From assembly GCA_947492995.1 (NCBI GenBank), contig CANLOU010000002.1, positions 620,001 to 684,000 on the forward strand: DNA of 64,000 nt, read 5' to 3'. Position 1 is the stretch's first letter; every line of letters begins with the position of its first letter. This document shows positions 1 to 64,000 of the stretch, one piece after another. The DNA is from an uncultured Litoreibacter sp. (GTDB lineage: Bacteria; Pseudomonadota; Alphaproteobacteria; Rhodobacterales; Rhodobacteraceae). The notes under the pieces are model-generated. The model made no database searches, was not told the origin of the DNA, and saw nothing but the letters and a program-made list of their open reading frames with translations. Position numbers and translations under genes: made by a program.

Positions 1-1390
1 GTGTGCCCAGCGGACGGTGGTTCCAGTTGGTCGACGAGAACGCATATTTGGTCCAGTCGTTCCAGAACGTGGTGCCCGGAATGATGGTCCGCTTGATGTT
101 GAAGCCCGCATCCCGCAGCTGGGCGCCAACGGCGTCAGTTGTGTTCTTGCGCCAGTCATCGTCGATGGAGATCAGCTCGAACTCGTAATCGGCCATGCCT
201 GCTTCTTCAAGCAGCGCCTTGGCACCGGCAGGGTCATGCGCCACGCCCGGAACCTCAGCATATTCGGGGTGCATCGGGCCGACATGCGTGTTGTCAGCTG
301 GTGCGCCGCGACCGGCATAGCCAAGCTCGAGGCAGACATTGACGTCGACCGCTTTGGCAATCGCCTGACGGACCTTCACGTCTTCGAACGGCTTTTTGCC
401 GTCCGCATCCGCAGCTTCCTGGTTCGGCCGGATGACGATGGTTGCCGCCGAATCGATGGCGGAGGTTTCAAAGCCGATGGCCTCAAACACGTCCACAAAG
501 TCGCCAACAGTTTCATAGGTCATGTCGACTTCGTCGGCCTCGGCTGCCGCAGCCCAGGCCGCTGGATCGGTGCCGTAGTCGATGAACTCGAAACGGTCGA
601 TATAGGCGCCTTTGCCTTCCGCGTAGCCCCACCATTCGAAGCCCTCGTTGCGCACGACGACACCTTTGACGCCCACTTCAAGCGATTCAGGTTTGTATGC
701 GCCGGTCCCGATTGGGTTGGACAACATTGTGTCTGCAGTGTGCGAAGCATGCACGATTGCGGACGGGTAGTCCGACATGCCAGCGATCAACGTGATGTCA
801 GGTGCCGGCAGGTTCAATTTGACGGTGTTGGCGTCAACAACCTGGATTGCACCGTCGATGGCTTTGTTGGTGTCGGCGTCGATAAGGACGGCGAAACGGC
901 CGGCCATCGAGTTGCCTTCGACTTCTTTGTCGCACCACATGGTGATGTTGCGCGCAACGTCTTCGGCGGTGAAGTCATCACCGTTGTTCCATTTGACGCC
1001 CTGACGCACGTTCAGCGTGTATTCGGTGGCGTCTTCGTTCACTTCCCAGCCGCTGAGCAACATGGGCTCAAACGAGCCGTCGGAGTTGTACTCTACGAGA
1101 TATTCGAGCCAGCCGGCGGTGAAGAACGCGATCTGTGTCCAGTCATAGGTGCGTGGGTCCTTGAGCGCGCGGACTTCCATCTGCATGCGGAGCGTTCCGC
1201 CTTGCTGGGCATGTGCTGCGGCTTGCGCAGGTGTCGCGCCAATCATTGCAGAGGCTGCCGTTGCAGTCACACCAAGCATTGTTGCGCGTGTCATAAATTC
1301 GCGGCGGTCCATTTTGCCCGCTTCGAATTCTTTCTTGTACATATGTGCGGCGGCGTGAATTGGTGCCCCCGTCAGCGTCGATTTCGTCAT
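1..1390 (-). CDS. Peptide-type ABC transporter substrate-binding protein (family 5), 3' end outside window
   Basis: The reading frame starts with ATG at 1390 and runs open to the window edge, giving about 463 codons without a stop, so the C-terminus is missing. The N-terminus carries a twin-arginine-like motif (DRREFM, residues 28-33) followed by a hydrophobic Ala-rich stretch ending in AQAAA, which suggests a folded periplasmic protein exported by Tat. The mature part reads like SBP family 5 (DppA/OppA type): a GGTLRMQME start, then [19 protein letters not shown], the usual 'predicted drug and target site' block, and an [11 protein letters not shown] block. The family binds peptides or other small solutes for an ABC importer; the true ligand cannot be told. 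A purine-rich AGGGAGAAAG ribosome binding site precedes the ATG. Permease genes should lie beyond base 1. Confidence 0.9.
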
Positions 1391-1514
1391 GTCTTTCTCC
1401 CTGTTGGACATTGACCTATGCGCTTTAAAGTAACCTTGCGGCGCTGGTTGGCCAGCGCTTCGCGGTCACTGTTGAGTGAGCTTTTAGCTTCTCTCCCATA
1501 AAGCATGAGGCAAC

Positions 1515-1543
1515 ATACCACCCCGTTATGGGGCTGAGGTCAA
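1515..1543 (-). promoter_or_regulatory. Candidate promoter of the substrate-binding protein gene
   Basis: On the minus strand TTGACC (1538-1543) and TGGTAT (1515-1520) are 17 bases apart, about 125 bases before the start of the binding-protein gene. The spacer holds a CCCC-N5-GGGG dyad (1521-1533) that could be an operator. The -10 match is weak, so this is a suggestion only. Confidence 0.3.
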
Positions 1544-1652
1544 CGGCTGGAACCGCCATTTGGAGGATTAATTGCGACACGCGGCTGACGTATTTGCTAC
1601 AGTGGAGGCGCGTTGACGTAGGGGCAGGGAAGCGGGTTTGGCTTGCCCGAAC

Positions 1653-2480
1653 CTAGCGCCTTGCTTTTCTGAAGGTCGTGGGGTTTTCGCCCGTTTGGGC
1701 CTGAAAGGCGCGGGTGAAATAGGCGGGTGAGGAGAAGCCGAGCCTCTCTGAGATCACTTTGACAGGCTGATCTGTATGCAAAAGCGCCTCGCAGGCGGCG
1801 TTTATGACCCGCTCGTTCAGCAGCGCAGAGGCCGGTTTGCCGACCGAGCCTTGGGTCAGACGTGTCAGATGCGTCGGCGTGACGTTTAGGTCAGAGGCAA
1901 ACTCGCCGATGGATTTCCCGTCGCGATGCCCGATGGACACGACATGGCTGAATTTCGAGAGCAGGCGGTCAGACTTGCCCAGATTTTCGGACGGCTGTTC
2001 CGACAGCAGCCGATCCAGCCAGACGGCGATCATCATCACATGGGCTTGAATGGCGCGGCGTTGGCCGGTGCGCAACTGGGCAAGCTCTCGTGACAGCGCG
2101 TCGATCAAGCCACCAAGTTCGCCTTGGGCCTGCACCGTTGTGGCGCGCACCAGCGACGGGCGGCGGGGGAACCCGGCATCGTCATCGTTGGGCAGGGAGA
2201 TGACCATGCCTTGCGGCTGGGCGAACATCTCGTAGCTGAAAAGCGTGTTGCGCGGCACATAAACGGCGGTGTTGGGGCCGACGCCACGCAACCTGCAATC
2301 GACCATGAACCGGCCTTGCCCACGGGTGACCCAAAACAGGATTGGGTGGTCCAGCGACCGGGCCGTGTCGGACTTCCAAGCCTCGCGGCGCTGGGCAGCC
2401 GCAATGGTTTCCACGATGGGCAGGCGTTTTGTCGGCATATCGGCGGGCAGCTCGTTAGGTTCGAATAGGTCAGACGTCAT
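1653..2480 (-). CDS. AraC family transcriptional regulator
   Basis: A 275-residue protein with an N-terminal cupin-like effector domain (roughly residues 30-120, including LFWVTRGQGRFMVDC) and a C-terminal double helix-turn-helix. The second helix-turn-helix has the family signature: a run ending ISERLGFSSPAYFTRAF followed by the G-x-x-P-x-x-F-R element (GENPTTFR) at the extreme C-terminus. It sits 42 bases after miaA and 262 bases before the binding-protein gene, all on the same strand. Such regulators often control a neighbouring transporter, so the binding protein is the first target to consider; that is inference. The effector is unknown. Confidence 0.9.
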   Translation of the reverse strand: MTSDLFEPNELPADMPTKRLPIVETIAAAQRREAWKSDTARSLDHPILFWVTRGQGRFMVDCRLRGVGPNTAVYVPRNTLFSYEMFAQPQGMVISLPNDDDAGFPRRPSLVRATTVQAQGELGGLIDALSRELAQLRTGQRRAIQAHVMMIAVWLDRLLSEQPSENLGKSDRLLSKFSHVVSIGHRDGKSIGEFASDLNVTPTHLTRLTQGSVGKPASALLNERVINAACEALLHTDQPVKVISERLGFSSPAYFTRAFQAQTGENPTTFRKARR

Positions 2481-2522
2481 TGCGTAAGACCCCCGCCGAT
2501 TCGAGTCAAAGGTTGCAAAAGG

Positions 2523-3398
2523 TCAAATGGTGAGGATGCTTGCATCTACCTGTGTCCACGCTTTCATACGCGCCTTGAACCAGGTGCGCTGCCGTTTAGC
2601 ATATTGACGGGACGCGATAATGGAACGATCCCGCGCCTCGGTAAGCGTGAGTTCGCCGTTTAGATGGGCCATAAGCTCGGGTCCGCCGATGGCTTTTGCG
2701 GAGGGCCAGTCGGGGTCCCAGTCGTGTTGCAGCGCTTTGACCTCTTCCAGCGCGCCTTGGTCGAGCATCATGTCGAAGCGGCGGGTGATCCGCGCGTTCA
2801 GCCAGTCTTTGGGGCTGTTCATCACGATCGCGGTTGTGTCCGCGAGGGCCAGAGTTGGCGGCGGGGTGTCGTCCTGCCACGCGGCGATCTGCTTGCCGGT
2901 GTTGGTCAGCACCTCCCACGCGCGGCGGATGCGTGCGGGGTTGAGCGTGTCGATGCGTTTCGTGGTTTCGGCGTCGAGGGCGTCGAGCATCTCGCCCAAG
3001 GGCAGGGCGTTGGCCTGTTCACGGATGTGGTCGGGGGTCGCAGGGATGTCGGCAAGCCCCTCCGTCAGCGCGGTGAAGTTCAGGCCCGTGCCGCCCACAA
3101 TGATCGGGCGTGGGCCGTTAAGAAGAGGCGTGACCTCGCGCAGCCAATGGCCCGTGGAATAGGGCTGCGTGTAAGGGACATGGCCGTAAAGCGCGTGCGG
3201 CGCGCGGGCGATTTCGGCGCGGTCGGGACGGGCAGACAGCAGCTGCCAGCAGTCAAACACCTGCAACGCGTCAGCGTTGACGACCACGCCGCCCTGCGAT
3301 TCCGCGATGGCAAGCGCCAGCGAAGACTTGCCGGACGCTGTGGGCCCCGCGATCAGAACGGGCGTGTCCGCGTCGATTGTTCTAAGCAAATCCAGCAT
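2523..3398 (-). CDS. miaA: tRNA dimethylallyltransferase MiaA
   Basis: Transfers the dimethylallyl group from DMAPP to N6 of A37 in tRNAs that read codons starting with U. The P-loop GPTASGKS is at residues 18-25, followed by the conserved NAD-x-x-Q-V block (NADALQVF, where most members have NADSMQVY), a GGTGLNF block near residue 100 and the late [14 protein letters not shown]-type element ([13 protein letters not shown]). At 291 residues it has the usual length. The start at 3398 is preceded by a 116-base divergent region shared with pyrH. Confidence in the function is high; the Ala-for-Ser-Met change in the NADSMQ block is a common alphaproteobacterial variant as far as I recall. Confidence 0.95.
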
Positions 3399-3514
3399 GT
3401 TGCGTGGCGACCTTCAGGTTGACGGCACGGCAAGGCCGGTTCGCCGTTGAAACTGCCCCCGTTTTCCGACATTTTGCCGAAGATTTGCAAGCAGCCATGA
3501 GAGAGGGCCACCCC

Positions 3515-4246
3515 ATGAGCGACGCCACCCCCCAGACCACGTACAACCGCGTTCTTCTAAAAGTGTCAGGCGAGGCGTTGATGGGGGATCAGGGCTTTGG
3601 GCTGCATCCGCCAACTGTCGAGCGCGTGGCGCGCGAAATTCAAACCGTGCATGCGATGGGCGTCGAGGTCTGTATGGTGATCGGCGGCGGCAACATTTTC
3701 CGCGGGCTTCAGGGCTCTGCGCAAGGGATGGAACGCACCACGGCTGACTATATGGGAATGCTGGCCACGGTGATGAACGCGCTGGCGATGCAGGGCGCGC
3801 TGGAAGCGCTGGGCATCCACACGCGGGTGATCTCGGCCATCACCATGAACGAGGTGGCCGAGCCGTATATCCGCAGGCGGGCCGTGCGCCACCTTGAGAA
3901 AAAGCGGGTCTGCATCTTTGCGGCAGGGACCGGCAACCCTTATTTCACCACCGACACGGCCTGCGCCTTGCGGGCGAACGAAATGTCGTGTCAGGCGATC
4001 TTCATGGGCAAAAACGGCGTGGACGGCATCTATGACAAAGATCCCGCCCAGCACGCGGACGCGGTGCGATATGACGAAATCAGCTATGACGATGTGCTGG
4101 CCAAGCGGCTGAAGGTGATGGACGCCTCCGCCATTGCGTTGGCGCGCGACAATGATCTGCCGATTATTGTGTTCTCCCTAGACGAGCCCGGTGGGTTCAA
4201 GGGCATTTTGGCCGGCGAGGGGACGTACACCATCGTCCGAGACTGA
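3515..4246 (+). CDS. pyrH: UMP kinase PyrH
   Basis: Phosphorylates UMP to UDP in pyrimidine nucleotide synthesis; a hexameric amino-acid-kinase-fold enzyme. The 243-residue protein has the N-terminal [11 protein letters not shown], the [10 protein letters not shown] phosphate loop, the [16 protein letters not shown] uridylate-binding segment and the [13 protein letters not shown] loop. The ATG at 3515 is chosen over in-frame upstream starts (3404, 3497) because GAGAGGG lies 4-11 bases before it and homologues begin here. It is the first gene of the pyrH-frr-uppS-cdsA cluster, although tsf is not next to it here. Its last 69 bases overlap, tail to tail, with the Hint-domain gene on the other strand. 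Confidence 0.97.
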
Positions 4247-5341
4247 TGGCATGTTGTCATCGACAAAGGGCTGGTCATTGCGCCTGTGACGCCAAATGAG
4301 CCGGCGCTGCATGCGTCCTTGCGGAAACGGGCGCGCGGGCAGATAGCCCAAAGCGGCTGGATGGCCAAGCGCGGCCAAGGCCGCGCGCAGTGCTTTGCGC
4401 GGCTCGACCGGCAATCGGGTCAGGGTTTGCGTCCCGGGAAAGAGGCTTTCCACCCAAGCGCCCTGCGCGTCGATCACGGCGTGATTTGGCAACAGGATAT
4501 GGACATAAGCGCTGTTTGGTGAAGGGCGCTGAGCGCGCCTGAACCCTTTCGCGCCGAGGAAGCGCTTGATCGGTACCAACACCTCGTCTTCACCAAACAT
4601 GCGCCGCGCGATCTTTGATCGCACAAGGACCCGGTGATCGGGGGAAAGCTGCAATTTATGCATCGGCTGGCCCGGGCCTAACGCGCCGGCGGCAACCTCA
4701 ATTGGTCGGCTGAGAGGGTCGTCGCCGACCGGCTGGCTGCTGATCCACTTGATTGGCTGTGGTCCGTCGTCCCGTGTCTCGATCATATCGCCGACGCGCA
4801 GTGCCTCTACTTTTTTGTAGCCGGTTGTCGTCTTTATCAGGCTGCCGCACAGAAAGCAGACCACTTGCGAATTCTCAATGCTATTGCCGGTCACAGAACC
4901 GGAAAAGGTGTCATTAACCACCGAAACCAATTGGATGCTTTGAATGTTGAGGTTGTCCAACCCGTTGCCGACATCACGGATGAAAACATCGCCGATGGTG
5001 GTTTGCAGAACGGCAACCAGCACTTCCTGCGTGGACCCATCGCCCAGTGTGACGACGGCGTTGTATGCCATGGTGGAATCGATTTGATAGCTTTCGTCGC
5101 CGAAGCCCACGTCATACGACAAGAAATCGACGCCATTTTCCGGAGGCGCCGCTGCTTGGGTTTCATTATCCGAAATCGCGCCATCGTCGTTCTGGTCATT
5201 CTCGACAATGCTTGTCAGGACAAGGTTATCGTATTGCCCAAGCAAGTTTCCTTCATTTTCGGCGGATGAATTGGATTCGTCGGTATCCACATCGGCGAAA
5301 GTGCCGAGAAAGATCATATTGACCGTGGTCTGAGTAGGCAT
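4178..5341 (-). CDS. Hint-domain protein (Roseobacter-type Hint_2), secreted or surface candidate
   Basis: A 387-residue protein in two parts. Residues 1-155 are acidic and Asn/Asp-rich with no recognised fold. Residues about 158-320 form a Hint (hedgehog/intein) domain: the nucleophile block [10 protein letters not shown] (Cys162), the RVGDMIET block and the SPDHRVLV block. The family performs self-splicing or self-cleavage at the first Cys; whether this member is active is unknown. Members are abundant in Rhodobacteraceae, usually as exported RTX-like proteins without a classical signal peptide. The last 59 residues look unlike the family's usual end and are encoded partly antisense to pyrH, suggesting loss of an older stop codon. 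It interrupts the conserved pyrH-frr pair. Confidence 0.85.
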
Positions 5342-5581
5342 GAGGCTTCCCTAAAGGCAGGTTCTGGCTTTGGGGGGAATTTTTCGCAAAAGGATCAAGA
5401 AACGGTTTATCTGACGTACGATCTGCCTCTGTTTTTAGTCAATTACTTCAATAAACGGCCAAAAATAGGCGATAATTCACCTGTTGGCTGAGGGGGCTAT
5501 GTGCCGCTGCAAGTGGTTCTGGCCATGCGCGAAGTCATGCTTTAAACTCTGCACAAAGAATAAACACGACAGGCAAAACCT

Positions 5582-6145
5582 ATGTCAGACGACTTCATCC
5601 TAGACACCGACGATATTCAGCGCCGTATGGATGGCGGCATGAACGCATTGCGCAGTGAATTTGCGTCACTGCGGACCGGGCGGGCCTCTGGCTCGATGTT
5701 GGAACCGGTGATGGTGGACGCCTATGGCTCCATGACCCCGATCAACCAAGTGGGGACGGTTAACGTCCCCGAACCGCGCATGGTGACGATCAACGTGTGG
5801 GACAAAGGCCTGGTGGGGAAGGTCGAGAAAGCCATTCGCGAAAGTGGGCTGGGCATCAACCCGCAATTGAACGGCACCATTATCATGCTGCCGATCCCCG
5901 AATTGAACGAAGAACGACGCCGGGAACTTACAAAAGTCGCCGGCACCTATGCCGAAAACGCGCGTATTTCGGTCCGCAACATCCGCCGCGACGCGATGGA
6001 TCAGATCAAGAAGGCCAAAGCGGACGGCATGTCGGAAGATGACGAGAAGCTGTGGCAAGACGAAGTCGAAGAAATGATAAAAGCGCAAATCAAGCTGGTG
6101 GACGAAGCGCTGGCAACCAAACAAGAAGAGATCATGCAAGTATAA
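5582..6145 (+). CDS. frr: Ribosome recycling factor
   Basis: Together with EF-G, splits the post-termination ribosome. The 187-residue length fits the family, and the protein has the [14 protein letters not shown] segment, [14 protein letters not shown], and the C-terminal helix with [18 protein letters not shown]. The start ATG at 5582 has only a weak purine stretch before it. A GC-rich hairpin follows the stop. In most relatives frr directly follows pyrH; here a 1.3-kb antisense insertion lies between them, so frr must rely on its own promoter in 5342-5581 or on read-through. Confidence 0.97.
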
Positions 6146-6154
6146 GCGTGACGG

Positions 6155-6177
6155 AGCCGCCCAAAACGGGCGGCTTT
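6155..6177 (+). terminator. Intrinsic terminator or attenuator after frr
   Basis: AGCCGCCC (6155-6162), a five-base loop and GGGCGGCT (6168-6175) form a perfect 8-bp stem, followed by TTATAAT. The T-run is short, so partial termination between frr and uppS is more likely than a full stop. Confidence 0.6.
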
Positions 6178-6202
6178 ATAATGTTGAGAGCGAGGATTTT
6201 TC

Positions 6203-6928
6203 ATGAGCGTAGTTGAGATCAACCCCGACGGGCCGAACCATGTGGCCATCATCATGGACGGCAATGGCCGTTGGGCCACGCAGCGCGGCAGGCCGCGGCT
6301 GTTTGGCCACCAAGCGGGCGCAAAACGCGTGCGACAGGCGGTTGAAACATGCCCGTCTCTGGGCGTTAAGTACCTGACGATATTCGCGTTTTCGACCGAA
6401 AACTGGAAGCGGACACAGTCCGAGGTTGCAGGTCTGATGGCATTGTTCCGGCGCTACATCCAGCGGGAGGCCAATTACCTGCACCGCCTTGGCACCCGTG
6501 TGCGTTTCATCGGCGAGCGGGAAAAGCTGGACAAGAAGCTGCAAGCGCTGATGGACTATCTTGAGAAGCTGACCGAGGGCAACGACACCACCCATTTGAC
6601 CATTGCGTTGAACTATGGCGCGCGGGACGAGGTGACACGGGCCACGCAGCGTCTGGCGGTTGAGATCGCGGAGCAACGGTTGAAGCCTGAGCAGGTGAAT
6701 TCCGAAGTTCTGTCCTCCTTCCTAGACACCTGCATGCTGCCGGATCCCGATCTGGTTATCCGCACCTCGGGCGAGGCCCGAATATCGAATTTCCTGCTGT
6801 GGCAGTCAGCCTACGCGGAATACGAGTTTATTGACACGCATTGGCCAGATTTCACGCCTGATGTCTTCGAATCTGTTGTCAGCCGCTTTGGTGGACGTGA
6901 TCGCCGCTTTGGCGCGGTGAAGGCCTGA
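6203..6928 (+). CDS. uppS: Isoprenyl transferase (undecaprenyl diphosphate synthase)
   Basis: Condenses isopentenyl diphosphate units onto farnesyl diphosphate to make the C55 lipid carrier for peptidoglycan and LPS. The 241-residue protein has the IIMDGNGRWA motif with catalytic Asp19, the FAFSTENWKR segment, the NYGARDE segment and the C-terminal RTSGEARISNFLLWQSAYAE block. A GAGCGAGGA ribosome binding site lies before the ATG. The stop is 4 bases from the cdsA start, so translation is probably coupled. Confidence 0.97.
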   Translation: MSVVEINPDGPNHVAIIMDGNGRWATQRGRPRLFGHQAGAKRVRQAVETCPSLGVKYLTIFAFSTENWKRTQSEVAGLMALFRRYIQREANYLHRLGTRVRFIGEREKLDKKLQALMDYLEKLTEGNDTTHLTIALNYGARDEVTRATQRLAVEIAEQRLKPEQVNSEVLSSFLDTCMLPDPDLVIRTSGEARISNFLLWQSAYAEYEFIDTHWPDFTPDVFESVVSRFGGRDRRFGAVKA

Positions 6929-6932
6929 ACCC

Positions 6933-7721
6933 TTGAGCATTACGGCGGATAAGTTTTCCGACCTATGGGTCCGCATGGGGTCCGGGGCGGTGATTGCTGT
7001 CATAGGCTTGGTGTGTGTTTGGCTTGGTGGTGCTGCGTTTCTGGCGCTGTGCTGCGCGCTGACCGGCGCGTTGGTCTGGGAGCTTGTCGGCATGCTGGGC
7101 GGCGGCGCAAAACGCGCGGTGACGCTGGGGGCAGGGGCCGCTGCCGCGTTCCTTGCGGTGTCGTTGCTTCCGCCGGGGCTGGGACTGCCGTTCATTTTGC
7201 TGCCCTCCATCGCGGGCATTGCGCTGTTGCCGCGCAACCGCACGCTTTACATGATTTTCACCGCGCTTATCATCATCGCCGCCTACGGGCTGTGGGTGCA
7301 GCGCAACGATTTTGGCTTCACCTGGATGCTGTGGCTGGCCTTGGTCGTCATGATTACAGACGTCGCGGGCTACTTTGCAGGGCGCTTCATTGGCGGGCCC
7401 AAATTTTGGCCGCGCGTGTCGCCCAAAAAGACGTGGTCTGGCACCATTGCCGGCTGGATCGGCGCCGGGGTGATCGCTTGTTTCTTTCTGGGTTTTCCGG
7501 GCGTTGGCGTCGAAGTTATCGGGATTTCCATTGCAATTTCAATGGCCTCGCAGATGGGCGACATCGCGGAAAGCGCCATGAAGCGCAAAATGGGCGTGAA
7601 GGACTCGTCGAACCTTATCCCCGGCCATGGCGGGGTATTTGACCGGTTTGACGGTATGCTTGGGGCCTCGGTGTTCTTGCTGATGATCGAGCAGATCGTC
7701 GACTTCCCACCCGTCTTCTAA
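6933..7721 (+). CDS. cdsA: Phosphatidate cytidylyltransferase
   Basis: Makes CDP-diacylglycerol from phosphatidic acid and CTP for phospholipid synthesis in the inner membrane. The 262-residue protein has six to eight hydrophobic segments and the C-terminal CDP-alcohol signature (KRKMGVKDSSNLIPGHGG continuing into FDRFD, residues about 215-240). The start is a TTG at 6933, placed right after the uppS stop; no ATG fits better. The stop is followed one base later by the dxr start. Confidence 0.95.
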   Translation: MSITADKFSDLWVRMGSGAVIAVIGLVCVWLGGAAFLALCCALTGALVWELVGMLGGGAKRAVTLGAGAAAAFLAVSLLPPGLGLPFILLPSIAGIALLPRNRTLYMIFTALIIIAAYGLWVQRNDFGFTWMLWLALVVMITDVAGYFAGRFIGGPKFWPRVSPKKTWSGTIAGWIGAGVIACFFLGFPGVGVEVIGISIAISMASQMGDIAESAMKRKMGVKDSSNLIPGHGGVFDRFDGMLGASVFLLMIEQIVDFPPVF

Positions 7722-7722
7722 G

Positions 7723-8886
7723 ATGCGCAAGGTCTCCATTTTTGGCGCGACCGGGTCCATTGGGGAAAACACCGTTGATCTGATTTCGCGAAACCCGTCC
7801 GAATATGACGTGGTTGCATTGTCGGGGGGGCGTAACGTGGCCCGGCTGGCCGAACAGGCGATTGCGCTGAAGGCTGACGTGGCTGTGACGGCGTTTGAGG
7901 AGTGTTTTGCAGACCTGAAAGCGGCCTTGGTGGGCAGTGGCGTTGATGTGGCTGCCGGACCAGACGCGATTGCGCAAGCCGCAGAGCGGCCTGCGGACTG
8001 GGTGATGTCGGCCATAGTCGGTGCCGCAGGGCTGGTGCCCGGGCTGACGGCGCTCAAGCAGGGCAAGACCTTGGCGCTTGCCAACAAGGAGTCCTTGGTG
8101 ACCGCGGGGCCGATGCTGCTGGCCGAAGCGAAAGCGCATGGCGCGACCGTTTTACCGGTCGACAGCGAGCATTCGGCGGTGTTTCAGGCCTTGGTTGGCG
8201 AAGACACCACCGCTGTTGAGCGGATCATTATCACGGCGTCGGGCGGGGCGTTTCGGGACTGGGACGCCAAGGACCTGCATAAAGCGACCTTGGAAGATGC
8301 CTGCACCCACCCCAATTGGGATATGGGCCAGCGGATCACCATCGACAGCGCGTCGTTGTTTAACAAAGCGATGGAGTTGATTGAGACCAAAGAGTTTTTT
8401 GGCGTTCTGTCAGATCAGATTGAGACGGTTATCCACCCCGAAAGCCTGATCCACGCACTGGTTGGGTTCAACGATGGCGCGCTGATGGCGCATCTAGGGC
8501 CGCCCGATATGCGCCACGCGATTGGCTATGCGCTGCACTGGCCGGACCGAACCCATTTGCCTGTCGATAGATTGGATTTGACACAAATTGGGTCGTTAAA
8601 TTTCCGACCTGCAGACCCCGAAAGATACCCGGCCTTAAGACTTGCCCGTGAAGTTATGGAGGCCGGCGGGATGGCCGGCACGATATTCACTGCGGCGAAG
8701 GAGGCAGCATTAGACGCGTTTATTGCCCGGCAGATCGGGTTCACTCACATGGCCGATATTGTGGATGCCACGCTCTCGACACTTTCGGGTGAGATTGCCG
8801 CATCTGAGCAATTGACGCTTGATTCCGTCTTGGCCGTTGACCATCTGGCACGTAAGACGGCGCAAGCCATCATCGCAGCAGGGTAA
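7723..8886 (+). CDS. dxr: 1-deoxy-D-xylulose 5-phosphate reductoisomerase
   Basis: Second step of the MEP isoprenoid pathway: DXP to MEP with NADPH and a divalent metal. The 387-residue length is typical. The N-terminal Rossmann motif GATGSIG is at residues 8-14; ALANKESLV, the PVDSEHSAVFQ metal/substrate block and the TIDSASLFNKAMELIE block are all intact. The gene follows cdsA with one base between them and feeds the isoprenoid precursor used by uppS in the same operon. Confidence 0.97.
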   Translation: MRKVSIFGATGSIGENTVDLISRNPSEYDVVALSGGRNVARLAEQAIALKADVAVTAFEECFADLKAALVGSGVDVAAGPDAIAQAAERPADWVMSAIVGAAGLVPGLTALKQGKTLALANKESLVTAGPMLLAEAKAHGATVLPVDSEHSAVFQALVGEDTTAVERIIITASGGAFRDWDAKDLHKATLEDACTHPNWDMGQRITIDSASLFNKAMELIETKEFFGVLSDQIETVIHPESLIHALVGFNDGALMAHLGPPDMRHAIGYALHWPDRTHLPVDRLDLTQIGSLNFRPADPERYPALRLAREVMEAGGMAGTIFTAAKEAALDAFIARQIGFTHMADIVDATLSTLSGEIAASEQLTLDSVLAVDHLARKTAQAIIAAG

Positions 8887-8897
8887 GGAACGCATTT

Positions 8898-10232
8898 ATG
8901 GATATTTCGGGCTTCATCTCTGCGGCTGGTGGCACCGGCTGGGTGATCTTGTTCTTTGTCCTCGCGCTTTCCATCATTGTCGCGATCCACGAATACGGCC
9001 ACTACATCGTTGGCAGATGGTGTGGCATTCATGCGGAGGTGTTCTCGCTTGGGTTTGGCCCGGTGCTGTATTCGCGGGTCGACAAGCATGGCACCAAATG
9101 GCAGCTGGCGGCGCTGCCTTTCGGTGGCTACGTCAAATTCATGGGTGATGCCGATGCCGCGTCGGGCAAGGACGGCGAAACAATCAGCACGCTTTCCGAA
9201 GCAGAACTGAAACGCACCATGCACGGTGCCGACCTGTGGCGCCGCTCTGCCACCGTTGCGGCGGGGCCGATTTTCAATTTTGCCCTGTCCATTCTGGTGT
9301 TTGCGGGCATTTTTCTGTTTTCCGGCACCGCGACTGATGATGCGCTGATCGGCAAATTGAAGCCCAATCCCGGCAATGAGGAAGCCTTTCAAGAAGGCGA
9401 CCTGGTCACGGCTGTGAACGCCCTTCCAGTTGATGACATTGCTCAGTTCTACGAGATTGCACGCGCCTTGCCACCGATGGAAGAGGTCGCATATCAGGTC
9501 GAGCGCGACGGCGCGATTGTGAAATTTGACAGCGTGTTCCCGATGCCGCCTGTCCTGGACCAGTTGCAGCCGCAATCAGCGGCGATTGACGCCGGGTTGG
9601 CAGTTGGTGATGTCATCACCAGTGTCGATGGCGAGCCAGTTTGGGCTTTGAGCCAAGTGCAAGAGGCCGTCCAGGCCGGGGCAGGGGCCGCGGTGCAGCT
9701 TGGCGTGTGGCGTGATGGCGAAACTTTGGAAGTGACGCTGACCCCACGCCAACGCGACCTGCCGGTTGACGGCGGGTTCGAGACCCGGTGGTTGATCGGC
9801 TTCTCCGGCGGTGCCTTCTTTGACCCGCCTCGCGTGACACTTGGGGCTTGGCACGCATTGAAGGGCGGGGTCGCGCAGACCTGGTTTGTCGGCACATCCA
9901 GCCTGTCGGGCCTTTGGCATATGATTACCGGCGCGATCAGCTCGTGCAACATTCAAGGGCCCATTGGCATTGCGCAAACCTCGGGAGACATGGCCAGTCA
10001 GGGCGCACAATCCTTCATCTGGTTCATCGCAGTGCTCAGCACGGCCGTTGGGCTGCTGAACCTGTTCCCCATTCCGGTGCTTGATGGCGGCCATTTGGTC
10101 TTTCATGCCTATGAGAAAGTGGCGGGCCGTCCGCCAAGCGACAAAGCCCTGAACGTCATGATGACGGGTGGTTTGGTGCTGCTGCTCTCTTTGATGGCTT
10201 TTGCGCTGACCAACGACCTGTTCTGCCCGTAA
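8898..10232 (+). CDS. rseP: RIP zinc metalloprotease RseP
   Basis: Intramembrane site-2 protease of the inner membrane, which in other bacteria cuts anti-sigma factors and leftover signal peptides. The HEYGH zinc motif is at residues 31-35 inside the first membrane segment, a PDZ region containing SAAIDAGLAVGDVITSVDGE follows near residue 220, and the third zinc-ligand motif LNLFPIPVLDGGHL lies near residue 390. Length 444 fits a one- or two-PDZ RseP. It sits 11 bases after dxr, with an AAGGAA ribosome binding site. Confidence 0.95.
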   Translation: MDISGFISAAGGTGWVILFFVLALSIIVAIHEYGHYIVGRWCGIHAEVFSLGFGPVLYSRVDKHGTKWQLAALPFGGYVKFMGDADAASGKDGETISTLSEAELKRTMHGADLWRRSATVAAGPIFNFALSILVFAGIFLFSGTATDDALIGKLKPNPGNEEAFQEGDLVTAVNALPVDDIAQFYEIARALPPMEEVAYQVERDGAIVKFDSVFPMPPVLDQLQPQSAAIDAGLAVGDVITSVDGEPVWALSQVQEAVQAGAGAAVQLGVWRDGETLEVTLTPRQRDLPVDGGFETRWLIGFSGGAFFDPPRVTLGAWHALKGGVAQTWFVGTSSLSGLWHMITGAISSCNIQGPIGIAQTSGDMASQGAQSFIWFIAVLSTAVGLLNLFPIPVLDGGHLVFHAYEKVAGRPPSDKALNVMMTGGLVLLLSLMAFALTNDLFCP

Positions 10233-10355
10233 GGCACCTTTGGGCGGACCAGATTCAGGGGGCAATTGCCACCGTACCACCATGGCGTTGCCCGATTTCG
10301 GCCACATTCTGAAGCGATGATGGTCAGGTCTGAAACCGATACGGGCTCAAGTCTG

Positions 10356-10481
10356 ATGCAACATATAGAACAAAGCTATCGCGGCCTGCGCTTGCTGGTG
10401 AACCTGAATTGGGACCGTGTTCTTTGGCCGTCTGCGATCGCTCTGGCGTTGGTTGCTGGCAACTACGCGGCATCGCTATAG
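10356..10481 (+). CDS. Small single-span membrane protein, unknown function
   Basis: A 41-residue reading frame, MQHIEQSYRGLRLLVNLNWD followed by a hydrophobic helix (WPSAIALALVAGNYAASL). It stands between rseP and bamA on the same strand and ends before a terminator. The frame is also open upstream, with ATGs at 10317 and 10266; the ribosome binding site does not settle the start. I recall a similar short 'EQ-YRGLR-LV-LNWDR' protein in other Rhodobacteraceae, which supports a real gene, but this is memory rather than a search. No function is assigned. Confidence 0.6.
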   Translation: MQHIEQSYRGLRLLVNLNWDRVLWPSAIALALVAGNYAASL

Positions 10482-10528
10482 CGGGTCGCGTGAACCGTTC
10501 GTCGGACAGTCTTTCAAACTTGTAACAT

Positions 10529-10554
10529 AACGGCCCCGCTTGGCGGCCGTTTTC
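10529..10554 (+). terminator. Intrinsic terminator between rseP block and bamA
   Basis: AACGGCC (10529-10535) pairs with GGCCGTT (10545-10551), followed by TTTC. It separates the rseP/small-protein transcript from bamA, which has its own promoter right after. Confidence 0.6.
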
Positions 10555-10567
10555 GGCGTTCTTGCTT

Positions 10568-10596
10568 TTGACAACCGCCTAGACTCACGGTACGAG
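10568..10596 (+). promoter_or_regulatory. Promoter of bamA
   Basis: A perfect -35 TTGACA (10568-10573) with a 17-base spacer to TACGAG (10591-10596), 40 bases before the bamA start. The -10 is weak but the -35 and spacing are ideal. Confidence 0.55.
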
Positions 10597-10636
10597 TGAC
10601 ACACAATATAAAGTGTCATGACGGGGCAGTGGGCAT

Positions 10637-12991
10637 ATGAAGATCGCAGAAGCGACGCAGCAGTTGAAAAAGAGCCTGAAATTACTTTCGGTCATCAGTG
10701 CATTCGGTGTCGCAGGCGGGGCGTTCCCCGTGCTGGTTCAACCCGCATATGCGCAAAGCTTCAACATCTCCACCATCGAGATCGTGGGCAACCAGCGCAT
10801 CGAGGATGCGACGGTTCTGAGCTTCATCAACATTCCACGCGGCCAGCCGGTCTCTGCCGCGCAGCTGAATGATGCGTTCCAACGCCTGCAGCGCTCTGGC
10901 CTGTTCGAAAGCGTTGACCTTGTGCCCGCCGGGAACCGGTTGGTTGTGACCGTCAAAGAATACCCAACGATCAACCGCGTGAACATCGAGGGCAACCAGC
11001 GGCTGAAGGACGATGACCTGCTGCCATTGCTGCAATCGCAGTCCCGGCGCGTCTATAATCCAGCTGCCGCAGAAGCGGATGCCCAAACCCTTGCTGAAGG
11101 CTACCGCCAAAGCGGCCGCCTTGCCGCGACGGTCACGCCCCGCATCATTCCGCGCTCCAACAACCGCGTTGATCTGGTTTTCGAAGTGACCGAAGGCCGC
11201 GTCGTCGAGGTGGAGCGCATCAGCTTCGTGGGCAACCGCGCCTATTCCGACCGACGGCTGCGCCGCGTCGTTGAAAGCAAGCAGGCAGGCCTGTTCCGCA
11301 CCGTGATTTCCAGCGATACATTCATTGCGGACCGCATTGCATTTGACCGCCAGTTGCTACGCGACTTCTACCTGTCGCGGGGTTATGTGGATTTCCAGGT
11401 GTTGTCAGCAGCCCCCGAACTCACTCGCGAGCGCGACGCGTTTTTCATCAACTTTAAGGTCCAAGAGGGGCAGCAGTTCAAATTTGGCCGCATCACCACG
11501 GTCAGTGATCTGGAAGAGATTGACCCCGACGAGTTTCAGGCTGTCAACAAGATCAAAGAGGGCAAGACCTACTCGCCCAACCGCGTTGAAAACACCATCA
11601 CCCGCATGGAACGTCTGGCCATTCAGAAAGGTTTGGACTTCATTCGGGTCGAGCCGCGCATTATCCGCAATGATGCCGATCTGACCTTGGATGTCGAATT
11701 CGTGGTCACCCGTGGCCCACGCGTGTTTGTTGAGCGCATTGATATTGAGGGCAACGCCACGACGCTTGACCGCGTTGTGCGGCGTCAGTTCAGAACAGTC
11801 GAGGGCGATCCGTTTAACCCGCGCGAAATTCGCGACGCGGCCGAACGCATCCGCGCGTTGAACTACTTCACGACAGCGGATGTGAACACCCGCGAAGGGT
11901 CGGCGGCAGATCAGGTCATCATTGACGTTGATTTGGAAGAAACCACCACCGGCTCGCTGGGCTTTGGGGTCAGCTATGGCTCCGAGGGCGGGGTTGGCTT
12001 CAACGTGAACTTCACAGAGCGAAATTTCCTCGGTCGCGGGCAGACGCTTGGTTTTACCTTCGACACCGCCTCCGACACGCAAAACACTTCGATCACATTT
12101 GTTGAGCCGGCCTTTCTGGGGCGCGATCTGCAATTTGGTCTCAGCACTTATTACCGCACCACCAGCGGCGAATTTGCCCTGTTCGACACGCAAAACATTG
12201 GTTTTGAGCCAAGCATCTCATTCCCGGTGTCTGAAAACGGGCGGTTGCGGCTGAACTACCGCTTATCGCGCGACTCGATCAAGAATGTCGACCGTACACG
12301 CACCGCGGGCATCAACAACACTTCCCGGATTTTGGCGCGGGAGGAAGGCACACGCTACACCTCGGCGCTAGGATATGAATATAGCTACGACACGCGGCGG
12401 ACGGGTTTGAACCCGAATGCGGGCGTATTGCTGCGCTTCGGTCAGCAATTTGCAGGCGTCGGTGGCGGTCAACAATACATCCGCACAACCGGGCTGGCCT
12501 CGGCGCAGACGAAAGTTGCGCGCGAAGAGGTCACATTGCGTGCGGAGTTCGAATTCGGTGCGCAGACAATGCTGAGCGGCAATAGCCGCATCTCTGAACG
12601 GTTCTTTATCGGCAACAGCAAGCTGCGTGGCTTTGACACGGATGGTCTGGGGCCTCGCGATCTGGGATCGACAAACCGAGATGCGCTTGGGGGCAACTAC
12701 TTTGCTGTGGCACGGCTTGAGGCAGAATTCCCTCTTGGCTTGCCCGAAGAATATGGCATTTCCGGTGGCGCATTCTTTGACGTGGGTTCCGTGTGGGGCC
12801 TTGATGACACCAACGGAACGCCAGCTGGCAACCAGGTCGATGACAGCTTGAGCTTGCGCGCAACCATCGGTGTATCGGTTTTCTGGGACACGCAGCTTGG
12901 GCCGCTTCGTTTCAACTTCTCAAGGGCGCTTCAAAAAGAAGATTTCGACAACGAGCGCACTTTTGATCTGACCGTCTCAACCCGGTTCTGA
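10637..12991 (+). CDS. bamA: Outer membrane protein assembly factor BamA
   Basis: Central beta-barrel of the BAM complex, which folds and inserts outer membrane proteins. The 784-residue protein starts with a signal peptide (hydrophobic stretch ending near PAYAQS, residue about 38), followed by five POTRA repeats (residues about 40-430, each with an 'IEGN/FVGN' type strand) and the C-terminal 16-stranded barrel. The barrel contains the conserved surface-antigen block (SKLRGFDTDGLGPRD, near 670) and ends with Phe, as expected for outer membrane proteins. Three bases separate it from ompH, its usual chaperone partner. Confidence 0.97.
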   Translation: MKIAEATQQLKKSLKLLSVISAFGVAGGAFPVLVQPAYAQSFNISTIEIVGNQRIEDATVLSFINIPRGQPVSAAQLNDAFQRLQRSGLFESVDLVPAGNRLVVTVKEYPTINRVNIEGNQRLKDDDLLPLLQSQSRRVYNPAAAEADAQTLAEGYRQSGRLAATVTPRIIPRSNNRVDLVFEVTEGRVVEVERISFVGNRAYSDRRLRRVVESKQAGLFRTVISSDTFIADRIAFDRQLLRDFYLSRGYVDFQVLSAAPELTRERDAFFINFKVQEGQQFKFGRITTVSDLEEIDPDEFQAVNKIKEGKTYSPNRVENTITRMERLAIQKGLDFIRVEPRIIRNDADLTLDVEFVVTRGPRVFVERIDIEGNATTLDRVVRRQFRTVEGDPFNPREIRDAAERIRALNYFTTADVNTREGSAADQVIIDVDLEETTTGSLGFGVSYGSEGGVGFNVNFTERNFLGRGQTLGFTFDTASDTQNTSITFVEPAFLGRDLQFGLSTYYRTTSGEFALFDTQNIGFEPSISFPVSENGRLRLNYRLSRDSIKNVDRTRTAGINNTSRILAREEGTRYTSALGYEYSYDTRRTGLNPNAGVLLRFGQQFAGVGGGQQYIRTTGLASAQTKVAREEVTLRAEFEFGAQTMLSGNSRISERFFIGNSKLRGFDTDGLGPRDLGSTNRDALGGNYFAVARLEAEFPLGLPEEYGISGGAFFDVGSVWGLDDTNGTPAGNQVDDSLSLRATIGVSVFWDTQLGPLRFNFSRALQKEDFDNERTFDLTVSTRF

Positions 12992-12994
12992 TCC

Positions 12995-13618
12995 GTGATA
13001 CGGTGGCTTGCGCTTTGCGTGATGGTGCTGACCGGCACCATGGCGTTCGCGCAAGAGGCGTCGTCCCCAGCCCCCATTCTGACGCTAAATCAGGAACGGC
13101 TCTATGCGTCCTCTGCATTTGGGCAGCGGGTACGGGCCGAGCTAGATGCGGACTCGGTGGCACTTGTCGCCGAAAACCGCCGGATCGAGGCCGCGTTGGT
13201 TGCCGAGGAAAGCCAGCTTACCAAAGACCGCGTCAACATGGACCCAGCAGATTTCCGCGCACTTGCCGAAGACTTTGATGTGAGGGTTACAGGCATTCGA
13301 AGCGCCCAGGCCGAAAAGCGTGACGCATTGCAACGGGTCGCGGATCAGGAACGCGCCCGGTTTTTCGAATTGGCCTACCCGGAACTGTTCGCTTTGGTCG
13401 AAGAAACGGGTGCTTTGGCCATTCTGAACCAATCCGCAGTTATTTTGTCTTCACGCCAGATTGACGTGACTGATATTGCAATCGAGCGCATGAACGCGGC
13501 GTTTGGCGCGGCCCCGCTGCCACCAGAACCAGCGGCCACCCCGCAGCCGCGCCCCGATCCAACAACCGACACGCCGCAGAACGGCGGAACTGAAGACGAA
13601 ACGCCGGCCGAGAACTGA
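12995..13618 (+). CDS. OmpH/Skp family periplasmic chaperone
   Basis: Holds unfolded outer membrane proteins on the way to BamA. The 207-residue protein has a signal peptide (ending AFAQ, residue about 20), the start-of-domain element ILTLNQERLYASSAFGQRV, a long charged helical segment (residues 45-125) and a proline-rich tail (residues 170-207). The start is a GTG or ATG-type codon three bases after bamA (GTGATACGG read from 12995). The Skp coiled coil is short and the sequence is divergent, as in other alphaproteobacteria. Unlike in enterobacteria, no lpxD follows; fabZ is next. Confidence 0.85.
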   Translation: MIRWLALCVMVLTGTMAFAQEASSPAPILTLNQERLYASSAFGQRVRAELDADSVALVAENRRIEAALVAEESQLTKDRVNMDPADFRALAEDFDVRVTGIRSAQAEKRDALQRVADQERARFFELAYPELFALVEETGALAILNQSAVILSSRQIDVTDIAIERMNAAFGAAPLPPEPAATPQPRPDPTTDTPQNGGTEDETPAEN

Positions 13619-13708
13619 CACAGCGCGTGACTTGTGTGGAAAGGGGGCCACTGCTACTCATTTGGGACCCGCCTCAACGCACGCCGGAACAATAAAGAGC
13701 AGACCGCA

Positions 13709-14170
13709 ATGACCCAGCCAACCAGCGCCGACATTCACCTAATTCAGCGCATTATCCCGCACCGTTACCCGTTTCTGCTGATCGACAAGGTGGTCGATAT
13801 CAAACATGGCGTCAGTGCCACCGGCATAAAGAATGTGACATTTAACGAGCCACATTTCCAAGGTCATTTTCCCGGCGCCCCAATCATGCCCGGCGTGACG
13901 ATCATTGAGGCGATGGCACAGACGGCGGCGGTGATGGTTGGCGTGACAATGGACATGGCCGACAAGGAATTGCTGGTCTACTTCATGGCTATTGATGGCT
14001 GCAAATTCCGCCGCAAGGTGATCCCCGGCGACGTGCTGCGCATGGATGTATCCGTGACGCGCGGCAAACCGGGCGGCAAGGTCTGGAAATTCAAAGGCGT
14101 GGCCCATGTCGACGGCGAAATGGCGGCTGAGGCCGAATTCACCGCCATGATGGACATGCCCAAGGAATGA
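13709..14170 (+). CDS. fabZ: 3-hydroxyacyl-ACP dehydratase FabZ
   Basis: Dehydrates beta-hydroxyacyl-ACP in fatty acid synthesis. The 153-residue hot-dog-fold protein has [14 protein letters not shown] and the active-site segment [14 protein letters not shown] with the catalytic His, then EAMAQTAA. The ATG at 13709 is chosen over the upstream in-frame ATG at 13634 because homologues begin here and AAAGAGC precedes it. The last bases overlap the lpxA start (ATGA at 14167), so the two are translationally coupled; both use hydroxyacyl-ACP. Confidence 0.96.
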
Positions 14171-14952
14171 GCGACCACATCCACCCCTCAGCCGTCATCG
14201 AGGACGGCGCGCAGGTTGACCCCTCTGCCAAGGTCGGCCCGTTTTGTATGGTCGGAGCGTCGGTCAGTCTTGCTGCTGGCGTCGAGCTGAAAAGCCATGT
14301 GGTGGTCACCGGTAAGACCTCGATTGGGCAGGACACGGTCGTGTTCCCCTTTGCCGTGATCGGCGAAATCCCACAGGACCTGAAATTCAGCGGCGAGGAA
14401 ACTCGGCTGGAGATTGGCGCGCGCAACCGGATCCGCGAAGGCGTCACCATGAACACCGGCACCTCTGGTGGCGGTGGGCTGACAAAGGTCGGTGACGACT
14501 GCCTGTTTATGACCGGGGCCCATGTCGCGCATGACGCGATTGTCGGCAACGAGGTGATTGTGGCCAATCAGGGTGCCATCGCCGGGCATTGCCATATCGA
14601 AGACAAGGTCATCATTGGCGGTCTGTCGGGCATCCACCAATGGGTGCGCGTTGGGCGTGGGGCCATCATTGGCGCTGTGACCATGGTGACCAATGACGTC
14701 ATTCCCTACGGTTTGGTGCAAAGCCCGCGGGGCGATCTGGACGGGCTGAATTACGTGGGCCTCAAGCGTGCAGGCGTGGCGCGATCCGACATCACCGCGC
14801 TGCGCGCTGCCTACCAGATGCTGCGCCAGGGCGATGGGGCATTTCAGGACCGCGCAGCGCGGCTGAAGGAAGAGACCGACAGCGTCTATGTGCATGAAGT
14901 GGTAGATTTCATTCTGGGGCAGAGCGACCGGTCGTTCCTGACCCCGCGCTAG
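14167..14952 (+). CDS. lpxA: Acyl-ACP--UDP-N-acetylglucosamine O-acyltransferase LpxA
   Basis: First step of lipid A synthesis: 3-O-acylation of UDP-GlcNAc. The 261-residue protein has left-handed beta-helix hexapeptide repeats (for example [20 protein letters not shown] at the start), the catalytic His in the [10 protein letters not shown] block and the [12 protein letters not shown] block, and a C-terminal helical domain. It overlaps fabZ by four bases and ends seven bases before lpxI. Confidence 0.97.
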
Positions 14953-14959
14953 GCCCGTT

Positions 14960-15829
14960 ATGCTGGCGCTCGTCGCAGGCGAAGGTGATTTGCCGAAACT
15001 GGTGATGGACCGGCTCGACGCAGACGGCACGGTGTTTCGACTTTGCGAGCTGGAAGGCTACCCGTCTGAGCATCGCGGCGACCGCCCCGTCATGCGGTTC
15101 CGCATCGAGACCTTGGGCAGTTTCATCAACGACCTTGTTGGGTTTGGGGTGACTCAGATTTGTTTTGCCGGCGGTATCGGGCGCCCGCCGCTTGATCCCT
15201 CGAAAATAGACCCCGCCACCATGCCGCTGGTGCCCCGCATGATGGCGGCATTGCAGCAGGGGGACGATGCCGCCCTGCGCACGGTGCTTCAATTCTTCGA
15301 CGAAGCAGGGATAGAGACCGTTGCGGCCGACCGCATCGGTCCAAACTTGGTACCTGACCCCGGCGTGTTGGGGAGCGTTGACCCCTCCGAGCAGCATCGC
15401 AAAGACGCGGCGCGGGGCGTTGAGATTATCGGAGCCATGGCGCAAGTGGATGTTGGGCAGGCCTGCGTTGTGGCGCAGGGTCAGGCGCTGGCCATCGAAG
15501 CACAACCGGGCACCGACTGGATGATGCTATCCTTGTTGGCCAACCGCGAGGCGACGCAGGCCGATAGCATCAACAGCCTGTTCGGATCGGTGGTCGAGGG
15601 CGCGCGCGGTAATCATATCCCACAAGGCGGCATCTTGGTGAAAGCCGCAAAACCCGGTCAGGACCTTCGCATCGATATGCCAACCGTTGGCCCAAAAACC
15701 GTTTTGCGCGCAGCGCAGGTAGGCATTGAGGGGATCGTCATCGAAGCGGGCCGCGTCATGGTATTGAAGCCCGAGGAGTGCATTGCAATTGCGGACCGCC
15801 AGGGGCTGTTCCTCTGGGTTATGGAATGA
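14960..15829 (+). CDS. lpxI: UDP-2,3-diacylglucosamine pyrophosphatase LpxI
   Basis: Hydrolyses UDP-2,3-diacylglucosamine to lipid X in lipid A synthesis. The 289-residue protein begins with LALVAGEGDLPKLV and contains the C-terminal DLRIDMPTVGPKTVLRAAQ segment that is typical of the LpxI (DUF1009) family, which replaces LpxH in alphaproteobacteria. Its position between lpxA and lpxB supports the role. It overlaps lpxB through ATGA (15826-15829). Confidence 0.93.
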   Translation: MLALVAGEGDLPKLVMDRLDADGTVFRLCELEGYPSEHRGDRPVMRFRIETLGSFINDLVGFGVTQICFAGGIGRPPLDPSKIDPATMPLVPRMMAALQQGDDAALRTVLQFFDEAGIETVAADRIGPNLVPDPGVLGSVDPSEQHRKDAARGVEIIGAMAQVDVGQACVVAQGQALAIEAQPGTDWMMLSLLANREATQADSINSLFGSVVEGARGNHIPQGGILVKAAKPGQDLRIDMPTVGPKTVLRAAQVGIEGIVIEAGRVMVLKPEECIAIADRQGLFLWVME

Positions 15830-17004
15830 ACATCTATCTGATTGCTGGGGAGCCTTCTGGCGACCGTTTGGGGGCCGCCTTGATGGCGGGGCTGAAGGAA
15901 TTGAACCCTGATATCGGGTTCGCGGGCGTTGGTGGCCCGTTGATGCAGGCCGAAGGGCTGGACAGCCTGTTCCCAATGGAGGAACTGTCGGTGATGGGGC
16001 TGGCGGAAGTGCTGCCCAAACTGCGCCATCTGTTCAAACGGCGCGACGAGGTTGCCAACCATGTCGTGCTGGCAAAGCCCGATGTTCTGGTCACCATCGA
16101 CAGCCCCGATTTTTGTCTCCGGGTCGCCTCCAAGGTGCATCAGATGGCGTCTGATATTCCGACCGTGCATTATGTAGCCCCGACCGTGTGGGCGTGGCGT
16201 CCCGAACGCGCCGCCAAGATGGCGCGTGTCATAGACCATGTCCTGGCCCTGTTCCCGTTTGAGCCGCCCTATATGGAAGCTGCCGGTATGACCTGCGACT
16301 TTGTCGGGCACCCGGTTGTCGCGGAACCCGTTGGAACCGACGCCGAAGAGCAGGATTTTCGTAGGTCCTACGGGCTAGGGGACGCCCCCGTCATCTTGGC
16401 GCTCCCCGGCTCGCGCGTGGGGGAAGTCGCACGGCTGACAGACCGGTTCGGAGAGGCGTTGCGTGATGTCATTTCACAAAACCCCTCGGCGCGTATCGTG
16501 GTGCCGACGGTCGCCAGTGTGGCGGGTCGCGTGCATGACCTGATACGGCGCTGGCCGGGCGTCCCGATTGTGCTGGACCCGCGCGACCTTGGCGCCGAGC
16601 AATACGCAATCACCAAACGCGCAGCGTTTAAGGCCGCGCATGTTGCGCTGGCCGCCTCTGGCACTGTCTCGTTGGAACTGGCGGCGGCGGAAACGCCGAT
16701 GGTCATCGCTTATGATATGAATTGGTTTTCGCGGCGGATCATCGCATCGAAGATGCTGATCGACACGGTCACCTTGGTCAATATCGTGTCCGAGACCCGC
16801 ACCGTTCCAGAGTTTTTGGGAGACGCCTGCAAGGCCCCCGATATTGCACGCGCCCTCAATTCGTTGATGACCGATCAGGGCGCACGTGACCGGCAGCTTG
16901 CAGCGTGCGCCAATACCATGGAGCTGCTTGGCAAAGGCGGCGACGCGCCGGGGATGCGGGCCGCGCTGTCAGTCTACGACCTGGCCAAGCCGGTCATTCC
17001 GTAA
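15826..17004 (+). CDS. lpxB: Lipid-A-disaccharide synthase LpxB
   Basis: Joins lipid X and UDP-diacylglucosamine into the lipid A disaccharide; a GT-B glycosyltransferase at the inner membrane. The 392-residue protein has the N-terminal YLIAGEPSGDRLGA motif, IDSPDFCLRV, HYVAPTVWAWRPERA and LALPGSRVGE. The ATG at 15826, overlapping the lpxI stop, is the start; an upstream in-frame ATG (15778) lies inside lpxI. The final 11 bases overlap the YbaK-type gene on the other strand. Confidence 0.96.
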   Translation: MNIYLIAGEPSGDRLGAALMAGLKELNPDIGFAGVGGPLMQAEGLDSLFPMEELSVMGLAEVLPKLRHLFKRRDEVANHVVLAKPDVLVTIDSPDFCLRVASKVHQMASDIPTVHYVAPTVWAWRPERAAKMARVIDHVLALFPFEPPYMEAAGMTCDFVGHPVVAEPVGTDAEEQDFRRSYGLGDAPVILALPGSRVGEVARLTDRFGEALRDVISQNPSARIVVPTVASVAGRVHDLIRRWPGVPIVLDPRDLGAEQYAITKRAAFKAAHVALAASGTVSLELAAAETPMVIAYDMNWFSRRIIASKMLIDTVTLVNIVSETRTVPEFLGDACKAPDIARALNSLMTDQGARDRQLAACANTMELLGKGGDAPGMRAALSVYDLAKPVIP

Positions 17005-17464
17005 AATCTGCGGTCTGTGCGCCGGTAAGCCGGATGAGCGTGTCCGCGGAGATCGGGAAGATGTGGTGCGGTGTTCCCGCCGCAGCCCATATCGTGTCAA
17101 ATTCTGTCAGACGAGGGTCCAGAAACGCGCGGATCGGGCTTAGATGGCCGATGGGCGAGACGCCCCCGATTGCAAAGCCCGTCTGGCTGCGGATCAATGC
17201 GGCATCCGCCTTTCCCAAGGTTTCCCCCGCCACGTCAGATGCTTTTTGTGCACAGACGCGGTTGCCCCCGGCGGTCAGAAACAGGATCGCTTGGTCTGAG
17301 GCTTCTCCATGAAATATGATCGACTTGGCGATCTGATCGACATGGCAGCCAGCCACATCTGCCGCCTGTTGCGCGGTGCGGGTGTCCGCTCCGGTTTCCA
17401 TAATTTCGACGGTGACGTCGGCGGCCTCCAGGGCGGCTTTGACGCGTTTCAGACTTTTGCTCAT
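16994..17464 (-). CDS. YbaK/EbsC-type aminoacyl-tRNA deacylase
   Basis: A 156-residue protein of the YbaK/ProX family, which removes misacylated amino acids from tRNA in trans. Seen features are FLTAGGNRVC, the conserved Lys in DQIAKSIIF and the GFAIGGVSPIGH block, which together form the deacylation pocket. The start ATG at 17464 (MSKSLKRV) is preferred over the further in-frame ATG at 17494. It is transcribed towards lpxB and overlaps its end by 11 bases. The exact tRNA substrate cannot be read from the sequence. Confidence 0.88.
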   Translation of the reverse strand: MSKSLKRVKAALEAADVTVEIMETGADTRTAQQAADVAGCHVDQIAKSIIFHGEASDQAILFLTAGGNRVCAQKASDVAGETLGKADAALIRSQTGFAIGGVSPIGHLSPIRAFLDPRLTEFDTIWAAAGTPHHIFPISADTLIRLTGAQTADFTE

Positions 17465-17543
17465 GTGGCATGCTCCGGCGTTTGACAGCATCAAGCCTCA
17501 AACGGTGGTTGACCGCAAGCGGTCAGCCGCGTCTTGTAAGAGT

Positions 17544-20357
17544 ATGAGTTTCAGCGCCCAAATCTCCCGCGCGCCGCATGCGTTTCAACCCGATATAGGT
17601 CGGGAAGCCGCTGACCTTTTTGCCGAAATGCCGCCCGAATTCCGCGACCTGGTCAAGGGAACAGCCGGGTGCAGCCCCTATCTGGGATCGCTCATTCACC
17701 GTGAAGCAGACTGGGTGCGGATGCTTGGCGATCAATCGGCTGAAGCCTTACGCGATGATATTTTGAAGGATGTCGCAGCTGCGCAAATTGCCAGTCTTGC
17801 TGCTGACCTGCGGCAGGCGAAGCGCCGCATGGCTTTATTGGCAGGTCTGGCTGATCTGGGTGGCGTTTGGACCTTGGAGCAAGTCACTGGCGCGCTAAGC
17901 GATTTGGCCGATGCCAGCGTGGATCGGGGTATTAAGGCTTTGGTCAAATCCGAAATAGATCGCGGGAAACTGCCCGGCCTGACGGAGGAAGACGCGGCCA
18001 CTGCTGGAGGAATGGCAGTGCTGGCGATGGGCAAGATGGGGGCGGGGGAGCTGAACTATTCCTCCGATATCGACCTGATTTGCTTGTTTGATGAAACCCG
18101 ATTTGATCCCGATGATTACCACGACGCGCGGGCGGCTTTTATCCGCGTGACCCGCAAAATGACGGCGCTTTTGTCTGATGTCACGGCTGATGGTTACGTG
18201 TTTCGGACTGACCTCAGGTTGCGCCCTGATGCGTCTGTCACACCTGTCTGCATCGCGATGGAGACCGCTGAGCGCTATTACGAAAGCGTTGGGCGCACTT
18301 GGGAACGGGCGGCCTTCATTAAGGCCCGCACCTGCGCCGGCGACATTGGTGCCGGTGAAAGATTTCTGGAGCGGCTGACGCCATTTGTGTGGCGCAAACA
18401 TCTCGACTTTGCGGCCATACAAGATGCCCATGACATGCGGTTGCGTATTCGTGATCACAAGGGGCTGGGGCGGAAGCTGGCGCTGGAAGGCCACAACATG
18501 AAGCTGGGGCAGGGCGGCATTCGCGAGATCGAATTTTTCACGCAAACTCGCCAAATCATTGCCGGAGGGCGTGACCCTAATCTTCGGGTGCGCGGGACGG
18601 TCGAAGGGCTGGACCGCTTGGGGGATGCCAGCTGGATCAGTCGCGATGTTGCCGCGCAACTGCAAACGAATTACCGCGCCCATCGCGAGGTGGAGCACCG
18701 CCTGCAAATGATCGGAGACGCCCAGACCCATGACCTGCCCACAAGCGCGGAAGGGTTTGACCGACTGGCTGCATTCATGGGGATGGCGCTGCCGGAATTG
18801 AAAGCCGCGTTGACAGACCGGCTGACGGCAACATCGGCTTTGACGGAAGACTTCTTTGCCCCTGACCCCGTCGAGAAAGCGTTGGCAGGCGATGTCGATT
18901 ACTTGGAGAAGTGGCGCAGCCTTCCGGCTTTGCGCAGCCCGCGTGGTGCCGAAATTTTTACGCGGGTGTTTCCCGACATCAAACGCAAATTAGATGCAGC
19001 CGCAAAACCTGACGAGGCCTTGCAAGCGTTTGAGCAGTTTTTGACAGGGTTGCCCGCAGGCGTGCAGGTGTTCTCGCTATTCGAGGCCAACCCGCAATTG
19101 GGTCAGCTCATCGTTGATATTTGCTCTGCCTCCGATGTGCTGGCGACGCATCTTGCGCGCAACGCTCAGGTGTTGGATGCCGTGTTGGGCGGCGAGTTTT
19201 TCAGCGAATGGCCGGATGTCGATGGCTTGGCCGCAGATCTGGCGCGGCGGTTGGCCATCCTGCCTGATTACGAGGCGCAGTTGGATCTGACGCGACGTTG
19301 GCAGAAGGAATGGCATTTCCGCATCGGCGTTCATCAATTGCGCGGTTTGATCCCTCCCGAGGTCGCCGCCAAACAATATGCCGACCTCGCGCAAAGCGTG
19401 TTGCGCGCGCTGTTTCCCGTGGTTCAGGGGCAGTTTGCAGTGAAGCATGGTCAGGCGCCCGGAAAAGGGGCCGCCGTCTTGGCAATGGGGTCGCTCGGCG
19501 CGGGGCGGCTGACGGCAAAATCCGACCTGGACTTGATTGTCATTTATGATCCGGAGGGTATCGAGGCATCAGACGGGCCGCGCCCTCTGAGCACGCGGCC
19601 CTATTTTGCCAAGCTGACACAGGCATTGGTCACGGCGCTGTCGGCACCGACAGCCGAAGGGCGGCTCTATGAAGTGGATATGCGGCTGCGCCCGTCAGGC
19701 CAAAGCGGTCCGGTCGCAACCTCGCTTGAGGCCTTTGACAGCTACCAAAATGAACAGGCTTGGCTGTGGGAGCATATGGCACTGACCCGCGCGCACCCGC
19801 TGGTTGGCGATCCATCTGTTCTGTCCGCGATCGAGGACGTGCGCATCAAAGTGCTGACCAAAGACCGCAATGCTGCGGATGCCGCCACACAAACCCAAGA
19901 GATGCGCCAGCGCTTGGCTGATGCAGGGCGCATTGGCGGCATATGGGACGTCAAGAACGGGGCAGGCGGCGTGCAGGACATTGAGCTTTTTGTCCAAACT
20001 CTGGCGTTGCTCGCAGGTGTCACCATGCGTGGTACGTCAGACCAAATCACGCAAGCGGCCAAGGCGGGCTTCATTGAAAATGGGGAGGCCGTGAAACTGG
20101 CCAAAACGCATAAGAGCTTTGGACGGGTGACCCAAGCCGCACGCTTGCTAGCTGGTGACACGTTCGACCCCGACCTGTTGGGCGCGGGTGGGCAGGCCAT
20201 GTTGCTGCGCGACTTGGCGGCAACGGATCTGGTCGCGTTGGCGGATACACTGGATAAATGTCGCAAACATGCCAAAACCTTGATCGAAACGACGCTGACC
20301 GGTTTGGGAGGCGATGGTATCAGCGGCCAAACAGATGCCAAGGACGTGAGCGCATGA
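17544..20357 (+). CDS. glnE: Bifunctional glutamine synthetase adenylyltransferase/deadenylase
   Basis: Adds and removes AMP on glutamine synthetase in response to nitrogen status through PII. The 937-residue protein has two nucleotidyltransferase halves, each with the G-G/S-x(9)-D-x-D core: KMGAGELNYSSDIDLICLFD in the N-terminal deadenylase half (about residue 165) and SLGAGRLTAKSDLDLIVIYD in the C-terminal adenylase half (about 655), each followed by a PII-uridylyltransferase-like helical domain. The ATG at 17544 is chosen because homologues start near it; the frame extends upstream through the opposite-strand gene. It overlaps the next small gene by ATGA. Confidence 0.96.
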   Translation: MSFSAQISRAPHAFQPDIGREAADLFAEMPPEFRDLVKGTAGCSPYLGSLIHREADWVRMLGDQSAEALRDDILKDVAAAQIASLAADLRQAKRRMALLAGLADLGGVWTLEQVTGALSDLADASVDRGIKALVKSEIDRGKLPGLTEEDAATAGGMAVLAMGKMGAGELNYSSDIDLICLFDETRFDPDDYHDARAAFIRVTRKMTALLSDVTADGYVFRTDLRLRPDASVTPVCIAMETAERYYESVGRTWERAAFIKARTCAGDIGAGERFLERLTPFVWRKHLDFAAIQDAHDMRLRIRDHKGLGRKLALEGHNMKLGQGGIREIEFFTQTRQIIAGGRDPNLRVRGTVEGLDRLGDASWISRDVAAQLQTNYRAHREVEHRLQMIGDAQTHDLPTSAEGFDRLAAFMGMALPELKAALTDRLTATSALTEDFFAPDPVEKALAGDVDYLEKWRSLPALRSPRGAEIFTRVFPDIKRKLDAAAKPDEALQAFEQFLTGLPAGVQVFSLFEANPQLGQLIVDICSASDVLATHLARNAQVLDAVLGGEFFSEWPDVDGLAADLARRLAILPDYEAQLDLTRRWQKEWHFRIGVHQLRGLIPPEVAAKQYADLAQSVLRALFPVVQGQFAVKHGQAPGKGAAVLAMGSLGAGRLTAKSDLDLIVIYDPEGIEASDGPRPLSTRPYFAKLTQALVTALSAPTAEGRLYEVDMRLRPSGQSGPVATSLEAFDSYQNEQAWLWEHMALTRAHPLVGDPSVLSAIEDVRIKVLTKDRNAADAATQTQEMRQRLADAGRIGGIWDVKNGAGGVQDIELFVQTLALLAGVTMRGTSDQITQAAKAGFIENGEAVKLAKTHKSFGRVTQAARLLAGDTFDPDLLGAGGQAMLLRDLAATDLVALADTLDKCRKHAKTLIETTLTGLGGDGISGQTDAKDVSA

Positions 20358-20632
20358 CCCGATCAAAACCAACGTATGACCCGAAAGGGTTGGTTCAAGA
20401 CGCCTACCGCATCGAGGGGATCACTGCGGGCGAGTGCCGGTCGATCTTCCTCGATTGGGCGCTTAGCGTGCCTTTGGGCGCGGATCATCCGACGCTGATT
20501 GATGCGCTGCTGACGCAATATGCGGGCGCTCAACCCGATCACCCGATGACGAAGGTGCTCCGCGAGGGGTTGGCGGCAAAGCCAGCCGTTGGACGACGTG
20601 GGGGGCGTGCCGCTCGCGTGAAATCAAACTAA
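20354..20632 (+). CDS. Conserved small protein downstream of glnE, unknown function
   Basis: A 92-residue soluble protein (MTRSKPTYDPKGLVQDAYRI start, basic Arg/Gly-rich end RRGGRAARVKSN). Translation is coupled to glnE by ATGA overlap, and the gene ends at a strong terminator. The body, DAYRIEGITAGECRSIFLDWALSVP, is one I associate with a short conserved roseobacter protein of unknown function. Being the last gene of a glnE operon, a link with nitrogen control is possible but only inferred. Confidence 0.75.
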   Translation: MTRSKPTYDPKGLVQDAYRIEGITAGECRSIFLDWALSVPLGADHPTLIDALLTQYAGAQPDHPMTKVLREGLAAKPAVGRRGGRAARVKSN

Positions 20633-20633
20633 A

Positions 20634-20665
20634 AAGCGCCCCGTACCGCAAAGGTCGGGGCGCTT
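20634..20665. terminator. Bidirectional terminator between glnE operon and ialB
   Basis: A perfect 10-bp stem, AAGCGCCCCG (20634-20643) and CGGGGCGCTT (20656-20665), with a 12-base loop, placed between convergent genes. AAA/TT tails on both sides fit use from both strands. Confidence 0.75.
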
Positions 20666-20688
20666 CTGAACCTCTATAATTCGTTCGG

Positions 20689-21327
20689 CTATTCAGCCGG
20701 CTTGGTCGCGATGGTGACGGCTTCAAATCCAGCGGTAAAGCCGGTCAAGGAGACCGTCAGCTCAACCTTCTGGTCCGGTGCCTGCGCCGGAACGACGACG
20801 ATCTTCGCTTCGTTGCCACGCTTGAAGGACGCGATGTCGCCATTGGTAAAGCCCACGCGTGAGAAGCAGCCGATCTGCGCGCAGAAGGTGAAGGGGTACA
20901 CCTTGGCCTGACCGCCATCGACAGAGACCTGAACTTGCTGGGTCAGCAAGGTTTCAAGCGGTGTGACGATGGTTGCGCCTGCCGCCAGCTGGTCGTCAGC
21001 GGGCAGATTGAACAAGTTGATCTCGGCGACGGAATTGCCGTTCTGGTCTTCAAGCAGCTGGTAAAGCTGGCACGGCTCCTGTTGTCCCTCGGGGACGCGG
21101 ATACAGCGGAGATCCCAGTCGCCATGCTCGGACCGGACATAGGGCTCGCCTTGGCCAGCAACTTCTTGGCCGGTTGACAGCCCATCCGTGCGAGGCGTGT
21201 CGCCATCAGCGGGGGCATCAGCCTCGGTGGTTGTTTCGGCTGGTGTTTCGGTGGTGGTCTGCGCAGCGGCGGGGGCAGCCAGTGCCATCACAGCGCACAG
21301 GGTCAGAAATTTGAAAAAATCGGACAT
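20689..21327 (-). CDS. Invasion-associated locus B (IalB) family protein
   Basis: A secreted 212-residue protein: signal peptide ending at AAPAAAQ (residue about 22), a Thr/Glu/Asp-rich linker (residues 23-65), then the IalB domain with HGDWDLRCIRVPEGQQEPCQ, LLTQQVQVSVDGG and FTFCAQIGCFSRVGF, which carry four cysteines likely to form disulfides. The domain was named in Bartonella, but it is widespread in free-living alphaproteobacteria, where its periplasmic role is unknown. The start at 21327 (MSDFFKF) is preferred over 21342. The gene ends at the bidirectional terminator. Confidence 0.85.
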   Translation of the reverse strand: MSDFFKFLTLCAVMALAAPAAAQTTTETPAETTTEADAPADGDTPRTDGLSTGQEVAGQGEPYVRSEHGDWDLRCIRVPEGQQEPCQLYQLLEDQNGNSVAEINLFNLPADDQLAAGATIVTPLETLLTQQVQVSVDGGQAKVYPFTFCAQIGCFSRVGFTNGDIASFKRGNEAKIVVVPAQAPDQKVELTVSLTGFTAGFEAVTIATKPAE

Positions 21328-21467
21328 CTTGCTTCCATACAAAGGTTAATCCCGCATTGATTAGCATGGCTGAAAAGCGGTGTCAGGGCCGAAAAGCGGC
21401 CTTATCCCCTTTGTGCAGGCAAAAATTCGCGCAGGCTGACATAAATGGAAACGGATGCTTAGAATTG

Positions 21468-21529
21468 AAAAAAGGGTCTGAAACCAGACCCTTCTTCCTA
21501 TTTCTCCCCGTCGGACTGGCCGACTTATT
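21468..21529 (-). ncRNA. Candidate small RNA A
   Basis: Predicted from a promoter-like pair (-10 at 21536-21541, -35 at 21559-21564) followed by a strong minus-strand terminator: AAGGGTCTG (21472-21480 on plus) pairs with CAGACCCTT (21485-21493), a four-base loop, and the minus strand then reads six T. The predicted transcript is about 62 nt, with a short 5' hairpin (TCGG/CCGA, 21511-21523) and a purine-rich single-stranded middle. No known family is recognised. Confidence 0.4.
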
Positions 21530-21535
21530 GCCGTG

Positions 21536-21564
21536 ACGCTACGGCACAGGTTGGCAGGCGTCAA
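21536..21564 (-). promoter_or_regulatory. Promoter-like pair before small RNA A
   Basis: Minus strand TTGACG (21559-21564), 17 bases, TAGCGT (21536-21541). It points towards the terminator at 21468-21493 and towards no protein gene in between. Confidence 0.4.
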
Positions 21565-21600
21565 CTAAGAATATTCGCAAGTCACGCGCGCCTACCGCGC

Positions 21601-21700
21601 AAAAAAAGGGCCGTGCCACAGGGACACGGCCAGTCGACAGGGAGGAAGTGACGCCACGCCGCCGAATAGGGCGGCGCAGCGGCAACGCGATCACTCTGGC
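21601..21700 (-). ncRNA. Candidate small RNA B with anti-Shine-Dalgarno-like segment
   Basis: On the minus strand GGCCGTG...CACGGCC (21609-21631) is followed by seven T (21601-21607), a textbook terminator. Upstream of it lie the single-stranded pyrimidine segment CACTTCCTCC (21641-21650) and a second stem of 7 bp (21657-21663 with 21670-21676). CCUCC-rich loops are typical of some Rhodobacter small RNAs. The 5' end is not defined and no strong promoter is visible, so the right border is approximate. Confidence 0.4.
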
Positions 21701-21755
21701 ATAGAGAGGTTAAAAATGTATGTTCGGGCGCAGAAGTAGAATAGGGCGGGACGAC

Positions 21756-23309
21756 ATGGCTGAACTGAATGACATATTCGTAGGCGGCGGCGGCGAAGAA
21801 TACGCCGAAAAGCAGCATCTTTTGCTGAAATACGCCAACCGCCACGGATTGATTGCGGGTGCAACCGGGACGGGAAAGACCGTAACGTTGCAAATTCTTG
21901 CTGAGAATTTTGCCAATCAGGGCGTGCCCGTCTTTATGTCCGATGTGAAAGGCGATTTGTCAGGCCTCGCGATCTCGGGGTCGCCAGATCACAAGCTGCA
22001 CACGCCATTTATGGAACGGGCCGCAAAGATAGGGTTCGACGACTTCAGCTACCAAGCCTTCCCTGTCACATTCTGGGACCTCTACGGAGAAAAGGGCCAC
22101 CCCGTCCGCACCACCGTTTCAGAAATGGGGCCTTTGCTGTTGTCGCAGCTCTTGGAGCTTAGCGAGGCGCAAGAAGGCATTTTGAACATCGCATTCCGCG
22201 TGGCTGACGAAGAGGGCCTGCCGCTGCTTGATCTCAAAGATCTGCAAGCCTTGCTGGTCTGGATCGGAGAAAACGCAAAAACGCTCGCCCTGCGGTATGG
22301 CTTTGTATCCTCCAATTCGGTGGGTGCGATCCAGCGCCGTCTGCTTGTTCTGGAAAATCAGGGTGCGGCTGATTTCTTCGGTGAACCGGCGCTGGAGCTT
22401 GAAGACATGTTTCATGTCGACAGCGAAGGGCGCGGCCAGATCAACATTCTGGCAGCCGACAAATTGATGAACGCGCCAAAACTCTATGCAACCTTCCTGC
22501 TTTGGATGCTTGCAGAACTGTTTGAAACGCTGCCCGAGATTGGCGATCCAGACAAACCGCGGTTTGTCTTCTTCTTTGACGAGGCGCACCTGCTGTTTGA
22601 TGGCGCGCCAAAGGCGCTGGTCGACAAGGTCGAACAAGTGGCGCGCCTGATCCGCTCAAAAGGGGTGGGTGTCTATTTCGTGACCCAAAATCCGGCTGAT
22701 GTCCCCGAAGACATCCTTGGCCAGCTCGGCAACCGTGTGCAGCACGCGCTTCGCGCGTTTACCCGCAAGGACCAAAAAGACTTGCGGGCTGCGGCGGATA
22801 CGTACCGCGAAAATCCGCGGTTCGACATCGAAGACGCGATCAAAGAGGTGGGCGTCGGCGAGGCGGTGACGTCATTGCTTATCAAGAAGGGGATGCCCGG
22901 CGTGGCCGAGCGCACCTTGATACGTCCTCCGTCCTCGCAGCTTGGCCCGATCACTAAGATCGAGCGTAAGGCCGTGCTGATGAGCTCGCCAGTTGCGGGC
23001 AAATATGAGGACGTGCTGGACCGCGACAGCGCCTTCGAGATGCTTGCGGAACGCGCAGCCAAGGCCGCCAAAGAGGCGGAAGAGGCGGAAGCCAAAGAAG
23101 AGCAGATGGAGGCGCGGGACCGCGAATACCAGACAGGGCGTCGCTATACGGGCAATCGTGTCGGGCGGTCCACGACCAAACGCAAGACGACGCGCCGCGG
23201 CGATTCCGTCGGAACAGCTTTTGCCAAGTCGATGATGCGGTCCATCGGCACCAAGGCAGGGACCGCCTTGGTGCGTGGTGTGATGGGGTCGTTGTTTAAG
23301 GGGCGCTAG
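21756..23309 (+). CDS. HerA-like ATPase, DUF853 (YjgR) family
   Basis: A 517-residue P-loop ATPase. Walker A is GATGTGKT at about residues 34-41, Walker B is [14 protein letters not shown] near 280, and [30 protein letters not shown] is the conserved arginine-finger region. A Glu/Ala/Lys-rich coiled segment (residues 430-460) precedes a basic tail. The family (DUF853, helicase HerA C-terminal-like) is related to DNA-translocating HerA/FtsK pumps, but its cellular role is not established. The ATG at 21756 (after GGGCGGGAC) is preferred to the in-frame 21720. The stop codon lies inside the terminator stem. Confidence 0.88.
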
Positions 23310-23320
23310 ACCAGCGCCCC
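23300..23320. terminator. Bidirectional terminator containing the ATPase stop codon
   Basis: GGGGCGCT (23300-23307) and AGCGCCCC (23313-23320) with a five-base loop; the TAG stop of the ATPase gene (23307-23309) starts in the stem. AAAATAA follows on plus. It lies between convergent genes. Confidence 0.7.
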
Positions 23321-23339
23321 AAAATAACGCCGAGTATCT

Positions 23340-24347
23340 TTACTCGTCGAAATTCACTTCTTCTGTGATGCGCAATGCGGCTGGGCGATGCCCGGCCAGC
23401 GTCATCAGATTGACGTCGTCGGCGGTGAACGTGCCCCAGCCTTTCACCAGTTCAATCGCCTCGGAACCCGGGGCGACGGGGTATTCGAAATTGGCTTCCG
23501 CGTAGATGACCTGCGCCTCAGGGGAGGCAAGGAATTCCATCAATTTGACTGCCGCTTCGGGGTTGGGGGAGGCTTTGGTCATGGCGACGCCCGAGACGTT
23601 CACATGCGTGCCACCATCGGCGAAGGTCGGGAAAACAATGCGCACGCTGTCGGCCCATTCCTTTTGCTCGTCGTCGTCAAGCATTTTGCCCATGTAGTAG
23701 GTGTTGCCCACCGATATGTCGCATTCGCCAGCCCAGATGGCCTTTACCTGCGCGCGGTCATTGCCTTGTGGCTTGCGGGCAAGGTTGTCTTTGACGCCTT
23801 GTAGCCAGGACTTTGCGCCATCTTCGCCCGCATGTTCGATCACGGCGGAGGTCAGCGCCACGTTATAGGCATGGGTGCCGGAACGGGTGCAGATGCGGCC
23901 CTTCCATTTGGGGTCAGCCAGATCTTCGTAGGTGGTGACCTCGCCATCGGCGACACGGTCTTTGGACGCGTAAATGATGCGCGCGCGGGTGGTCACGCCA
24001 AACCAGTGATTTTCCGGGTCGCGGTACGTTTCGGGAATGTTGGCCGTCAGTGCTTCGCTTTCGACCGGCTGGGTCAGTCCTGCCTCGACAACAGCGCTCA
24101 GTCGGGAGATGTCGACGGTAAACACAACGTCGGCTGGAGAGCGGTCGCCTTCGGCTTTCAGCCGCTCCACCATCCCCTTGTTGAGGAAGACCACGTTTAC
24201 GTCGATGCCAGTCTGGGCGGTGAACGCGTCAGTCAGTGGCTGGATCAGTTCAGGCTGACGATAGGAATAGATGTTGACCTCTTCCGCCATAGCGGGGGCG
24301 GCGATTGCCATGCAGCTTGTCGCAAAAAGCGCGGTGCGCAAAGTCAT
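23340..24347 (-). CDS. Fe(3+) ABC transporter substrate-binding protein (FbpA/FutA type)
   Basis: Periplasmic ferric-iron-binding protein. The 335-residue protein has a signal peptide ending AAPAMAEE, then VNIYSYRQPELIQPL, the DVVFTVDISRL block and a hinge/ligand region with the two adjacent tyrosines in VGNTYYMGKML (residues about 214-224), which coordinate Fe3+ in FbpA. It stands alone here without permease or ATPase genes, so these must be elsewhere. A promoter with a TGA-N9-TCA box just upstream suggests iron-responsive control by a RirA-type regulator. Confidence 0.92.
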   Translation of the reverse strand: MTLRTALFATSCMAIAAPAMAEEVNIYSYRQPELIQPLTDAFTAQTGIDVNVVFLNKGMVERLKAEGDRSPADVVFTVDISRLSAVVEAGLTQPVESEALTANIPETYRDPENHWFGVTTRARIIYASKDRVADGEVTTYEDLADPKWKGRICTRSGTHAYNVALTSAVIEHAGEDGAKSWLQGVKDNLARKPQGNDRAQVKAIWAGECDISVGNTYYMGKMLDDDEQKEWADSVRIVFPTFADGGTHVNVSGVAMTKASPNPEAAVKLMEFLASPEAQVIYAEANFEYPVAPGSEAIELVKGWGTFTADDVNLMTLAGHRPAALRITEEVNFDE

Positions 24348-24381
24348 GTGATGTCCTCTGACTTAAGTGATTTGATGTCGT

Positions 24382-24429
24382 TTTATTCCTGACAAAAACA
24401 CTTTGGTCAATACCTGAATAAATTAATCA
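24382..24429 (-). promoter_or_regulatory. Promoter and iron-responsive (IRO-type) box of the iron-binding protein gene
   Basis: Minus strand: -35 TTGACC (24405-24410), 17-base spacer, -10 AATAAA (24382-24387), 35 bases before the start codon. Four bases upstream of the -35 is TGA-N9-TCA (24415-24429), the form known for RirA-bound IRO boxes in alphaproteobacteria; it overlaps the mazG stop codon. Box assignment is by pattern, not experiment. Confidence 0.6.
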
Positions 24430-25241
24430 GGTTTGTTTTTTTCCTCTAGCTTGGCCGCATCCCACAGGCTGTCCATTTCTTCGAGGTCGGATTGGGCAGG
24501 CGTCTTGCCGCGCTCTGACAGCAGGCTTTCCACTCTTTCAAAGCGTCTGGTGAATTTGGCGTTGGCCGCGCGCAATGCATCCTCTGCATCGACGTTCAAG
24601 TGTCGGCCCAAATTGGCGACAACGAATAAAAGGTCGCCGAATTCTTCCTCGACTTCCTTTTGTGTCAATGTGTTACGCGCCTCAGTTAATTCGGCGGCCT
24701 CTTCCTGTATTTTGTCGATCACCTCATCGGTTGAGGGCCAATCGAAGCCAACCCGCGCGGCGCGTTTTTGCAGTTTCACGGCCCGCATCAGCGCGGGCAA
24801 GCCAATCGCGACGCCGTCCAAGGTGCCGCCTTGGGATTTGCCCGCACGCTCAGCCGCTTTGATTTTTTCCCAATCGGCGGTTTGCTGCTCGGCCGATTTG
24901 TCGCGGCTCTCATCTCCAAACACATGTGGGTGGCGGGCCAGCATCTTGTCGCTGATGTTATTTGCGACAGAGGCAAAGTCGAAATGTCCTGCCTCGCTGC
25001 CCATTTGCGTATGATAGACCGTCTGCAGCAGCAAATCGCCCAATTCGCCCTCCAATTCGGTCATATCCTCGCGCGCGATCGCGTCGGCGACCTCGTAGGC
25101 CTCCTCGATCGTGTAGGGGGCGATGGAGGCGAAGGATTGTTCGATATCCCAAGGACAGCCAGTTTCGGGCTCACGCAGGCGGCGCATGATCTCAATCAGA
25201 CGCTCCATGGGTTTTGTTGGGTCATAAATCAGCTCGGTCAT
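24423..25241 (-). CDS. mazG: Nucleoside triphosphate pyrophosphohydrolase MazG
   Basis: Hydrolyses NTPs and dNTPs to the monophosphate and pyrophosphate. The 272-residue protein has two MazG domains: the first with LREPETGCPWDIEQSF and the EEAYEVADAI metal-binding E-E-x(n)-E-x-x-D arrangement (residues about 20-110), and the second in the C-terminal half with EEAAELTEAR and EEEFGDLLFVVANL. The start ATG at 25241 (MTELIYDPTK) is preferred; the frame is open upstream to 25280. Its end overlaps the iron box of the next gene. Confidence 0.93.
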   Translation of the reverse strand: MTELIYDPTKPMERLIEIMRRLREPETGCPWDIEQSFASIAPYTIEEAYEVADAIAREDMTELEGELGDLLLQTVYHTQMGSEAGHFDFASVANNISDKMLARHPHVFGDESRDKSAEQQTADWEKIKAAERAGKSQGGTLDGVAIGLPALMRAVKLQKRAARVGFDWPSTDEVIDKIQEEAAELTEARNTLTQKEVEEEFGDLLFVVANLGRHLNVDAEDALRAANAKFTRRFERVESLLSERGKTPAQSDLEEMDSLWDAAKLEEKNKPD

Positions 25242-25298
25242 TGCGGAGGCCTCGGGTTTGCGCAAACGTGTCGACACCACATCACGAAGGAGCCCTCA

Positions 25299-26465
25299 AT
25301 GCCACCCGTCAACCGTATCGCCGACTTTGCCGAGGACATGAAAGGCTGGCGCCGCTGGTTGCATCAAAACCCGGAGCTTCAATTCGAATGCCATAAAACG
25401 GCAGCATTTGTGGTCGAGCGGCTCAAGGAGTTCGGGATCACAGACATTCACGAGGGCATTGCCACCACCGGCGTTGTGGCGATCATTGAAGGGCGGGGCG
25501 ATGGTCCGACCATCGGGCTGCGCGCCGATATGGACGCATTGCCAATTCTTGAAGCGACGGGGTTGGACTATGCCTCCAAGGAAGAGGGCAAGATGCATGC
25601 CTGCGGGCATGATGGGCATACGACAATGTTGTTGGGCGCTGCGCGGTATCTGGCAGAGACGCGCAATTTCGCAGGCCGTGTCGCGCTAATCTTTCAACCA
25701 GCCGAAGAAGGCGGTGGGGGCGCTGGGGTGATGGTCGAAGAGGGCATCATGGAGCGCTTCGACATTGCGCAGGTCTATGGCATCCACAACGCGCCGGGTC
25801 ATACGCTTGGCTGCTTTTACACAACGCCGGGCGCAATCATGGCTGCGGCAGATACATTCCACATTCATGTAACCGGTCAGGGCGGGCATGGTGCCTATCC
25901 GCATGAATGCAAAGATCCGGTCGTGGCAGCTGTCGCAATTTGCAACGGGCTTCAGACAATCGTGTCTCGCAACCGGCGTGGATTGGACGATCTGGTGGTT
26001 TCGGTCACCCAGATACACACCGGGACAATTGACAACGTGATCCCTGACACGGCCTACCTGAACGGCACCGTGCGCACGTTTGACACGGCCGTGCAGAAGA
26101 TGGTCATCGACCGGATGCAGGCGATTTGTGACGGGGTGGCACAGGCCTATGAGGTTGACGTGTCATTCGAATTTGAAAAAGGCTATCCGCCGACAATCAA
26201 CAACGCCGAAAAGGCCGCGTTCGCGGTTGAAGTAGCGCAAGAGATCGCCGGTGAGGCCGGTGTGATCGGCGACGCCGGGCCTGAAATGGGGGCGGAAGAC
26301 TTCGCCTATATGCTAGAGGCGCGGCCCGGTGCCTATCTGTTCATGGGGCAGGGCGAGGGCGCTGGCCTGCATCATCCCGCCTATGACTTTAACGATGAGG
26401 CTGCGCCATTTGGCGCAAGTTTCTTCGCAAAATTGGTCGAAACGGCGCAACCGCTGGAAAAATGA
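25299..26465 (+). CDS. M20 family amidohydrolase (hippurate hydrolase-like)
   Basis: A zinc amidohydrolase of 388 residues, related to N-acyl-amino-acid amidohydrolases and hippuricases. Metal-binding motifs are visible: GLRADMDALPILE, the MHACGHDGHTTMLL block and IFQPAEEGGGGA; the dimerisation lid includes GQGGHGAYPH. The ATG at 25299 follows GAAGGAG with correct spacing; the long frame upstream of it lies antisense to mazG. Substrate is not predictable: the family handles N-acetyl, N-benzoyl and auxin conjugates. A palindromic repeat follows the stop. Confidence 0.9.
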   Translation: MPPVNRIADFAEDMKGWRRWLHQNPELQFECHKTAAFVVERLKEFGITDIHEGIATTGVVAIIEGRGDGPTIGLRADMDALPILEATGLDYASKEEGKMHACGHDGHTTMLLGAARYLAETRNFAGRVALIFQPAEEGGGGAGVMVEEGIMERFDIAQVYGIHNAPGHTLGCFYTTPGAIMAAADTFHIHVTGQGGHGAYPHECKDPVVAAVAICNGLQTIVSRNRRGLDDLVVSVTQIHTGTIDNVIPDTAYLNGTVRTFDTAVQKMVIDRMQAICDGVAQAYEVDVSFEFEKGYPPTINNAEKAAFAVEVAQEIAGEAGVIGDAGPEMGAEDFAYMLEARPGAYLFMGQGEGAGLHHPAYDFNDEAAPFGASFFAKLVETAQPLEK

Positions 26466-26482
26466 GCGCTTCGCGCGCCAGA

Positions 26483-26520
26483 TGTTTTGTTGGGGCTCTG
26501 CCCCAAACCCCGGAGTATTT
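26483..26520. repeat. Roseobacter-type intergenic palindromic repeat
   Basis: A short hairpin, TGGGGC-TCT-GCCCCA (26491-26505), followed by AACCCCGGAGTATTT. I recognise the 'GGGGCTCTGCCCC...CCGGAGTATTT' form as a commonly repeated intergenic sequence in Rhodobacteraceae, lying as here between convergent genes. Only one copy was noticed in the window, so the repeat claim rests on recall. Confidence 0.5.
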
Positions 26521-27027
26521 CTAACCAGCTGGAGGGGCGAGATCACGGTAGGCGCGATTGCCATACAAAAGCGGCTCGCCAAGGGAATGTCGTGCTTCTT
26601 TGACCGCTCCTATCATGACGTGATGCGTGCCAATGCGTTCGTGACTTTGCAAGATACAGTCAAATGCTGCCAGAGCGCTTTTGAGCGCGGGCGCACCGGT
26701 GCTCAGGGTGGTGAATTCGGCGATGTCGAATTTGTCACCACCCACTGGGCTCGTGCGGCTGGCGAAGACATTTGCAATGTCGGACTGGCCTTGCCCCAAA
26801 GCATTCACACAGAAATGGCCATTTTCAAGGATCGCAGCTGTGGCCTTGGCTTCGTGGTGGAGGCACACCAGAAGTGTGGGCGTATCCCCATCAGCCGACA
26901 CGCTGGACATGGCCGATACTGTAGCACCAGCCGCACCCGCCACACCATCGGTCGTCACGATGGTGACGGTGGAAACAAGGGTGCTCATCGCATCGATGAA
27001 ATCTGATTTGAGGCGGGTATCAGGCAT
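26521..27027 (-). CDS. Flavin reductase family protein (FMN-binding split barrel)
   Basis: A 168-residue single-domain protein with the split-barrel flavin reductase pattern: VTIVTTDGVAGAAGATVSAM, then LLVCLHHEAKAT, FCVNALGQGQ and the late HVMIGAVKEAR strand and PLLYGNRAYRDL end. The family supplies reduced flavin to two-component monooxygenases. No oxygenase partner lies next to it; the nearest oxygenase gene is the Rieske enzyme 34 kb away, which uses a different reductase type. It is convergent with the M20 gene. Confidence 0.88.
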   Translation of the reverse strand: MPDTRLKSDFIDAMSTLVSTVTIVTTDGVAGAAGATVSAMSSVSADGDTPTLLVCLHHEAKATAAILENGHFCVNALGQGQSDIANVFASRTSPVGGDKFDIAEFTTLSTGAPALKSALAAFDCILQSHERIGTHHVMIGAVKEARHSLGEPLLYGNRAYRDLAPPAG

Positions 27028-27123
27028 GACGTCTCTTTGCCTATCTGTGCGCGGCTTCGCAAGCCTTGCATTGGAATGGGGCGCAGGTCAGGGTGTCGCA
27101 GACCACCAGCAAGGAAGACAGAA

Positions 27124-28101
27124 ATGGCACTCAAAGACGCCGCATATGACGTGGACAACGCGCTGACCCGCGAGGGCTATAAAGGCATGTCCTTTGAGAA
27201 CGCTTTTGGCGGGGCGCTGTCCTTCATGCGCCGCACCTATACCAAGGATTTGACGGGCGTTGATCTGGCTGTCACCGGCGTGCCTTTTGATCAGGCGGTG
27301 ACGCATCGGCCCGGAACCCGCATGGGGCCGCGGGCCATCCGCGAAGCCTCGGCATTGCAGCCCTGCGACCCGCCATATGGGTGGGACATCAACCCGCTGA
27401 CCGACTTTAGCGTGGCCGATTACGGCGATCTGGCCTTTGACTACGCCGATATTCCAAAATTCCCGCAGGCGTTGACCGACCACATCACGGGCATTCTGGA
27501 CGCGGGCGCGGGGGCGCTTTGCCTCGGCGGGGATCACTATATCAGCTTCCCCATCCTGCGCGCCTATGCCGCAAAATTTGGCCCTCTATCCCTGCTGCAA
27601 TTCGATGCGCATTCCGACACGTGGTCCGATGATGACATGTCGCGGGTGGATCACGGCACCATGTTTTACAAGGCGGTCAAAGAAGGTCTGATCGTGCCAG
27701 AGCGGTCGGTGCAGGTGGGCATCCGCACCGTTTGTGAGGAGGATCTGGGCGTCAACGTGATTGACGCGCGCGAGGTGTATGAGCAAGGGGTGGCGGCCAC
27801 CGTGGCCAAGATCAAGTCCATCCTTGGCGATCACCAGACCTATATCACCTTCGACATTGACTGCCTCGACCCGGCCTTTGCGCCCGGCACAGGCACGCCG
27901 GTGTCAGGCGGACTCAGCTCTGCGCAGGCGTTGCACATGCTGCGCGATCTGGACGGGGTCAATATGGTTGGCGGCGATGTGGTCGAAGTCTCTCCGCCCT
28001 ATGATGTTGGCATGGCCACGGCGGTTGCGGGCGCGCATGTTGCGATGGAGCTGATGTGCCTCTATTGTGCGACCCTCAAACGGCAATCGTCACAAAGTTG
28101 A
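27124..28101 (+). CDS. speB: Agmatinase / ureohydrolase family enzyme
   Basis: A dinuclear-manganese ureohydrolase of 325 residues, most like agmatinase, which makes putrescine and urea from agmatine. Metal-binding blocks are GGDHYISFP, QFDAHSDTW and FDIDCLDPAFAPGTGTPVSGG. The start at 27124 follows AGGAAGACAG; the frame extends upstream to 27037 but without support. Guanidinobutyrase and proclavaminate amidinohydrolase share these motifs, so the gene symbol is the most likely one rather than a certainty. Confidence 0.85.
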   Translation: MALKDAAYDVDNALTREGYKGMSFENAFGGALSFMRRTYTKDLTGVDLAVTGVPFDQAVTHRPGTRMGPRAIREASALQPCDPPYGWDINPLTDFSVADYGDLAFDYADIPKFPQALTDHITGILDAGAGALCLGGDHYISFPILRAYAAKFGPLSLLQFDAHSDTWSDDDMSRVDHGTMFYKAVKEGLIVPERSVQVGIRTVCEEDLGVNVIDAREVYEQGVAATVAKIKSILGDHQTYITFDIDCLDPAFAPGTGTPVSGGLSSAQALHMLRDLDGVNMVGGDVVEVSPPYDVGMATAVAGAHVAMELMCLYCATLKRQSSQS

Positions 28102-28171
28102 TACGTTCGGCATTGAAGCTGCGCCCAAACTTCCCATGTTCCCAAATATCCCCGCCGGAGGCTCCCCACCT

Positions 28172-29068
28172 ATGCGTCACGCCACACGTGAGATCAGCTA
28201 CGCTCAATCAGCCGAGACATTGGCCGGCCGGGCCTTCATACGGACATTGGAGAACGCAACTGGCCGCATCAAGCTCATCAAACGCGCGCAGGGCTACGAG
28301 CAAGAGGTCGCACAGGGCGCAAACTTCTGGGATGTGATGCCGCAACGCTATGGGCTGAGCCTCGATGTGGCGGGCGGGGACCTCGCCAATATCCCCACGG
28401 ATGGCCCGTTGATCGCCATCGCCAACCACCCTTACGGCATATTGGATGGGCTGATGTTGGGCCATATGCTCAACCAGGTGCGCGGCGACTTTCGGATCCT
28501 TGCCAACAAGGTTTTCAACCGGGCCGAGGAGATCAACCGCGTTGTGCTGCCCGTCAGTTTTGAGGGCACAAAGGCGGCCGCGGCGCAAAATTTGCAGACC
28601 CGCAAAGACGCGTTGCGCCACATTGCGGATGGCGGTGCCATCGGGGTGTTTCCCGGCGGCACCGTGTCGACCTCTGCCAAACCGTTCAGCTGGCCGCTTG
28701 ATCCCGGCTGGCGCAACTTCACCGCGAAACTGGTGGCCAAATCGGATGCGCAGGTGGTGCCGATCTACTTTGACGGGCGGAACTCCCGGCTGTTTCAGCT
28801 GGCCAGCCACGCCCACCCGACGTTGCGGCTGGGGCTCCTTATCAACGAGTTCAAACGCCATGTCGACAAGCCGGTGCGGGTGGTCATCGGCGCGCCCTTG
28901 CGGCGGGTCGATCTCGATAAATACGCCAAGGATCCCAAAGGAATGATGGATTTCCTGCGGCAGTCGACCTATGACCTGTCTCCAAAGCCGATGGGGCAGG
29001 TGCCCTATGGCTACGAATTTGAAAGCAAACACAGAAGGGCGGCTCATGGCGGTCGGCATATTCGATAG
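28172..29068 (+). CDS. Lysophospholipid acyltransferase family protein (PlsC-like)
   Basis: A 298-residue acyltransferase with the PlsC-type catalytic motif NHPYGILDG (residues about 90-98), the [11 protein letters not shown] glycerophosphate-binding block and a late [12 protein letters not shown] strand. This subgroup (often labelled hemolysin-like or OlsA-like in alphaproteobacteria) acylates lysophosphatidate or lyso-ornithine lipid; the substrate is not clear. The ATG at 28172 follows CCGGAGG; the frame is open back to 28067. Its end overlaps the murI start by 23 bases. Confidence 0.88.
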
Positions 29069-29858
29069 CGGCTTGGGCGGGCTGACCGTCTACGATCAGG
29101 TGGCAAAGGATCTGCCTGATCTGCCGGTGTGCTATTTCGCCGACAGCGCCAACACGCCCTACGGCGTGCGCACCGCCGACGACATCTACAAGCTGACCTG
29201 CGAGGCCACGCAATCCATGTTCGATCATGGCTGCAATCTGGTGATCCTTGCGTGCAACACGGCGTCAGCCGCGGCGTTGCGTCGGATGCAGGAAAACTGG
29301 GTGCCACGCGACAAGCGGGTGCTTGGCGTCTTCGTGCCGATGATCGAGGCTTTGACTGAACGCAATTGGGGCGACAACTCGCCCCCGCGGGAGGTCGATG
29401 TGAAGCATGTGGCGCTGTTTGCGACGCCTGCAACCGTGGCGTCCCGCGCGTTCCAACGGGAATTGGCCTTCCGCGCTATTGGCGTCGACGTCGAAGCGCA
29501 GCCCTGTGGCGGCTTGGTCGATGCGCTGGAGGACGGCGACGAGATGCTGGCGGAGGCGCTGGTGCGCTCCCATGTCGACGCGCTGAAGCGGCGGATGCCG
29601 CATCCGCAGGCGGCAATCCTTGGCTGCACGCATTACCCGCTGATGCAAAAGGCGTTCCAGGAAGCGCTGGGCGAGGATGTCAAAGTCTACAGCCAGGCCA
29701 ATCTGGTGTCCGCCAGCTTGGATGACTACCTCAAGCGCCATCCCGATATGCTGGGCGAGGGGGCTGACACCCAATTCCTGACCACCGGCGACCCGCGTCA
29801 GGTCACCGACCGCGCCACGCAATTCTTGCGACGAAAGATCACCTTCACGGCGGCCTGA
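29046..29858 (+). CDS. murI: Glutamate racemase
   Basis: Makes D-glutamate for peptidoglycan. The 270-residue protein has the N-terminal [13 protein letters not shown], the first catalytic Cys in ILACNTASA and the second in ILGCTHYPL. The start at 29046 lies inside the preceding gene, after AAGGGCGG; the frame is open further upstream to 28971. Codon overlap of 23 bases suggests translational coupling with the acyltransferase. Confidence 0.95.
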
Positions 29859-29911
29859 TTGCCGCGACCGCATCTTTCTTCTAAACCACCTGAAAATTCG
29901 CAAGGAGTCAC

Positions 29912-30943
29912 ATGATGACCCATAAAATCGCCATCCTCGGCGCGTCCGGCTACACGGGTGCGGAACTTGTCCGGCTCATCGCCACCCACCCGTCCATTGA
30001 GATTGCGGCCCTGTCCGCTGACCGTAAGGCGGGCATGGACATGGCCGACGTGTTCCCGCATCTGCGCCACCTGTCGCTGCCAAAGCTGGTGAAAATCGAC
30101 GAGATTGACTTCACCGGCATCGACCTGTGCTTTTGCGCCCTGCCGCATAAAACCTCGCAGGAGGTGATCTCGAAGCTGCCCAAAACGCTTAAGATCGTGG
30201 ACCTGTCGGCTGATTTCCGGCTGCGCGACCCCGAGGCCTACGCGCAGTGGTACGGCAATGAGCACTCCGCCACCGACATCCAACCCGAAGCTGTCTACGG
30301 CTTGACCGAATTCTACCGCGCAGAGATCGCATCGGCGCGGCTGGTCGCGGGCACCGGCTGCAACGCGGCCACTGGCCAATTCGCGCTACGGCCGCTCATT
30401 GAGGCCAAGCTGATCGACCTTGATAACATCATCATGGACCTGATCTGCGGCGTCTCTGGTGCGGGGCGTTCGCTCAAGGAAAACCTGCTGCATGCCGAAT
30501 TGTCTGAGGGGACAAATGGCTATGCCGTGGGCGGCACGCACAGGCATCTGGGGGAGTTCGACCAGGAATTTTCTGCCATCGCGGGCAGGGACGTAAAAAT
30601 CCAGTTCACCCCGCACTTGGCGCCGATGAACCGTGGCATCCTTGCGACCTGCTATGTCAAAGGCGACGCAAACGCGATGCACAGCGCGATGGTGAAGGCC
30701 TATGCCAATGAGCCCTTCGTCGAAGTCTTGCCTTTCGGCCAGACGCCATCCACCCACCATGTGCGCGGGTCGAACTTTGTTCACATCGGCATCACTGCCG
30801 ACCGCATTGAAGGCCGTGCCATCGTGATTGCGGCGCTCGACAACCTCACCAAAGGGTCATCGGGCCAGGCATTGCAAAACGCCAATCTGATGTTAGGTCT
30901 TGATGAAACGGCTGGCCTGATGCTGGCCCCCGTCTTCCCATAG
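29912..30943 (+). CDS. argC: N-acetyl-gamma-glutamyl-phosphate reductase
   Basis: Third step of arginine synthesis, NADPH-dependent. The 343-residue protein has the [13 protein letters not shown] nucleotide loop (residues about 10-22), the catalytic Cys in AGTGCNAATG and [10 protein letters not shown] with the conserved His. Two ATGs (29912 and 29915) fit; 29912 is taken because CAAGGAG lies nine bases before. It is separated by 53 bases from murI and by seven from ccmE. Confidence 0.96.
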
Positions 30944-30950
30944 AGGCCCC

Positions 30951-31400
30951 ATGCGCGGACTAAAGAAGCAACGCCGTATTCAAATCATCGCCGTGGCGGT
31001 GGTCGCTCTGACCGTCGCCACCGTGGTCATTGGGATCGCGTTGAAGGACGGCATCAACTACTTCTACTCGCCCACGCAGGTCGCCGAGAACCCGCCCGCA
31101 GCCACCGAAACCTTCCGTATCGGCGGGCTGGTTTTGGAAGACAGCATTGTCGATGGGGAGGGATTCGCCTTCACCTTCACGGTCACAGACGGCAATGCCG
31201 AAATCCCCGTCTCCTATATCGGCAACCAGCCGCGCCCCGATTTGTTCGAGGAAGGCCAAGGCACAGTGGCCACCGGAAATTACGTGAACAACGTCTTCCA
31301 AGCCTCTACAATATTTGCAAAACACGATGAAACCTACATGCCGGTTGAGGTCATCGACGCGCTGAAGGCGCAAGGCGTCTACCAAGAGCCTGACGCATAA
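30951..31400 (+). CDS. ccmE: Cytochrome c maturation heme chaperone CcmE
   Basis: Periplasmic heme chaperone that carries heme from CcmC to the CcmFH ligation complex. The 149-residue protein has an N-terminal membrane anchor (residues 9-31), an OB-fold (FRIGGLVLEDS, VSYIGNQPRPDLFEEGQG) and the covalent heme-binding His125 in AKHDETYMP. The rest of the ccm operon is not in this window. The gene follows argC closely on the same strand. Confidence 0.95.
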   Translation: MRGLKKQRRIQIIAVAVVALTVATVVIGIALKDGINYFYSPTQVAENPPAATETFRIGGLVLEDSIVDGEGFAFTFTVTDGNAEIPVSYIGNQPRPDLFEEGQGTVATGNYVNNVFQASTIFAKHDETYMPVEVIDALKAQGVYQEPDA

Positions 31401-31453
31401 TCGGCAAAGCTCCGAACGCACCACTTTCCAACCGTTAACCATTTCAGCGCAGC

Positions 31454-31474
31454 TTCCCTCAAAACCGAAGGGAA
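31454..31474 (+). promoter_or_regulatory. Hairpin covering the endolysin ribosome binding site
   Basis: TTCCCT (31454-31459) is complementary to AGGGAA (31469-31474), the ribosome binding site of the endolysin gene that starts at 31482. The 6-bp stem with a nine-base loop could lower basal translation of a lytic gene. Thermodynamics were not computed. Confidence 0.35.
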
Positions 31475-31481
31475 ATGCGAT

Positions 31482-32093
31482 ATGCAAACGATCCAGGAAA
31501 TTACCGAAGAGATCCTCCGTTCCGAGGGCGGCTATGTGAACGACCCCGATGATCCGGGCGGGGCGACCAATCACGGCGTCACTATTCACACGATGCGCCG
31601 CCTTGGGCTGGACCTGAACAAGGACGGGAAGGTCACACCGGCAGACGTCAAAGCCCTAAGCCGGGTGCAAGCGGGCGACATCTTTATCGACCATTACTAC
31701 CGCAAACCACGCATCAACGCGTTGCCGGAGCCGCTGCAGGCCTCGGTCTTTGATATGTATGTCAACGCAGGCTCCAACGCGGTGAAAATCCTGCAAGGTC
31801 TGCTCAGCGACATGGGGTACGACATCAAAAAGGACGGCAAAATTGGCCCACAAACGGTGCGCACTTGTTTTGCTGCCTTTGAGGAGGCGCAGGATTACCT
31901 TGTTGATGCCTATGCCATCGCGCGCCGGGACTATTACTACGCAATTGGCGACCGCCGCCCAGCGTCTCGCAAATACGCGCGCCGCAGAAATGGTGGCAAA
32001 GGTGGCTGGATCACGCGGGCCGAGAAATTCATGTCGTCCGAATATCACTACACGATGACCGAACACCGCCAAAGGACTGCAAAATGGGCCTGA
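31482..32093 (+). CDS. Holin-associated N-acetylmuramidase (endolysin, glycosyl hydrolase 108)
   Basis: A peptidoglycan hydrolase of 203 residues. The N-terminal GH108 domain has the catalytic Glu in RSEGGYVNDPDDPGGATNHG (residues about 13-33), followed by the C-terminal PG_binding_3 domain (about 90-175) with DGKIGPQTV. No signal peptide is seen, which fits an endolysin that needs a holin to cross the membrane. Its last 10 bases overlap the holin gene. In Rhodobacter capsulatus such a pair, outside the main gene-transfer-agent cluster, releases GTA particles by lysis; the same role here is inferred from the family pair. Confidence 0.9.
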   Translation: MQTIQEITEEILRSEGGYVNDPDDPGGATNHGVTIHTMRRLGLDLNKDGKVTPADVKALSRVQAGDIFIDHYYRKPRINALPEPLQASVFDMYVNAGSNAVKILQGLLSDMGYDIKKDGKIGPQTVRTCFAAFEEAQDYLVDAYAIARRDYYYAIGDRRPASRKYARRRNGGKGGWITRAEKFMSSEYHYTMTEHRQRTAKWA

Positions 32094-32578
32094 TCCGAAC
32101 CATCCTTGGCGGCGGAGCACGCGACCTAACTCAAGCTGTGGGGCAAGTGGCCGACGGCTTCCGCCCAAACGCCACCCAAGCCATGCAAAACGGCCATGAC
32201 GCTTATATTGCGGCCCTCAACCAACACGGGACAGAGTTTCAATTTGGCCGCCAAGGCTGGTTCGACAGCCTGATGAACGGCTTCAACCGTCTGCCGCGCC
32301 CTATGCTGGCCCTTGGAACCATTGGTCTGTTCATCTTTGCGATGGTTGATCCCGCGGGCTTTGCGCCGCGCATGCAGGGTCTTGCTTTGGTGCCGGACCC
32401 GCTTTGGTGGCTTTTGGGCGCAATTGTCAGTTTCTACTTCGGAGCACGGGAACTGCACTACGCCCGTAGGCCGCGCGTGCGCGGCGCTGCCCCTGTCACT
32501 GAGGTCGCGGCTCCAAAGCGCAACCGGCCTACAACAAACGCAGCGCTTGAGGCGTGGCGCGCCACGCGCGGCGGCTAA
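32084..32578 (+). CDS. GTA-type three-helix holin family protein
   Basis: A 164-residue membrane protein with an amphipathic N-terminus (DLTQAVGQVADGFRPNATQA), hydrophobic segments around residues 72-92 and 103-123, and a basic C-terminal tail. The pattern is that of the Pfam family GTA_holin_3TM, named for its link with gene transfer agent release. It overlaps the endolysin by 10 bases (ATG at 32084), so the two are made together. No GTA capsid or tail genes are in the window. Confidence 0.85.
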   Translation: MGLIRTILGGGARDLTQAVGQVADGFRPNATQAMQNGHDAYIAALNQHGTEFQFGRQGWFDSLMNGFNRLPRPMLALGTIGLFIFAMVDPAGFAPRMQGLALVPDPLWWLLGAIVSFYFGARELHYARRPRVRGAAPVTEVAAPKRNRPTTNAALEAWRATRGG

Positions 32579-32662
32579 ATCGCACAAATGACGGGAGGTT
32601 CCTCTTTTCTAAACCGATTAGTTCGCTATCTTGTGACCTAACGGCAGAGAGAGGCCTCCCAC

Positions 32663-33439
32663 ATGCAATACGATACCCTCAAATATTCGGTCCGCAACAA
32701 CACCGCCATCATCGAGTTCTCGCGCCCCGACGTGATGAACGCTTTGAACACGCAGATGCGGGCCGAAATACTGCATGCGGTCAAAGCCGCGGAGAAAGAG
32801 GCGCGCGTCTTGGTCTTGACGGGCAAAGGCCGTGCGTTCTGCTCGGGCCAGGACCTCGGTGATCGCGCCACGGTCGCCAATATCGACTTGGAACGCACGT
32901 TGCGCGACGAATACGTCCCGATGTTGATGGCGATCTATGATTGCAAAATCCCAACCATTTCCGCCGTCAATGGCGCTGCCGCCGGGGCGGGGGCGAACCT
33001 TGCTTTGGCGGCTGATGTTGTTATCGCCAAGGAAAGTGCCGTGTTTTTGCAGGCCTTTTCCCGCATTGGGTTAATCCCCGATGCCGGTGGCACCTATTTT
33101 TTGCCCCGCCAAATCGGCCTCGCCAAAGCCATGGGCACGGCCCTTTTTGCAGAACCCGTGACCGCGCAGCAGGCCTCCGACTGGGGCATGATCTGGGAAG
33201 CCGTGCCCGACGATCAGTTTGAAACCGTCTGGAAAGACCGCGCCGCCCATCTGGCAGGCGGCCCAACAGCCGCCTACCAACGCGCCAAACAGGCGCTGAG
33301 AAAGACCTATGACAACACTCTTGAAAAGCAGCTGATGCTAGAGGCCAAGTTCCAAGGCGAGTTGGGCAAATCCCACGATTTCCGCGAGGGCGTGCTTGCC
33401 TTCCTCGACAAACGTGCGGCGGGGTTCGAGGGGCGCTAG
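32663..33439 (+). CDS. Enoyl-CoA hydratase/isomerase family protein (PaaG-like)
   Basis: A crotonase-fold enzyme of 258 residues. The oxyanion-hole segments are GKGRAFCSGQDL (about 54-65) and VNGAAAGAGANLALAAD (about 104-120). A catalytic acid is likely in IGLIPDAGGTYFLPR, the form found in PaaG (ring-opening 1,2-epoxyphenylacetyl-CoA isomerase) rather than in typical EchA. No other phenylacetate genes are near, so the pathway is open. The start follows GAGAGAGG. The gene ends in a terminator stem shared with the DUF2087 gene. Confidence 0.88.
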   Translation: MQYDTLKYSVRNNTAIIEFSRPDVMNALNTQMRAEILHAVKAAEKEARVLVLTGKGRAFCSGQDLGDRATVANIDLERTLRDEYVPMLMAIYDCKIPTISAVNGAAAGAGANLALAADVVIAKESAVFLQAFSRIGLIPDAGGTYFLPRQIGLAKAMGTALFAEPVTAQQASDWGMIWEAVPDDQFETVWKDRAAHLAGGPTAAYQRAKQALRKTYDNTLEKQLMLEAKFQGELGKSHDFREGVLAFLDKRAAGFEGR

Positions 33440-33448
33440 AAGCGCCCC
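33430..33448. terminator. Shared terminator hairpin containing both stop codons
   Basis: GGGGCGCT (33430-33437) pairs with AGCGCCCC (33441-33448) around a three-base loop. The stop codons of both convergent genes (TAG at 33437-33439 on plus, TAG at 33436-33438 on minus) fall in this hairpin. Confidence 0.65.
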
Positions 33449-34011
33449 ATCTCTGGCCTGCCGTCTCCAACTGGCTCTCGCAAACCCGCTTGTCTGCGTT
33501 CCGCAATCGCGCGGATCAGCGCCCGTTCCAACGGTGTTGGTTTGCGCTCGACGCGTCGATACACTGACCCATCCCGCTCGCGCGTGACCATCTGGTGTTC
33601 GATCAGGCATCGCCGTAGCAGCACGTGATCGCCAAAGCGTTCCCCTGATTTCAAAACGTTATTAACGTCTTTCTCCGACATATCCCGCCGCGCTGGCAGG
33701 GATGCCCAGAAGATCGCCAGACACAGACCCTGCACAGACGTCTTCAACGGCCAACGGGTCATATGCCCTTCCAAATCGAACACGCGCAATGCGTCGCGTA
33801 ATCGCCGCTCTTCAAGGTCGCTAAAAGGGACCTCTGGCGTGGGCAGGCCAAATTCAGCCTTTAGGGCCTGATGGTTGCGGTACCCCGCAGCCTTGGCGAC
33901 AAGCGACAACAAGGCCGCATGGCCGGGTGGCTCGTCCGGCCAATGTTTGCGCAATGCGCGCGCGAATTGAGAAACATCCTCGATCACGAGGGGGATGGGG
34001 TGTGATGACAT
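33436..34011 (-). CDS. DUF2087 domain-containing protein
   Basis: A 191-residue cytosolic protein. The C-terminal half has the DUF2087 pattern, RDMSEKDVNNVLKSGERFGD followed by HVLLRRCLIEHQMVTRERDGSVYRR, a winged-helix-like fold sometimes fused to ArsR regulators. The N-terminal half (FARALRKHWPDEPPGHAALLS, residues 15-35) is helical and may bind nucleic acid. The function is unknown; a regulatory role is an inference. It overlaps the end of the enoyl-CoA hydratase gene by four bases. Confidence 0.8.
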   Translation of the reverse strand: MSSHPIPLVIEDVSQFARALRKHWPDEPPGHAALLSLVAKAAGYRNHQALKAEFGLPTPEVPFSDLEERRLRDALRVFDLEGHMTRWPLKTSVQGLCLAIFWASLPARRDMSEKDVNNVLKSGERFGDHVLLRRCLIEHQMVTRERDGSVYRRVERKPTPLERALIRAIAERRQAGLREPVGDGRPEMGRF

Positions 34012-34212
34012 CTGGTCAACCTCCGATAAAAGCGCGTCAGATTGGTCGAGAGCCGCCTTTGTCGACCGGAACGCCTATTGGGGCTGGTCAGGTCAGAAGT
34101 TGAAAACAGGTTTTAGCGTGGCCCATCCGGGCTGGCGGCGTCTGGGCATCCTGTCGGCCCTGACGCCGCCTATCATGCAGGTGGTGGGGTTGGCAACCAC
34201 CGCGTGCATCGC

Positions 34213-34866
34213 TCAACTCATCTCGCCGCTGGTGATCTTGTTGGCAAAATGGTGATTGGTGTCGCGATGCTCCGCCTCGTCGGCGCGGATCACGATCACC
34301 ACCTCGCGCAGCCGCGCGTCATCGGGCAGCTTCCAGTAGTCCTTCGCGATCTGCGGGGCAGGGACGTTTTCAACCGCGCCTGCGTCGATCTGTTCAAGAT
34401 ATTGCGTGTAGCTAATCACCGCTTCTTCCTCCAGATAGCCCACAACCCGGTGCGCGACGCGCGGGGCCAGTAGGTACAAGAAGAAATACGCATTATAAAA
34501 GATCAGCTGGGTGGCCATAATCAAAAACCGCTCGAATCGTGAGGGCTGGGCGATGTGGATGAAAGTCATCAAATGCATCCGCTCGTTTTCGGCCTCGTCA
34601 ATCAGCTCGCGGATCCAACCTTGGTCGTCGCGGATGTGCCGGATGGCCTTGAGATGTTGAAGCAACCCGCCAACCATGCCGGGCACAGCCGCCACGGTTT
34701 CCAGCACGACGGCGCGGTGTCCGTAGCGTCCGGCGAAGAATTTGTCGGCGAAGACACGCATGAATTTCACCACCTTCAGCGCAATGCGGTCGCTGCGGTC
34801 CACCGGGGTGTGGTGAACGGTTTGGAACTCGGCTTCAGCGGTCTTGAAGTCGGTTGTGTGTTTCAT
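34213..34866 (-). CDS. aox: Alternative oxidase (cyanide-insensitive ubiquinol oxidase)
   Basis: A di-iron, membrane-bound quinol oxidase that reduces oxygen to water without pumping protons. All four ligand motifs are visible in the 217-residue protein: LET (55-57), NERMH (94-98), LEEE (145-148) and RADEAEH (194-200), giving Glu56, Glu95, His98, Glu146/147, Glu197 and His200. Two hydrophobic stretches (59-72 and 113-136) form the interfacial membrane region. The start follows AGGAGG. It lies after a GNAT gene on the same strand, with no other respiratory gene around. AOX is best known from mitochondria and occurs in only some proteobacteria. Confidence 0.93.
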
Positions 34867-34910
34867 CTCGGGGGTCGTCCTCCTGTGTTGCGGATACAGT
34901 GGAGATAAGG

Positions 34911-35429
34911 TTACCCAAGCGTTTTAGTAGGCAATTGGGATGCGACAAAATCGCGCCGTGAGAGCGCGAAATAGACGCTGTCAAACCATGTGTCACCAAT
35001 CTTGATGGTGTCGGCCTTGCGCCCGGTTTCAACAAAGCCAAGTGACGTCAAAAGCCGGATCGAGGCCGCATTGTTCGGGTCCACATCGGCGGTGATTTCT
35101 GCAAGCGCCAATTGATCGAACAGCCATGGGATCAGGGCAACCAAAGCCTCTCGCATCAGGCCTTTTCCCCAGTGCGTGCGGTTCAGGATGTAGCCGATCT
35201 CGTTGTCTTGATGAACGCCGCCCGCGCCGATCGCGCGGTCTTCAAGCTCAAATACGAAGTAGCTTGTTGCATGCCGCATGCTGTCGACCCGCGCTTTGGT
35301 TTCGGCCAACGTTTGATCTGGCAGGCTCGACCAATAGCGCATCGTCTCGGCGTCGCCATAGACATCGAAAAGCGCCTTCGCGTCACGAAGGCGGGCAGGG
35401 CGGATCACAAGGCGGTTGGTCTCAAGCAC
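34911..35429 (-). CDS. GNAT family N-acetyltransferase (RimJ/RimL type)
   Basis: A 172-residue acetyltransferase. The start is GTG at 35429 ([16 protein letters not shown] follows). The acetyl-CoA-binding region is [22 protein letters not shown], and [19 protein letters not shown] is the usual C-terminal helix-strand. RimJ/RimL-type enzymes modify ribosomal proteins or small metabolites; the target is unknown. It begins just after the terminator of gltA and is 44 bases from aox. Confidence 0.88.
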
Positions 35430-35433
35430 AACG

Positions 35434-35459
35434 AAAAAGGCCGCCCCGTTGGGCGGCCT
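35434..35459 (-). terminator. Terminator of gltA
   Basis: AGGCCGCCC (35438-35446), CGTT loop, GGGCGGCCT (35451-35459): a perfect 9-bp stem; the minus strand then reads TTTTT. It starts seven bases after the gltA stop. Confidence 0.85.
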
Positions 35460-35465
35460 GAAACT

Positions 35466-36755
35466 CTAGCGTTTTTCGATGTCGACATAGTCGCGCAGGG
35501 TGGCCCCTTTGTACAACTGGCGCGGCCGCCCAATCTTCATTTTCGGATCGCCAATCATCTCTTTCCACTGCGAAATCCAGCCGACCGTCCGCGATACGGC
35601 GAAGATCGGGGTGAACATCGAGGTCGGGAAGCCCATCGCTTCCAGAATGATGCCGGAATAGAAGTCGACATTCGGGAACAGCTTCTTCTCGGCGAAATAC
35701 GGGTCGGCCAGCGCTTGCTTTTCAAGCTCCATCGCAACCTGCAAAATCGGGTTGTCTTCGACACCCAGCAGTTCCAGCACTTCGTCAGCCGACTGTTTCA
35801 TCACGGTCGCACGCGGGTCGAAGTTTTTGTAAACGCGGTGACCAAAGCCCATCAGGCGGTAGCTGTCATTCTTGTCTTTGGCGCGGGCGATAAATTCAGG
35901 AATGCGGTCAACCGTGCCGATTTCCTTCAGCATCTCAAGGCAGGCTTGGTTCGCGCCGCCATGTGCCGGACCCCAAAGACATGCGATGCCAGCAGCAATA
36001 CAGGCAAACGGGTTTGCACCAGAGGACGACGCCAGACGCACGGTCGAGGTCGATGCGTTCTGCTCGTGATCGGCATGCAGCGTGAAAATCCGGTCCATTG
36101 CGCGGCTCAGGATCGGGTTCACCTGATAATCTTCGCAAGGCACCGAGAAGCACATGCGCAAGAAGTTGGACGCATAATCCAGATCGTTGCGCGGATATAC
36201 GATCGGCTGGCCGATGGTGTATTTATACGCCGCCGCCGCAATCGTTGGCATCTTAGCGATCATCCGGATGGAGGCCACTTCGCGCTGCCACGGGTCGGTG
36301 ATGTCGGTCGAATCGTGGTAAAAGGCCGACATCGCGCCCACAACGCCGTTCATGATCGCCATTGGATGCGCATCACGGCGGAAGCCGCGGAACAGGTTCA
36401 TCATCTGCTCGTGGATCATCGTGTGATTGGTCACACGGCTTTCAAAATCTTCCAGCTCAGCTGCGGATGGCAGCTCGCCGTACAGCAGCAGGTAGCAGAC
36501 CTCTAGGTAGTGAGAACTGTCGGCCAATTGGTCGATAGGGTAGCCGCGATGCAGCAGCTCGCCCTTGTCGCCATCAATGAACGTGATGGTGCTGTCGCAG
36601 GCCGCGGTCGAGGTGAAGCCGGGGTCATAGGTGAACACATCGCCCTGGCCATACAGCTTCGAGATGTCGATGACATCAGGACCGGCAGTCGGTGAATAGA
36701 TCGGCAACTCGATAGATTTGTCGCCAAAAGTCAGCGTCGCGGTTTTGTCAGCCAT
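35466..36755 (-). CDS. gltA: Citrate synthase
   Basis: Condenses acetyl-CoA and oxaloacetate in the TCA cycle. The 429-residue length fits the hexameric, NADH-sensitive type of Gram-negative bacteria. Visible active-site parts are the first His in [11 protein letters not shown], the second in [15 protein letters not shown] and the Asp in [11 protein letters not shown]. The gene is followed by a strong terminator and preceded by gltX on the same strand, a pairing kept in roseobacters. Confidence 0.97.
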
Positions 36756-36833
36756 GGTGCACCCTTTCTAAGTGTCTGGGAGCCTCTGGCGCGGTCGCCA
36801 AAGGCTCGATGTGATTTCTCCCGCTGATCCCGA

Positions 36834-38243
36834 TTAGGGTTCGGCAGACGCGTCTTCCAGTCGGGCGAGGGTTTCCTCTTTCCCGATCAGCATCATCATG
36901 TCGAAGACACTGGGAGTGGCGGCGCGTCCGGAAAGTGCTGCCCGCAAGGGTCCGGCCAATTTGCCAAATCCCATATCTTTGCTGGCGGCAAATTCGCCCA
37001 ACACGCCTTCAAGCGTTTCTCGTGACCAAATAGCAGTTTGCAGCTGCGGCGTCAATTCTTTCAGTATACCACGGGATACCGTATCGAGCTGTTTCGCTGC
37101 CTTCTCATCAGGCGTGAATGGGCGACTGCCAATTGCGAAATGCGCCTTGTCCAAAAGGGTTCCCAGCGTTTTGGCATTGCTCTTCAACAAAGGTAAGGCA
37201 ATTTTCAACGCGTCTTGCTGCACCTGCGAAAGCGGCGCACAATCAGTGTGCGTCCGGAATGCGCCAATATCTGCCATCAGCGTGTCATCATCGCTCATAG
37301 CGATCTGATGACCGTTAATGTTCTCCATTTTCTTAAAATCCAGTCGGGCGGGGGCTTTGCCCACACCTGACAGGTCAAACCATTCGCGCGCCTGCGCGTC
37401 GGTGAACACCTCGTCGTCGCCGTGGCTCCAGCCCAGCCGCGCCAGGTAATTGCGCAGACCAGCGGGTGTGTAGCCCATGTCGCGATAGGCCTCGATGCCC
37501 AGATCGCCATGGCGTTTCGACAGCTTCTTGCCGTCCGGGCCGTGGATCAGCGGGATATGCGCAAATGTCGGCAGGTCCCAACCCATGGCCGTGTAGATCA
37601 TCGACTGCCGCGCGGCGTTGGCCAGATGGTCATCGCCGCGCACCACATGGGTCACGCCCATATCGTAGTCGTCGACCACCACCGCCAACATGTACACCGG
37701 CGAGCTATCTGAGCGCAGCAGAACCATGTCATCCAGCGTTTCCGCTTTCCATGTCACCTCGCCTTGCACGGCGTCCGCGATAGAAATAGCCCCGTCTTTC
37801 GGGGCCTTCAGCCGCACGACATATGGCAGGTCAGGGTGATCTGCCTCCGCCACGTCACGCCAGGGGGAGCGGAACAGGGTTGAGGTCCCGGCCTCCTTCG
37901 CCTGCTCGCGGAACGCGGCAATCTCGTCCTGCGTGGAGAAGCACTTATAGGCAGCGCCATTGGCCAACATTTCATGCGCCACAGCCGCATGCCGGTCCGC
38001 GCTCTCATACTGGGATACAGGCTCGCCGTCCCAATCCAAACCCAGCCAGGTCAGCCCGTCCGTGATGGCCTGCACCGCCTCCGGTGTGTGACGGGCGCGG
38101 TCCGTGTCTTCGATCCGTAGCAGAAATTTGCCGCCACGACCCCGCGCATAAAGCCAGTTGAACAACGCAGTGCGCGCCCCGCCGATATGCAAGTAACCCG
38201 TGGGTGACGGGGCAAAACGGGTGACAACGGGCGTATCGGACAT
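36834..38243 (-). CDS. gltX: Glutamyl-tRNA synthetase
   Basis: Charges tRNA-Glu. The 469-residue class I synthetase has the HIGH-type motif in [19 protein letters not shown] (residues about 11-29) and the KMSKS-type motif KKLSKRHG near 240. Alphaproteobacteria often carry two GltX copies, one acting on tRNA-Gln for the amidotransferase route; only one is in this window, so which one this is cannot be told. It is divergent from comEC, 74 bases apart. Confidence 0.96.
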
Positions 38244-38317
38244 GGGTGATTAACCTTTTGGAAACCAAGACAAAGCATGCTGCTTAGCAGTGTTCCGAGC
38301 GTGTTTAGGCTGGTCTG

Positions 38318-40378
38318 ATGGTGGAAACAAGTGCCGCAAGGCCGACCTTTCATGCCACCCGTGGCATGGCGCTTCAGGCGTTGGCGCGTGGTCATTTCTT
38401 CGTCTGGCTCCCGGTGTTTTTCGCGTGTGGGGTGGGCGGCTACTTCTCCGTGCAAGGGGAGCCGGACTGGCGCATCTACCCGCTGCTTTTGACTGCCGCC
38501 GTCGTTTTGCCAATCGCGTTTCGCTATTTCGCCGTGGTGCTGCCATTTGCATGGGCCATCAGTTTCACCTGCGCGGGCTTCGCGATAGCGGGGCTGCACG
38601 CGCATCACGTGGCGGCGCCTGTGCTTGAATATCGCTATTACGGCCCGATCGAGGGCAGGGTGGTCGGCATTGACCGTTCGGCCTCGGGCAAGGTGCGGCT
38701 GACGCTGGATCAAGTGCGTCTTGACCGTGTTGCCCCCGCGAAACGGCCCGAAAGGGTCCGTGTGTCGTTGCATGGAGATCAAAAATACCTCGACCCGCGG
38801 CCCGGGCAGAGAGTGATGATGACCGGACATCTTTCGCCGCCCTCCGGTCCGGTCGAACCTGGTGGGTTTGATTTCCAGCGCCACGCGTTTTTCGCGCAGC
38901 TTGGCGCCGTCGGCTACACCCGCACGCCCGCGCTTTTGCAAAGTCCGGCCAATGCGACCTCCCTAAGTTTGCAAATATTCAGACTGCGTATGATGTTGTC
39001 CAAAGCCATAACCGACCGTCTGCCAGGGCGGGAGGGGGCCTTTGCGACCGCCATCCTCACCGGCGACCGCTCTTCCATCGACCAAGACGCGCTGGCCGCG
39101 CTGCGCGCGTCGAACCTTGCACATCTTCTGGCCATTTCCGGCCTCCATATGGGGCTGCTGACTGGCGTCGTCTTTGCCATGATCCGCCTTGGCTTTGCGC
39201 TGCATCAAAGCACCGCCATGCGCACCAACCCCAAAAAAATCGCCGCTGTCGCTGCCTTCTTCGTGGCCATTGCCTATCTTGCCATCTCGGGTGCCAATGT
39301 TGCGACGCAACGCGCGTTCGTGATGGTGGCGGTGATGCTGGTCGCGATCTGCCTTGACCGTCGTGCGCTGACGCTCAGGGCCGTGGCTGTGGCCGCGCTG
39401 ATTGTCCTGCTCCTCAGCCCTGACAGTTTGGCAGGTCCCGGCTTCCAGATGTCTTTCGCGGCCACCACGGCGCTGGTCGCCGTCTTCGCCGAGATCCGAG
39501 ACCGCCAGCTGATGCTGGGCTGGCCAAAATGGGTGCGCAACGTGGCCTCTTTGGTCATTTCGTCGGCCATTGCGGGCGTGGCAACCGCCCCGTTCGGCGC
39601 GCTTCATTTCAACCAGATGGCGCAATGGGGGCTATTGGCCAATCTCGCCTCTGTCCCTGTCATGGGCCTTGTCGTCATGCCGGGCGCGGTTCTGGCCGCG
39701 ATTCTCGCACCGCTCGGTCTGGAGCAATTGGGGCTAGAGGTCATGCGCCTTGGGCTGCGCTGGATATTGTTTGTCGCCGAGACCGTTGCCAGCTGGGACA
39801 CCGCCTTGCGCCTGATCCCGTCGCCCGACGCAATTGTTCTTCCGCTGCTCGGGCTTGGCGGTGCATTGTTGTGCCTTTTGCAATCCCGCCTCAGGCTTTC
39901 TGGCGTTGCGGTGCTGGCCTTGGCCTTGGGGCTGTGGTCGCAATCCCAACGCCCGGCGCTGCTGGTTGCGGATACTGGCACCTTGATCGGCCTGCAGACG
40001 CCGATGGGCAGGGCGCTAAACAAGCCCAAGGGGGACGGTTTCGTTGCGGGCGCTTGGCTTGAAAACGATGGTGATGCGGCCAATCAGGAACAGGCCAGCC
40101 AGCGTGGGCAGATGACCAGACAGGAAGCACGTGTCGTCATCGGTGGTCAGACAATCCATTTCCTGACCGAAAAGGACCTTAGCGCCGCTGATCTGTCACA
40201 GCTTTGCGATAGGGCCGATTTGCTGATCCTGCCTAAGGTCAAGGACCAGCCGGACTGCCCCGCAATCACGGCCAAAACTCTGCGCCGGTCGGGGTCTTTG
40301 GCCATCACATCAACACCGGAAGGGCTGCGCATCCTCACCAGCCGCGCCGTCAGCGGTGATCGCCTGTGGGTGCATTAA
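38318..40378 (+). CDS. ComEC/Rec2 family competence membrane protein, without C-terminal hydrolase domain
   Basis: A polytopic inner membrane protein of 686 residues. It has an N-terminal DUF4131/OB-like part (residues 40-200) and the Competence domain from about 230 to 520, with LLAISGLHMGLLTG and PGFQMSFAATTALVA, which would form the DNA channel. The C-terminal part (550-686) is short and has no HxHxDH metal motif, so the metallo-beta-lactamase nuclease domain of B. subtilis ComEC is missing or decayed. This short form is, to my knowledge, usual in Rhodobacteraceae. A terminator follows. Confidence 0.85.
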   Translation: MVETSAARPTFHATRGMALQALARGHFFVWLPVFFACGVGGYFSVQGEPDWRIYPLLLTAAVVLPIAFRYFAVVLPFAWAISFTCAGFAIAGLHAHHVAAPVLEYRYYGPIEGRVVGIDRSASGKVRLTLDQVRLDRVAPAKRPERVRVSLHGDQKYLDPRPGQRVMMTGHLSPPSGPVEPGGFDFQRHAFFAQLGAVGYTRTPALLQSPANATSLSLQIFRLRMMLSKAITDRLPGREGAFATAILTGDRSSIDQDALAALRASNLAHLLAISGLHMGLLTGVVFAMIRLGFALHQSTAMRTNPKKIAAVAAFFVAIAYLAISGANVATQRAFVMVAVMLVAICLDRRALTLRAVAVAALIVLLLSPDSLAGPGFQMSFAATTALVAVFAEIRDRQLMLGWPKWVRNVASLVISSAIAGVATAPFGALHFNQMAQWGLLANLASVPVMGLVVMPGAVLAAILAPLGLEQLGLEVMRLGLRWILFVAETVASWDTALRLIPSPDAIVLPLLGLGGALLCLLQSRLRLSGVAVLALALGLWSQSQRPALLVADTGTLIGLQTPMGRALNKPKGDGFVAGAWLENDGDAANQEQASQRGQMTRQEARVVIGGQTIHFLTEKDLSAADLSQLCDRADLLILPKVKDQPDCPAITAKTLRRSGSLAITSTPEGLRILTSRAVSGDRLWVH

Positions 40379-40379
40379 A

Positions 40380-40409
40380 AAAGGCCGCCTGCGCCATGCA
40401 GACGGCCTT
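40380..40409. terminator. Bidirectional terminator between comEC and lexA
   Basis: AAGGCCG (40381-40387) pairs with CGGCCTT (40403-40409), with an inner CTGC/GCAG extension. A-rich and T-rich flanks fit both directions. Confidence 0.65.
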
Positions 40410-40430
40410 CAAATTCTCAGTCTGTCAAGT

Positions 40431-41135
40431 CTAGTAGGACCGGATCAACCCGACCAAACGCCCCTGCACCTTGACCATGTTGTCAGGCAGCACGCGTGTT
40501 TCGTAATTCACATTTGCAGGCTCAAGTGCAATTGACGACCCATGGCGGCGGAAGCGTTTCAATGTCGCCTCTGCGTCTTCGACAAGGGCCACGACAATGT
40601 CACCATTGTCGGCTGTGTTCTGCTCCCGGATCACCACCACGTCGCCATCGTTGATGCCGGCGTCAATCATCGAGTCGCCCTTCACCTCAAGCGCGTAATG
40701 GTGCCCATTGCCGGACAGCATGGAGCCAGGCACGGCGACATGGCTCGACACTTCGGAGATCGCTTCAATCGGCGTACCAGCGGCAATCCGGCCCATAATC
40801 GGCAATTCCATCGCATGAATATCCGAGACCGGCATGGCGGAGCGGGGCGGGTCGACCTTGTCGCCTTCGATCACCTTGGGGTTAAAGCCCGAAGATTTCG
40901 CGATCACACCGCCATCAATGGCATCCGGCAGTTTCACAATCTCGATCGCACGGGCGCGGTGCGCAAGCCGTTGAATAAAGCCACGTTCTTCCAATGCGGT
41001 GATAAGGCGGTGAATGCCGGATTTGGACCGCAAATCAAGCGCGTCCTTCATCTCGTCAAAGCTGGGGGTGACCCCGTCTTTCTGCACGCGGGTATGGATA
41101 AATTTCAACAGGTCCAGCTGTTTCTTGGTCAGCAT
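40431..41135 (-). CDS. lexA: SOS repressor LexA
   Basis: Represses DNA-damage genes and cleaves itself when RecA is activated. The 234-residue protein has the N-terminal winged helix ([17 protein letters not shown]), the Ala-Gly cleavage site in GRIAAGTP, the catalytic Ser in [10 protein letters not shown] and the Lys in DAEATLKRF. The ATG at 41135 is chosen; the frame continues upstream to 41231 through the promoter region and is not supported. An alphaproteobacterial SOS box upstream suggests autoregulation. Confidence 0.97.
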
Positions 41136-41202
41136 TTGCTCGGACTCCCTTTGGACACAATCGTCGTTATATTGGTCTGCAATTGTCACAGTGTTCGCAA
41201 GT

Positions 41203-41217
41203 GTTCTACTCACGTTC
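41203..41217. promoter_or_regulatory. SOS box of lexA
   Basis: GTTC-N7-GTTC (41203-41206 and 41214-41217), the alphaproteobacterial LexA site, about 70 bases before the lexA start. A third GTTC at 41193-41196 is six bases further on the promoter side. A -10 like TATAAC lies at 41166-41171 on the minus strand. Confidence 0.8.
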
Positions 41218-41240
41218 TTGTTTTGTGTCAACAGGTTCGG

Positions 41241-42425
41241 CTAGGGCAGGTCGGTCACAATATACTCGACACGATCGCCTGCGGGGCGTTCAGGGTCATG
41301 AGGCGGGCGGACAATAAGCGCGTTGGCCTCCGCCAAAACCGTCAGCAATGAACTGTCCTGCCGCTCAAAGGCCTGTACCTGCTTGAAAAACGGGTCATAC
41401 CGCGCCCGCATATAGTGTTCGCGCGGGCCATTGGCGGGCAGGGGTTGCATCAATTCGCCTGTGTGGCGCTCGCGCGGCTTGGCCTCCAACCCCAACATCT
41501 TTTGCAAAGTGGGAAGGATGAATATCTCCCCGCAAACCATTGAAGAAACGGGATTACCGGGCAGTCCAATTAACACAGAGCCGCCGATCTTACCTGCCAT
41601 CAACGGCTTTCCGGGACGCATGGCAATTTTGTAAAAGGACCGCTGCAATCCTTTGTCTGCCGCCACCTTGCCGACGATGTCGTGATCGCCCACCGACGCG
41701 CCGCCGATGGTGACGATCAGGTCGTTGCCCGCCGCCATCTCCAACGCCATGCCAAGCGAGCTTTCTGTGTCTTTGGCGATGGGGATCATACGCACCATGG
41801 CGCCTGCTGCTTCGAACATGGCTTTCAGCCCGAAGGTGTTGGACGCAATGATCTGGTCCTGCGCAGGCGTTTCACCCGGCATCACCAGCTCGTCGCCCGT
41901 GGCGATCAGCGCGATGGTGGGCTTTCGGGTCACTGGAACATCTGCGCAGTTCATCGAGGCCAGCAGCGCCACGTCGGACGGTTTTAACAATCGCGGCCCG
42001 TGCAGCGCGTCGCCCACGTTGAAATCGCCGCCGGCGGGGCGGATATGTGTGCCTTGGTCCAGAGTGTCGCCCAGCGTGATGACATCGCCGTCGCGGGTCA
42101 CGTCTTCCTGGATGATGACGCGGGTGCTGCCTTCTGGCATTGGCGCGCCCGTGAAGATGCGCACGGCTTGGCCGGGCTTCACCGCGCCGTCAAAGCCGTG
42201 GCCCGCCGCCGCCTCGCCGATGACGGCCAGAACGTCGCCAGAGGACACACCCCCCGACACCGCGTAGCCGTCCATGGCAGAGGCCGCAAAGGGCGGTTGC
42301 GCGCGTTTGGCTATGACGTCTTCGGCCAGCACACGGCCATTGGCCTGCGCCAGTGGCACCATCTCTGAGGGCAGGGGCGAGACCAGCGCAAACAGTGCCT
42401 TCAACGCGTCGTTGACGGTGATCAC
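41241..42425 (-). CDS. moeA: Molybdopterin molybdotransferase MoeA
   Basis: Inserts molybdenum into adenylated molybdopterin. The 394-residue protein has the four-domain MoeA plan: [11 protein letters not shown] near 50, VIATGDELV in the MoCF-biosynthesis domain (about 175), then [13 protein letters not shown], and [16 protein letters not shown]. It overlaps moaC by four bases, so the two cofactor genes are coupled. It is followed by lexA at 105 bases, which has its own promoter. Confidence 0.95.
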
Positions 42426-42895
42426 GCCTCGAACCGGCCCGATTTGCCGCCGTCTTTCAGGGTCACTTTGATGTCCGTGATCTCCATCGTCTTCTCGGCG
42501 GCTTTGAGCATGTCGTATACGGTCAGCGCGGCGGTAGAGACGGCCGTTAACGCCTCCATCTCGACGCCGGTCTGGCCGGTGGTCTTCACGGTCGCCTCGA
42601 TCCGCACGCCGGGCAGGGATGGGTCGGGTGTCAGCTCAACAGCAACTTTGGTGATCGGCAGCGGGTGGCACAAAGGGATCAGCTCGGACGCCTTTTTGGC
42701 CCCCATGATGCCCGCCAGACGGGCCACGCCCAGCACGTCGCCTTTGCGGGCGGTCCCGTCGGTCACCAGAGACAGCGTTTCGCTTTGCATCTTCACGGCA
42801 CCGGTGGCCACGGCGATCCGCGAGGTCACCTGCTTGTCCGAGACATCCACCATATGAGCGTCGCCCTTGCCGTCAAAATGGGTGAGCTGCGCCAT
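42422..42895 (-). CDS. moaC: Cyclic pyranopterin monophosphate synthase MoaC
   Basis: Second step of molybdopterin synthesis, making cPMP. The 157-residue protein starts [18 protein letters not shown] and contains [10 protein letters not shown] with the conserved His and the [18 protein letters not shown] region with the catalytic Asp-Lys area. It follows trpC without a gap (start at 42895, trpC stop at 42896), which places cofactor genes at the end of the trpGDC operon, a roseobacter arrangement. Confidence 0.95.
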
Positions 42896-43711
42896 CTACA
42901 TGCCTCTGCTATATGGTTTGTCGCTGAGGATGTGCCGCGTTGCCGCTGCCACATCGTCCTGGCGCATCAGGCTTTCGCCAATCAGGAAAGACCGCGCGCC
43001 GTATTGTGCGAGATCAGCCAAATCAGACGGCTCAAACAGCCCGCTTTCGGCAATAATCATCTTGTCGGCGGGCACCTGCTTGGCCAGCTGCCGCGTGGTG
43101 TCCAAGGTCACATCGAACGTGTTCAGGTCGCGGTTGTTGATCCCAAGCATGGGGCTTTTGAGCCGCACGCCGCGCTCCAACTCGTCGAGGTTATGCACCT
43201 CGACAAGCACGTCTAGGCCGAATTCAGTGGCCGCGTCCTCCAACTCATGCGCTTGCGCATCCGACACGGAGGCCATGATAATCAGGATGCAATCCGCCCC
43301 CAGCATCCGCGCCTCGGCGACCTGATAGGGGTCATACATGAAGTCCTTGCGCAGGATCGGCAGGTCCACCACCTCCCGCGCGGCCATCAGGTAGCTGTCA
43401 TCGCCTTGGAAGGACTCAACATCTGTCAGGATCGACAAGCAGGCCGCGCCGCCATCCTTGTAGGCCTGCGCCAAGGCGGGCACGTCAAAATCGGGCCGGA
43501 TCAGGCCTTTCGACGGGCTGGCTTTTTTGATCTCTGCAATCAGGCCGTAATCGGAATTTGCTGCTGCCTTGAGGCGGTCGCAAAAGCCGCGCGTCTCGGG
43601 GCGGTCATGCGCCTCTGCCGCGATGTCTTCATAAGGCCGCTCGGCCTTGCAGGCTTCGATGTGGTCAAGTTTGTAGGCTTTGATCTTCTCAAGGATGTTT
43701 GGGGTGCTCAT
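42896..43711 (-). CDS. trpC: Indole-3-glycerol phosphate synthase
   Basis: Fourth step of tryptophan synthesis. The 271-residue TIM barrel has [37 protein letters not shown] and [11 protein letters not shown], all conserved active-site strands. It is a stand-alone trpC, not fused to trpF. It overlaps trpD by four bases. Confidence 0.96.
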
Positions 43712-44727
43712 GCGGCCTCCGACGTCAGTTTGGCAAGGCCTGCGACCTTCGCTTTCGCCGCACCGCTGTCGATGCTGTCTTTGGCCATTTCAACGCCTTG
43801 CTTCAGGTCGGTCGCCTTGTCGGCAACCACCAGCGCGGCGGCAGTGTTGAGCAGAACAGCATCACGGTAAGCGCTGGGCTCACCGTCCAACAGGGCGGCA
43901 AAGGCTTTGCCATTTTCTTCAGGCGTGCCGCCAAGGATTTCTGCAAATTTGCGTGGCGCAAGGCCTGCATCCTCGGGATGGATCTCGCGGGAGTGGATCT
44001 TGCCCTCTTCTAAAGCCGCTACAGCGGTCGGCCCGCAAATGGTGATTTCATCCGTGCCGTCAGAGCCATGGACAAGCCAGGCCTTTTCCGACCCGAGCTG
44101 TTGCAGCGTTTCTGCCATCGGGAAGATCAGGTCTGGCGCAAAGGCCCCTGTTAGCTGCCGTTTGACACCCGCGGGATTGGTCAGTGGCCCGAGGATGTTG
44201 AAGATGGTTTTGCACCCCAACTCCTGCCGGACTGGCATGACGTGCTTGATGGCGGGGTGGTGCATTGGGGCCATCATGAAGCCGATGCCGACCTCGTTGA
44301 TCGCTTTCTCAACCACGTCCGCGCCGACCATCACGTTGATGCCCATGACGCCCAGCGCGTCCGCCGCACCTGACTTGGAGCTGAGGTTGCGGTTGCCGTG
44401 CTTGGCCACCACCACGCCCGCGCCTGCGGTCACAAAGGCGGTCGCGGTTGAGATGTTCAGCGTGCCCATCCCGTCGCCACCCGTGCCGACAATGTCCATC
44501 GCGCCCTCGGGTGCGTTTACGGCGTTGCATTTGGCCCGCATGACGCCGGCTGCGGCGGAATATTCCGAAACACTTTCGCCCCGGGCGCGCAACGCCATCA
44601 ATAATCCGCCCATCTGGGCGGGGGTGGCGGTGCCGTTGAACAGCTCCTCAAACGCGGCCTCGGCCTGCGCCCGGCTCAATGGTCCTTCTGAGGCGGCATA
44701 AATCAGCGGTTTCATACTGTCGCTCAT
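43708..44727 (-). CDS. trpD: Anthranilate phosphoribosyltransferase
   Basis: Second step of tryptophan synthesis. The 339-residue protein has the diphosphate-binding [14 protein letters not shown] loop, [15 protein letters not shown] and [14 protein letters not shown] at 44727 overlaps the trpG stop (ATGA), and is preferred over the in-frame start at 44745 inside trpG. The overlap with trpG and trpC points to one coupled transcript. Confidence 0.96.
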
Positions 44728-45305
44728 GCCGGCACCTTTACGCAATCAAGGAAGTTTTTCAGCAGCGCATGGCCATGTTCCGACGCGATGCTTTCGGGGT
44801 GAAACTGCACGCCATGGATCGGCTTGGTTTTGTGTTGCAGCCCCATGATGGTGCCATCATCCAGCTCTGCCGTGATCTCTAACGCGCTGGGAAAGGTCTC
44901 GCGATCCACCACCAGTGAATGGTAGCGTGTTGCTTCAAAATTTTGCGGCAAGCCCTTGAAAACGCTTTTGTTCGTGTGTTTCATGCGGCCCATTTTGCCA
45001 TGCACGATTTCCGAATGGCGCACAACGTTGCCGCCAAAGGCTTCGCCGATGGCCTGATGGCCCAAACAGACCCCGAACAGCGGCATGTTGGTCTCGGCGG
45101 CGGCCTCGACCATTGCCAGACAAATGCCCGCCTGCGACGGGTCGCATGGGCCCGGGCTCAGCACGATGCCTGCGGGGTTCATCGCCATGGCCTCCTGCAC
45201 ATTCAGCGCATCGTTGCGGCGGACCACCACATCGGCCCCCAACTCGCCCAGATAATGGACCAGATTGTAGGTGAAGCTGTCGTAATTATCGATCAGAAGC
45301 AGCAT
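44724..45305 (-). CDS. trpG: Anthranilate synthase glutamine amidotransferase subunit
   Basis: Supplies ammonia to TrpE. The 193-residue class I amidotransferase has the catalytic Cys in [17 protein letters not shown] and His-Glu in [14 protein letters not shown]. The start at 45305 ([11 protein letters not shown]) is used; four codons upstream is another ATG-like start at 45317. TrpE, its partner, is 2.2 kb away on the same strand with an opposite-strand gene in between, so the two subunits come from separate transcripts. Confidence 0.96.
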
Positions 45306-45338
45306 GGGGTGTCTCACGTTTGCAGGCGTTCCGGCCCA

Positions 45339-45431
45339 TTATTTCAAAAGGGCTTCCCGCACCTTACCAGTGGGGGTATAAATGGCCAGAGCAACGCGCC
45401 GGGTCAAGGTCACAATCCCTGAGCCCACCAT
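45339..45431 (-). other. Short reading frame upstream of trpG
   Basis: A 30-codon frame (MVGSGIVTLTRRVALAIYTP, then TGKVREALLK) ends 34 bases before trpG. It has no tryptophan codons, so it is not a classical trp leader peptide, and no ribosome binding site is obvious. An extended -10-like TGTTATGGT overlaps its start. It may be a chance frame. Confidence 0.25.
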
Positions 45432-45500
45432 AACAAAAAGCGCGAGAGCATGAGGCAAGAGACGCGGCGCAGTGACGCCGCAGACGCGAAGGAGCGGGAC

Positions 45501-47072
45501 GTGAGCAGAGGTATTCTTTCTGGTGTGATCTTTGGTGCCGCGACCGGTGGGGTCGTGGTGGGCGTGTTGTCGCTTTACGCGCCCTTGTCCGATGACCGCA
45601 TGAGCGTGGCAGAGCCTGAGGAGCAGGCAACACCTGTCGACGAAACAGGCGCCGCTGACACCGCCAGCACCGCGCCCGCTGCAGATGCCACGACAGCGCA
45701 AACCAGTGCGGAAGTGGACGCAGACGGTGATCCCCAGACGCAAGACACGCCGGACGCTGTCGAAGAAGACGGCACCGAAAGCGAACAAAGTGCTGAGGCC
45801 GCCGATGCGCCAGCACCAGACGCCCAGACCGATGCACCGCAGGCCGTGGCCGTTGCCGAAGAAAGCGTGGCAACGGGGACAGCCGTTCCAACCCCTGACC
45901 CGGCGGTCACACCCGCCGATGCACCCACCCTTGGTGAGGACGAGGCAGAAGTGGCCGTCACCACCCCGCAAGCCCCGACGCCGCCTGAAGAACTGGCCAC
46001 GTCAACGCAGACACCGCAGGAGCCTGCCCAGGACGGGGATGCCCCACTTGTGTCCGATCTGGCAGATGCACCGGCAAGCGCTGCGCCAGGCAGCTCTGGG
46101 TTGTCTTTGCCGCAAGTCGATGCCGCCCCAGACGCCGATGGCGCGCCCGCCATACGGGTGATCGCGGCGGCGACGCCTGATGCGGATGCAACCCAGACCG
46201 CACCTGAGCCCGACACGGAGTCATCGGCACAGGCGACGCCGGTCTCAGCTGATACGCCAATCATTTTGCCCGTGCCCAAGATCGACAATCCGGTCGCAGG
46301 CGTTGTGACCAATCGTTTGCCATCTGTCACGGCCCCCGCAGCGGAACCGGCAAAGGATGCCGTTGAAGACGCTGTAGTCGATGCAGCGGAAGTTGGCGCA
46401 CTGAGAGCCTATGCTGCCAGCTATGAGGGCGCGCCCGCCGCCGGGCAGCTTTCAGTGATCCTTATCGACAGCGGCGAGGACGGCATGGCCCGCGATGAGT
46501 TGGTCAAGCTGGGCTTCCCGTTTTCCATCGCGATTGACCCCGCAACGCCAGACGCCGCACAAGTAGCTGCCGAATACCGCGCCGCGGGCATTGAGGTGCT
46601 GGCGATGTTGGGCGATCTGCCCGTGTCGGCCGCGCCCGGCGATGTGGCTGTGGCGTTGGAAGGGTATTTTGGCGTTTTGACCGAAGCCATAGCGGTCCTT
46701 GACCCATTGGACGGCCGCATCCAGTCAAACCGCAGCTTGCTGCAGCCCGTTTTGGGGACGATCCGCGACACGGGCCACGGGCTTGTCACCTATGACCGTG
46801 GCTTGAACACCGCCCAACAAGCGGCGCGGCGCGAAGGCATTGCGGCGGCCACAGTGTTTCGGCTTCTGGACGCCGAATTGGAAGAAGGGCCGAAGATCAA
46901 ACGCTACCTGAGCCGCGCGGCGTTTTCAGCGGCCAAGGACGGGTCCGTCGTGGTCCTTGGGCGCAGCTATCCTGAGACGGTGAAGGCGCTGCTGGAATGG
47001 TCACTGGATGAAAAGGGTGGAGATCTGGCGATTGTGCCGGTCAGCCAAGTGATGTTGCAGGATTTGGGGTGA
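45501..47072 (+). CDS. Divergent polysaccharide deacetylase family protein
   Basis: A 523-residue envelope protein. It has an N-terminal membrane anchor (residues 4-27, ILSGVIFGAATGGVVVGVLS), a very long low-complexity linker rich in Ala, Pro, Asp, Glu and Thr (about 30-300), and a C-terminal divergent polysaccharide deacetylase domain (YibQ/DUF610, about 315-520) with LSVILIDSGEDGMARDEL and LPFSIAIDP-like strands (FPFSIAIDPATPDA). The start GTG at 45501 is chosen because AAGGAG lies six bases before; an upstream ATG (45450) lacks this. Most family members lack a full metal site, and activity is unproven. It splits trpE from trpGDC. Confidence 0.85.
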   Translation: MSRGILSGVIFGAATGGVVVGVLSLYAPLSDDRMSVAEPEEQATPVDETGAADTASTAPAADATTAQTSAEVDADGDPQTQDTPDAVEEDGTESEQSAEAADAPAPDAQTDAPQAVAVAEESVATGTAVPTPDPAVTPADAPTLGEDEAEVAVTTPQAPTPPEELATSTQTPQEPAQDGDAPLVSDLADAPASAAPGSSGLSLPQVDAAPDADGAPAIRVIAAATPDADATQTAPEPDTESSAQATPVSADTPIILPVPKIDNPVAGVVTNRLPSVTAPAAEPAKDAVEDAVVDAAEVGALRAYAASYEGAPAAGQLSVILIDSGEDGMARDELVKLGFPFSIAIDPATPDAAQVAAEYRAAGIEVLAMLGDLPVSAAPGDVAVALEGYFGVLTEAIAVLDPLDGRIQSNRSLLQPVLGTIRDTGHGLVTYDRGLNTAQQAARREGIAAATVFRLLDAELEEGPKIKRYLSRAAFSAAKDGSVVVLGRSYPETVKALLEWSLDEKGGDLAIVPVSQVMLQDLG

Positions 47073-47075
47073 CGC

Positions 47076-47131
47076 GACAAAACTCTTGTCCAAGAGTTTT
47101 GTCGTAAGAATTTTCGATCGAAAATTCTTAC
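47076..47131. repeat. Double palindromic repeat, copy 1
   Basis: Two adjacent perfect palindromes: 47076-47103 (13-bp arms GACAAAACTCTTG, two-base centre) and 47104-47131 (28 bases, self-complementary, centre CGATCG). It starts four bases after the stop codon. A related pair lies after nrdJ at 60749-60802. Confidence 0.85.
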
Positions 47132-47439
47132 ACCTCCACCCGCTGCAGCCTGTTGGCTGCGCGGGGGACGGTGTCTCGGTCCTGTCGTTAAGAAAGGTGG
47201 CGCCACCCTGATTGGCATCATGGGTTTTGCGGTTCCCGCCTGAGCTTTTGCGCCCAGACCGGCCTTGCCTTGTCACCGGTGATCGCAAGGCAGCCCATAT
47301 GCGAACTGCCGCAATCCCTCTTTGCCTTTTGCAACGGTTTATGGCCGTCGCTGGATCCGAGGAAGGGTTTACAGGCTCTTTTGAAATGGAAGGTTAACCA
47401 TGCGTGCGCTGCGCGCGTGGTTGGCGCAACGTTTAGGTA

Positions 47440-47483
47440 TTTTTGCCAGTCCGAGTGGCAAAAACAGTCCGGGGGACTGTTTT
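47440..47483 (-). terminator. Overlapping hairpins after trpE, probable terminator
   Basis: AAAACAGTCC (47461-47470), GGG, GGACTGTTTT (47474-47483) is a perfect 10-bp stem. Next to it TTTTTGCCA (47440-47448) pairs with TGGCAAAAA (47456-47464); the two stems share four A, so they exclude each other. On the minus strand GGACTGTTTTT reads as a terminator 27 bases after the trpE stop. I recognise the form as a frequent roseobacter intergenic repeat. Confidence 0.6.
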
Positions 47484-47509
47484 GCGAGGACGAAACGAAA
47501 ATTAAGCGT

Positions 47510-49021
47510 TTACGCGTTGCCGTTGCGTTCGAACCGGCTGGCTTCCTTGGCGGCCATGCGGATCGCTTTTGCCTTATTGACGGTTTCCTCAAATTCGGCC
47601 TCAGGGTCGCTGTCATAGACCACGCCGCCGCCGGCTTGGGTGTAGAGCTTTTGATCCTTGATGACGGCTGTGCGTAACGCAATGCACATGTCCATATCGC
47701 CATTTGCGCTGAAATAGCCGCAGCCGCCGCCATAGACGCCGCGTTTTTCGGGCTCCAGCTCGTCGATGATTTCCATCGCCCGCACCTTAGGCGCGCCGGA
47801 CACCGTGCCTGCGGGCAGACCCGACAACAGCGCGGAGAGTGCGTCGTGGTCATCGCTCAGCTCGCCCGTGACGTTGGAGACGATGTGCATCACATGGCTA
47901 TAGCGCTCAATGATGAATTTCTCCGTCGGGGTGACCGTGCCGATTTTGGAGACCTTGCCTGTGTCGTTGCGGCCCAGATCGAGCAGCATCAGATGTTCGG
48001 CAAGTTCCTTTTTGTCGGCCAGCAGGTCCTCTTCGAGGGCCTTGTCTTCCTCATGCGTCGCGCCGCGTTTGCGGGTGCCTGCGATCGGCCGAATTGTGAC
48101 CTCGTCTCCAAAGACGCGGACCAGAATTTCAGGTGACGCGCCGACGATCTGGAAGCCCTCGATGTTGAAGTAGAACATGAAGGGGGACGGGTTGGTGCGG
48201 CGCAACGCACGGTAAAGCGAGAAGGAGGGCAGGGTGAAGTCCTGCGTCCAGCGCTGCGAAGGCACCACCTGAAAGATGTCGCCCGCCTTGATGTAGTCCT
48301 TGGCCTTCTCCACCGCCGCCAGATAGCCTTCATGGGTGAAGTTGGAGATCGGGTTGTCGGCGTCGCTGGCCTCGCCCAAATCATGGGTCGCGGTGCTGGG
48401 GGGGCGGTCAAGGTCGCGGATCGCATCCATCACCCGTTCGGCGGCCTGCGCATAGGCGGCCTTGGCCGAAAGACCCGACCCGGTCCATGCAGGAGAGCAG
48501 ACGATAACCTCGCCTTTCACTCCGTCCAGGACCGCAATCACGGAGGGGCGCATCAACACCGCGTCGGGCAGACCCAGAACGTCTGTATTGACGTTTGGCA
48601 AATGTTCGACCAGCCGGATCATGTCATAGCCCAGATAGCCAAAAAGCCCTGCAGAGGCGGCGGGCAGATCGACCGGCAGCTCGATCCGGCTTTCCGCGAT
48701 CAGCGAGCGGATGGCGGTCAGCGGGTCCTCGGCGCAGGGTTCAAACCTGTCTCGGTCGAAGCGGGCGTTGCGGTTGAGTTCAGACGTGTCCCCATGGCAG
48801 CGCCAGATCACATCGGGCTTCATGCCGATGATAGAGTAGCGCCCGCGCACCTCGCCGCCGGTCACAGATTCCAAAATGAAGCTGTCAGGCTGCGCGTCGG
48901 CCAACTTCAGCATTAGCGAGACGGGCGTGTCGAGATCGGCCGCCAGCCGGGTGTAGACAAGCTGGTTCGCGCCCGCGTCAAAGCCTGCCGCAAAAGCATC
49001 ATATGCCGGAGACAATGCCAT
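47510..49021 (-). CDS. trpE: Anthranilate synthase component I
   Basis: Makes anthranilate from chorismate. The 503-residue protein has the N-terminal feedback region with the Ser-type motif in LMLKLADAQPDSFILESVTGG, and the C-terminal chorismate-binding domain with PSPFMFYFN, IRPIAGTRKRG, ELAEHLMLLDLGRNDTGKVS and GTVSGAPKVRAMEII. It starts six bases after the PpiD-like gene, so both are likely on one transcript. No leader peptide with tandem Trp codons was found. Confidence 0.97.
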   Translation of the reverse strand: MALSPAYDAFAAGFDAGANQLVYTRLAADLDTPVSLMLKLADAQPDSFILESVTGGEVRGRYSIIGMKPDVIWRCHGDTSELNRNARFDRDRFEPCAEDPLTAIRSLIAESRIELPVDLPAASAGLFGYLGYDMIRLVEHLPNVNTDVLGLPDAVLMRPSVIAVLDGVKGEVIVCSPAWTGSGLSAKAAYAQAAERVMDAIRDLDRPPSTATHDLGEASDADNPISNFTHEGYLAAVEKAKDYIKAGDIFQVVPSQRWTQDFTLPSFSLYRALRRTNPSPFMFYFNIEGFQIVGASPEILVRVFGDEVTIRPIAGTRKRGATHEEDKALEEDLLADKKELAEHLMLLDLGRNDTGKVSKIGTVTPTEKFIIERYSHVMHIVSNVTGELSDDHDALSALLSGLPAGTVSGAPKVRAMEIIDELEPEKRGVYGGGCGYFSANGDMDMCIALRTAVIKDQKLYTQAGGGVVYDSDPEAEFEETVNKAKAIRMAAKEASRFERNGNA

Positions 49022-49027
49022 ATCAGG

Positions 49028-50920
49028 TCAGTAGCCGCTGATTTGGGTGAGCACGGCGTTGACGGCGGTCTGGTCGAGGCTCAGCCCGTGTTTGGCCTGC
49101 GCGGCTTGGCCGAACAGCTCGAACACATCGGCGGCCAAGCCCTCGCTGGCCACCTGGTTCAGTTGGCCCAACACCGCTTGCGCCTGTTCGGACGTCATGT
49201 CGGGGGCAGAGATGTCTGTCAGTTCCACCAGCGCCGACAGGCCGTTTGGCCCTTGCACAAAGGTCACGCCATTTTCTTCAAGATCGAAGACCTCTGCGAG
49301 CATACCCACGGGCGCCTCGTCAATGAAGTTGGTGCGGCTTACGTCGGTTTCAGCCTTGGCGGCCAGATCAAGCGTCGCCATGCGGGTGCCGGCTTTGACC
49401 TGCTCCATCAGGTCGACGCCCAGGGCGGCCAGACGTTGCGCCGTCTGGTCAGCGGTCCAGGCTGCGACCACCTCGTCGCGGATGTCAGACAGGGGGGGCA
49501 AGGCGGGGGCGACGATCTCGTCAAGCCGGACGGCAAAGGCCCCACCATCGCTGAGCTCGCGGATCTCCGGGAAGTCGGCGGTGGTCAGCTGCGCCACTTC
49601 TTCGCGGAACGCGTCGTAGCCCGCGATCCCCTCCGACGTGTCAGGGGCCATGTCCAATGTGCCAAGCTGCATGTCGGTTTCGGCGGCGATTTCTTCGATT
49701 GTGGCTCCGCCGACCAGCAGGTCGTCGATCGCGATGGTCTGGTCCAAAATATCGCGGGCGGCGCGGTCGGATGTAAATTCGCCTGTGAGGTCCGGGCGTG
49801 CCTCCTCAAATGTGACCGTAGTGGCCTGCAGCACAGCGTTGACGCGGTAGATGACCGGGCCAAGCGACGTGTCCACCGGCGCGGTAAGGCCGGGCTCCTC
49901 CAGCGCGAAGACGGCATCTGCAATGGCGGCGTCCAGATCGGCGCGGGCGACTTCGCCCTGATCGACATCTTCCAGCGTCAGCCCGCGATCGGTGACCAGT
50001 TGGTCGAACGTGACCTCGCCCGCATCAAGCTGCGCTTTGGCCGCGTCTGCAGCGGCCTGATCGGCAAAGCCCAGACGTTCCACCAACCGGCGCTCTGGCT
50101 GAATATATTGCTCCGCGCGGCTGTCATATAGCGCGCGCAGCTCGTCTTCATCCACAACGATGTCGTCGACGATCATATCAGGTGTCAGCCACGCATAGGT
50201 GACTTTGCGGATCTCGGGGGTTTCGAATTGTGTGCCATTGGCGTCGTAAAAGCTTTGCAGCTGGGCGTCGGTGGGGGCGGGCATCTCGCCGTCCAACAGG
50301 GCCTCGTCCACAATGGCCCACCGGAAAGATCGACGTTCGCCAAGGAAGTTGTACAATGTCGCCGCATAGGTGTCGCCGGTGGTCAGCCCGCCGGTGACGG
50401 ATTGCTGCAAGATGTTGCGCGCGGCGGTGAGGCGCAGCTCGTCTTCGAAATCGCCGGGGCGGGTGCCGTTCTGGCGCAGGGCAAATTCGTAGCTGTCCCG
50501 GTTAAAGAGGCCGTCAGGCCCTTGGAACGCAGGCACGGCCCGCAATTGGTTGGCCACTTCGGCGTCCCCCACAGACAGGCCCAGCTGTTTGGTTTCTTCG
50601 CTCAGCGACGCCACGGCGGCAAGCCGTGCCAGAACGCGCTGGTCGACGCCTTCGGCGCGGGCCTGCTGGATGGAGACGGGCGCGCCACGACGACGGGTTT
50701 CCAACGAGATTTCCTGCTGCAGCGCGCGCTGGAAGTCCTGAACCGAAATGTCCGTGTCGCCAACTTTACCGATGGAGGCGATGGACCCCCCAAGGCCGCC
50801 AGCGCCAAAACCTGCGAGGCCGGCGATCAGCAGGACCAGAATGATCCACACAAAGACGCGGCCAGTTTTGCCACGACGCATAGAGCTTGCGGGGGCTTGA
50901 GTGTCGGATTTCTTGGCCAT
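49028..50920 (-). CDS. PpiD/SurA-like periplasmic chaperone (peptidyl-prolyl isomerase family)
   Basis: A 630-residue inner-membrane-anchored protein. The N-terminal anchor (residues about 21-42, VFVWIILVLLIAGLAGFGAG) is followed by a SurA_N_3-type domain (VGDTDISVQDFQRALQQE) and a parvulin-like central region (about 260-370), where catalytic residues are poorly conserved. PpiD helps newly secreted proteins leave the Sec channel. The start at 50920 (MAKKSDTQ) is preferred over 50980. The order PpiD-trpE-trpGDC is found in other roseobacters. Confidence 0.9.
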   Translation of the reverse strand: MAKKSDTQAPASSMRRGKTGRVFVWIILVLLIAGLAGFGAGGLGGSIASIGKVGDTDISVQDFQRALQQEISLETRRRGAPVSIQQARAEGVDQRVLARLAAVASLSEETKQLGLSVGDAEVANQLRAVPAFQGPDGLFNRDSYEFALRQNGTRPGDFEDELRLTAARNILQQSVTGGLTTGDTYAATLYNFLGERRSFRWAIVDEALLDGEMPAPTDAQLQSFYDANGTQFETPEIRKVTYAWLTPDMIVDDIVVDEDELRALYDSRAEQYIQPERRLVERLGFADQAAADAAKAQLDAGEVTFDQLVTDRGLTLEDVDQGEVARADLDAAIADAVFALEEPGLTAPVDTSLGPVIYRVNAVLQATTVTFEEARPDLTGEFTSDRAARDILDQTIAIDDLLVGGATIEEIAAETDMQLGTLDMAPDTSEGIAGYDAFREEVAQLTTADFPEIRELSDGGAFAVRLDEIVAPALPPLSDIRDEVVAAWTADQTAQRLAALGVDLMEQVKAGTRMATLDLAAKAETDVSRTNFIDEAPVGMLAEVFDLEENGVTFVQGPNGLSALVELTDISAPDMTSEQAQAVLGQLNQVASEGLAADVFELFGQAAQAKHGLSLDQTAVNAVLTQISGY

Positions 50921-50996
50921 ATCGGTCGCGCCTTCTGCAGGGGTTTGGGCGTTGGTAAACCGTTGCGGGGAAGGGGGCAAGCGCGTGTTGAGGGCG

Positions 50997-52178
50997 TCAG
51001 GCTGACAACTGTGTCAGGCGCTCATAAAGCTGGCCTATCCCGGCGCGGTCAATATTGGCAAAGGCTATGCGCAGGGCCTGTGCGCCGCTGGCGTCGCCCT
51101 CTGGGACAAACATGGTGCCGGGCAGGCACAACACGCCAATGTCCCGCACCATCTTTTGCGCCAATGCGTCAGATGGCATGTCGAACGGGTGCCGCATCCA
51201 CGCAAAATATGCGCCGCAGCCTTCGATGGCCCAGCCCTTGTCCGCGAGCGCAGGGAAGCCGTCCGTAATGGCTTTTGAGCGGTCCAGTATTTCAAGCCGC
51301 TGCTCTGCCAGCCAAGGGCCGAGGTTCTCCATCCCCCAAAGTGCGGCGCGTTGGCCAAGCTGGTTGGGGCAGATGGCGACGGTGTCGAGGAATTTCTCGG
51401 CCTCAAACAGCCGCTTTGGGCTGGCGATCATCGCGCCGACACGGTGACCTGTCAGGCGATAGGCCTTGGAAAAGGAATAAAGCTGGATCAGCGTGTCGTC
51501 CCAAGCGCTGTCTTGGAACAGCCCATGCGGCGCGCCTGACCGGCTGTCGAAATCGCGGTAGGTCTCGTCAACGATCAGCGCAATCTTATGGGCGCGGCAC
51601 AGGTCGCGGAACGCCGTAAGTGTTTCGCTTGGATATTCCACGCCGCCCGGATTGTTCGGAGATACCAAGACGATAGCCCGCGTCTTTGATGTAATCAGCT
51701 TTGCCGCGTCATCGGCTGACGGGATCAGACCTTCGCCAGTTTTCAACGCCACTGATGTGATGCCACCCATATCGAGCCACATCTTGTGGTTGAAATACCA
51801 AGGGGTTGGCAGAATGACCTCGTCGCCCTCGGCCGCCAGCGTTGCAATGGTCGCCGCAAAAGCCTGATTGCAGCCAGATGTGATCGCCACGTTTTCCGGC
51901 GCGACAGTGCCGCCATATGCCGTGGTCCAGTCAGACGCCACTTTTGCGCGCAAATCAGGCAGGCCCAGAACCGGGCCATAAAGATGCGCCGCGTCATCTT
52001 CGAGGATAAACTTGGCCATGGCTTCCCGCATCGACGCTGGCGGTGGGTCTACGGGGGCCGCTTGGCTGACGTTAATCAGCGGCTGGTTGTCAGAAAAGGA
52101 CACGCCATCCAACCAGCGCCGCGCCTCCATCACGGGGGGCGGAAACGTGGCGGCCATGTTTGGATTGAGAAGCGTCAT
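50997..52178 (-). CDS. Pyridoxal-phosphate aminotransferase (class I/II)
   Basis: A fold-type I aminotransferase of 393 residues. NNPGG (VSPNNPGGVEYPSETL), VDETYRDF and the PLP Lys in YSFSKAYRLTGHRVG are all present. The start at 52178 (MTLLNPNM) is used; the frame also opens at a TTG (52196). Substrate is unknown, and such enzymes are often labelled aspartate-like. It lies between the PpiD-like gene and gpt on the same strand. Confidence 0.9.
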   Translation of the reverse strand: MTLLNPNMAATFPPPVMEARRWLDGVSFSDNQPLINVSQAAPVDPPPASMREAMAKFILEDDAAHLYGPVLGLPDLRAKVASDWTTAYGGTVAPENVAITSGCNQAFAATIATLAAEGDEVILPTPWYFNHKMWLDMGGITSVALKTGEGLIPSADDAAKLITSKTRAIVLVSPNNPGGVEYPSETLTAFRDLCRAHKIALIVDETYRDFDSRSGAPHGLFQDSAWDDTLIQLYSFSKAYRLTGHRVGAMIASPKRLFEAEKFLDTVAICPNQLGQRAALWGMENLGPWLAEQRLEILDRSKAITDGFPALADKGWAIEGCGAYFAWMRHPFDMPSDALAQKMVRDIGVLCLPGTMFVPEGDASGAQALRIAFANIDRAGIGQLYERLTQLSA

Positions 52179-52217
52179 ACCATCATTGTTCCACAAATAT
52201 CCAAAAGGGACGACGGA

Positions 52218-52721
52218 TCAATCCGTGCCACGGTAGGGTTTGACATATTGCATTGCCATATCCCACGGAAAGAAGATCCAGGTGTCTTGGCTTACCTCGG
52301 TGATGAAGGTGTCCACCTGCGGCCGACCCTTGGGTTTGGCGTAGACGGTCGCGAAATGGGCGTTCGGATAGAGTGCGCGGACCACTTCCAGCGTTTTGCC
52401 TGAGTCCACGAGATCATCAATGATGAGAATGCCGGTGCCGTCGCCCATCATCTCGTCATCTGGCTTCTTCAGGACCTTGGCCTCGGATTGCGCCTGATGG
52501 TCGTAGGATTTGATGGAGATCGTGTCGACGGTGCGGATGTCCAGCTCGCGCGCCGCGATCATGGCAGGGGCCATGCCGCCCCGTGTGATCGCCACCACGG
52601 CTTTCCACGCGCCCTCGTCGGGACCATGGCCGTCCAGCCGCCATGCCAGTGCACGGCTGTCGCGGTGGATTTGATCCCAGCTGATGTGGAAGCCTTTTTC
52701 GTGGGGCAAACGATCTGTCAT
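52218..52721 (-). CDS. gpt: Xanthine phosphoribosyltransferase
   Basis: Salvages xanthine and guanine with PRPP. The 167-residue protein has the PRPP-binding loop [17 protein letters not shown] and the N-terminal [20 protein letters not shown]. The length and the [12 protein letters not shown] end fit the enterobacterial Gpt type. The start at 52721 is preceded by GAAGAGGACGTC. Confidence 0.93.
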
Positions 52722-52738
52722 GACGTCCTCTTCTGAGC

Positions 52739-53350
52739 TTAGGGCAAGGCGATGCGAACACCCAATAGCGCGACAAGCGCGCCAAACAGGCGATCAAGCC
52801 ACCCCTTGGCACGGATATATGCGCGTCGTGGGCCGCTGCGGGAAAAGACCATGGACAACAGCGCGTACCATGCCAATTCGATCCCGAATATTATGGCAAG
52901 GACGGCGAGGGTCCAGCCAACACTTAACTCGGTCGGCATAATGGTTGTGAAAACGGCTGCGAAATAGGCCAGCGCCTTGGGATTGGCCAGATCGGTCCAG
53001 ATGCCAAGCCGGATCAGCTTGAGCGGTTTGTGTCCCGCCGCCGCGTCAACATCCTTGAGCGGTTGGTCCGCCCCCCGCCAAAGCGAGATGCCGACCCAGA
53101 CCAGAAAGCCCGCGCCGATGAGTTTCAGCGACGTTTGCAAATAAGGCGCGACGTCGAACAGCAGCGACAGCCCGGCCAGCGCCGCGGCGGCCCAAATCAC
53201 CACGGCGATGGCAAGGCCCAATGACAAGAGCAGTCCGGCCCGCGCGCCCTCGGATGCTGCGGTCTTGATCGTAAGAACCGCCGCAGGTCCGGGGCTCATG
53301 GCAAGAAGGGCCTGCAGACCAATCAGCGTGATAAGCGCTGTGGCTGTCAT
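52739..53350 (-). CDS. LysE family translocator
   Basis: A 203-residue inner-membrane exporter of the LysE/RhtB family with about six hydrophobic segments. The first contains [19 protein letters not shown], the family's start motif, and [15 protein letters not shown] is the second conserved block. The family exports amino acids or homoserine lactones; the substrate is unknown. ATG at 53350 overlaps the fabI stop (ATGA), so it is coupled to fabI. Confidence 0.9.
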
Positions 53351-54153
53351 GATTTTTCGATATCGGGCGCGTCGACGGCTTTCATGCCAACCACGTGGTA
53401 GCCCGCATCGACATGCAGGCACTCGCCCGTCACCGCCGAGCTGAGGTCGGACAGCAGGTAGAGGGCGGAGTTGCCGACCTCTTCTTGCGTCACAGTGCGC
53501 CGCAGCGGGCTGTTATATTCGTTCCACTTCATGATGTAGCGGAAATCGCCAATGCCAGATGCGGCCAGCGTCTTGATTGTCCCCGCAGAGATGGCGTTCA
53601 CCCGGATGCCGTCCTTGCCAAGATCCTCGGCCAGATATTTCACCGAAGCTTCAAGCGCCGCCTTGGCCACGCCCATGACGTTGTAGTGGGGCATGACTTT
53701 CTCGGCGCCGTAATAGGTCAGCGTCAGAAGCGAGCCACCGTCGATCATCAATTTCTCGGCCCGCTGCGCAACGGCTGTGAACGAGTACACAGATATATCC
53801 ATTGACATGCGGAAGTTGTCAGGGGAGGTGTCTACGTACCGTCCGCGCAACTCGTTTTTGTCGGAAAAGCCAATCGCATGCACCACGAAATCCAAGCTGC
53901 CCCAGTCTTCTTTAAGCGTGTCGAAAAGCGCGTCAATGGACGCGCCGTCTCCGACGTCGCAGGGCAGGACATGTTTTGCACCGATACTGTCGGCCAGCGG
54001 GCGCACACGTTTCAGCAGCGCATCGCCTTGGTACGAAAAGGCGATTTCGGCCCCCGCATCCGCACATGCTTTGGCTATGCCCCACGCAATGGACTTGTCA
54101 TTTGCGACCCCCATAATCAGGCCGCGTTTTCCCGCCATCAAACCGTTAGACAT
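53347..54153 (-). CDS. fabI: Enoyl-ACP reductase (NADH) FabI
   Basis: Last reduction in the fatty acid elongation cycle. The 268-residue SDR protein has the FabI-type loop GVANDKSIAWGIAKA near residue 15 and the catalytic Tyr-x6-Lys in YYGAEKVMPHYNVMGVAKAA. The C-terminus is extended relative to E. coli but similar to other alphaproteobacteria. It is the target of triclosan in bacteria that have it. It is divergent from pdxH. Confidence 0.95.
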   Translation of the reverse strand: MSNGLMAGKRGLIMGVANDKSIAWGIAKACADAGAEIAFSYQGDALLKRVRPLADSIGAKHVLPCDVGDGASIDALFDTLKEDWGSLDFVVHAIGFSDKNELRGRYVDTSPDNFRMSMDISVYSFTAVAQRAEKLMIDGGSLLTLTYYGAEKVMPHYNVMGVAKAALEASVKYLAEDLGKDGIRVNAISAGTIKTLAASGIGDFRYIMKWNEYNSPLRRTVTQEEVGNSALYLLSDLSSAVTGECLHVDAGYHVVGMKAVDAPDIEKS

Positions 54154-54302
54154 ACCCGTTCCCCGTCCTATCTAGAGCTTAAGGTTGGGTGTAGGCCAAA
54201 GCACATTGGGCTTCAAGCGGGCTGTAAAAGACGCAAGGTCATGGTTGAAATCTCATCTGACATGAGGGTAGCGACCCGAGAGCAAAAACAGGCAAAAGAA
54301 AA

Positions 54303-54908
54303 ATGAGCGACAGAGACGGCATATTTGAGGGCGACGACCCTTTCGCGCTGGTCCGCCAGTGGATGGCTGAGGCGGAGGCATCGGAGCCAAACGATCCGAA
54401 TGCAATCGCACTGGCCTCGGTGGACGGCGAAGGTTTGCCGAATGTGCGCATGGTCCTTCTCAAGGATGTCGAGGACGACGCTTTTGTGTTCTACACAAAC
54501 TACGAGGGCGTGAAGGCATCAGAGCTGGATGCCTCTGGTAAGGCGGCATTTGTCATGCATTGGAAATCATTGAGACGTCAGGTGCGTGTGCGGGGGATCG
54601 TCTCCCGCGAAGACGGTCCTGCGGCGGATGCGTACTATAACTCCCGCTCGCTCAAGAGCCGCTTGGGCGCATGGGCCTCGGACCAATCACGACCTTTGAA
54701 GTCGCGTGCGACGTTGATGGCCAAGGTTGCAAAGGTGACGGCAGCCAAGGGGACGAATCCCGAGCGCCCGCCATTCTGGGGCGGCTTCAGGATTACGCCC
54801 GTCGAGATAGAATTCTGGGCTGACGGCGCGTTCCGCTTGCATGACAGGTTCCGCTGGACCCGGCCCACGACAGACGCAGACTGGACGATAGAACGACTTA
54901 ACCCGTGA
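54303..54908 (+). CDS. pdxH: Pyridoxamine 5'-phosphate oxidase
   Basis: FMN-dependent oxidation of PNP or PMP to pyridoxal phosphate. The 201-residue protein has [35 protein letters not shown] and the C-terminal [15 protein letters not shown] with [10 protein letters not shown]. The start at 54303 follows AAAAGAAAA; no better site is seen. It is divergent from fabI by 149 bases. Confidence 0.95.
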
Positions 54909-55032
54909 CATTTCACCGACCCGCGTGGGTTACGCGCAGGTCAATCGTAGGACAGGAAACACGTACCTATCCAAAATGTTAAAACCGTGAGACCCTAACG
55001 ACTGATGAATAATTATTAGTACGGGGTCGCTC

Positions 55033-55605
55033 ATGGGCAGGCTTGGGGATGTCGATCATTTCGACACAACTAGGATGACAGAGACACTTGAAGCGACGGA
55101 CACAGCAATGGTCGTGTCCGGTCACGTAAAATGGTTTGATGCCGCAAAAGGCTTTGGCTTTGTTGTGGCTGACGCGGGCGGTCCCGACATACTTTTGCAC
55201 GCGAATGTCTTGCGCAACTTTGGGCAAGGTTCGATCGCGGATGCATCGCTGGTTGAACTGCAGGTTCAGCGCACCGAGCGTGGGTTGCAGGCCGTCGAAG
55301 TGATCGCCGTCACGCCGCCAGAGGGCGATGAGCAGATGGAAGGTTTTACGCTGGGCGTCGACGACCTGTCGGATGCCGCGCTGACGCCGTCGCGCGTCAA
55401 ATGGTTCGACAAGGCCAAGGGATTTGGCTTTGCCAACGCATATGGCGACGCTCAAGACATTTTCCTTCATATCGAAGTGCTGCGCAAATGCGGATTGGCT
55501 GATTTGGAAGCGGGCGAGGCGGTTTGCCTGCGCATCGTAGAAGGGGATCGCGGTCAGATGGCGGCCGAGGTACACTCTTGGGATTATGCGCTTAGCAACG
55601 ACTAA
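55033..55605 (+). CDS. Protein with two cold-shock domains
   Basis: A 190-residue RNA-binding protein with two cold-shock domains joined by an acidic linker. The first, with VKWFDAAKGFGFVVAD (residues 31-46) lies at 28-95, and the second, VKWFDKAKGFGFAN (about 121-134), at 118-185. Both have the RNP1-type KGFGF motif, but the second RNP motif is changed (ILLHANVL and IFLHIEVL), as in other alphaproteobacterial double-CSD proteins. The end overlaps the DUF192 gene by 20 bases. Confidence 0.9.
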   Translation: MGRLGDVDHFDTTRMTETLEATDTAMVVSGHVKWFDAAKGFGFVVADAGGPDILLHANVLRNFGQGSIADASLVELQVQRTERGLQAVEVIAVTPPEGDEQMEGFTLGVDDLSDAALTPSRVKWFDKAKGFGFANAYGDAQDIFLHIEVLRKCGLADLEAGEAVCLRIVEGDRGQMAAEVHSWDYALSND

Positions 55606-56077
55606 ATCGATTCTCTTGGGAGCAACGCTGTGGGCGTCCGCTGCTGCGGGCGCTTTTTCCATGTGTGCCCCGTCGCAAGTCGATCTGCGCGGCGATTGGG
55701 GCAACGCCCGGTTCGCCGTTGAAATCGCCGATGACGGTGCTGAACGCGCCCGCGGCCTGATGTTTCGCGAAAGCATGCCGACGATGTCGGGGATGCTGTT
55801 CATCTACGAGCGACCGCAGCCGCTGGCCTTTTGGATGCGCAACACGCTGATCCCGCTCGACATGCTGTTTGTCGACGACACCGGCACTGTTGTGAAAATT
55901 CACAAGAATGCGGTTCCGCTGGACGAGACGTCATTGTCTGGCGGGCCGGACCCTCTTTTGGCTGTTCTTGAGGTCAACGGGGGCATGACAACGAGGTTGG
56001 GGATCACCGAGGGCAGCCAGCTGCGCCACCCATTCATGCCACAAGATGTGGCCGCGTGGCCTTGCGTAGCGCAATAG
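55586..56077 (+). CDS. DUF192 family secreted protein
   Basis: A 163-residue protein with a signal peptide (residues 1-24, LLGATLWASAAAGAFS), then a DUF192 domain: FAVEIADDGAERARGLMFRE, GMLFIYERPQPLAFWMRNTL and PLDMLFVDDTG. The fold is a small beta-barrel found in many bacteria; the function is unknown. It overlaps the cold-shock gene and is likely on the same transcript. Confidence 0.88.
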   Translation: MRLATTKSILLGATLWASAAAGAFSMCAPSQVDLRGDWGNARFAVEIADDGAERARGLMFRESMPTMSGMLFIYERPQPLAFWMRNTLIPLDMLFVDDTGTVVKIHKNAVPLDETSLSGGPDPLLAVLEVNGGMTTRLGITEGSQLRHPFMPQDVAAWPCVAQ

Positions 56078-56155
56078 GCGAAAACTACACGTCATCCCGT
56101 GAATTTAGGCTTTTCAAAGCCAGCAGTTGCGGTTAGGTACGCCTTCACAGATGGA

Positions 56156-56232
56156 CGGGGCGTGGCGCAGCCTGGTAGCGCACCTGTTTTGGGTACAGGG
56201 GGTCGGAAGTTCGAATCTTCTCGCCCCGACCA
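56156..56232 (+). tRNA. tRNA-Pro (anticodon TGG)
   Basis: A full cloverleaf: acceptor CGGGGCG with CGCCCCG, anticodon stem CCTGT/ACAGG around the loop TTTGGGT (anticodon TGG, reading Pro codons), T arm GGAAG-TTCGAAT-CTTCT, discriminator A and an encoded CCA end (56230-56232). Confidence 0.95.
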
Positions 56233-56456
56233 TCTGTAAATTTCTTCCCATAGAATGATGACGGACGCGCGGCGGGTTGGCCGCTTGGCTTCAGCAGCGC
56301 AGATGAAACTGTTTGCGCCATGAGTTCCGAGCTTGTTGTCGGAGTTGAACCGCGAAAGTCACGGTGCTGTCTCTGGCATTGTTCAGCTGCGTCTGAACCG
56401 GGATCAGGGACCTATGTGGGTCGGCCAATGGTTCGCATGATCTGATTCTTGCCAAA

Positions 56457-56470
56457 ACACTATATCTAGT
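56457..56470. promoter_or_regulatory. NrdR-like box 1
   Basis: ACACTATATCTAGT matches the NrdR-box form (ACAC-wATATmTw-GT) except at the last bases. NrdR represses ribonucleotide reductase genes. Confidence 0.5.
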
Positions 56471-56556
56471 TCTATTGGCGCCGCCGTTTCTAAACTGAGT
56501 GGTTTGAAACGCGCCTGACACGCATATGTCTGCACCAAAATGGTAACGGAAATGTA

Positions 56557-56576
56557 ACACCGTCTATATCTGGTGT
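56557..56576. promoter_or_regulatory. NrdR-like box 2
   Basis: An ACACC-N10-GGTGT inverted repeat with TATAT in the centre. Its centre is 103 bases from that of box 1. The arms are spaced four bases wider than in a standard NrdR box, so this is less certain. Confidence 0.4.
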
Positions 56577-57048
56577 CTTTTTCTTTCAGCCCCACTAGGG
56601 AGCGGAAAAACCTGTGAACGAATCTGTGGACTGTTCATGCGGTTTTGGAGGTGCGACAGGTAAGTGGGCCTGTTTTCGTTGTTTTTTTCCACAGGCCGCG
56701 ATTGCCCAGCGGGCAGGGTGCGTTGTGGGTAGAGTTGCGGGCGTCGGGCTTGCCCGAAGGTCAACATAAAAAACCGGCTCACCATGGTAAAAATTCCGTT
56801 GACGGTATGGGGTCTTATCCTTCAGGTTGTGCGGGCTGACATAGCGGCCACCATATGTAGTGCTTACCGGTGGCGACAGGGACGGGACAAAAAACCTAAA
56901 CATATGAGCGTCGGGACAGACGCCATGCCTGCATTCACCATGCAGGCCGCAGGTATCCTTATCCCTAACGATTGCGCGGCCCGCGTTGAGGCAGGCCATT
57001 GAATTTAAGACACGGGCGGTACGCCACGCAGGTAGGGAACAGAGACTA

Positions 57049-60000
57049 ATGAAAATTGACCGTAAGCTGACGCAGGCAGGCAAAGACGCATATGCGGCGC
57101 TGGAATTCACGACGACCGCGTCGGAAATCCGCAACCCTGACGGCACCATCGTCTTCAAACTGGACGACGTTGAAGTGCCTAGCACGTGGAGCCAAGTTGC
57201 CTCTGACGTGATTGCGCAAAAGTATTTCCGCAAAGCTGGCGTTCCCGCACGGTTGAAAAAAGCGAAAGAAAAGGGCGTGCCGGCGTTCCTCCAACGCTCG
57301 ATTCCAGACGAATCCGCATTGAAGAAATTGCCCGAAGATCAGCGCTTTGGCGGTGAAACTTCAGCCAAGCAGGTCTTTGACCGCTTGGCCGGCGCGTGGT
57401 GCTACTGGGGCTGGAAAGGTGGCTACTTCACCACCGAGGCCGACGCTCAAGCCTATTATGACGAAATGCGCGTGATGCTGGCCAAGCAGATGGCCGCTCC
57501 GAATTCCCCACAATGGTTTAACACCGGCCTTCACTGGGCGTATGGCATCGACGGTCCAGCCCAAGGCCACCACTATGTCGATCACGAGACTGGCGTTCTG
57601 ACCAAGTCGAAGTCCTCCTACGAGCACCCGCAGCCGCATGCGTGCTTTATCCAGTCGGTCAGCGATGATCTGGTGAATGACGGCGGCATCATGGATCTGT
57701 GGGTCCGTGAAGCGCGTCTGTTCAAATATGGCTCCGGCACCGGCACTAACTTCTCGTCGCTGCGGGCCGCGAATGAGCCTTTGTCAGGTGGCGGTAAGTC
57801 GTCTGGCCTCATGGGCTTCCTGAAAATTGGTGACCGCGCTGCTGGCGCCATCAAGTCGGGCGGCACAACGCGCCGCGCCGCGAAGATGGTGATCGTGGAT
57901 GCGGACCACCCCGATATCGAAGAGTTCATCGACTGGAAGGTGCTGGAAGAGCAGAAGGTGGCGTCCATCGTTGCGGGCTCCAAGATGCACGAGCAGAAGC
58001 TGAACGAAATCTTCAAGGCGATCAAAGCCTGGGACGGTAAGCTGGAAGACGCGGTTGACCCCAAAGTCAACGACACGCTGAAGGGTGCCATTCGCGAGGC
58101 CAAAAAAGTCGCTATCCCAGAGACTTACGTCAAGCGCGTGCTGGATTATGCAAAGCAGGGCTACACCTCGATTGAGTTCCCGACTTACGACACGGATTGG
58201 GACAGCGAAGCTTATAACTCGGTCTCTGGTCAAAACTCGAACAACTCGATCCGCGTCACAGACGCTTTCCTGAAAGCTGTCGAGAATGATGGCGACTGGG
58301 AGCTGATTTCGCGCACCACCGGAACCGCAACCAAGACCATCAAAGCCCGCGACCTGTGGGAAAAAGTGGGCCATGCCGCGTGGGCCTGTGCCGATCCGGG
58401 CATCCAGTACCACGACACCGTCAATGACTGGCACACATGCCCCGAAGACGGCGCGATCCGTGGGTCTAACCCATGCTCGGAATACATGTTCCTCGACGAT
58501 ACAGCTTGTAACCTGGCCTCGATGAACCTGCTGACCTTTTACACAGACGGCAAGTTCGACGCTGAGCTGTACATGCACGCCACGCGCCTTTGGACCGTGA
58601 CGCTGGAAATTTCTGTCATGATGGCGCAGTTTCCGTCGCCAGCGATTGCGCAACGGTCTTACGACTTCCGCACTTTGGGTCTGGGCTACGCCAACATTGG
58701 CGGGCTGCTGATGAATATGGGCTATGGCTATGACAGCGCCGAAGGCCGCGCCATGTGCGGGTCACTGACCGCGCTGATGACCGGCGTGTCTTACGCCACA
58801 TCCGCCGAAATCTCGAAAGAGCTGGGCCCATTCCCGGGCTACGAGAAGAACGCCGACCACATGTTGCGCGTCATTCGCAACCACCGCAACGCAGCGCACG
58901 GTAACGATGACGGCTATGAAAAGCTGGCAACCAACCCGCTGGCGCTGGATCATGCATCCTGTCCCGACCAGGATCTGGTCAAGCTGTCCATGGCGGCCTG
59001 GGACGAAGCATTGGAGCTGGGCGAGAAGCACGGCTACCGCAACGCACAAGTGTCCGTCATTGCACCAACCGGCACCATCGGTCTGGTCATGGATTGCGAC
59101 ACAACAGGGATCGAGCCTGACTTTGCTTTGGTCAAGTTCAAGAAGCTGGCAGGGGGCGGTTATTTCAAGATCATCAACCGCTCCGTCCCGGCGGCGCTGG
59201 AGACTTTGGGCTACACATCCTCCCAGGTGGAAGAAATCGTCTCCTACGCTGTCGGCCATGCGACGTTGGGCAACGCGCCGGGGATCAACCACACATCCCT
59301 CATTGGGCACGGGTTCGGCGAGGCTGAGTTGGCGAAAATCGAAGCGGCGCTGCCGTCCGCCTTCGACATTCGCTTTGTCTTCAACCAATGGACCTTGGGC
59401 GAAGAGTTCTGCACCGGAACTTTGGGCATCCCAGCTGAAAAGTTGAACGACCCGGGCTTCGACATGCTGACGCATCTGGGGTTCAGCAAAGAGCAGATCA
59501 CATTTGCCAATGACCATGTCTGCGGGACCATGACGCTGGAAGGCGCACCGCATCTGGAAGAAAAGCATTACTCTGTCTTTGACTGCGCCAACCCATGCGG
59601 CAAGATCGGCAAACGCTACCTGAGCGTCGACAGCCACATCTATATGATGGCTGCTGCGCAATCCTTCATCTCCGGCGCGATCTCCAAGACGATCAACATG
59701 CCAAACGATGCGACCATCGAGGACTGCCAGAAGGCGTATGAGTTGAGCTGGTCGCTCGGTGTGAAGGCGAATGCCTTGTACCGTGATGGATCGAAGCTGT
59801 CGCAGCCACTAGCCGCCGCCTTGGTTGAGGATGATGACGACGCGGCTGAAGTGCTGGAAAGCGGATCACCCATGGCGAAGGCCGAAGTTCTGGCTGAGAA
59901 GATCATCGAGAAGGTTGTGATCCGCGAAGTCGAGAAGGCGCAGGCCCGCACACGGATGCCGCATCGCCGGAAGGGCTACACACAGAAAGCCAATGTGGGC

Positions 60001-60744
60001 GGGCATAAAGTGTACCTGCGCACCGGCGAGTACGAAGATGGCCAGCTGGGCGAGATCTTCATCGACATGCACAAGGAAGGCGCGGGCTTCCGCGCGATGA
60101 TGAACAACTTCGCAATCGCGGTATCGGTTGGTCTGCAATATGGTGTGCCGTTGGAGGAGTTCGTGGACGCCTTCACATTCACCAAGTTTGAGCCTGCGGG
60201 CATGGTTCAGGGCAACGACTCGATCAAGAACGCGACCTCCGTACTGGATTACATCTTCCGCGAGCTTGCTGTCAGCTATCTGGACCGCACCGATTTGGCG
60301 CATGTCAAACCAACTGGTGAGACATTCGACGATCTGGGCCGTGGCGAAGACGAGGGCAAGGTCAACATTGCTGAGCTTGGTGAGACCGCGGCCTCCAAGT
60401 CCTTGGAAGTGCTCAAGCAGATCAGCTCGACTGGTTATCTGCGCAAGCGCGTGCCATCCGAGCTACGTGTTTTGCAGGGCGGCATGGGCGCGACGGCGCT
60501 GGACACATCGACGGATCCGGTAGCGGCATTGCAGACCTTGGTCCCAGAAGTCAGTACCACGGCGCCTTTGCAAACCAGCTCTGCTGCGGTGACCTCTGGT
60601 GCGGTGTCGATGTCGGCGCGCGATAAGGCGAAGATGCAAGGCTATGAAGGCGAAGCCTGTGGCGAATGCGGCAACTACACGCTGGTGCGCAATGGCACCT
60701 GTATGAAGTGCAACACCTGTGGTGGAACGTCGGGATGTAGCTAA
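57049..60744 (+). CDS. nrdJ: Vitamin B12-dependent ribonucleoside-diphosphate reductase (class II)
   Basis: Makes deoxyribonucleotides with adenosylcobalamin as radical source, with or without oxygen. The 1231-residue protein is of the long alphaproteobacterial type. Visible parts are [29 protein letters not shown], the [20 protein letters not shown] active-site stretch, [20 protein letters not shown] and a Cys-rich C-terminus ([19 protein letters not shown]) that re-reduces the active site or binds zinc. The ATG at 57049 is chosen; an in-frame ATG at 56986 lies inside the leader. A double palindrome follows the stop. Confidence 0.96.
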
Positions 60745-60748
60745 GTCG

Positions 60749-60802
60749 TAAAACTCTTCGATCGAAGAGTTTTATGCGAAGAATTTTCGATCGAAAATTC
60801 TT
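60749..60802. repeat. Double palindromic repeat, copy 2
   Basis: Palindrome 60749-60774 (26 bases, perfect, TAAAACTCTTCGATCG start) and palindrome 60779-60802 (24 bases, perfect, AAGAATTTTCGATCG start). The second shares its full 24-base core with copy 1 at 47106-47129. It starts five bases after the nrdJ stop. Confidence 0.85.
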
Positions 60803-60908
60803 GCAACGAGATACAGGGGCGGGTGAGCCCGCCCTTGGACGAGGATCAGGCCGCAGGCAATTAAGATACCGGGCGGTACTAACGATGAGCTTGATCCGCG
60901 AAACTTAC

Positions 60909-60937
60909 GGGGCACCTTAGGGTGCCCCTTTTTCTTT
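60909..60937 (+). terminator. Strong intrinsic terminator after nrdJ
   Basis: GGGGCACC (60909-60916), TTAG, GGTGCCCC (60921-60928), then TTTTTCTTT. Between the repeat and this terminator lie a GGGCGGG/CCCGCCC hairpin (near 60816-60834) and a GGATCA...TGATCC outer stem (60843-60848 and 60892-60897), so the nrdJ 3' end, or a short RNA of its own, is strongly folded. Confidence 0.8.
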
Positions 60938-61043
60938 GTCCTTTAGCATGATTTTTTTTCCCCCCAATTTTCTTTGAAAAGTTGGGGAAAGGTTCTCAAA
61001 TCATCGTTTGCCTCCGGCGCGCGTACTTTTGGACCAGTGATAG

Positions 61044-61262
61044 CTAAGTGTCTCGTTTCATTGCGACAAGGCCAGACTTAAGCTCAACCGCCCGAGGGTC
61101 ACCGGCTTCCAGTGCGAAGATATAGGCGTGAGTGAGGTAGAAGCCTTTGGCCTCGTCAGTGAGTGCGGTTTTTGAGGCCTCGATATAGAGCGTGATGAGG
61201 GCCGGACAGTCCTTTGCGGCATGAGCCGCCAGGAGCTTTGCATCCAGATCATTCAGCGGCAT
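61044..61262 (-). CDS. Small protein coupled to the Rieske oxygenase, unknown function
   Basis: A 72-residue, mostly helical protein (MPLNDLDAKLLAAHAAKDCP start; YLTHAYIFALEAGDPRAVEL in the second half). It starts inside the end of the oxygenase gene (14-base overlap), so the two are translated together. The length and helix pattern resemble tetratricopeptide-like fragments, but no family is assigned. An alternative start at 61400 is fully inside the oxygenase gene and unsupported. Confidence 0.65.
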   Translation of the reverse strand: MPLNDLDAKLLAAHAAKDCPALITLYIEASKTALTDEAKGFYLTHAYIFALEAGDPRAVELKSGLVAMKRDT

Positions 61263-62403
61263 GGGCCAGTTTCTGGCGATGCTCGCTGATGCGGTTGGCC
61301 ACCCATGTGTGGAAGCAATGTGTTGGGCCATCCATGGCTGGCGAAAAGCGGCCGCCGTCAAATCCGGGGCCGTAACGGCCTTTTTGCATGCCTTCGACAA
61401 CGAAGATGTCTTCTTCGAACACCTCCTTCCACATTGCCGTGTTTTTCTGGCGCATAGCGTCGTCGACCCTGGGGGCGGCGTAATAGAGGTGAATGTGCTC
61501 CGTCGTTTGGTTCACCGCTTTCGGCTCCAACACGATGGCAAAGGCGTGATCGCGTTGAGCGCCCAGCAGCACGTTGGGGTAAAGGGTGATATATTCCGCG
61601 CCTTCGTCCCATTTACCGCTGAGACCTGCGAAATCGGGGAAGCGTTTGCCGCCTTCACCCTCGAACTGGCGGTAGACCAATGTGCCTTGCCCGGAATATC
61701 GGTCGGGCTCTTCGATATTGTAGTGGTCTTCGAGGCGGGAATAGCTGTTCAGCCCAGGGTGGATCCAAGGAAGATGGTAGCTTTCGCAGTAGTTTTCGAC
61801 GGCCAGCTTGTAGTTGGTGGCGACGTTCAGCTTGAACTGACTGTCTGCGCCGCCGTGATATAGCGGCTGGTCGAATTCGGCCCAGCGGGCGATGAGGTCG
61901 GCATGCATGTCCTCGAACGGCGCGGCTTGTCCGTCTACGTTGATGAAGACCACGTCGCGCCAGAGATAGGACCGGATTTCGATGAGGCCCAGCGTGTCGC
62001 GGTCGATTGCTTCATGGCTGTTCTGACCGGGGCCACCGACATGGGGCGTGGCGACCAGCTTGCCTTTGGTGGAGTAGCACCAGGAATGATAGGGGCAGCG
62101 GATGGCGCCTTCGATCTTGCGTGGCTCGGACACGAGGATCATGCCGCGATGACGGCAAGTATTCTGAAAGACGCGGACTATGCCATCCTTGTCGCGGATC
62201 AACAGCAGCGGCAGACCAAGGAATTCGATGGGTTTCGCGTCGCCATTCGCTGGAACGTCGGCGCCAACGGCAAGGCCTGCCCAGGTGGCGTGAAGCACCG
62301 CGTCGCGTTCCTCTGCAAAGACGGTCTCATCAATGTAATGCGCGTTTGGCAGGCCGTTTGCGACCGCCACAGGGCGTTGAGCGCGGGAGAGGTCAGTGGT
62401 CAT
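61249..62403 (-). CDS. Rieske-type aromatic-ring or quaternary-amine oxygenase, alpha subunit
   Basis: A 384-residue oxygenase. The Rieske [2Fe-2S] ligands are in CRHRG (near residue 82) and CPYHSW (near residue 102), and the mononuclear iron site is in ENYCESYHLPWIHPGL (about 202-217), with His-x4-His plus a later Asp. This domain layout covers ring-hydroxylating dioxygenases and the glycine betaine/carnitine monooxygenases (GbcA/CntA), which the NYCESYHLPWIHP block resembles. No reductase gene is next to it. The ATG at 62403 follows CGGAG. A palindromic operator candidate lies upstream. Confidence 0.88.
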   Translation of the reverse strand: MTTDLSRAQRPVAVANGLPNAHYIDETVFAEERDAVLHATWAGLAVGADVPANGDAKPIEFLGLPLLLIRDKDGIVRVFQNTCRHRGMILVSEPRKIEGAIRCPYHSWCYSTKGKLVATPHVGGPGQNSHEAIDRDTLGLIEIRSYLWRDVVFINVDGQAAPFEDMHADLIARWAEFDQPLYHGGADSQFKLNVATNYKLAVENYCESYHLPWIHPGLNSYSRLEDHYNIEEPDRYSGQGTLVYRQFEGEGGKRFPDFAGLSGKWDEGAEYITLYPNVLLGAQRDHAFAIVLEPKAVNQTTEHIHLYYAAPRVDDAMRQKNTAMWKEVFEEDIFVVEGMQKGRYGPGFDGGRFSPAMDGPTHCFHTWVANRISEHRQKLAHAAE

Positions 62404-62779
62404 GGGCAAGCTCCGAGATCGCGGCGACTGATTAATCATGTCACGATTCGACGGTTCTTGAGTTGTCGCACCGCGACAAAGGTTTTCTCACTGCGACTCG
62501 ATTTACAATGAATTGCGCGGGATTGGAGATGCAGGAAAACCGCCGATTGCCCCATTTTTTATGGGTCAAACTCTGCCGACGGGGAAAAACCTCACGCAAT
62601 CGAGGTGGTTTGGGCGGCTCGGCGCTTGGATGGAATTGCCGAATTGGCGACGGATTGCGGGTTTTTGGAATAGCCGTCGAAAGACGCTGACAGGGGCAGG
62701 GTGGGCTCACATGTTGTGCCTCGAAGTCACCAACGAAGGTGGCCTCGTGACCCTAAACAACCACACTAGGAGACCTAAG
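62404..62779. other. 376-base divergent control region
   Basis: Between the Rieske oxygenase (minus) and the EF-hand gene (plus). The only clear element is the dyad at 62463-62479; a long plus-strand frame through it lacks a ribosome binding site and is considered spurious. Confidence 0.6.
62463..62479. promoter_or_regulatory. Operator-like dyad upstream of the Rieske oxygenase
   Basis: TTGTCGC-ACC-GCGACAA, a perfect 7-bp inverted repeat with a three-base centre, about 60 bases before the oxygenase start. A further GCGAC half-site follows at 62493-62497. The cognate regulator is not in the window. Confidence 0.55.
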
Positions 62780-63016
62780 ATGAAAAAGGTTCTGATCACG
62801 ACAACTGCTGTTTTTGCTCTGTCCGGCGCCGTGTTCGCGGCTGTGGCCGATGTTGACACCGATGGCGACGGCGTCGCGTCCTTTACCGAACTGTTGGCTG
62901 TCTACCCAACCCTGACCGAAGAAGGTTTCAGCGCAATTGACGCAAATGGCGACGGCGTTGTGGATGAAGCCGAGATGACCGCCGCGGTCGAAGGTGGCCT
63001 GATCCCCGAGACCTAA
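62780..63016 (+). CDS. Small secreted EF-hand protein
   Basis: A 78-residue protein with a signal peptide (MKKVLITTTAVFALSGAVFA, cleavage near residue 20-21) and two EF-hand loops: DVDTDGDGVASFTE (about 24-37) and DANGDGVVDEAE (about 54-65), each with the Asp-x-Asp/Asn-x-Asp-Gly pattern. It would bind calcium in the periplasm or outside. AGGAGACC lies before the ATG at 62780; the frame is open much further upstream but without support. Role unknown. Confidence 0.85.
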   Translation: MKKVLITTTAVFALSGAVFAAVADVDTDGDGVASFTELLAVYPTLTEEGFSAIDANGDGVVDEAEMTAAVEGGLIPET

Positions 63017-63281
63017 ACCTTTCCCAAATGGCTGACGTCTTCCCAAGAGATTTCAGCCCAAGGGCGCGCCAAGGGTCTTCTATGATCTGCCTCGGGAAAG
63101 GTCTGAGGCGCGCCTGACGACGGCAAACCCCTTTTGCTGTCGGGCAGCACCGTTGGACCGTCCGACCTCCCCGGATGTGTCCGCCCCCTTTTGGCTTTCG
63201 GGCCAGACAGGATGGGTTCGGGTACAAGGACGCGTCCTTCGAGGCCAGAGCCGGGGCAACCCTGCTCTGGTCGCTGTCTGT

Positions 63282-63845
63282 TTACGTGGTGCCGCGCGCC
63301 AAGGCGGCCACGCCGGTCCGCGCAACCTCGACCAACCCAAGCGGGTGCATCAGGTCGGCAAAAGCATCAATTTTCTCGGATGTGCCGGTCATCTCGAAGA
63401 TGAAGCTTTCTAAGGTGCTGTCGACCACGTTGGCGCGAAAAATTTCAGCCAAGCGCAGCATTTCGATCCGTTTGTCACCGGAGCCAGCCACCTTGAACAG
63501 CGCGAGTTCCCGTTCGACGCTTGGGCCTTCCTCAGTCAGATCATGCACGTCATGCACCGGCACCATACGGCCAAGCTGCGCCTTGATCTGCTGAATGACC
63601 TCGGGTGTGCCCGTGGTCACAACGGTGATCCGGGACCGGTGCCCTTCATGGTCGATCTCGGCCACGGTCAAGCTGTCGATATTGTAGCCACGGCCCGAAA
63701 ACAGGCCGATGACCCGCGCCAGAACACCCGCCTCGTTGGTCACGATCACCGCCAGCGTATGGGTTTCGATCACATCGGCATTGGGGTCCTTCAAATCGTA
63801 AGCCGACTTGCGGGAGGTGCCTTGTTTAATGTTCAGCGGGGACAT
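63282..63845 (-). CDS. ilvH: Acetolactate synthase small (regulatory) subunit
   Basis: Activates the catalytic subunit IlvB/IlvI and carries valine feedback inhibition. The 187-residue protein has an N-terminal ACT domain with ETHTLAVIVTNEAGVLARV and GLFSGRGYNIDSLTVA, and the C-terminal regulatory half (RANVVDSTLESFIFEMTG). The large subunit gene is expected upstream of it, beyond the window end, but a further frame lies in between. Confidence 0.95.
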   Translation of the reverse strand: MSPLNIKQGTSRKSAYDLKDPNADVIETHTLAVIVTNEAGVLARVIGLFSGRGYNIDSLTVAEIDHEGHRSRITVVTTGTPEVIQQIKAQLGRMVPVHDVHDLTEEGPSVERELALFKVAGSGDKRIEMLRLAEIFRANVVDSTLESFIFEMTGTSEKIDAFADLMHPLGLVEVARTGVAALARGTT

Positions 63846-63923
63846 GATTACCGTCTTTCAGTTGTTCGTTGTTTGCTCTTAAAGGCGCGATGTTGCGTCA
63901 TAAAATCCTGTACCATCGACGTA

Positions 63924-64000
63924 ATGGACACCTTTGGCCGTCGCGTGGAGCCAATCGAGGAACGGCTCCAGATCACGTTGGACCTGATCGTCATCGCGGC
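63924..64000 (+). other. Edge fragment, coding strand uncertain
   Basis: The plus strand reads MDTFGRRVEPIEERLQITLD from an ATG at 63924, with G/C-rich third positions, to the window edge. The minus strand has a rival open frame ending at a TAA near 63889 (…FLDWLHATAKGVHYVDGTGF type sequence). Either could be a real gene end or start; too little is present to choose, and neither is recognised. Confidence 0.3.

Follow-up and report, generated by a model that had tools for sequence, protein, structure and literature searches.

Introduction

The genome of gene transfer agents (GTAs) is reportedly a multilocus one, as Hynes et al. are said to have described in 2016. Why bacteria keep genes that kill the producer cell is an open question about GTAs, and it has been modelled (PMC6209664). 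In Rhodobacter capsulatus, rcc00555 and rcc00556, a lysozyme/endolysin and a holin of RcGTA that lie outside of the head-tail cluster, are reported to be under the control of GafA and CtrA (PMC3423380, PMC6363796, PMC9638019). Disruption of rcc00555 reportedly lowered transfer and left intact particles trapped (PMC3423380), while the lysis promoter is described as bound by GafA, with CtrA being required for endolysin induction (PMC6363796). The endolysin expressed in E. coli is stated to cause lysis (PMC6209664, citing other work). Caulobacter is reported to be without holin-endolysin homologues (PMC9632790) and to lyse by LypABC (PMC13236601).

Here we analysed a window, i.e., the whole stretch of 64,000 nucleotides from an uncultured Litoreibacter sp., which contains a pair of lysis genes. 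The pair is similar to rcc00555/rcc00556 in being an endolysin and a holin outside of the head-tail cluster (they are likened by kind, not by alignment); the organism is a different one, and its regulation and lysis are inferred from R. capsulatus. LypABC of the Caulobacter crescentus GTA is like the pair in that cell bursting releases a related GTA, and unlike it in working without holin and endolysin and in being made of immunity-type domains (PMC13236601). As for phages, the catalytic domain of the GH108 endolysin of Sulfitobacter phage pCB2047-A is 38.6% identical over 62% of the window endolysin; GH108 endolysins of tailed phages are partial and distant relatives only, and no related holin was found in phage records at E ≤ 1e-3.

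Results and Discussion

The Lysis Pair and Its Chromosomal Address

The features of the locus are the following:

30951..31400, + strand: ccmE, upstream neighbour of the pair, conserved in relatives
31435..31439, + strand: TTAAC, predicted CtrA half-site at -47 from the endolysin start
31448..31479, + strand: hairpin, predicted with modest support, whose 3' arm contains the Shine-Dalgarno region (GAAGGG)
31482..32093, + strand: endolysin, 203 aa, GH108 catalytic domain and PG_binding_3, phrog_315 endolysin
32084..32093, + strand: overlap of the endolysin and holin genes, 10 bases
32084..32578, + strand: holin, 164 aa, GTA_holin_3TM, two clear hydrophobic segments
32663..33439, + strand: enoyl-CoA hydratase, downstream neighbour of the pair in the window

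An earlier note on this DNA had proposed two open reading frames at 31482..32578 that overlap by 10 bases and belong to the GH108/PG_binding_3 endolysin and GTA_holin_3TM families. The overlap was confirmed at 32084-32093, and so were the families: the endolysin scored 92.7 bits with PF05838 (cut-off 21.2) and 75.5 bits with PF09374 (cut-off 24.6), and the holin 98.9 bits with PF11351 (cut-off 24.8), which is well above the curated cut-offs and far beyond chance. PF11351 and PF05838 each have a single match in the whole source genome, with no second copy of either family in the whole-genome profile search (E ≤ 0.001). A hydropathy scan gave no hydrophobic segment in the endolysin, which should therefore need the holin; in the latter, a simple scan gave clear hydrophobic segments at approx. 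residues 70-95 and 99-119, two as against three in the family name. The geometry of the two starts at the overlap is the same in 26 of 30 relatives, namely those whose holin match starts at residue 1.

Upstream of the pair lie argC and ccmE, with 81 bases from ccmE to the endolysin, and downstream the hydratase follows the holin after 84 bases. The position between ccmE and an enoyl-CoA hydratase gene without phage genes nearby, as previously proposed, holds for the neighbours scanned, i.e., no phage family was found among six other genes by Pfam and two other genes by PHROGs. The endolysin stands beside the holin in all 30 relatives (1.5 kb flanks), and ccmE is directly upstream in 26 of them, while one of the remaining four loci is truncated where its contig ends. 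Homologues found in prophages only, which the earlier note had named as an argument against itself, are thus not what is seen; the same address was present in 19 of 20 further loci with longer flanks. While the ccmE side of the placement is conserved, adjacency to the hydratase is not general, as the gap between holin and hydratase measures 2.5-3.4 kb in 15 of the 20 longer loci (the other five end before the hydratase). The sole gap scanned (L043) encodes CcmF and CcmH, and therefore the pair lies there inside the cytochrome c maturation operon. In the window, ccmF-ccmH are absent from the corresponding place (32579-32662), and the gap size in the 15 relatives fits these genes; G171, of the same genus as the source, resembles the window in having no such gap, and in G035 the gap is approx. 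0.7 kb. In addition, at many loci of the Ruegeria-type genus (the genus of G043) a terminator-like GGGCGTTGC...GCAGCGCCCTTT is found between ccmE and the endolysin; of 98 intergenic ccmE-endolysin regions, 47 contain GGGCGTT and 41 contain GCGCCCT, suggesting insulation of the pair from ccmE in this genus.

GTA Cluster, gafA and the Promoter Region

Absence of a GTA cluster from the genome, the other argument that the earlier note had raised against its own reading, does not apply, since the search for the structural cluster and for gafA found both. GTA_TIM matched with 480 bits at C2:491328, in an open frame of 1337 residues, and the DUF6456 gene (DUF6456 is described as GafA; PMC9765227, PMC9638019) lies at C2:926505, on the same contig as the pair. 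The genes before gp15 (L004) are YceG, terminase, portal, prohead protease, capsid, connector, DUF2460, hub and NlpC/P60; gp15 itself carries GTA_TIM, Phage-tail_3 and Rcc01698_C, followed by a DUF2793 gene and serine acetyltransferase. The pair follows on the same contig approx. 158 kb after the end of this RcGTA-like head-tail cluster, so that it lies outside of the cluster in a genome having one.

Of 109 distinct loci (not independent, because about half of them come from one genus), 76 have TTAAC at most 100 bases before the endolysin, as against 0 of 98 before ccmE and 5.4 expected from single-base shuffled sequence. Its position is conserved as well, 53 of 79 occurrences being at -51 to -46 from the endolysin start (-47 in the window), and a double TTAAC/GTAAC-type site is present in only 2 of the 109 lysis promoters. 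In the source genome's own gafA region, GTTAAC stands 69 bases before the start, in agreement with the distance of 65-71 reported for gafA CtrA sites (PMC6363796); a search of this region for the full site TTAAC-N6-GTAAC, with up to one mismatch allowed, gave no match. Regarding the hairpin, the mean z was -1.64 upstream of the endolysin vs. -0.45 for ccmE, 0.06 for argC and 0.19 for the holin, and pairing of the Shine-Dalgarno region exceeded the control in 72 of 107 loci; this modest excess over controls is suggestive of a hairpin that may hide the ribosome-binding site upstream of the endolysin, in the window as well.

In the source genome, CGAACG is found before the endolysin (31413-31422 region), before the GTA cluster (L004, before terminase) and before gafA (L087). 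Elsewhere it occurs in 10 of 32 GTA promoters (7.0 in shuffled sequence), and in lysis promoters in 14 of 60 outside of the Ruegeria-type genus (3.5 shuffled) and 0 of 49 inside it. As a candidate GafA operator shared by these promoters, it is weak in relatives, and we set it aside as a lead only.

Very probably, the pair is a lysis cassette of the rcc00555/rcc00556 kind that serves an RcGTA-type gene transfer agent and resides in the host chromosome. The earlier note had proposed a domesticated GTA-type lysis module, and what supports it is the cluster and gafA on the same contig, the single copies, the conservation of both the address and the CtrA half-site, the two families and their overlap, the GTTAAC before gafA, and the co-occurrence of holin and full TIM in the family (see below). 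Points against it are the two rather than three clear hydrophobic segments of the holin, the negative search for a full CtrA site at gafA, the rarity of double sites in lysis promoters, and the family genomes in which holin and full TIM do not go together. By analogy with R. capsulatus, GafA (by binding) and CtrA would switch the pair on in a small subset of cells, the holin would open the inner membrane at its time, the signal-less endolysin would reach the peptidoglycan and cut it, and the cell would burst, releasing the particles encoded approx. 158 kb away.

Occurrence of the Pair in the Family

In a survey of 198 family genomes from 197 genera, the holin was found in 165, a GTA_TIM match in 173 and a GafA match in 178, the genomes not listed individually being taken as the complement of those listed. 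In 14 of the 173, the match does not extend over the whole TIM domain, leaving 159 with full TIM; coverage was inspected in the 14 weakest genomes, and a few others of the 159 with a best E of 1e-72 to 1e-115 were counted as full. Full TIM and holin occur together in 142 genomes, TIM only in 17, holin only in 23 and neither in 16 (odds ratio 5.8, kinship ignored), while GafA and holin occur together in 162, GafA only in 16, holin only in 3 and neither in 17 (odds ratio 57, kinship ignored). Thus, the lysis pair tracks gafA more closely than the particle genes, with odds ratios uncorrected for kinship, and its link to the GTA is not strict, since 17 of the 159 full-TIM genomes are without a holin match and 23 of the other 39 have one. 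The label of GTA lysis, which is supported in the source genome, may be too narrow, as the pair is also retained in the absence of particle genes.

Within the 39 genomes without full TIM, 22 have GafA and holin, 3 GafA only, 1 holin only and 13 neither (odds ratio 95, kinship ignored). One explanation, to which we give a little less than an even chance, is that the pair is retained only because the loss of the particle genes is recent, so that it has no other job and will decay. It agrees with gafA being kept as well, as expected shortly after loss, and with the 13 genomes having neither, as expected of older losses, and it is the main rival to the idea that the pair may have a lysis role needing no particles. 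To hypothesize on the latter, GafA and the pair could form a programmed-lysis circuit that stands by itself, besides or instead of GTA release (e.g., giving DNA or nutrients to kin), which we regard as possible, with the balance leaning against it. The 22 genomes that keep gafA and holin favour such a circuit, and so does the closer tracking of gafA by the holin; against it, these statistics ignore kinship, the losses may be recent, and not all 39 genomes are true losses.

When the capsid of the source genome was used as a query in the 39 genomes, matches of at least 60% identity were found in three, G071 (72%, open), G114 (two pieces, with a stop) and G036 (115 residues, with a stop), matches of only 27-38% in G144, G070 and G092, and none in the other 33. 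The terminase as a query gave long relatives in G036, G114, G028, G071 and G115. Those of G123 and G076 are broken by stops, and that of G045 is split into two pieces; G030 has a short relative and G017 one at 43%. Ten more short relatives belong to the fused locus described below, while 19 of the 39 are without a terminase relative. G071 keeps capsid and terminase and therefore is no true loss of the GTA, and G028 (86% complete) is uncertain as one. In 22 of the 23 holin carriers the endolysin, 50-66% identical to that of the window, has no stop (that of G095 is truncated where the contig ends), even beside a broken capsid (G036, G114) or terminase (G123, G076), which argues for a role of the circuit without particles and against mere recency of loss. 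The exception is G104, which keeps gafA and a weak holin match with no endolysin match and thus speaks against a circuit of its own. When the three genomes with a capsid relative and G104 are omitted, 15 of the 19 remaining holin carriers are at least 95% complete.

A Fused Terminase-gp15 Locus in Relatives

In many relatives (L070-L081, L130-L196), the GTA locus is reduced to one in-frame fusion of the N-half of terminase (to Walker B) and the C-half of gp15. Of the 14 partial-TIM genomes, 12 share the junction at which the gp15 part starts; G115 and G176 differ, as the former (L082) has nearly the whole terminase before the C-part of gp15 and the latter (L083) a middle piece of gp15 alone. 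In 10 genomes, terminase up to Walker B (..RGPQFDxAWxDE) runs in frame into gp15 (xGCxAxDKG..), and the fused frame sits between yceG (not matched in G070) and the genes that come after gp15. The fused frame is open over 827-878 residues in eight genomes; that of G055 is broken (418), and that of G139 runs off its contig. The contigs of G032 (L077) and G158 (L080) end exactly at the junction, as if intact and fused forms were both in the sample.

A junction-spanning pattern, which detects this junction only, matched 67 stretches in GTDB genomes, from Ruegeria, Roseovarius, Sulfitobacter, Thioclava, Silicimonas and other genera and also from Chelativorans, Mesorhizobium and Phyllobacterium, with 0 matches in viral contigs. 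In the Ruegeria-type genus, all 10 partial matches start at TIM position 202-204, and all nine that were fetched have the pattern. Among 62 distinct fused sequences, a stop is present in the terminase stretch in 6 and an early stop in the gp15 stretch in 5, with both in two.

Fused and intact genomes are interleaved in the trees of both parts, as well as in those built from the flanks and from the lysis neighbourhood. With 62 fused and 27 intact sequences, the label changes 18 times on the tree of the terminase part, 20 on that of the gp15 part and 20 on that of both, while the means for shuffled labels are 23.3, 23.3 and 23.1, respectively, and the smallest shuffle (18) equals the terminase count. 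A single ancestral loss of the cluster behind the fused genomes is therefore unsupported, the labels being close to random on the trees; the losses may be many and young, which is in favour of recent loss as the reason why the pair is still there. The closest fused pairs have dN/dS of 0.03-0.14 in the terminase part and 0.05-0.39 in the gp15 part, and intact pairs 0.02-0.11 and 0.05-0.13; because of the higher fused values, the gp15 part is less constrained in some fused pairs.

In 15 intact loci compared, the two junction sites share just TGG, roughly GA[AG].TGG in register, and microhomology alone as the cause of the shared junction was rejected, since a match at the level of TGG was judged too little to single out one site. 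Candidate causes are repeated deletion at a single site, spread through recombination over very short tracts, and an old polymorphism. The shared junction would serve as a simple DNA marker for particle-gene loss.

Tentatively, and with the odds somewhat against us, we propose that the GafA-lysis circuit of Rhodobacteraceae stands by itself and outlasts the particle genes: the head-tail genes would be repeatedly shed, often via one in-frame junction of terminase N-part and gp15 C-part, with the circuit under purifying selection, and intact and fused loci could be a long-lived producer/non-producer polymorphism with the flanks recombined away up to the junction. No description of the terminase-gp15 fusion or of a GTA-independent role of the pair was found in the literature searched, which comprised titles and the starts of abstracts, with most subscription papers outside of reach.

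Apparent Constraint on the Pair Without Particle Genes

The Ruegeria-type genus comprises 54 species, 38 with full TIM, 10 with a partial match and 6 with none. The endolysin is present in all 54, including the 16 without full TIM, and in the 50 species in which the locus was read it has 203 residues in 49 and 206 in one; neither endolysin nor holin has a stop across these 50 loci, including those of all 16 species without full TIM, which again does not fit a pair in decay after recent loss. Pairwise dN/dS (Nei-Gojobori, the 18 closest pairs of each kind, where computable, G211 and G228 being left out due to the loci used lying away from ccmE) was 0.057-0.178 for the endolysin and 0.056-0.150 for the holin without full TIM, and 0.048-0.205 and 0.041-0.172 with full TIM, among the pairs listed, all of these values being rough because dS is often above 1. 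Rates without full TIM are thus as low as in carriers, and the pair seems to stay under constraint without particle genes, as judged from these substitution rates. In the clade of G230, G236 and G237, none of which has full TIM, the two pairs listed gave dN/dS of 0.13 and 0.06 for the endolysin and 0.06 and 0.06 for the holin, with dS of argC at 0.56 and 0.75, which is unfavourable to recent loss, although parallel losses in this clade are possible.

The CtrA half-site is kept in 12 of 16 distinct loci without full TIM, an additional point for a circuit that works without particles; by GTA state in the Ruegeria-type genus, it is present in 5 of 9 fused, 4 of 6 with none and 18 of 32 intact. 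The window pair itself is an ordinary, well supported RcGTA-type cassette, and what seems new is the tracking of gafA over particle genes and the apparent constraint in their absence, which together make a GTA-independent lysis role testable. If the circuit is indeed kept without particles, DNA transfer cannot be the sole benefit of producer lysis, and GTA-less species with an intact gafA-lysis circuit would be a natural experiment on this benefit.

Relatives in Phages and Viral Contigs

Distant relatives of the endolysin are present in 477 phage records (34-43% identity in the 20 listed), none of them covering 80% of the query. The entire pair, 52-62% identical, is present on four IMG/VR contigs (L267-L270), whose fetched 6 kb contain no ccmE, and therefore phage-like settings exist too. 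That the pair is the leftover lysis module of an unrelated prophage, for which the commonness of the endolysin family in phages and these four contigs could be cited, is nevertheless highly improbable, given the conserved address, the absence of phage families among the neighbours scanned and of a holin relative in phage records at E ≤ 1e-3. G211 and G228 carry second endolysins; together with the four viral contigs, they show that closely related copies of the pair, or of its endolysin, also exist at sites apart from ccmE.
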